From: a virus
Direction: 5' to 3' (one strand)
IMG/VR virus record: IMGVR_UViG_3300022885_000092
Span: 1 to 20,221 of that record
DNA length: 20,221 bases
Of the stretch, positions 1 to 20,221 are shown piece by piece. The translations under genes and the position numbers were made by a program. The notes under the pieces are model-generated. The model did no database searches and had not been told where the DNA came from. It was given only the letters and a program-made list of their open reading frames with translations. Position 1 is the first letter of the stretch. Each line of letters opens with the position of its first letter.

Positions 1-1
1 G

Positions 2-3000
2 GGTGTTGCAGATAGCGTAGAAAATATAGCTGCAGCAGGTATTGCTGTACAGCTAGGGGCAGAACAAATAGCGCAAAATCAGGGACTGCTAGATTCTGTT
101 AGTCAAAGATATAACCTACAGATTAGTGAGCTAGAGGCAAAGAAAGATGCTGCTAAAACTGATGAAGAAATACTTGATCTTGAAAATCAAATCGCAGCCA
201 AGCAGCTAGAAAAAGAAACATCTTTAGACAAAATAAAGGCCAGTAATTCAGAAATATATGCAACGCTTGTAGCTCAAGCAAAAGCTTTAGGACCAAACTT
301 TAATGCTTCTATTGAGGCAAGTATCGATGAGCAATTTAAGGATGCCTCTGGAGCACTCAAGGCAGCTGCCAACCTTGTCAAAGAAAGCCTTGGCTCCATG
401 GATGACGGCGACTTCAAGATTGCATTACAAATTGGACTTGCATCTGGAGAATTTGATCCAGTAACTGTTACAAACTTAATAAATGCAAATGAAGAATCTG
501 GCGGAGAGATTGAGACTAGCATAAAGCTAATGATTGATGCCGAGGGTACTGCAGAGACTAACCAGGTGATGCAACTTCTATCCAAGGCTGGAGTAGGTGC
601 AGCCAGATATTCAGTTATTCTAGATTACATTAGAACTGACGGTGGTGAGTTTGAAGATGATGTAGAGGCTCTTTCTCAAATTGCTAGTATGGCAACTGAG
701 TATGGAATTACTATAGACATCAATTCTGCTGGTTCTGAAACAATAATCGGAGAAGTTAGCAAGTTTATAGAAGAAACAGACAAGATGCCAGATACTGTCA
801 GCTTTGATGTTATAACGAAGTATATGGCAGATTATCCAGGAATGGATCCAGAAACTAAGACAACTTTGCAGGGGATTCTGGATAACTGGGACATCCTCTC
901 TGGCGGAAAAAATACTGTGAATTATGAAGTTCTTGTTGACTTTGCAATTGGTAAAGCTGACCCAGCAGCAATCCTAGGTTTCTACCTCTCTACAGCTGAG
1001 GGCCAGCTGGCACAACAATCTCAGCAATTCACTGGTCCAATAGGAAGCGCTGACACCGCAGCAAGAAAACAAAGGTCGTCGCTTCTGGACCAGGCAGTAG
1101 CTTGGTTTACTGGAATGCTAGGAAGCGTACCCATAGTTACAGAGGAAGACGATCCTATAATTCCAGAAAGCACTTCTGGGGCTGTCACCGACCCATTTAA
1201 AGACATCCTTAGTCAGCTAAAAGAGCTTAGAAACTATACCGTAGACGCTACTGGTAGTGTCGAGGAGCTTCTGAGAGTGCTTGGTGACGGCAAGAAGATA
1301 ACAGTATTTAGAGGAATGGAACAGCTTAGCTTAGGTGCAAAGTTTGGAAAAGAGTTTGCGGGTTATCTTTCGGGATTAGATGAAGATGCTAGAAGTCTTT
1401 TCGTAGAGTTTAAAAAAGCAGGACCAGTACTTACAGAGACTGGCAGGGCTATGCAAAAAGCATTTATGGATGTTGAGATTGGAGAATTCCAATTAAACAT
1501 TGTATCTACTCTAGATGCCCTAGCGAATAAGGCAAAGACCCTCGAGATTCTTGCTGAGCTAGGCTTAGAATACGCTGACGCACTATCAATTGCTACAAAT
1601 GAAACCTTGGCTCTCGGCATCGCTACTGGAGCAATAGATGCAAGCGAACTACAAAAACTAAAGAACATAATAGCTGACTTAAGAGTTAAGGATGAAGTAT
1701 CAAAAACTCTAGATCAAATAAATCAAGACATCAATGACTTTGTTTCTGACATGGCTACAAAGCGTCAGGTTAAGTTAAACTATAGCAAACTACAGCAAGA
1801 AGCTATTCTTAATGATGCAACCCTAAGTGGTATGGTAAAGCTTGGTCAGGCGGGGGCTGACGCATTTAAGACTAGACTATCTCAGATAACATCTAGTGTA
1901 GATTTCTTGCAAGGGGTATTTGACAAAGGGTTCTCAAATGCCATGGAATCTTTTACTGTTCAAGAGCAAAAGATTCAGCTAAAGTTTGATATAGATAATA
2001 AAGAAGTATTTGAGGTTATTAGCAAAGCCAAGGCAGACATTGCCACAATTAATTATAACTTGGATGACTATGAGGCAGGACTCACAAGGCTAGAAATACA
2101 AGAAGACGATATAAACAAAAAATATGAAAAAAGAGCGGAAGCCCTAGATCGTATTGAAGAAATAAACGAGAGTATAGCTAGGCAGCAAAAGTCTCAGATA
2201 GGTATAGCCGATGCTCTAAGTAAGGGAGACATTTCTGCAGCAGCTTCCTTGGCACAACAAGCCCGAGCTGACGAAGCTAAGGAGCGAGCGAAAAAAGAAA
2301 AAGACCTTCTAGAGCTTAATAAAGAAAAAGAACTAGCTGCTCTTAAGACTAGCGTAAATGGAGTATCTTTAACTAGGATACAAATAGAAGAGCAGATAAA
2401 AACACTTCAACAAGAAGTCTTTGAAATCGAAGAGACTAAGCTAGAGATAGCTCAAAGGGCACTCGACCTAGCCGAGCTAGCAAAACAAAAAAGAATTGAA
2501 GAGTTAGAAGTTCTCGAAAGGACTCGCGCAGCATGGGAGGGAATCAAGAATCAGGTAGACCTTGCAAAGATAAGCTCAGACGACTTCTTAAGTGCCATTC
2601 AGGCAGCTCTCGATGCTGTTCCAGGACTAATAGCTGCCTATGAAGGAAAGTCTGCGGGCTCAGAGGCAATCGCACCTCTAGGCCTAGATGAAGAGCCTGA
2701 GCAAATCAAGCCAAGAGTCAACTCATCGTATACCGTTGCTAAAGAAGCTCAGGCAGCTGGAAACACCAGAGCAGCTGTTATAGATCGTGATACGGCAAAG
2801 GCAGCTGCTATCGCTGCCGTTAGAGATGGTGGACTAACAGTTGGAAACATAACAATAAAAGCATCCAGTACGCTAGATTTTGCTGAGCAAGTTCAGTCCA
2901 AGGTTCTTGCTAATAGAGAGGCATTCGCCAATGCTACAAGCGCTTCTCAAAAGGCTGCTCTTACAAAAGAAAACATTAACTTGATGCAAACATCTGGTCT

Positions 3001-3361
3001 AAGGTTTGCCAGAGGAGGAATGGTTCCAGGATATGGCATGGGCGGGATGGTCTCTGGATATGCTATGGGTGGAAAAGTAAAGGGATATGCAACTGGTGGA
3101 ATGTTTAAGTCTATGGGAACCGATACTGTTCCAGCAATGCTAACGCCTGGAGAGTTTGTCGTAAAGCGTCACTCTGTAAATAATTTTGGGGTAGATGGTC
3201 TTAAATCTATAAATAATGGCACATACTCTGGCGAGTCAGTGTATAATTATAGTGTAAACGTAAACGTTAAGTCCGATGCAAACCCAAACGAGATTGCTAA
3301 ATCAGTAATAACTCAAATAAGGAGCATTGACTCACAAAAGGTTAGAGGTAATAGGTTCTAG
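2..3361 (+). CDS. Tape measure protein, C-terminal part (5' end outside window)
   Basis: The reading frame is open from base 2 to the TAG at 3359-3361, so the ATG at 398 is internal and the visible product is 1119 residues of a longer protein. Tape measure proteins fill the tail tube, set tail length and are ejected with the DNA. Supporting signs are great length, alanine-rich helical sequence, charged coiled-coil stretches (bases about 100-240 and 2050-2560, rich in E, K, Q and L at heptad-like spacing), and a glycine-rich C-terminal tract ending in TDTVPAMLTPGEFVVKR, a typical phage tape-measure ending. Three tandem 9-residue repeats (GGxVxGYxx) lie at 3014-3094. No peptidase or lysozyme motif was recognised in the visible part. 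The gene is followed immediately by a distal-tail-like gene through a 1-base TAGTG overlap, the usual siphovirus order. Family call is firm; the missing N-terminus prevents any statement on full length. Confidence 0.9.
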   Translation, partial: GVADSVENIAAAGIAVQLGAEQIAQNQGLLDSVSQRYNLQISELEAKKDAAKTDEEILDLENQIAAKQLEKETSLDKIKASNSEIYATLVAQAKALGPNFNASIEASIDEQFKDASGALKAAANLVKESLGSMDDGDFKIALQIGLASGEFDPVTVTNLINANEESGGEIETSIKLMIDAEGTAETNQVMQLLSKAGVGAARYSVILDYIRTDGGEFEDDVEALSQIASMATEYGITIDINSAGSETIIGEVSKFIEETDKMPDTVSFDVITKYMADYPGMDPETKTTLQGILDNWDILSGGKNTVNYEVLVDFAIGKADPAAILGFYLSTAEGQLAQQSQQFTGPIGSADTAARKQRSSLLDQAVAWFTGMLGSVPIVTEEDDPIIPESTSGAVTDPFKDILSQLKELRNYTVDATGSVEELLRVLGDGKKITVFRGMEQLSLGAKFGKEFAGYLSGLDEDARSLFVEFKKAGPVLTETGRAMQKAFMDVEIGEFQLNIVSTLDALANKAKTLEILAELGLEYADALSIATNETLALGIATGAIDASELQKLKNIIADLRVKDEVSKTLDQINQDINDFVSDMATKRQVKLNYSKLQQEAILNDATLSGMVKLGQAGADAFKTRLSQITSSVDFLQGVFDKGFSNAMESFTVQEQKIQLKFDIDNKEVFEVISKAKADIATINYNLDDYEAGLTRLEIQEDDINKKYEKRAEALDRIEEINESIARQQKSQIGIADALSKGDISAAASLAQQARADEAKERAKKEKDLLELNKEKELAALKTSVNGVSLTRIQIEEQIKTLQQEVFEIEETKLEIAQRALDLAELAKQKRIEELEVLERTRAAWEGIKNQVDLAKISSDDFLSAIQAALDAVPGLIAAYEGKSAGSEAIAPLGLDEEPEQIKPRVNSSYTVAKEAQAAGNTRAAVIDRDTAKAAAIAAVRDGGLTVGNITIKASSTLDFAEQVQSKVLANREAFANATSASQKAALTKENINLMQTSGLRFARGGMVPGYGMGGMVSGYAMGGKVKGYATGGMFKSMGTDTVPAMLTPGEFVVKRHSVNNFGVDGLKSINNGTYSGESVYNYSVNVNVKSDANPNEIAKSVITQIRSIDSQKVRGNRF
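3014..3121 (+). repeat. 27-base tandem repeats near the tape measure C-terminus
   Basis: Three in-frame 27-base units (3014-3040, 3041-3067, 3068-3094) encode GGMVPGYGM, GGMVSGYAM and GGKVKGYAT, and a fourth degenerate unit (3095-3121) encodes GGMFKSMGT. The DNA copies differ mostly at third positions, so selection appears to act on the protein. The tract sits just before the conserved TPGEFVVKR ending and probably forms a flexible glycine-rich segment. Confidence 0.75.
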
Positions 3362-4002
3362 TGGCTACAGCAAATTATATGCAAGGCAGAAAAAGATATG
3401 CCCGTCCCCAGGCAATGCTCTGGTCGGACAACCCAGGAACGCTTGAAGGTGGGCTTTACGTTCCACAGGGATACGAAATTGGGTCTGTTTCGCCACAGGA
3501 CTCAGACGCATCTCTAGTAGATCAATTTATTATTTTGTCTGACGACAACAGGTCAGCCATAGACTTTTCTCCAACAAGAATAGAGCGTAGGGAAAGAATG
3601 ATAAATGGTAGGATGCGATCCTACCATATTGCAGATAAAATGACAGTATCAACAAGCTGGGATTTGCTACCATCAAGATCTTATTTTACAGATCCCGAGT
3701 TTGACCCCACCACTGGAGAGTCTTTATATAAGAACATCGCTAATCAAGAGTATACATCTGACGGTGGAGCAGGCGGTGTAGAAATTTTAGACTGGTATGA
3801 AAAGCATAAGGGCCCTTTTTGGGTTTTTCTATCTTACGATAAGTATAGCAATTTTGGAAAAGATGCTGAAGATTTTGCAAAGCTGGGAAGGTACAGTCAA
3901 ATAATGCAGATGTACATAGCTGACTTTAATTATAGCGTTCAAAAACGTGGCGCTAACAACTATGACTTTTGGAATATTTCTGTGACTCTAGAAGAGGTAT
4001 AA
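3361..4002 (+). CDS. Distal tail (Dit)-like / minor tail protein
   Basis: This encodes 213 residues between the tape measure and the tail hub genes, the position of the distal tail protein that joins the tail tube to the tip in siphoviruses. The sequence is rich in aromatics and beta-type segments and ends WNISVTLEEV, an ending I associate with tail-tube and distal-tail proteins. There is no signal peptide or membrane segment. The GTG at 3361 overlaps the tape measure stop (TAGTG), and AGAGGT at 3344-3349 may serve as a ribosome binding site 11 bases upstream. An in-frame ATG at 3379 is a possible but less likely start because it breaks the coupling pattern. The gene contains an unusually perfect 10-bp inverted repeat (3605-3627). 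A tail role is well supported by position; the Dit assignment is inferred. Confidence 0.65.
   Translation: MATANYMQGRKRYARPQAMLWSDNPGTLEGGLYVPQGYEIGSVSPQDSDASLVDQFIILSDDNRSAIDFSPTRIERRERMINGRMRSYHIADKMTVSTSWDLLPSRSYFTDPEFDPTTGESLYKNIANQEYTSDGGAGGVEILDWYEKHKGPFWVFLSYDKYSNFGKDAEDFAKLGRYSQIMQMYIADFNYSVQKRGANNYDFWNISVTLEEV
3605..3627 (+). other. 10-bp perfect inverted repeat (mRNA hairpin) inside the Dit-like gene
   Basis: The sequence ATGGTAGGAT, GCG, ATCCTACCAT forms a perfect 10-bp stem with a three-base loop. It lies wholly inside codons for residues about 82-89 of the Dit-like protein and is not followed by a T-run, so it does not look like a rho-independent terminator. Whether it has any function is unknown. 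Confidence 0.6.
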
Positions 4003-7000
4003 TGTTTCAAAATCAAGAATTGCAAGATCACCTCTCAACCTCTCCTACTGTTAGGCTTAACTCCGCAGTCATTGCGGAGTGGAATCTCAATATAGCTGAA
4101 AACATTGAGCAGATTGGAAACTACAGGTATCGTCCACTAGATCCCGCTGGCTCTCAATACTCCACAATGCCAAACACGTTTGACATAAACGACTCTGGTA
4201 ACTTTTACACTAACGCTACAAATGCAGATATTTTAATTGACGGCGGCCTTGAGAACGATGGCCAGACACCAATAACATTTGTATCTAAGAAAGAAAAAGA
4301 AAGAATGTTGTATTCTTTGGAAGATTGCTTTCAAAGATTTAGGCCTCGTTCAGGAATTAATAAGTTAAGATATTTTTCTGGAGGGTATTCTCACCACACG
4401 AATATTGATATGGCTACTAGGCCAAGATACTATATGGCACACAAGGATGATCAATTTAAGTATTGGTCTTCATACCGCACTGAAGATGGGATCGAGAGAG
4501 GTATTGCCACTCAGGTACAAGGTACTCAATACTACATCGATGACGCTTCTCCTTATGTTATATATTCTAAATCTTTTGCAGCAAACAGAGTTGTCGTAAA
4601 AATGCAAACGCACGTAGGGACAACAGACCTCGGCCCATTCGTAACGGCATCTGGAACAATAGCTGACCCACTTCATGGAGATGAAAACAAAACAACTCCG
4701 CTAAACTGGAAGATACAAACTCTACAAGAAGACAACTGGGTGGATGCAATATCATTTAACGAGGCATCTACTAGGATAAATGGAGATTCCGTTATTGGAC
4801 CAGATGGATACCTAGAGCTACACTACGGCTTGATCATCCCAGAAGAATATAGGGGTGTGATAATATTTGCAGAAGAGTTCTCTAGTTCAGACTTGTTACC
4901 AGAAGAGTCGTTAAATGGATATTCATATCTTGTAAGACAGAATGATCTGGACAGGGGGACATACCATATTTGGATAGGTGGAGTCTACAAGCAGTTTGTG
5001 CCAGATTATGGATGGTACCTAGGAGAGCAAGACATATCCCCAGAGACTAGCTTTGTTACAGAAATGGTAGAACCAAGATCCTTTACTGATACAAGTAACA
5101 GTTCAATAAAGTTTAGAGAGTTTGACAACATTCGTGGCCTGCGGCTAGTAGTTCAGACAATGAATAAGCAAGACGCCACACTTGATTTAATAGAAATGTC
5201 TCCACGATTAACAGCAGACATTGCAGACAAAACGCTAGATTTTTCTCTAACGAAGGTAGCATCTGACCTAGGCTTGAGTGGAATGCCAGTAGGACAGTTG
5301 CTTGTGTCAACGGGGTCACTTTCGCTATTTGATTACGATCAGAGCTTTAACACAAACAACCCAAACAGTATAATTAAAGACTTTACCGATAAAAATTTGC
5401 AGGTAAAGTTCTATGAAATTATTTCTAATGTCAATGGCTATGATTACTATGTACCAATAAAGACAATGTACGCAGAAACATTTGGGGAAGCCGATGCTCA
5501 GACTAGACAAGTTTCGATACCACTAAGGGACCTATACTTTTACTTTGAATCTATTACTGCCCCCCAAGTACTAATTCAAAACGCTTCTTTATCCTATGCC
5601 ATATCAACTCTGCTAGACTCAATCGGTTTCTCAAATTATTCATTTAAGAGAGTGCCAGGAGAAGACGAGGAGATTATTCCCTACTTCTTTGTGCCACCAG
5701 ATACAAGCATTGCACAGGTTCTAAATGACTTAGCAATATCAACTCAGACTGCCATGTTCTTTGACGAGTTCAACAACTTTGTAATGATGAGCAAGAACTA
5801 CATCATGCCGTCTGAGTCCGATAGAGGAACTGATATGACACTCTATGGTGCTACAGACTTTGTGGATAGTGGCGTCATAGAAAATGAAACAACAAATCCA
5901 GTCTTGGCAAATATTATAGAGATAACTTCTCAGGATAGTGACGTATATAATAGCGGTAGCATTAATTATACTAGTAGATATATTCAAAGAAGCGTGGGAA
6001 GCATAAGGCAGGCCAGCTTGATCGATAGGCATAGAACCTGGACATACAAGCCTGCTCTTCTTTGGGAAGTAGCTCCAACACAAATAATAAAGTCCATAAA
6101 CCAGGAAGTTCAGGATCAGTCTGCTTATGTGCTAGGGGCAATTCCACTAAACTCAGACCTGTCTGATCAATTGCCTTCAGTTCAGAATAACCAGGTAGTC
6201 AACAATAACATGGACCTAGGTGAGGGTATCTACTGGATAACAAGATACAATGGATACTTCTATGCAAACGGCGAAGTAATTCGATATGACGCAGTTCAAT
6301 TTAATATACCATCTGTAGCTTCAGCCAATGGCAATGATCAGCAAAATGATAACAATGTCTGGATTACTAGCAATCAAGAGTATCAAAGATATTTTTCAAA
6401 GCTATCATTTAATGGAAAGATTTATCCGACAGGCCTTGTTAGAATTTATTCCGAACCAAACTTTGAGACAGTTGAAGGAACTACCAGGCTTGCTAATGGA
6501 CCAGTAGCAAAGCATGGACGTGGACAATTTGGGACAAGCATCGTAAAGCATTATGCTGGGGTAGACTCTTATTGGTCAGACAATAAGAACGTTAGAGGAT
6601 GCACTATGGAGTCTCAATTCTTATTCGGCAAAGACATCCCAGAGATTAGCTCTCTAGGCCTTAATGCAGCTGGTGTATCAAATAGCCTAGCTACCAAGAC
6701 AACCAGAAATGGAATTATTAAAAATTTCCTAAGCAATAGCTTTACCAACGAAGCAGAGATCGGCAGCCTTAAGTCTACTCAGACAGGAACAATCCAGTCA
6801 TCAGCATTAGTAATGAATGGCCCGTCATTCTCTACTACAGAATCTCCAATAAGCTTTATCTCTTATGTAAATAAAGAGCTAGACAATAAGTACAAGCACT
6901 TCGGAACAAGAATGAGACTTATTGGAAGGATAGAAAATAGCGAAGTAAGAGGTCAAACAGGAATTGGTAGCACAACATACTACACTGCTGAAACAAATGA

Positions 7001-8321
7001 TCCTAGCCAAAGTATAAATATCGGAGGGGCTTCTGGAGGACTAGCTGTAATGGTGAACCCAGAAACAAATGTCGGATATTACTTTGAGATCGCAGCACTT
7101 TCAGCAAGTAATCTTTCTGCCTATGATAATCTAGAGGGAATCGCAAACGTTATCTTTTATAAGATAATGTCTGACGGACAGTCAAAAGCTGTTCCAGTAA
7201 AACTTTATAGTGGGCTTGCAAACATCATTGTTGACGACGGCAAATTTACTGGGCAATATAGAATGTCTGCAGAAGAGAATCCTACAGTATATGACCTTGC
7301 AGTAGAGTATCAAGATATCGGCTCATCCAGAAGGTTCTTTCTTTATATCAATAACAAGATAGTCGCAACTGTTGACGACACAAGTCCACTGCCGATTTAT
7401 AACAACATGGGTATTTTTGTAAGAGGCGCATCTAGGGGCATGTTTGAAAACATTTATGCAATCACAAACAACTATAGTCAAAACACCAGCTTTGCACTAG
7501 ACACCCCAATTTCTGAAGTTTTCAAGGACTCTGAGCTTGACGTTGCTGATTCATTCAGGCGATACGCAATGAGCGGTGTCGTACAGGCTAGCTACATGAG
7601 TGGAATTAGTTCAGCAGAGCCCCCGAAGTACAGCCTTTATTTTGATGAGTTTGGAACTATTATGCGAGAAGCGGCATACTTTAATGTTAGATATGACAAG
7701 GCCTACCCTGCTCTATACGCTCAGCTATCTCCAACATTTAATAGGATAAAGGGGTACACCGTATCTGGCTTCCAGGCTGGGGCATACGGAGCCGAGTTCT
7801 TAATATTTAATGCCACAGATACAGCCCTTAGCTTAGATGAGACAACAGGAAATTATCTACGCATACAGGGGGTAACTTTTACTCAGCAATCACAGAATGA
7901 GCTTACCGTTGACGACTACTACGCTAGAGTTGGAGACTTTTCCAACCCTCAGTTTAATGGAGATGCTTTAATACAGTCTCCGCTAATTGTAAAAGAAGAG
8001 TTCAAGGATATCAAGCTTAGCAGAATAACTAACGGAATAAAAGAGTTTTCTCTAAATGCAGCATACATTCAGTCAGAAGATGACGCTAGGTCACTAATGG
8101 GATGGATGATATCTAAAGTCCTTAAACCAAGAAAGTCTATAGGAATAAAAATGTTTGCAAACCCAATGATTCAGCTTGGAGACATCCTATCCATAGACTA
8201 TTTCGATGACGGATTTGATCAAGTAGCAGACTCTAAAAAAAGATTTGTAGTTTATAATATTGAATATAGCAGAGATGCGAATGGACCAGAAATGAATCTA
8301 TACCTAAGCGAGGTGGCATAG
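4002..8321 (+). CDS. Tail hub / large minor tail protein with LamG-like insert
   Basis: A 1439-residue structural protein, likely the central hub or tail-tip component that closes the tube and carries host-contact domains. The ATG at 4002 is chosen over the in-frame ATG at 3969 because it overlaps the previous stop (TAATG) and has AAGAGG four bases upstream. Roughly residues 1-400 are a beta-rich N-terminal region and 400-620 a hub-like region. About residues 950-1155 resemble a LamG/concanavalin-type jelly roll (KHFGTRMRLIG, GGLAVMVNPETNVGYYFEIA, RFFLYINNKIVATVDD, MGIFVRG), a common carbohydrate-binding fold. Near the C-terminus, IGIKMFANPMIQLGDILSID resembles hub-domain segments of baseplate and tail proteins. 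No peptidoglycan hydrolase motif was recognised. Order after the tape measure and Dit-like genes supports the call. Domain assignments rest on sequence appearance alone. Confidence 0.8.
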   Translation: MFQNQELQDHLSTSPTVRLNSAVIAEWNLNIAENIEQIGNYRYRPLDPAGSQYSTMPNTFDINDSGNFYTNATNADILIDGGLENDGQTPITFVSKKEKERMLYSLEDCFQRFRPRSGINKLRYFSGGYSHHTNIDMATRPRYYMAHKDDQFKYWSSYRTEDGIERGIATQVQGTQYYIDDASPYVIYSKSFAANRVVVKMQTHVGTTDLGPFVTASGTIADPLHGDENKTTPLNWKIQTLQEDNWVDAISFNEASTRINGDSVIGPDGYLELHYGLIIPEEYRGVIIFAEEFSSSDLLPEESLNGYSYLVRQNDLDRGTYHIWIGGVYKQFVPDYGWYLGEQDISPETSFVTEMVEPRSFTDTSNSSIKFREFDNIRGLRLVVQTMNKQDATLDLIEMSPRLTADIADKTLDFSLTKVASDLGLSGMPVGQLLVSTGSLSLFDYDQSFNTNNPNSIIKDFTDKNLQVKFYEIISNVNGYDYYVPIKTMYAETFGEADAQTRQVSIPLRDLYFYFESITAPQVLIQNASLSYAISTLLDSIGFSNYSFKRVPGEDEEIIPYFFVPPDTSIAQVLNDLAISTQTAMFFDEFNNFVMMSKNYIMPSESDRGTDMTLYGATDFVDSGVIENETTNPVLANIIEITSQDSDVYNSGSINYTSRYIQRSVGSIRQASLIDRHRTWTYKPALLWEVAPTQIIKSINQEVQDQSAYVLGAIPLNSDLSDQLPSVQNNQVVNNNMDLGEGIYWITRYNGYFYANGEVIRYDAVQFNIPSVASANGNDQQNDNNVWITSNQEYQRYFSKLSFNGKIYPTGLVRIYSEPNFETVEGTTRLANGPVAKHGRGQFGTSIVKHYAGVDSYWSDNKNVRGCTMESQFLFGKDIPEISSLGLNAAGVSNSLATKTTRNGIIKNFLSNSFTNEAEIGSLKSTQTGTIQSSALVMNGPSFSTTESPISFISYVNKELDNKYKHFGTRMRLIGRIENSEVRGQTGIGSTTYYTAETNDPSQSINIGGASGGLAVMVNPETNVGYYFEIAALSASNLSAYDNLEGIANVIFYKIMSDGQSKAVPVKLYSGLANIIVDDGKFTGQYRMSAEENPTVYDLAVEYQDIGSSRRFFLYINNKIVATVDDTSPLPIYNNMGIFVRGASRGMFENIYAITNNYSQNTSFALDTPISEVFKDSELDVADSFRRYAMSGVVQASYMSGISSAEPPKYSLYFDEFGTIMREAAYFNVRYDKAYPALYAQLSPTFNRIKGYTVSGFQAGAYGAEFLIFNATDTALSLDETTGNYLRIQGVTFTQQSQNELTVDDYYARVGDFSNPQFNGDALIQSPLIVKEEFKDIKLSRITNGIKEFSLNAAYIQSEDDARSLMGWMISKVLKPRKSIGIKMFANPMIQLGDILSIDYFDDGFDQVADSKKRFVVYNIEYSRDANGPEMNLYLSEVA

Positions 8322-8815
8322 TGGTTAGCGCAACACCAAATTCCCCAGAATCAGTTGCTTCAACTAGCAATAATGGAATAAGGATAGCCGATCCAGACAT
8401 CATAATCTTTGATCCAGACCTAGTGCCAATCGAGGTAATGACTGATTTAGTTTTTGAGAATATAGGCGGTCAAGAAATAATTAATATTGCTAGGACTGAC
8501 CTCGTAAATGGACAAGACGTGATCTATAGTCCTATTAAAAATTTAGCTCAAGTTTTCTTAAGATACAATCCACAGAACATACTAGCACTTCAAGATACAT
8601 CAGATTCAATATTTAATGGATTCCCAATTAAGTATGCTGACCACGTTCCATCTGTTGGCTCTGGACCAAACGGAAACTACGTATACATAGATCAAACTAC
8701 GGGAGACATAGTTGTAGAGGCAATCAACTTAAGGCCAGACTATCAGATTGAAATTCAAGTTGCCAGTTCTATCAATACGTTAGATGATACAATATATATA
8801 GAAGGAGTTTCGTGA
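8321..8815 (+). CDS. Hypothetical tail-module protein, 164 residues
   Basis: I do not recognise the family. The product is acidic and rich in I, V, D and N, with a Pro/Ser/Asn-rich first 20 residues, and looks beta-structured, without membrane segments or cysteines. Its GTG start overlaps the hub stop (TAGTG), and AGGTGG at 8311-8316 lies four bases upstream. It overlaps the next gene by four bases (GTGA). Position between the hub and a collar-fibre-like gene suggests a small tail-tip or fibre-attachment component, which is inference from context only. Confidence 0.7.
   Translation: MVSATPNSPESVASTSNNGIRIADPDIIIFDPDLVPIEVMTDLVFENIGGQEIINIARTDLVNGQDVIYSPIKNLAQVFLRYNPQNILALQDTSDSIFNGFPIKYADHVPSVGSGPNGNYVYIDQTTGDIVVEAINLRPDYQIEIQVASSINTLDDTIYIEGVS
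8801..8807 (+). promoter_or_regulatory. Ribosome binding site GAAGGAG deciding the GTG start at 8812
   Basis: GAAGGAG ends four bases before the GTG at 8812, inside the last codons of the previous gene. It supports a start that overlaps the upstream stop by four bases (GTGA) rather than a later start. Confidence 0.7.
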
Positions 8816-9948
8816 TAACTAACACTGGCAAAAACATTCTTGCTAAATATCTAATTGGTCAGGCCCCAGGCTACGCCTCTTATATAGCAATAGGCTGTGG
8901 AGCAAGGCCCCTAGAATCAAACGGATTGCTGGGCGACTACTCAAGCAAAAAGTCTCTAGACTTTGAGATGTTTAGGATTCCGATTGTATCTAGGGGTTAC
9001 GTAAATGAAGACGGACTGGATAAGATTGTATTTACAGCTGAGATGCCGACAGAAGAACGTTACGAAATATCTGAAATAGGAGTATTTTCCGCAGGCTCTA
9101 ATCCATCTGCAGCAAACTCAGATAGCAGGACTATATACTCTTTTGTAGAAGGAGAAAACTGGGAGTATCATAATCAGGTTAATGCTGAGGAGATTCCCAC
9201 AATATACGAGCCACTAGACGATCCAGCAGAAGATAATGTAATTGGTGTAGCTCCTACTGTGTTTCAAACAAACGCAGACAACAAGATTTTTACTGAGCAG
9301 GGTAGAGTTGAAAGATATGAAAGATGCAGATTCCTAAACAACATGGTAATGATTAGAGGCGATGAGTCAGCCATATCTTCTGATGTAAACGGCAACCTAA
9401 TAGTTGATTCTGGAAATCACATACACCTTAATGGAATTAGCCTAGATTTAAATAGGAACTCTCCTACAGATGAGATGAAGCTAGCCTTTTCTGTTGTAAA
9501 TAAAAATGGTAATGCTCCAGTAGTAGATCCATCGAGAGTTCTTGTACTTGTAGAGTTCGCCTCCGCTGATCAATTTGGTGTAGGAGAGTTCGCTAGATTT
9601 GAGGTAGACATTACTAACACAGTTGGCGATCCAATTTATGATTTTTCGAACAACAGATATTTTGTAATTACAAAGCAGCTACAGGAGTTGGCTAAGAGTT
9701 CTGGGTTCTCCTGGGGAGAGGTTTCTATTGCAAAGGTCTATGCCTCAATTCTAGATGATTTAGGTGACCCATCTGAGGATTACTACATTGCTCTGGATGC
9801 TCTTAGAGTAGAAAACGTTACCTCACAGAACCCTCTATATGGTCTAACTGGGTACACCGTAATAAGAAATACAGATGCAGCAACTATCGTAAAGGTAGCT
9901 AACAGTACAAACTTTATAGAGTTTAGATTTGCGATTGGAATTCAGTAG
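8812..9948 (+). CDS. Minor tail / collar-fibre-like tail-tip protein
   Basis: A 378-residue protein. The first 110 residues (starting ITNTGKNILAKYLIGQ, with IAIGCGARPL, then TEERYEISEIGVFSAGS) resemble the N-terminal attachment domain of phage tail-collar fibres, which docks the fibre to the tail. From about residue 160 onward the sequence looks like a beta jelly roll (RCRFLNNMVMIRGDES, HIHLNGISLDLN, DDYYIALDALRVENV), a shape often used for carbohydrate or surface binding. A GTG start with a good ribosome binding site overlaps the upstream gene by four bases, and the stop overlaps the next GTG (TAGTG). The likely role is a structural part of the host-contact end of the tail. A tail role is strongly suggested; the domain comparison is from recognition of sequence style, not from a search. 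Confidence 0.7.
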   Translation: MITNTGKNILAKYLIGQAPGYASYIAIGCGARPLESNGLLGDYSSKKSLDFEMFRIPIVSRGYVNEDGLDKIVFTAEMPTEERYEISEIGVFSAGSNPSAANSDSRTIYSFVEGENWEYHNQVNAEEIPTIYEPLDDPAEDNVIGVAPTVFQTNADNKIFTEQGRVERYERCRFLNNMVMIRGDESAISSDVNGNLIVDSGNHIHLNGISLDLNRNSPTDEMKLAFSVVNKNGNAPVVDPSRVLVLVEFASADQFGVGEFARFEVDITNTVGDPIYDFSNNRYFVITKQLQELAKSSGFSWGEVSIAKVYASILDDLGDPSEDYYIALDALRVENVTSQNPLYGLTGYTVIRNTDAATIVKVANSTNFIEFRFAIGIQ

Positions 9949-10448
9949 TGGCAGATGCGAACCTAAAGAAGGCCACAATACCGCTTGCAAGTCTACCAGA
10001 AATCAGTGTCCCTGCAGAAGGCTACTTTGTGAGATCTCGTGTTATATCAGAAGATAGGAACAGGACATCGCATTGGTCTCAGATATTTTTGCTTCAGCCA
10101 GAATACACATTTGAACCTGGACAAACTTCCATTGCTTCAGCTGCGAATCACGCCGGTTTGGTTTGGGATCCAGTAAAGATATTTATTAACAATAACTTTA
10201 TTGGACATGCTCTTGAATATGATATTTGGCTAAGATGGGACAGGGGGGACGGAGGGGAGTGGATATACTCTGGCAGGATAGAGGGTAACCCCGCAACCTT
10301 TGTTATTCCAGCCACATATTTCATTGACGGAGTTGATGAAGAAAAAAGGCCAAACCAACTTACAGCAGAGATATTCTTAAAGGGCAGGCCTATAGCTAGG
10401 ACTTCAGACTTCTTAAAAGTTTACACAATAGGCCCAGAAGTGGTATAA
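9948..10448 (+). CDS. Minor tail protein, 166 residues
   Basis: The N-terminal half contains EGYFVRSRVISEDRNRTSHW, a segment I associate with small minor tail proteins of actinobacteriophages, apparently a fibronectin/Ig-like beta sandwich. The second half (YDIWLRWDRGDGGEWIYSGR, FVIPATYF) continues the same beta-rich pattern. There are no cysteines or membrane segments. The GTG start overlaps the preceding stop (TAGTG), with no strong ribosome binding site visible, consistent with coupled translation. Its last bases contain a candidate promoter (10420-10449) for the following gene. Biochemical role is unknown; a tail-tip structural role is inferred from position. Confidence 0.65.
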   Translation: MADANLKKATIPLASLPEISVPAEGYFVRSRVISEDRNRTSHWSQIFLLQPEYTFEPGQTSIASAANHAGLVWDPVKIFINNNFIGHALEYDIWLRWDRGDGGEWIYSGRIEGNPATFVIPATYFIDGVDEEKRPNQLTAEIFLKGRPIARTSDFLKVYTIGPEVV

Positions 10449-10449
10449 T
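10420..10449 (+). promoter_or_regulatory. Candidate extended -10 promoter upstream of the 10459 gene
   Basis: TTTACA (10420-10425), an 18-base spacer, and TATAAT (10444-10449) preceded by TGG, which makes an extended -10. The -10 ends only nine bases before the ATG at 10459, so transcription would begin at about 10455-10457 and give a nearly leaderless message. AGGT at 10450-10453 could instead act as a ribosome binding site on read-through messages. The TATAA part of the -10 is also the Val-stop end of the upstream gene. Confidence 0.5.
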
Positions 10450-10458
10450 AGGTAGACT

Positions 10459-10902
10459 ATGGCAAAAATTCCACTACCAGAACGAGGTCAGCCACTAGAT
10501 CTGACCTACATCTATCAGCTCGCTGCTGCAATAAATGACTTATCTACACAGGTGTCTCCCTCGACATACAAGTATGTGACGATTGACACACCTTCAGCTG
10601 GAAAGCAAAGTCTAAAGGCATCAGACGCCAGGATAATCGGTGGCTATGTAGAAGTTACCAATAACAGCACCGTAAACGCTGGCAACGAGAAGACATTCTC
10701 TTATGACTTTCCAACAGACTTCAAGTACGCCCCAGTCGTTACTGCCACACCTTTAAATGTTGGTAACACTCAGGCTGGAAAGGATGTCATCGTAATCCTA
10801 AAAACCGTGACAACCTCTAGGATAGAGGGCATCGTAAAGTTTAACACAAGCGGAGACGTTTCTGTAGCCGTAAATATTTTGATTGTCGGAGTACCTAACT
10901 AG
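10459..10902 (+). CDS. Small tail-tip / possible receptor-binding protein
   Basis: A 147-residue protein. Residues 1-35 (IPLPERGQPLDLTYIYQLAAAINDLS) look like a helical attachment or trimerisation segment. The remainder is beta-rich, with FSYDFPTDFKYAPVVTATPL and a hydrophobic VAVNILIVGVPN ending, and resembles small head- or tail-fibre knobs and H-type-lectin-like domains. It is the last gene of the tail block, where receptor-binding proteins are often found. The ATG at 10459 has AGGT five bases upstream. It may also have its own promoter at 10420-10449. The receptor-binding role is inferred from position and fold style and has not been shown. Confidence 0.6.
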   Translation: MAKIPLPERGQPLDLTYIYQLAAAINDLSTQVSPSTYKYVTIDTPSAGKQSLKASDARIIGGYVEVTNNSTVNAGNEKTFSYDFPTDFKYAPVVTATPLNVGNTQAGKDVIVILKTVTTSRIEGIVKFNTSGDVSVAVNILIVGVPN

Positions 10903-10910
10903 GTAATCAG

Positions 10911-11453
10911 ATGGCAGATCGAAACGGGTATAGAAGCCGTGAGGAATACAACAGCGCTTCAGTAATTCCTGGAAACAAAAAGGTCTGGTTCTTAAACGGA
11001 GATCTTGTCAGGGTCCATCATTTAAACAGGTCCAACGGCATCATGTCTGTATATAATATAATTAAGAATAGAATTGAAAGCTGCCTAGTGTCAGACTTTA
11101 AAAAAAATAGAGAAAGAGCTTACACTGTTGGAGAAGCGGCTGACTTAGTAAATCGTCACAAGAAATATATGCCAAGCTTGATGAAGCGGGGAGTCATCCC
11201 AGAGCCTACTGGCAGCCAAGAGGGTGGTGCTAGGGGGTGGCAGGTACGAAGCTATTACTCCGAGTCCCAAGTAAGGTCAATTCGTGATATACTAGCTTCC
11301 TATCACATGGGCAGACCTCGCAAGGACAAGCTTATTACAAATGATATAACTCCTTCCATTCAAGAGTTGACACGGAGGATGGGGGATGGTATACTGACTT
11401 ATACAAGAACAGAAGACGGTAGATTCATTCCAGTTTGGTCTGAATCAATATAA
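10911..11453 (+). CDS. MerR-like helix-turn-helix DNA-binding protein
   Basis: A 180-residue protein. Residues about 71-121 carry a MerR-type winged helix: YTVGEAADLVNRHKKYMPSL, then a wing-like segment GWQVRSYYSESQVRSIRDIL. The N-terminal 65 residues (VWFLNGDLVRVHHLNRSN, ending CLVSDFKK) form a separate small domain, and the C-terminus is unassigned. Such proteins occur in actinobacteriophages and probably bind DNA, perhaps to regulate transcription; target and ligand are unknown. The ATG at 10911 has AGGT six bases upstream and follows the tail block by eight bases. It sits exactly at the switch from tail to replication genes, and a strong promoter reading into the replication genes lies in its own 3' end (11367-11395), making that promoter a natural candidate target. 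Confidence 0.75.
   Translation: MADRNGYRSREEYNSASVIPGNKKVWFLNGDLVRVHHLNRSNGIMSVYNIIKNRIESCLVSDFKKNRERAYTVGEAADLVNRHKKYMPSLMKRGVIPEPTGSQEGGARGWQVRSYYSESQVRSIRDILASYHMGRPRKDKLITNDITPSIQELTRRMGDGILTYTRTEDGRFIPVWSESI
11367..11395 (+). promoter_or_regulatory. Strong sigma70-type promoter for the replication genes
   Basis: TTGACA (11367-11372), a 17-base spacer and TATACT (11390-11395), with TG one base before the -10 (TGGTATACT, extended -10). This is consensus at -35, five of six at -10, and optimal spacing. The start of transcription would be near 11402, still within the regulator gene, giving a leader of about 65-70 bases to the next gene. It faces the replication module, and it is the best promoter match I found in the window. 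Confidence 0.7.
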
Positions 11454-11471
11454 ATAAGAGAGACAGTGGGT

Positions 11472-11678
11472 ATGGAGAACGAGCAGACAAAAGTAACAGT
11501 TTCGCTAGGTTATACACTAAATCTTGGCAACTTCCAATCACTAAGAATTGATCTTGGTGTAGAAGACTCTAGGCGAGATGCCGAGACAGTCAATGAAGCT
11601 TTCGACAGGGTTTATGCCTTTGTTGAGAATAAGCTAATTGCTAAAATTAATGAGGCAAAAGAAGAAGTTCCTGAGTAA
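11472..11678 (+). CDS. Small hypothetical protein, 68 residues
   Basis: The sequence begins MENEQTKVTVSLGYTLNLGN, followed by a beta-strand-like segment (SLRIDLGVED) and a helical acidic C-terminus (EAFDRVYAFVENKLIAKINE). I recall short proteins of this style in other phage replication regions but know no function. The frame also allows a GTG at 11466 (70 residues). The ATG at 11472 is preferred because AGAG-type purine sequence ending near 11462 is then nine bases away instead of three. It is the first gene downstream of the promoter at 11367-11395, and its stop overlaps the next ATG (TAATG). No cysteines or recognised motif. Confidence 0.65.
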   Translation: MENEQTKVTVSLGYTLNLGNFQSLRIDLGVEDSRRDAETVNEAFDRVYAFVENKLIAKINEAKEEVPE

Positions 11679-11986
11679 TGGTGGAGCGCAAAGACCGAAT
11701 GGCTTTGCTTTCTAGGTATAGTAAACTTTATACTCAAAGGTTGAAGGTAAAGCCATTGCTTAACTTAAACGTAGAGCAATGGGCAGCAGATGCCCTAATA
11801 GAGTCCTATGGGCTACCGTATTGCTATGACTTGCTAGAACACTATATGCAAGTATCACAATCCCCTAGTTGGAAATATTTTGCCAACTATGCTCATGACA
11901 TAATCCAAAAAAGAGAGACCTACGCTCAAGACCTTAGGGATCGAGAAGAGCGCAGGGCATTAGCAAAGAAATGGCTAAATGAATAA
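11678..11986 (+). CDS. Hypothetical protein upstream of helicase, 102 residues
   Basis: This small, basic, apparently all-helical protein has many W, Y and charged residues (EQWAADALIESYGLPYCYDL, SPSWKYFANYAHDIIQ, a charged C-terminus RDREERRALAKKWLNE). I do not recognise a named family. It starts with a 1-base overlap after the previous gene and overlaps the helicase start by eight bases, so the two are probably made together. Small helical proteins encoded directly before a replicative helicase can be helicase loaders or primosome factors, so that is a reasonable hypothesis. No ATP-binding motif is present, so it is not a DnaC/DnaI-type AAA+ loader. Confidence 0.6.
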   Translation: MVERKDRMALLSRYSKLYTQRLKVKPLLNLNVEQWAADALIESYGLPYCYDLLEHYMQVSQSPSWKYFANYAHDIIQKRETYAQDLRDREERRALAKKWLNE

Positions 11987-13199
11987 TACAGAATCTAAAC
12001 TAATATCAGCAGTCCTGAGCGACAAGCAAATGCATGTCCTACTCCAGGCAAACATTGACAACCTTTTGAGAACCCATAATGACGTTTGGGACTTCGTAAG
12101 ATCCTATTTTGAGCAGAATGGGTCAACCCCACCCACATCTTTAGTTGTAGAAAAGTTCAGGGACTTCTCACCAGTTGATGGCATAGGGGCAACAAAGCAT
12201 CACCTTGAAGAGTTGCAGGCAGAGTACCTTAATGATAGCCTTAAGGAGATCATTAGATCAGCTGCAGCCGATATACAAAGCGGTACAGCTCCAAGTGCTT
12301 TAGAGAAACTAATCTCTCAGACATCTGAGCTAAAGAAGAACACCTCTAGAATCAAAGACATCGATGCGACTGACCTAGAGAGTGCTGTAGCTTATTACGA
12401 AAATCTAAAGAAGCAGCAAGAGCTTGGCGCATTAGGAATCAAAACAGGTCTTCCAGGATTTGACAACTACCTTCCATCAGGTATTATGCCAGGACAGCTA
12501 GGGGTGTTCCTGGCATACCCTGGTATTGGAAAGTCTTGGCTATCGCTTTACTTTGCTGTTCAAGCATGGAAGCAAGGAAAGACGCCACTAGTGATTAGCC
12601 TTGAGATGAGCGAGACAGAGGTCCGTAATCGTGTATTCACAATTATGGGCGAAGGTCTTTGGTCCCACAGAAAGCTAAGCTCTGGAGAAGTTGAGGTAGA
12701 AGACTTAAAGAAGTGGCATGCAAAGAACTTGGTGGGACGTCCAGAGTTCCATATTATTTCTAATGATTCTGGTGGAGAAGTTACCCCATCAGTTATTCGT
12801 GGAAAGATTGACCAGTATAAGCCAGACTTTATTATTGTAGATTATCTACAGCTAATGTCTCCAAATCAAAAATCGGATAATGAGACTGTTAGAATGAAGA
12901 ACCTTTCTCGTGAGCTAAAGCTAATGGCTATCTCTGAGGAGGTACCAATCATGGCTATATCCTCAGCGACCCCAGATGACGTCACAAAGCTAGATACGGT
13001 ACCAACCCTAGGTCAGACTGCCTGGAGCCGTCAGATCGCCTATGACGCCGACTGGGTGATGGCTCTGGGTAGAGCAGCAAACTCAGACGTAATTGAATGC
13101 GTGTTCCGTAAAAACAGAAATGGATTTATGGGAGAGTTTATGGTACAAGCGGACTTCGATAAGGGATACTATAGGTACAAGGACTTTGAGGATAATTAG
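11979..13199 (+). CDS. dnaB: DnaB-like replicative DNA helicase
   Basis: A 406-residue RecA-fold helicase that would unwind the replication fork as a ring. Residues 1-100 look like a short DnaB-type N-terminal helical domain. Walker A is AYPGIGKS at residues 179-186 (K185), then a DnaB-type EMSETEVRNR segment. Walker B is IIVDYLQLM with D288, and the C-terminal FRKNRNGFMGEF matches the DnaB ending around the conserved arginines. Length is somewhat below the 450-470 residues of bacterial DnaB. Where DnaB normally has SQLNR (motif H3), this protein reads ISSATP (S328, S329), so the usual glutamine is replaced. It overlaps the small upstream gene by eight bases and lies two genes before the primase. 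The family is certain; the symbol is given at family level. Confidence 0.9.
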   Translation: MNNTESKLISAVLSDKQMHVLLQANIDNLLRTHNDVWDFVRSYFEQNGSTPPTSLVVEKFRDFSPVDGIGATKHHLEELQAEYLNDSLKEIIRSAAADIQSGTAPSALEKLISQTSELKKNTSRIKDIDATDLESAVAYYENLKKQQELGALGIKTGLPGFDNYLPSGIMPGQLGVFLAYPGIGKSWLSLYFAVQAWKQGKTPLVISLEMSETEVRNRVFTIMGEGLWSHRKLSSGEVEVEDLKKWHAKNLVGRPEFHIISNDSGGEVTPSVIRGKIDQYKPDFIIVDYLQLMSPNQKSDNETVRMKNLSRELKLMAISEEVPIMAISSATPDDVTKLDTVPTLGQTAWSRQIAYDADWVMALGRAANSDVIECVFRKNRNGFMGEFMVQADFDKGYYRYKDFEDN

Positions 13200-13213
13200 G
13201 GTTATAATGGAGT

Positions 13214-13546
13214 ATGTCAAAGTTCCATCACAAGCCTATAAAAAGGTTTGGTATTCAGGGCACTATCTATGACGACTCGGCTGTCGCAAGGCTCCGTGAC
13301 GAGTATAGGAAGCTGCTACTTCTAGAAATGAAGATGTCTGGATATGTTCCAAGGCTTGACATAAAAGAAGATTTTACGATAGAATATAACTCCAATAATA
13401 ATTATTTTGAATTTAAATTATCAATACATGGAATATACGTAGGGAAAAGACAGGGCGAATGGATCACAGGGGTAGACGGAGCAACACCAGTATATATAGC
13501 GAAGAGCAAATCAAGCGAGTACTCACAGGAGCAGGCCTCACAATAG
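13214..13546 (+). CDS. Hypothetical protein overlapping primase, 110 residues
   Basis: I do not recognise the family. The first half is basic with a helical segment (VARLRDEYRKLLLLEMKMSG), followed by an Asn/Tyr/Phe-rich beta-like part encoded by a very AT-rich stretch, and a Ser/Gln-rich tail. The ATG at 13214 is preceded by GGAG at 13209-13212, closer than ideal, and by TATAAT at 13203-13208, so a leaderless message is conceivable. The last 88 bases overlap the primase gene in another frame. Position between helicase and primase suggests a replication accessory role, by context only. The long overlap raises the chance that its C-terminal tail is not under selection. Confidence 0.55.
   Translation: MSKFHHKPIKRFGIQGTIYDDSAVARLRDEYRKLLLLEMKMSGYVPRLDIKEDFTIEYNSNNNYFEFKLSIHGIYVGKRQGEWITGVDGATPVYIAKSKSSEYSQEQASQ
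13356..13385 (+). promoter_or_regulatory. Candidate promoter upstream of the primase gene
   Basis: TTGACA (13356-13361), an 18-base spacer and TAGAAT (13380-13385, five of six) inside the 110-residue gene. There is no TG extension. It would start transcription at about 13392, roughly 65 bases before the primase ATG at 13459. Coding constraint and the AT-rich surroundings raise the risk of a chance match. Confidence 0.35.
13371..13440. other. AT-rich segment with two adjacent palindromes
   Basis: Only 13 of these 70 bases are G or C, against roughly 40% elsewhere. It contains two 10-base perfect palindromes, AATAATTATT (13397-13406) and AATTTAAATT (13410-13419), three bases apart. It lies in the coding region of the 110-residue protein, between helicase and primase functions and over a candidate promoter. 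Easily melted DNA here could be an origin element or a regulator site, but nothing in the sequence proves that. Confidence 0.4.
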
Positions 13547-14403
13547 AGTCAGAGGTAGATACCGACTATATTTTATTCTGCCCTTTTCACCCAAATCATC
13601 GTACACCAGCTGGAGAAGTAGACAAGCAAAGAGGAATCTTCTTTTGCTTTTCTTGCCATCATGTCTGCGACCTTAATGAGCTTATCATGCATACCACTGG
13701 CCGATCATATTTTGAATCAGCCAGGTTTATAAAAAGCAAAGAAGCCGAGACAAGCATTCAGGACATCATTGCAAAGCAACTACACACCAAGCCAGACTAC
13801 GTACCATTTGATGAAATATTAATTAAAAGACTTAATGCCCAAGGCGTTGACTCTGAGAGAGCCACATCATACTTTTCTGGCAGGAAGATTACAAAAGAAT
13901 CTATGCTTAAGTTTGGCCTTGGCTATTCTGAAAAGCAAGACATGGTCACTGTACCAGTTCACTCCCCAGACGGTATGTCAGTTGGATTTGTCGGTAGGTC
14001 TGTCGATGGAAAAGACTTTAAGAATACTCCTGGATTGCCAAAAAGCAAGATCCTGTTTAACCTGCACAGGATAAAGGCAGCAGACAGAGTATACGTCGTA
14101 GAGTCATCTTTTGACGTTGTGCGACTTGATCAATGCGGACTTCCAGCGGTTGCAACCTTAGGCGCTAATGTGTCTAACATTCAGGTAGAGCTGCTGAAAA
14201 AATACTTCAACAACATTATAGTTGTTGCAGATAATGATGAAGCTGGAGGAAACATGAGCTCAAGGATTCAAGAAAGACTTGGATCTCGTGTGTCTCTACT
14301 TCATCTAGATAAACAGTATAAAGATATAGGCGATATGCCAGACGATGAAATAAAAAAGCTTGAAGTATCGTTTGACAAATCAATACAAGCCATGCTAAAC
14401 TAA
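13459..14403 (+). CDS. dnaG: DnaG-like DNA primase
   Basis: A 314-residue primase that makes RNA primers for replication. A CHC2-type zinc site occupies the N-terminus (C41, H44, C63, C66). The TOPRIM catalytic fold follows: VVESSFDVV with E215 and D219, VVADNDEAGG with D258 and D260, and KDIGDM with D289 and D292, the usual metal-binding acidic residues. Bacterial DnaG is near 600 residues; this protein has zinc and RNA-polymerase parts but no obvious C-terminal helicase-interaction domain. The ATG at 13459 has AGGG four to five bases upstream and is the only reasonable start before the zinc domain, which forces an 88-base overlap with the preceding gene. A candidate promoter lies at 13356-13385. 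Family is certain. Confidence 0.9.
   Translation: MDHRGRRSNTSIYSEEQIKRVLTGAGLTIESEVDTDYILFCPFHPNHRTPAGEVDKQRGIFFCFSCHHVCDLNELIMHTTGRSYFESARFIKSKEAETSIQDIIAKQLHTKPDYVPFDEILIKRLNAQGVDSERATSYFSGRKITKESMLKFGLGYSEKQDMVTVPVHSPDGMSVGFVGRSVDGKDFKNTPGLPKSKILFNLHRIKAADRVYVVESSFDVVRLDQCGLPAVATLGANVSNIQVELLKKYFNNIIVVADNDEAGGNMSSRIQERLGSRVSLLHLDKQYKDIGDMPDDEIKKLEVSFDKSIQAMLN
14372..14401 (+). promoter_or_regulatory. Candidate extended -10 promoter for the ssDNA-binding protein gene
   Basis: TTGACA (14372-14377), an 18-base spacer and TAAACT (14396-14401), preceded by TGC to give an extended -10 (TGCTAAACT). Only four of six -10 bases match, but the important T, A and final T are present. The message would start near 14408, leaving a leader of about 20 bases that holds AAGGAG. 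It sits at the very end of the primase gene, directly before a gene expected to need high expression. Confidence 0.5.
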
Positions 14404-14416
14404 AAGACAAGAAAAC

Positions 14417-14422
14417 AAGGAG
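14417..14422 (+). promoter_or_regulatory. Strong ribosome binding site AAGGAG
   Basis: AAGGAG lies six bases before the ATG at 14429 in a 25-base A-rich intergenic gap. It is the clearest ribosome binding site in the window and fits high production of an ssDNA-binding protein. Confidence 0.85.
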
Positions 14423-14428
14423 AAAAAA

Positions 14429-15088
14429 ATGAGCGTAATCAAAGGGCTAAAAAACATCAATGCACTACTTGATAAGCCAAAGTATGACGAGAACAGGCCA
14501 CGAGTAAGGTGGCTAAAGCTTGCAGATGGTCAGGCTGTAAAGATTCGATTTATCGAAGAGCTTGATGATGAAAGTGCTAACTATGACGAAGGTCGTGGGC
14601 TAGCTCTGGTAGTAAAGGAGCACTCAAATCCAAAGGACTACAGGCGCAAGGCTGTAGACACAATGGAGACAGACGGCAGAGACTTTGCAGAAGAGATGTA
14701 TCGTAAGGACTCAAAGGCTAATTCTGGCTGGAAGGCCAAGCTTCGCTTTTACTGCAATGTCCTTGTAGACGATGGACTTGAAGATCCTTACGTGGCGATC
14801 TGGTCAATGGGTGTAAGCAAGCAGTCTGTCTTTAATACCATACGAGAGTATGCTCTTGACACTGGCAGCATTTCCAACCTACAGTGGAAGCTGAAGAGGA
14901 ATGGTCAGGGAACTGAAACAAACTACACACTAATTCCATCGGTACCAGACAAGGAACCGTTTTCATGGGATGGCACAGAGCCATTTCCACTGGAGTCTGC
15001 ACTTAGCAAGATTCCATATGCAGAGCAAGAAGCATTCTATCTTGGCTTTGACAACCCATCAGTCACTTCATCAAATATTGACTGGTAG
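14429..15088 (+). CDS. ssDNA-binding protein, gp32-like
   Basis: A 219-residue protein probably coating single-stranded DNA at the fork. The core (residues about 24-170) has alternating basic and aromatic strands typical of a phage OB-fold: RVRWLKLADGQAVKIRFIEE, then WKAKLRFYCNVLV, PYVAIWSMGVSKQSVFNTI and LQWKLKRNG near residues 101-159. This pattern resembles gp32-type proteins of phages. The zinc ligands of T4 gp32 are not evident (a single cysteine, C109). The C-terminus ends NIDW, a weakly acidic tip like those through which such proteins contact partners. It sits between primase and DNA polymerase, with a strong ribosome binding site and candidate promoter, consistent with high expression. 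The alternative is another OB-fold protein. Confidence 0.8.
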   Translation: MSVIKGLKNINALLDKPKYDENRPRVRWLKLADGQAVKIRFIEELDDESANYDEGRGLALVVKEHSNPKDYRRKAVDTMETDGRDFAEEMYRKDSKANSGWKAKLRFYCNVLVDDGLEDPYVAIWSMGVSKQSVFNTIREYALDTGSISNLQWKLKRNGQGTETNYTLIPSVPDKEPFSWDGTEPFPLESALSKIPYAEQEAFYLGFDNPSVTSSNIDW

Positions 15089-15096
15089 GCGATAGG

Positions 15097-18000
15097 TTGA
15101 GCTACAATGGTCTTCACGTTCACACACACTATTCCCTTTTCGATGGGATAGCCACACCAGAAGAGTACTTGGTTCGAGCAGAAGAGCTCGGCATGAAATC
15201 TTTGGCAATTACAGATCACGGTTCACTCTCTGGCCACAGAGAGTTCTACCGAATTGCAAAAAGCCTTGGTATCAAGCCAGTACTTGGCGTAGAAGGTTAT
15301 ATAACTAATGATAGATTCGACAAGCGGGCAAATGACGTTAGAGACGGACTACTTGACTTAGTATACAACCATGTTATTGTTCTTGCAAAGAACCGTGTTG
15401 GACTAGAAAACCTAAATAAGCTCAACGAAATTGCGTGGACTGAAGGATTCTTCAAGAAACCACGCTTTGACTATGAGGTGCTAGAGAAGTACTCAGAGGG
15501 CCTAATTGTCCTTTCTGGGTGCCTCTCTGGCGCTCTAGCGAAAGCCATAGAAGCCGACGAGCTAGCAGAAGCCAAGAGAATTATTGAATGGCACAAGCGT
15601 GTCTTTGGAGATGACTATTACATTGAAGTCATGCCTCACAACCCACCAGATGTAAACCACAAGCTTCTAGAACTGGCTGACAAGTATGGCGTGAAGCCTA
15701 TTGTTACTCCAGACTGCCACCACGCACATACTGGGCAAAAAGAAATCCAAGAGCTTAAGCTAATCCTGAATAGTTATTCTAACAAGGTTCAGAAAGACTC
15801 TACTTACGACAAGTCGTCCAAGTATGAAAACTTAATGGAGAGGCTTGACTATCTATATGGTGAAAGACAGATATCTTTTGCTAAGTTTGACATCCACCTT
15901 TTATCAGATGAAGAGATGCACGATGCCATGAAGGCTCAGGGTATCGATCGTGAAGACATGTATGATGCCACAAAAGAGGTAGCAGACAAGGTAGAGGACT
16001 ATGAGATAGAGGATCACCTAGACCTTCTTCCAGTTCAGTATCAGCAGCCAGACAAAGAGCTTAAAGACTTAGGCCTTGCTGGTCTTGAAAAGCGTGGAAT
16101 TCTAAATGATGAGTATATCGCTAGGCTTGACGAAGAGCTAGAGGTTATTAAAAACAAAAACTTTGGACCATACTTTCTTGTAGTTCGCTCTATGATTGCA
16201 TGGGCAAAGAAAGAGGGTATCATGGTAGGTCCAGGACGTGGATCAGCCGCTGGGTCTTTGCTATGCTATGCATTAGAGATTACAGACATTGACCCTATTA
16301 AGCATGGCCTACTATTCTTTAGGTTTATTAACCCAGAACGTAATGACTTCCCAGATATTGATACTGATATTCAAGACACAAGGCGTGAGGAAGTGAAAGA
16401 CTATCTAGTTAGACAGTATAAGCACGTAGCGTCTATCGCAACCTTCCTACAGTTTAAAGATAAGGGTGTTGTTCGAGACATTGCACGTGTCCTCCACATC
16501 CCACTAACCGATGTCAACAAAGTACTAAAAGTTATAGATACCTGGGATGACTACTGCTACTCAAAGCAAGCAGCTTGGTTTAGGGAAAAGTATCCAGAGA
16601 TTGAGAAGTATGGAGATCAGCTACGTGGTAGAATTCGTGGTACTGGAATCCACGCAGCAGGAGTTGTAACATCTAAGTATCCAATCTTTAAGTATGCCCC
16701 ACTAGAAACTAGGACATCTCCTGGTACTAAAGAAAGAATCCCAGTTGTTGGGGTAGACATGGAAGAGGCTGAGAGGATTGGTCTAATCAAGATCGATGCT
16801 CTAGGTCTTAAAACACTATCAGTATTAAGAAACACACTTGATATCATCAAGGAGCGTCACTACAAAGACATAGACTTGCTTTCTATTAACATGGAAGACT
16901 CAAAGGTTTATGAAATGCTATCATCTGGATACACTAAAGGCGTGTTCCAGTGTGAAGCTACACCATACACTAATTTGCTTGTCAAGATGGGTGTAAAGAA
17001 CTTCTCAGAGCTAGCAGCCTCCAACGCACTGGTACGACCAGGTGCCATGAATACAATTGGCAAAGACTACATCCTTCGTAAGCATGGTAAGCAGAATATT
17101 GCATATCACCATCAGAAGATGAAGCAGTTTACTTCAGAAACTTATGGGTGTATCCTGTACCAGGAGCAGGTCATGCAGGCCTGTACAGAGCTAGGGGGCA
17201 TGTCAATGGCTGATGCCGACAAGGTTCGTAAGATTATTGGAAAGAAGAAAGATGCTAAAGAGTTTGATGTATTTAAAGACAGGTTTATTGCTGGTGCTTC
17301 AGAGTTTCTCAGTCCTAATGTGGCTGCTGATCTATGGCATGATTTTGAGGCCCATGCAGGGTATTCGTTCAATAAGTCTCACGCTGTGGCGTACTCTACG
17401 CTATCGTACTGGACGGCATGGCTAAAGACATACTATCCAATTGAATTTATGTACTCTATATTAAAGAATGAGTCGGACAAGGATGCAAGAACAGAGTACC
17501 TGATTGAAGCAAAGCGTATGAATATTCCTATTAAGCTGCCCCATGTTAATGACTCCGATGCAGACTTTAAGATCGAGGGCAAGGGAATTAGGTTTGGGCT
17601 AACTGCTATTAAGTATATCTCTGACAACATCGCTGAGAAGTTTATTTCAGCAAGACCATTCACATCGTACAAGCAGATTGAAGAGTTTACATTTAACAAG
17701 GGTAGTGGCGTAAACTCTAGGGCTTTGCAGGCATTGAGGGTTATTGGCGGTGCAACATTCGAGGATAACCCAAGGAATGCTGAAGAAGTAAGGCAAAACC
17801 TTTACGAGTACTTAAACCTCCCAGAGTTTAACGTAGATGTTCCACAGCACTACTATGCATTTATGGACCAGGTAGAGAGCTTTGAGGAGAAGGGCTCGTT
17901 TATTTTACTAGGAATGGTAAAGAGCATTAAGCGGGGCAAGGGTTGGTCAAGAGTAGAGCTTCTAGATAAGACTGGCAGCATAGGGATCTTCGATGAAGAG

Positions 18001-18372
18001 CAAACTACTATAGAGTCTGGCAAAACCTATTTGATTCTGGCAAGTGATAACAGGATCGTAAAGGCTATTCCTTCAGAGAACATTATAAAATCTGACGACT
18101 CTCTGATAAAGATTTTGAACTACAAGATGCTACCCTTTAAAGAGGAAGAGCTATTTGTTGTATCATTCAATCCTAGGATTACTAAAGCTGGAAAGAAGAT
18201 GGCAACGCTAACATTGGCGGACGTGTCTAGATCTCTTTACCCAGTAACTGTATTCCCTACTTCATTTGCAAAAGCTTATATGAAAATAAAAGAGGGCGAG
18301 GCATACACCTTTAGCCTAGGTAAAACAAAAGATGGAACAATAATCATGGAGGATGTAATTGACAACAATTGA
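15097..18372 (+). CDS. dnaE: DNA polymerase III alpha subunit, DnaE type, with PHP domain
   Basis: The 1091-residue replicative polymerase of this phage. The N-terminal PHP domain reads LHVHTHYSLFDG, AITDHGSLSGH, VLGVEGY, NHVIVLAKN, LSGCLSG and TPDCHH. By comparison with bacterial DnaE proteins, all nine metal ligands appear present (H9, H11, D16, H41, E66, H92, C142, D206, H208), so 3'-5' proofreading in this chain is plausible. The palm has GPGRGSAAGSLLCYALE, FPDIDTD with D420, D422 and D424, and LIKIDALGLKTL with the third catalytic aspartate D567. A C-terminal OB-fold lies at about residues 925-1085. I saw no clear QxxLF clamp-binding motif. The start is TTG at 15097, because no in-frame ATG precedes the PHP motifs. 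It is close to full bacterial length and overlaps the recombinase gene by 14 bases. Confidence 0.95.
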   Translation: MSYNGLHVHTHYSLFDGIATPEEYLVRAEELGMKSLAITDHGSLSGHREFYRIAKSLGIKPVLGVEGYITNDRFDKRANDVRDGLLDLVYNHVIVLAKNRVGLENLNKLNEIAWTEGFFKKPRFDYEVLEKYSEGLIVLSGCLSGALAKAIEADELAEAKRIIEWHKRVFGDDYYIEVMPHNPPDVNHKLLELADKYGVKPIVTPDCHHAHTGQKEIQELKLILNSYSNKVQKDSTYDKSSKYENLMERLDYLYGERQISFAKFDIHLLSDEEMHDAMKAQGIDREDMYDATKEVADKVEDYEIEDHLDLLPVQYQQPDKELKDLGLAGLEKRGILNDEYIARLDEELEVIKNKNFGPYFLVVRSMIAWAKKEGIMVGPGRGSAAGSLLCYALEITDIDPIKHGLLFFRFINPERNDFPDIDTDIQDTRREEVKDYLVRQYKHVASIATFLQFKDKGVVRDIARVLHIPLTDVNKVLKVIDTWDDYCYSKQAAWFREKYPEIEKYGDQLRGRIRGTGIHAAGVVTSKYPIFKYAPLETRTSPGTKERIPVVGVDMEEAERIGLIKIDALGLKTLSVLRNTLDIIKERHYKDIDLLSINMEDSKVYEMLSSGYTKGVFQCEATPYTNLLVKMGVKNFSELAASNALVRPGAMNTIGKDYILRKHGKQNIAYHHQKMKQFTSETYGCILYQEQVMQACTELGGMSMADADKVRKIIGKKKDAKEFDVFKDRFIAGASEFLSPNVAADLWHDFEAHAGYSFNKSHAVAYSTLSYWTAWLKTYYPIEFMYSILKNESDKDARTEYLIEAKRMNIPIKLPHVNDSDADFKIEGKGIRFGLTAIKYISDNIAEKFISARPFTSYKQIEEFTFNKGSGVNSRALQALRVIGGATFEDNPRNAEEVRQNLYEYLNLPEFNVDVPQHYYAFMDQVESFEEKGSFILLGMVKSIKRGKGWSRVELLDKTGSIGIFDEEQTTIESGKTYLILASDNRIVKAIPSENIIKSDDSLIKILNYKMLPFKEEELFVVSFNPRITKAGKKMATLTLADVSRSLYPVTVFPTSFAKAYMKIKEGEAYTFSLGKTKDGTIIMEDVIDNN
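18348..18353 (+). promoter_or_regulatory. Ribosome binding site GGAGGA deciding the TTG start at 18359
   Basis: GGAGGA ends five bases before the TTG at 18359, within the last codons of the polymerase gene. It favours TTG over the in-frame ATG at 18380 as the recombinase start, even though that means a 14-base overlap. Confidence 0.75.
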
Positions 18373-19372
18373 TGAAGCAATGGCACTACTCGACCCCAAG
18401 TTGAGAAAGCGTGTGCAGACTGGAGTAGGAATCGAAACTCAATTCCAGGCCACACCAAGCCCTGGCCTTAATAAGGCTTTAGGCGGTGGCCTACCGTATG
18501 GGAGGCAGATATTACTTTGGGGAAGCAAGTCAAGTGCTAAGTCTTCCTTATGCCTACAGATGATTGGAGAAGCTCAGAAGGAAGGAAAGCTCTGTGCATG
18601 GATAGACGCAGAGATGTCCTATGACGAAGCCTGGGCTAAGAAGCTTGGGGTAGATACCACTCAGCTAATCTATTCAGAAGCCAGAAGCATCAACGACATG
18701 ACCGACGTGACCGTTGGACTTTTGAATGCTGGGGCTGACCTGATCGTAATAGATAGTATTAGTTCTCTTTTGCCAGCGGTATACTTTGAAAAAGATTCAC
18801 ACGAGCTTAAGCAGCTGGATCAGACAAAGCAGATTGGTTCAGAGTCTAAGGACTTAAAGCATGCTTGGCTAATGATTAACTATGCCAATAACAGAGAGAA
18901 GCCAGGACTTATTGTTGCAATCTCTCAAGCAAGGAACAACATTACGGCAATGTATACTCAGCAACAGCCAACGGGAGGCTTGACAACACAGTACATGTCC
19001 TCTACAATTATCAAGCTGTTCTCCTCAACCTCCGACTCTCAGGCACTGAAGGCAAAGGTAAAGGTTGGAGACAAGATCATTGAACAGAAGGTTGGCCGCA
19101 AGGTTAGATGGGAAGTGACTAATTCTAAGACCTCAGCACCAGGAGACTCTGGAGAGTACGACTTCTACTTTAAGGGAGACCTTATTGGCATAGACGTTAT
19201 AGCAGACCTAGTTGATACCGCTGAGATGAACGGGCTAGTAGAGAGAACTGGCGCATGGTACAAGCTCGAAAATGGAGAAAAGCTTCAGGGAAGGGACGCA
19301 TTTGTTCAGTATGTTAAGGACAATCCAGACTTCCACAAGGAACTTGAGGCAAAGCTGAATGAGCAAGTATAG
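18359..19372 (+). CDS. recA: RecA/UvsX-like DNA recombinase
   Basis: A 337-residue strand-exchange ATPase of about RecA length, acting in recombination-dependent replication and repair. Walker A at residues 55-62 reads GSKSSAKS: the glycine normally before the lysine is alanine (A60, K61). The catalytic glutamate is in WIDAEMSYDE (E85), Walker B is LIVIDSISSLLP (D132), and the nucleotide-sensing glutamine is in AISQARNNI (Q190), followed by an L2-like loop (QQQPTGGL). A TTG start at 18359 with GGAGGA upstream is preferred; an ATG at 18380 would shorten it by seven residues. It overlaps both the polymerase gene and the zinc-ribbon gene by 14 bases. The family is clear; the symbol is given at family level, as phage versions are often named RecA-like or UvsX-like. 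Confidence 0.88.
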   Translation: MTTIDEAMALLDPKLRKRVQTGVGIETQFQATPSPGLNKALGGGLPYGRQILLWGSKSSAKSSLCLQMIGEAQKEGKLCAWIDAEMSYDEAWAKKLGVDTTQLIYSEARSINDMTDVTVGLLNAGADLIVIDSISSLLPAVYFEKDSHELKQLDQTKQIGSESKDLKHAWLMINYANNREKPGLIVAISQARNNITAMYTQQQPTGGLTTQYMSSTIIKLFSSTSDSQALKAKVKVGDKIIEQKVGRKVRWEVTNSKTSAPGDSGEYDFYFKGDLIGIDVIADLVDTAEMNGLVERTGAWYKLENGEKLQGRDAFVQYVKDNPDFHKELEAKLNEQV

Positions 19373-19547
19373 CGTTTACACTGGTAAGTTTTCTTGCCAC
19401 ACCTGCAAAGAGGACGTATCATCCTTACGCAGCTATCCAGAAACCAAAGAGCTTACGTGGATGTGTAGTAATAGACACCTATCAACCGTTAGCTTGTCCA
19501 AATATAAGAAGACAAAGAAGGACTATGAGCGAGAGATCAGAGATTAA
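19359..19547 (+). CDS. Small zinc-ribbon-like protein, 62 residues
   Basis: Contains FSCHTCKEDV (C13, C16) and LTWMCSNRHLS (C36, H40), a CxxC...CxxxH arrangement that could bind one zinc ion, followed by a basic tail (KYKKTKKDYEREIRD). The ATG lies 14 bases inside the recombinase gene and the last 23 bases overlap the nuclease candidate, so it is translated in a tight block with recombination proteins. Small zinc-ribbon proteins can bind nucleic acid or act as adaptors for larger enzymes; which applies here cannot be told from sequence alone. Only four candidate ligands are present, just enough for one site. Confidence 0.65.
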   Translation: MSKYSVYTGKFSCHTCKEDVSSLRSYPETKELTWMCSNRHLSTVSLSKYKKTKKDYEREIRD

Positions 19548-19812
19548 AAGGCTTGGTGCAAAAGCTATAAAGAACAGTGGTAGAGGAATTACCAAAGGCG
19601 ATGCCAAGTGGGAGGGGTTTACCGTAGACTTTAAAGAATATCCAAAAGGCTTTACTGTTAATCAAGATAACTGGGCCAAGGCTGTAACTGACGCCTTGCG
19701 TAATGGGAACGATCCTGCTATAGTAGTAGTATTGGGTGAAACTAACAGAAAAACAAGACTAGCAATAATTGAACTAGAATTACTAGAGCAACTAATAGAA
19801 GGAAATAAATAA
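19525..19812 (+). CDS. PD-(D/E)XK nuclease candidate, Holliday junction resolvase-like
   Basis: A 95-residue protein. Residues 11-40 read GAKAIKNSGRGITKGDAKWE and then FTVDFKEYP, which gives D26, then D35-x-K37 followed by E38, the pattern of a PD-(D/E)XK metal-dependent nuclease core. The following helix (DNWAKAVTDALRNG) and hydrophobic strands (PAIVVVLGE, RLAIIELE) fit the same fold. Proteins this small in phage replication regions are often Holliday junction resolvases or related structure-specific nucleases. Its position after the recombinase supports a recombination role. The ATG at 19525 overlaps the zinc-ribbon gene by 23 bases; AGAAGG lies just upstream. The stop overlaps the exonuclease ATG (TAATG). 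The fold is likely, the resolvase role inferred. Confidence 0.6.
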   Translation: MSERSEIKRLGAKAIKNSGRGITKGDAKWEGFTVDFKEYPKGFTVNQDNWAKAVTDALRNGNDPAIVVVLGETNRKTRLAIIELELLEQLIEGNK

Positions 19813-20221
19813 TGAAAATATTACATCTAGATATTGAAACTACACCTATTAAAGCATATGTCTGGGGCCTTTGGGACCAGAACGTATCTATAAATCAGAT
19901 TATTGAGCCTACGGAGATGCTATGCTTCGGTGCAAGATGGCACGGTACAAAGAAGGTAATCTTTAAGTCAGTACACCATGATGGCAAGAAGGCAATGCTT
20001 GAAGACCTTCATAAGCTAATGGAAGAGGCAGATGTTCTAGTTGGATGGAACTCAGCTGGCTTTGATCACAAGCACATCAATAGGGAGTTCTTGGAGAATG
20101 GGCTAATGCCTCCTTCACCAGTTAAAGACCTAGACCTGATGAGTGTCGTAAAAGCAAACTTCCAGTTCCCATCAAACAAGCTAGACTATGTTGCCCAGGC
20201 TCTGGGTGTAGGTGCAAAGGT
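19812..20221 (+). CDS. DnaQ-like 3'-5' exonuclease, N-terminal part (runs off window)
   Basis: The first 136 codons are visible; the gene continues past the window end. It starts with ILHLDIETTP, the Exo I motif of DEDD exonucleases (D7, E9). It continues with LVGWNSAGFDHKHIN, the Exo II region (D85), and SNKLDYVAQALGVG, typical of the segment before Exo III, which is not reached. Such enzymes remove nucleotides from DNA 3' ends and can proofread a polymerase or trim repair intermediates. The ATG overlaps the previous stop (TAATG), and GAAGGA at 19798-19803 lies eight bases upstream. Whether the rest holds only the exonuclease or a fused polymerase domain cannot be told here. Confidence 0.85.
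   Translation, partial: MKILHLDIETTPIKAYVWGLWDQNVSINQIIEPTEMLCFGARWHGTKKVIFKSVHHDGKKAMLEDLHKLMEEADVLVGWNSAGFDHKHINREFLENGLMPPSPVKDLDLMSVVKANFQFPSNKLDYVAQALGVGAK

Follow-up and report, generated by a model that had tools for sequence, protein, structure and literature searches.

Bacterial promoters of the sigma-70 type (TTGACA/(TGn)TATAAT) have spacers of 16–18 bases. Promoters inside phage genes are of a known kind: lambda pI lies inside xis and drives the next genes. In packed phage genomes, intragenic promoters are readily written off as chance matches. Promoters activated by MerR-family regulators have spacers of 19–20 bp, with a dyad operator in the spacer. In the Stanwilliamsviridae (TunaTartare, Jada, Circinus and others), a MerR-like gene, three small genes, DnaB and primase stand in this order in all 11 annotated regions; a small gene lies between DnaB and primase in nine of these 11, and SSB is next in TunaTartare, the sole stretch reaching that far.

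Here, we describe a candidate promoter, P2, inside the gene for a MerR-like protein (merR) on a 20,221-base virus fragment from an IMG/VR record (the window). P2 has both hexamers and a 17-base spacing in common with sigma-70-type promoters, and an ATG peak at the seventh base in other related sites is a likeness in start offset; it differs from them in lying inside a reading frame under synonymous constraint, in a -10 hexamer that is mostly TATACT and in an optional TG. Like lambda pI, it would be a phage promoter inside one gene for the following genes, but it was traced by synonymous conservation across 154 relatives of an uncultured lineage and appears to be one of a tandem pair. The gene order of the window matches that of the Stanwilliamsviridae, but with two small genes rather than three before dnaB; the MerR-like proteins, compared as single proteins, share about 30% identity. 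The merR product has a winged helix–turn–helix (wHTH) DNA-binding domain in common with the MerR-family regulators CadR, HiNmlR and CueR, but mainly this domain is matched, with low Z scores, and the spacing of P2 is unlike that of MerR targets. Judged by its sequence, P2 would belong to an ordinary promoter class in an unusual place. No published report of this promoter was found in a search that was thin on subscription journals and preprints, so this carries little weight. Across this environmental family, synonymous conservation makes a clear case for embedded promoters with no need of culture or RNA data, and operon starts in further uncultured phages could be mapped by such a scan.

Methods

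Relatives were taken from IMG/VR as the best 80 loci per scan (of 595, 591 and 574 confirmed) in three scans, which used the merR protein, the protein of the next gene and a distant alignment. The search covered 253 sequences (L001–L080, L082–L253 and the window; L081 is a copy of the window and was omitted), of which 252 were matched. L151, which contains N, and L200, with a 12-base reading frame, were excluded. Merging of identical coding sequences left 202, of which the 154 with at least 60% identity to the window protein were counted. A tblastn-based set (157 relatives for merR) was used instead of the 154 for the unguided scan and the matched draws. Gene 9948 (11 relatives) was omitted from the codon scan, the unguided scan and the matched draws; the draws also excluded gene 13214 and the four P2 codons.

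In the unguided scan, ten genes were tested on both strands at each position with three spacings, giving 37,320 tests over about 6 kb; the score was the mean match to TTGACA/TATAAT across relatives. A two-hexamer promoter was defined as a match of at least 10/12 lying 3 to 115 bases upstream, and mononucleotide shuffles served as the control. Regions of 12 Streptomyces phages were read; nine belong to named Stanwilliamsviridae, 11 are annotated and Ankus is unannotated. The named relatives of the merR protein comprise 127 records, all from Streptomyces phages and all below 60% identity. Among bacterial genome contigs, no confirmed carrier of a relative was found.

Results

Gene neighbourhood and the MerR-like protein

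The genes at the locus are listed below.

10911–11453, + strand: MerR-like winged-HTH gene (merR), 180 amino acids, PHROG 9440, carrying the putative embedded promoters
11466–11678, + strand: gene 11466, function unassigned, first gene 3' of P2, PHROG 5189
11678–11986, + strand: small gene 11678, function unassigned, PHROG 11101, part of the predicted downstream operon
11979–13199, + strand: DnaB-like replicative helicase gene (dnaB), DnaB_C E 6e-31, predicted downstream operon
13459–14403, + strand: DNA primase gene, PHROG 47, E 7e-48

Gene 11466 may actually begin at the ATG at position 11472. The order 3' of merR is two small genes, the DnaB-like helicase, a small gene, primase, an SSB-like gene, DNA polymerase III alpha and RecA. 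Upstream, tail families are matched at 4002–8318 and 8812–9945 (E 7e-61, minor tail protein; E 2e-13, tail protein). An earlier sequence-only reading of the window had placed the locus at a tail-to-replication boundary, which is roughly right, although the genes adjoining merR upstream (9948 and 10459) have no family match with a useful E-value. Terminator predictions were uninformative (15 in the window, 14.1 in shuffles).

The same reading had called the merR product MerR-like, and both domain and fold searches agree. A Pfam scan of 49 relatives at E 0.5 or better gave HTH_17 in 33 (best E 2.8e-6) and MerR_1 in seven (best E 2.7e-7); the window protein alone gave a non-significant E of 0.15. 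AlphaFold2 modelling on 49 relatives had a mean pLDDT of 86.9. The top structural matches were MerR DNA-binding domains over residues ~68–146, with a Z of about 5 and modest coverage; the best was CadR (Z 5.1, r.m.s.d. 1.8 over 57 residues). Foldseek gave no match at E 0.001 or better, and the best hits in a PDB sequence search were unrelated proteins (best E 0.21). As regards the dimerisation helix that follows the DNA-binding domain in MerR-family regulators, the model of the merR protein has helix 118–129 and a short helix 150–157 only, and its C-terminal part was barely covered by the fold search. Many Streptomyces phage homologues are annotated as MerR-like or HTH. The merR product is taken, on these predictions, to have a MerR-like DNA-binding domain, and no more than this is accepted here.

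Sequence and position of P2

P2 occupies codons 153–162 of the 180-codon merR gene.

11367–11372, + strand: predicted -35 hexamer TTGACA, codons 153–154 (Leu TTG and Thr ACA)
11373–11389, + strand: spacer of 17 bases with TG at 11387–11388, synonymous positions freely variable
11390–11395, + strand: predicted -10 hexamer TATACT (Gly160 GGT, Ile161 ATA, Leu162 CTN)
11400–11403, + strand: Tyr164 TAT and the next A, at the predicted P2 start (~11401–11403)

Both hexamers, the 17-base spacing, the TG and the location inside merR coincide exactly with the motif given in the sequence-only reading, and the spacing falls inside the sigma-70-type range. With 11 of 12 consensus matches, P2 is one of six such sites in the window, all on the + strand, and it is the sole TTGACA-N15-19-TATACT in the window, a pattern with no occurrence in 100 dinucleotide shuffles. 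Promoter-like sites of at least 9/12 number 60 in the window compared with 44.4 ± 6.5 in shuffles; site number alone is weak evidence. P2 is placed above chance because it is conserved at synonymous sites, with both hexamers present in 134 of the 154 relatives.

Conservation of P2

Among the 154 relatives (at least 60% protein identity, from the best 80 loci per scan), TTGACA is kept in 142, and the -10 hexamer reads TATACT in 141 and TATAAT in five (146 together). The 134 relatives with both hexamers combine TTGACA with either form, and 20 are without one perfect hexamer; in L038, the -35 position reads CTTACT. The extended -10 that had been proposed for P2 is present in the window but is not constant, the dinucleotide being TG in 105 relatives and CG in 49. 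As a raw count, from which co-occurrence is not claimed, four of the five TATAAT sequences have CG instead of TG.

Six codons are possible at Leu153, yet 152 of the 154 relatives use TTG; four are possible at Gly160, and all 154 use GGT. Many codons are used at the spacer residues Arg155, Arg156 and Gly158. On a tree built without the P2 block, parsimony gave two changes at Leu153, none at Gly160, six at Ile161 and eight at Thr154, counts that include many close kin (only identical sequences were collapsed). In a scan of 1,380 codons, the observed and expected changes were 2 and 46.0 for Leu153, 8 and 35.9 for Thr154, 0 and 41.8 for Gly160 and 5 and 28.2 for Ile161, giving 15 synonymous changes for the four P2 codons where 151.9 were expected; so low a total was reached in none of 200,000 amino-acid-matched draws. 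Leu153 ranked first of 121 Leu codons, Gly160 first of 102 Gly, Thr154 second of 59 and Ile161 second of 93, and Leu153 and Gly160 were the two most constrained of all 1,380 codons. Conserved synonymous positions in the hexamers, for which the sequence-only reading had suggested looking in related phages, are thus found.

In 33-base windows, synonymous change relative to expectation was third lowest at 11385 (0.48) and fifth lowest at 11382 (0.52); ranks one, two and four (13454, 13448 and 13445) extend into a two-gene overlap. Windows at P1 (see below; 0.60 at 11283), at the beginning of gene 11678 (11681–11690) and in gene 13214 before the overlap (13397–13412) are low as well, and the primase gene and dnaB have weaker ones. 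Outside P1 and P2, merR has no run of constrained codons, only single ones (Tyr164, Lys138, Phe63 and Ser10).

Nine relatives at 38–42% identity have TTGCGT at -35, a weak match in which TTG is retained, and their -10 position reads TATAAT in six, TATTAT in two and TATAGT in one, despite different amino acids. Neither hexamer is present in L216 (37% identity). The remaining distant relatives are without P2, with the exception of L199, which has TATAAT at the -10 position and no matching -35; the site is absent at the homologous codons in all 12 Streptomyces phages read.

P1 and other embedded sites

Three further elements, none of them given in the sequence-only reading, stand out.

11285–11293, + strand: P1, extended -10 TGATATACT in codons 125–128, a second putative embedded element with no conserved -35
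14372–14401, + strand: candidate embedded promoter TTGACA-N18-TAAACT with TG, over the last codons of the primase gene and preceding ssb; TTGACA in 116 of 121 relatives
8785–8793: extended -10 TG[AG]TACAAT close to where gene 8321 ends, before tail gene 8812, and retained in 37 of 38 relatives

P1 lies 102 bases upstream of P2. Codons 125–128 are mostly CGT, GAT or GCT, ATA and CTN, which give TGATATACT or TGCTATACT; 133 of the 154 relatives have TGN followed by TATACT or TATAAT. Arg125 CGT, Asp126 GAT and Ile127 ATA are conserved; codon 126 ends in T in 94%, although it encodes Asp in 109 relatives and Ala in 36. For a -35 element of P1, spacings of 15–19 give a mean match of at most 2.9 of 6. 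P1 is absent in the nine relatives at 38–42% identity.

The unguided scan ranked 11367 (P2) best, with a mean of 10.85/12 over 157 relatives, followed by 14372 (10.26/12, 120 relatives), 13362 (9.45, 80 relatives), 12460 (9.26, 152 relatives) and 13356. When just the extended -10 was scored, 8785 (38 relatives), 11387 and 11285 came out on top. The sites at 13356 and 13362, which reach at least 10/12 in 53–56% of 80 relatives, may serve primase. The 12460 site, inside dnaB, reaches at least 10/12 in just 39% of relatives; among its codons, Asp162, Tyr164 and Leu165 vary freely, and Ser167, Gly168, Ile169 and Pro171 change less than expected.

Promoter class and predicted start

The pattern TTGACA-N16-18-TATA[AC]T was found 79 times in 18 related contigs; the reversed pattern was matched once. 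The merR site, recognizable by its spacer, accounts for 13 of the 79, and the other 66 are in 14 of the 18 contigs. Sixty of these 66 were analysed (one site of G002, four of G010 and one of G009 were left out), and some of the 60 are similar between contigs. An ATG stands at the seventh base after the -10 hexamer in 14 of the 60 sites (L258, L259, L260, L262, L264, L265, L273, L274, L281, L284, L288, L293, L295 and L297), compared with at most three at any other offset up to 18, and 12 of the 14 ATG frames run through the short retrieved stretch with no stop codon. This peak suggests leaderless messages, and because of it the start is predicted at the seventh base after the -10 hexamer, which for P2 is 11402.

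Across the 60 sites, T is at the sixth base in 34 and A at the seventh in 39. In merR, Tyr164 TAT is invariant in all 154 relatives, with no changes against about 26 to 31 expected. Its T before A fits the same start-base preference with the start shifted by one base. This codon is more constant than the hexamers are, and a promoter alone does not fully account for that; possible causes are an initiator T and one arm of a dyad.

Predicted operon structure

Two-hexamer promoters precede gene 11466 in 135 of 184 relatives (three in shuffles), ssb in 111 of 126 (four), primase in 77 of 122 (5.5) and gene 10459 in 34 of 119 (three). The corresponding counts were 7 of 153 for merR (1.5 in shuffles), 0 of 142 for gene 11678 (3.5), 3 of 147 for dnaB (two), 3 of 80 for gene 13214 (1.5) and 1 of 89 for gene 8812 (three), the last despite the extended -10 that precedes it, to which, standing alone, this count is blind. 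The helicase operon appears to start at P2, because a promoter is found upstream of gene 11466 but hardly before gene 11678 or dnaB. By the same count, which holds for two-hexamer promoters only, merR appears to be without a promoter of its own directly in front.

Discussion

A probable promoter under selection

Three things are observed directly at P2: its presence, its strong synonymous conservation and its position ahead of the gene 11466 block. We regard P2 as a real, selected promoter of the sigma-70 type, in tandem with P1, that most likely serves the housekeeping sigma of the host RNA polymerase and drives the helicase operon, and give this reading a probability of about 0.92; the embedded promoters are very probably real. 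What counts against it are the 20 relatives with an imperfect hexamer, the weak -35 match and missing P1 in the nine relatives at 38–42% identity, L216, the 12 Streptomyces phages and the invariance of Tyr164 TAT. The sequence-only reading's claim that the regulator gene physically carries the promoter of the downstream operon is supported in this form, as a promoter apparently under selection between tail and replication genes. Use by RNA polymerase, the sigma class, the start site, the extent of the operon and the timing are inferred from sequence.

Host RNA polymerase with its housekeeping sigma would read P2 within the last 28 codons of merR and start transcription at ~11401–11403, and the operon would run from gene 11466 through the DnaB helicase towards primase, with P1 and P2 acting as a tandem pair. 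Because both lie 3' of the merR start codon, transcripts from P1 and P2 could not make the full regulator; they would yield the replication proteins, and the regulator would therefore rely on transcription from the tail side. The scheme is testable and outlines one way in which these phages may keep the expression of replication genes apart from that of tail genes.

Proposed regulation by the merR product

The sequence-only reading proposed that the regulator occupies its own promoter segment and thereby acts as a tail/replication switch. The promoter lies inside the gene, so the two are necessarily linked, and the product has a MerR-like wHTH fold, but the P2 spacer is 17 bp compared with the 19–20 bp of MerR-activated promoters, and its synonymous sites are free. 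For these same two reasons, a MerR-type operator in the spacer was not taken as the best explanation. A dyad, GTATA-N6-TATAC (11389–11404), spans the -10 hexamer and the start. Outside the -10 it has a single position that is free to vary, the third base of Tyr164, where all 154 relatives have T; the letters of the dyad are, however, mostly set by amino acids, and GTAT-N8-ATAC is absent around the -10 of the 60 other promoter sites in related contigs. The 12 Streptomyces phages read also retain the protein without the P2 site. We therefore consider control of P2 by its own gene product unlikely.

A different arrangement, which we hold to be just as doubtful, is that the regulator, once made by tail-side transcription, shuts P1 and P2, for example via the GTATA-N6-TATAC dyad; in the uncultured lineage, the promoter would have moved into merR, which heads the same gene block in cultured relatives; the regulator would thereby be left out of the transcripts of the operon, and P1 and P2 would switch on the replication genes early.

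Constraints other than a promoter

Conservation of P2 through RNA structure or another coding constraint is very improbable. L003 (z -2.24) is predicted to form a small GUAUA/UAUAC hairpin, as is L065, though weakly, but four of the five folds (the window twice, L033 and L065) were no better than shuffles (z -0.68 to 0.99). Over codons 116–175, the antisense frame -1 is open in 60 of the 154 relatives, whereas frames +1, +2, -0 and -2 are open in 0, 2, 1 and 0. The conserved positions are, moreover, those of a -35, a -10 and a predicted start, with free positions between them, as in the promoter reading that we prefer. That P2 is a chance match held in place by protein constraint and codon bias has next to no probability, for although Leu-Thr and Gly-Ile are conserved residues and some codons elsewhere (several Phe TTT) are nearly fixed, codons for the same residues elsewhere vary widely and the matched draws never reached so low a count.

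Further observations around merR

Strong synonymous conservation was also noted in the early codons of gene 11678 (11687–11705; CGC AAA GAC and GCT TTG). In four of ten distant relatives (L201, L202, L211 and L220), TTGACA-N17-TGN with TAAAAT or TAGAAT lies upstream of merR. By eye, a small zinc-ribbon-like frame with CxxC pairs seems to occupy the gap before merR in L082 (3881–4000), L085 (2321–2440), L177 and L201; this frame is seen in some Streptomyces phages and distant relatives and is without annotation in the Streptomyces records read. The Streptomyces phages Riptide, Lululemon and Angela (L086:2386–2461, L089:2385–2461 and L093:2436–2497) have an extended -10, TGCTATACT, before merR, followed, again as judged by eye, by a G+C-rich hairpin that ends in a T-rich tail.
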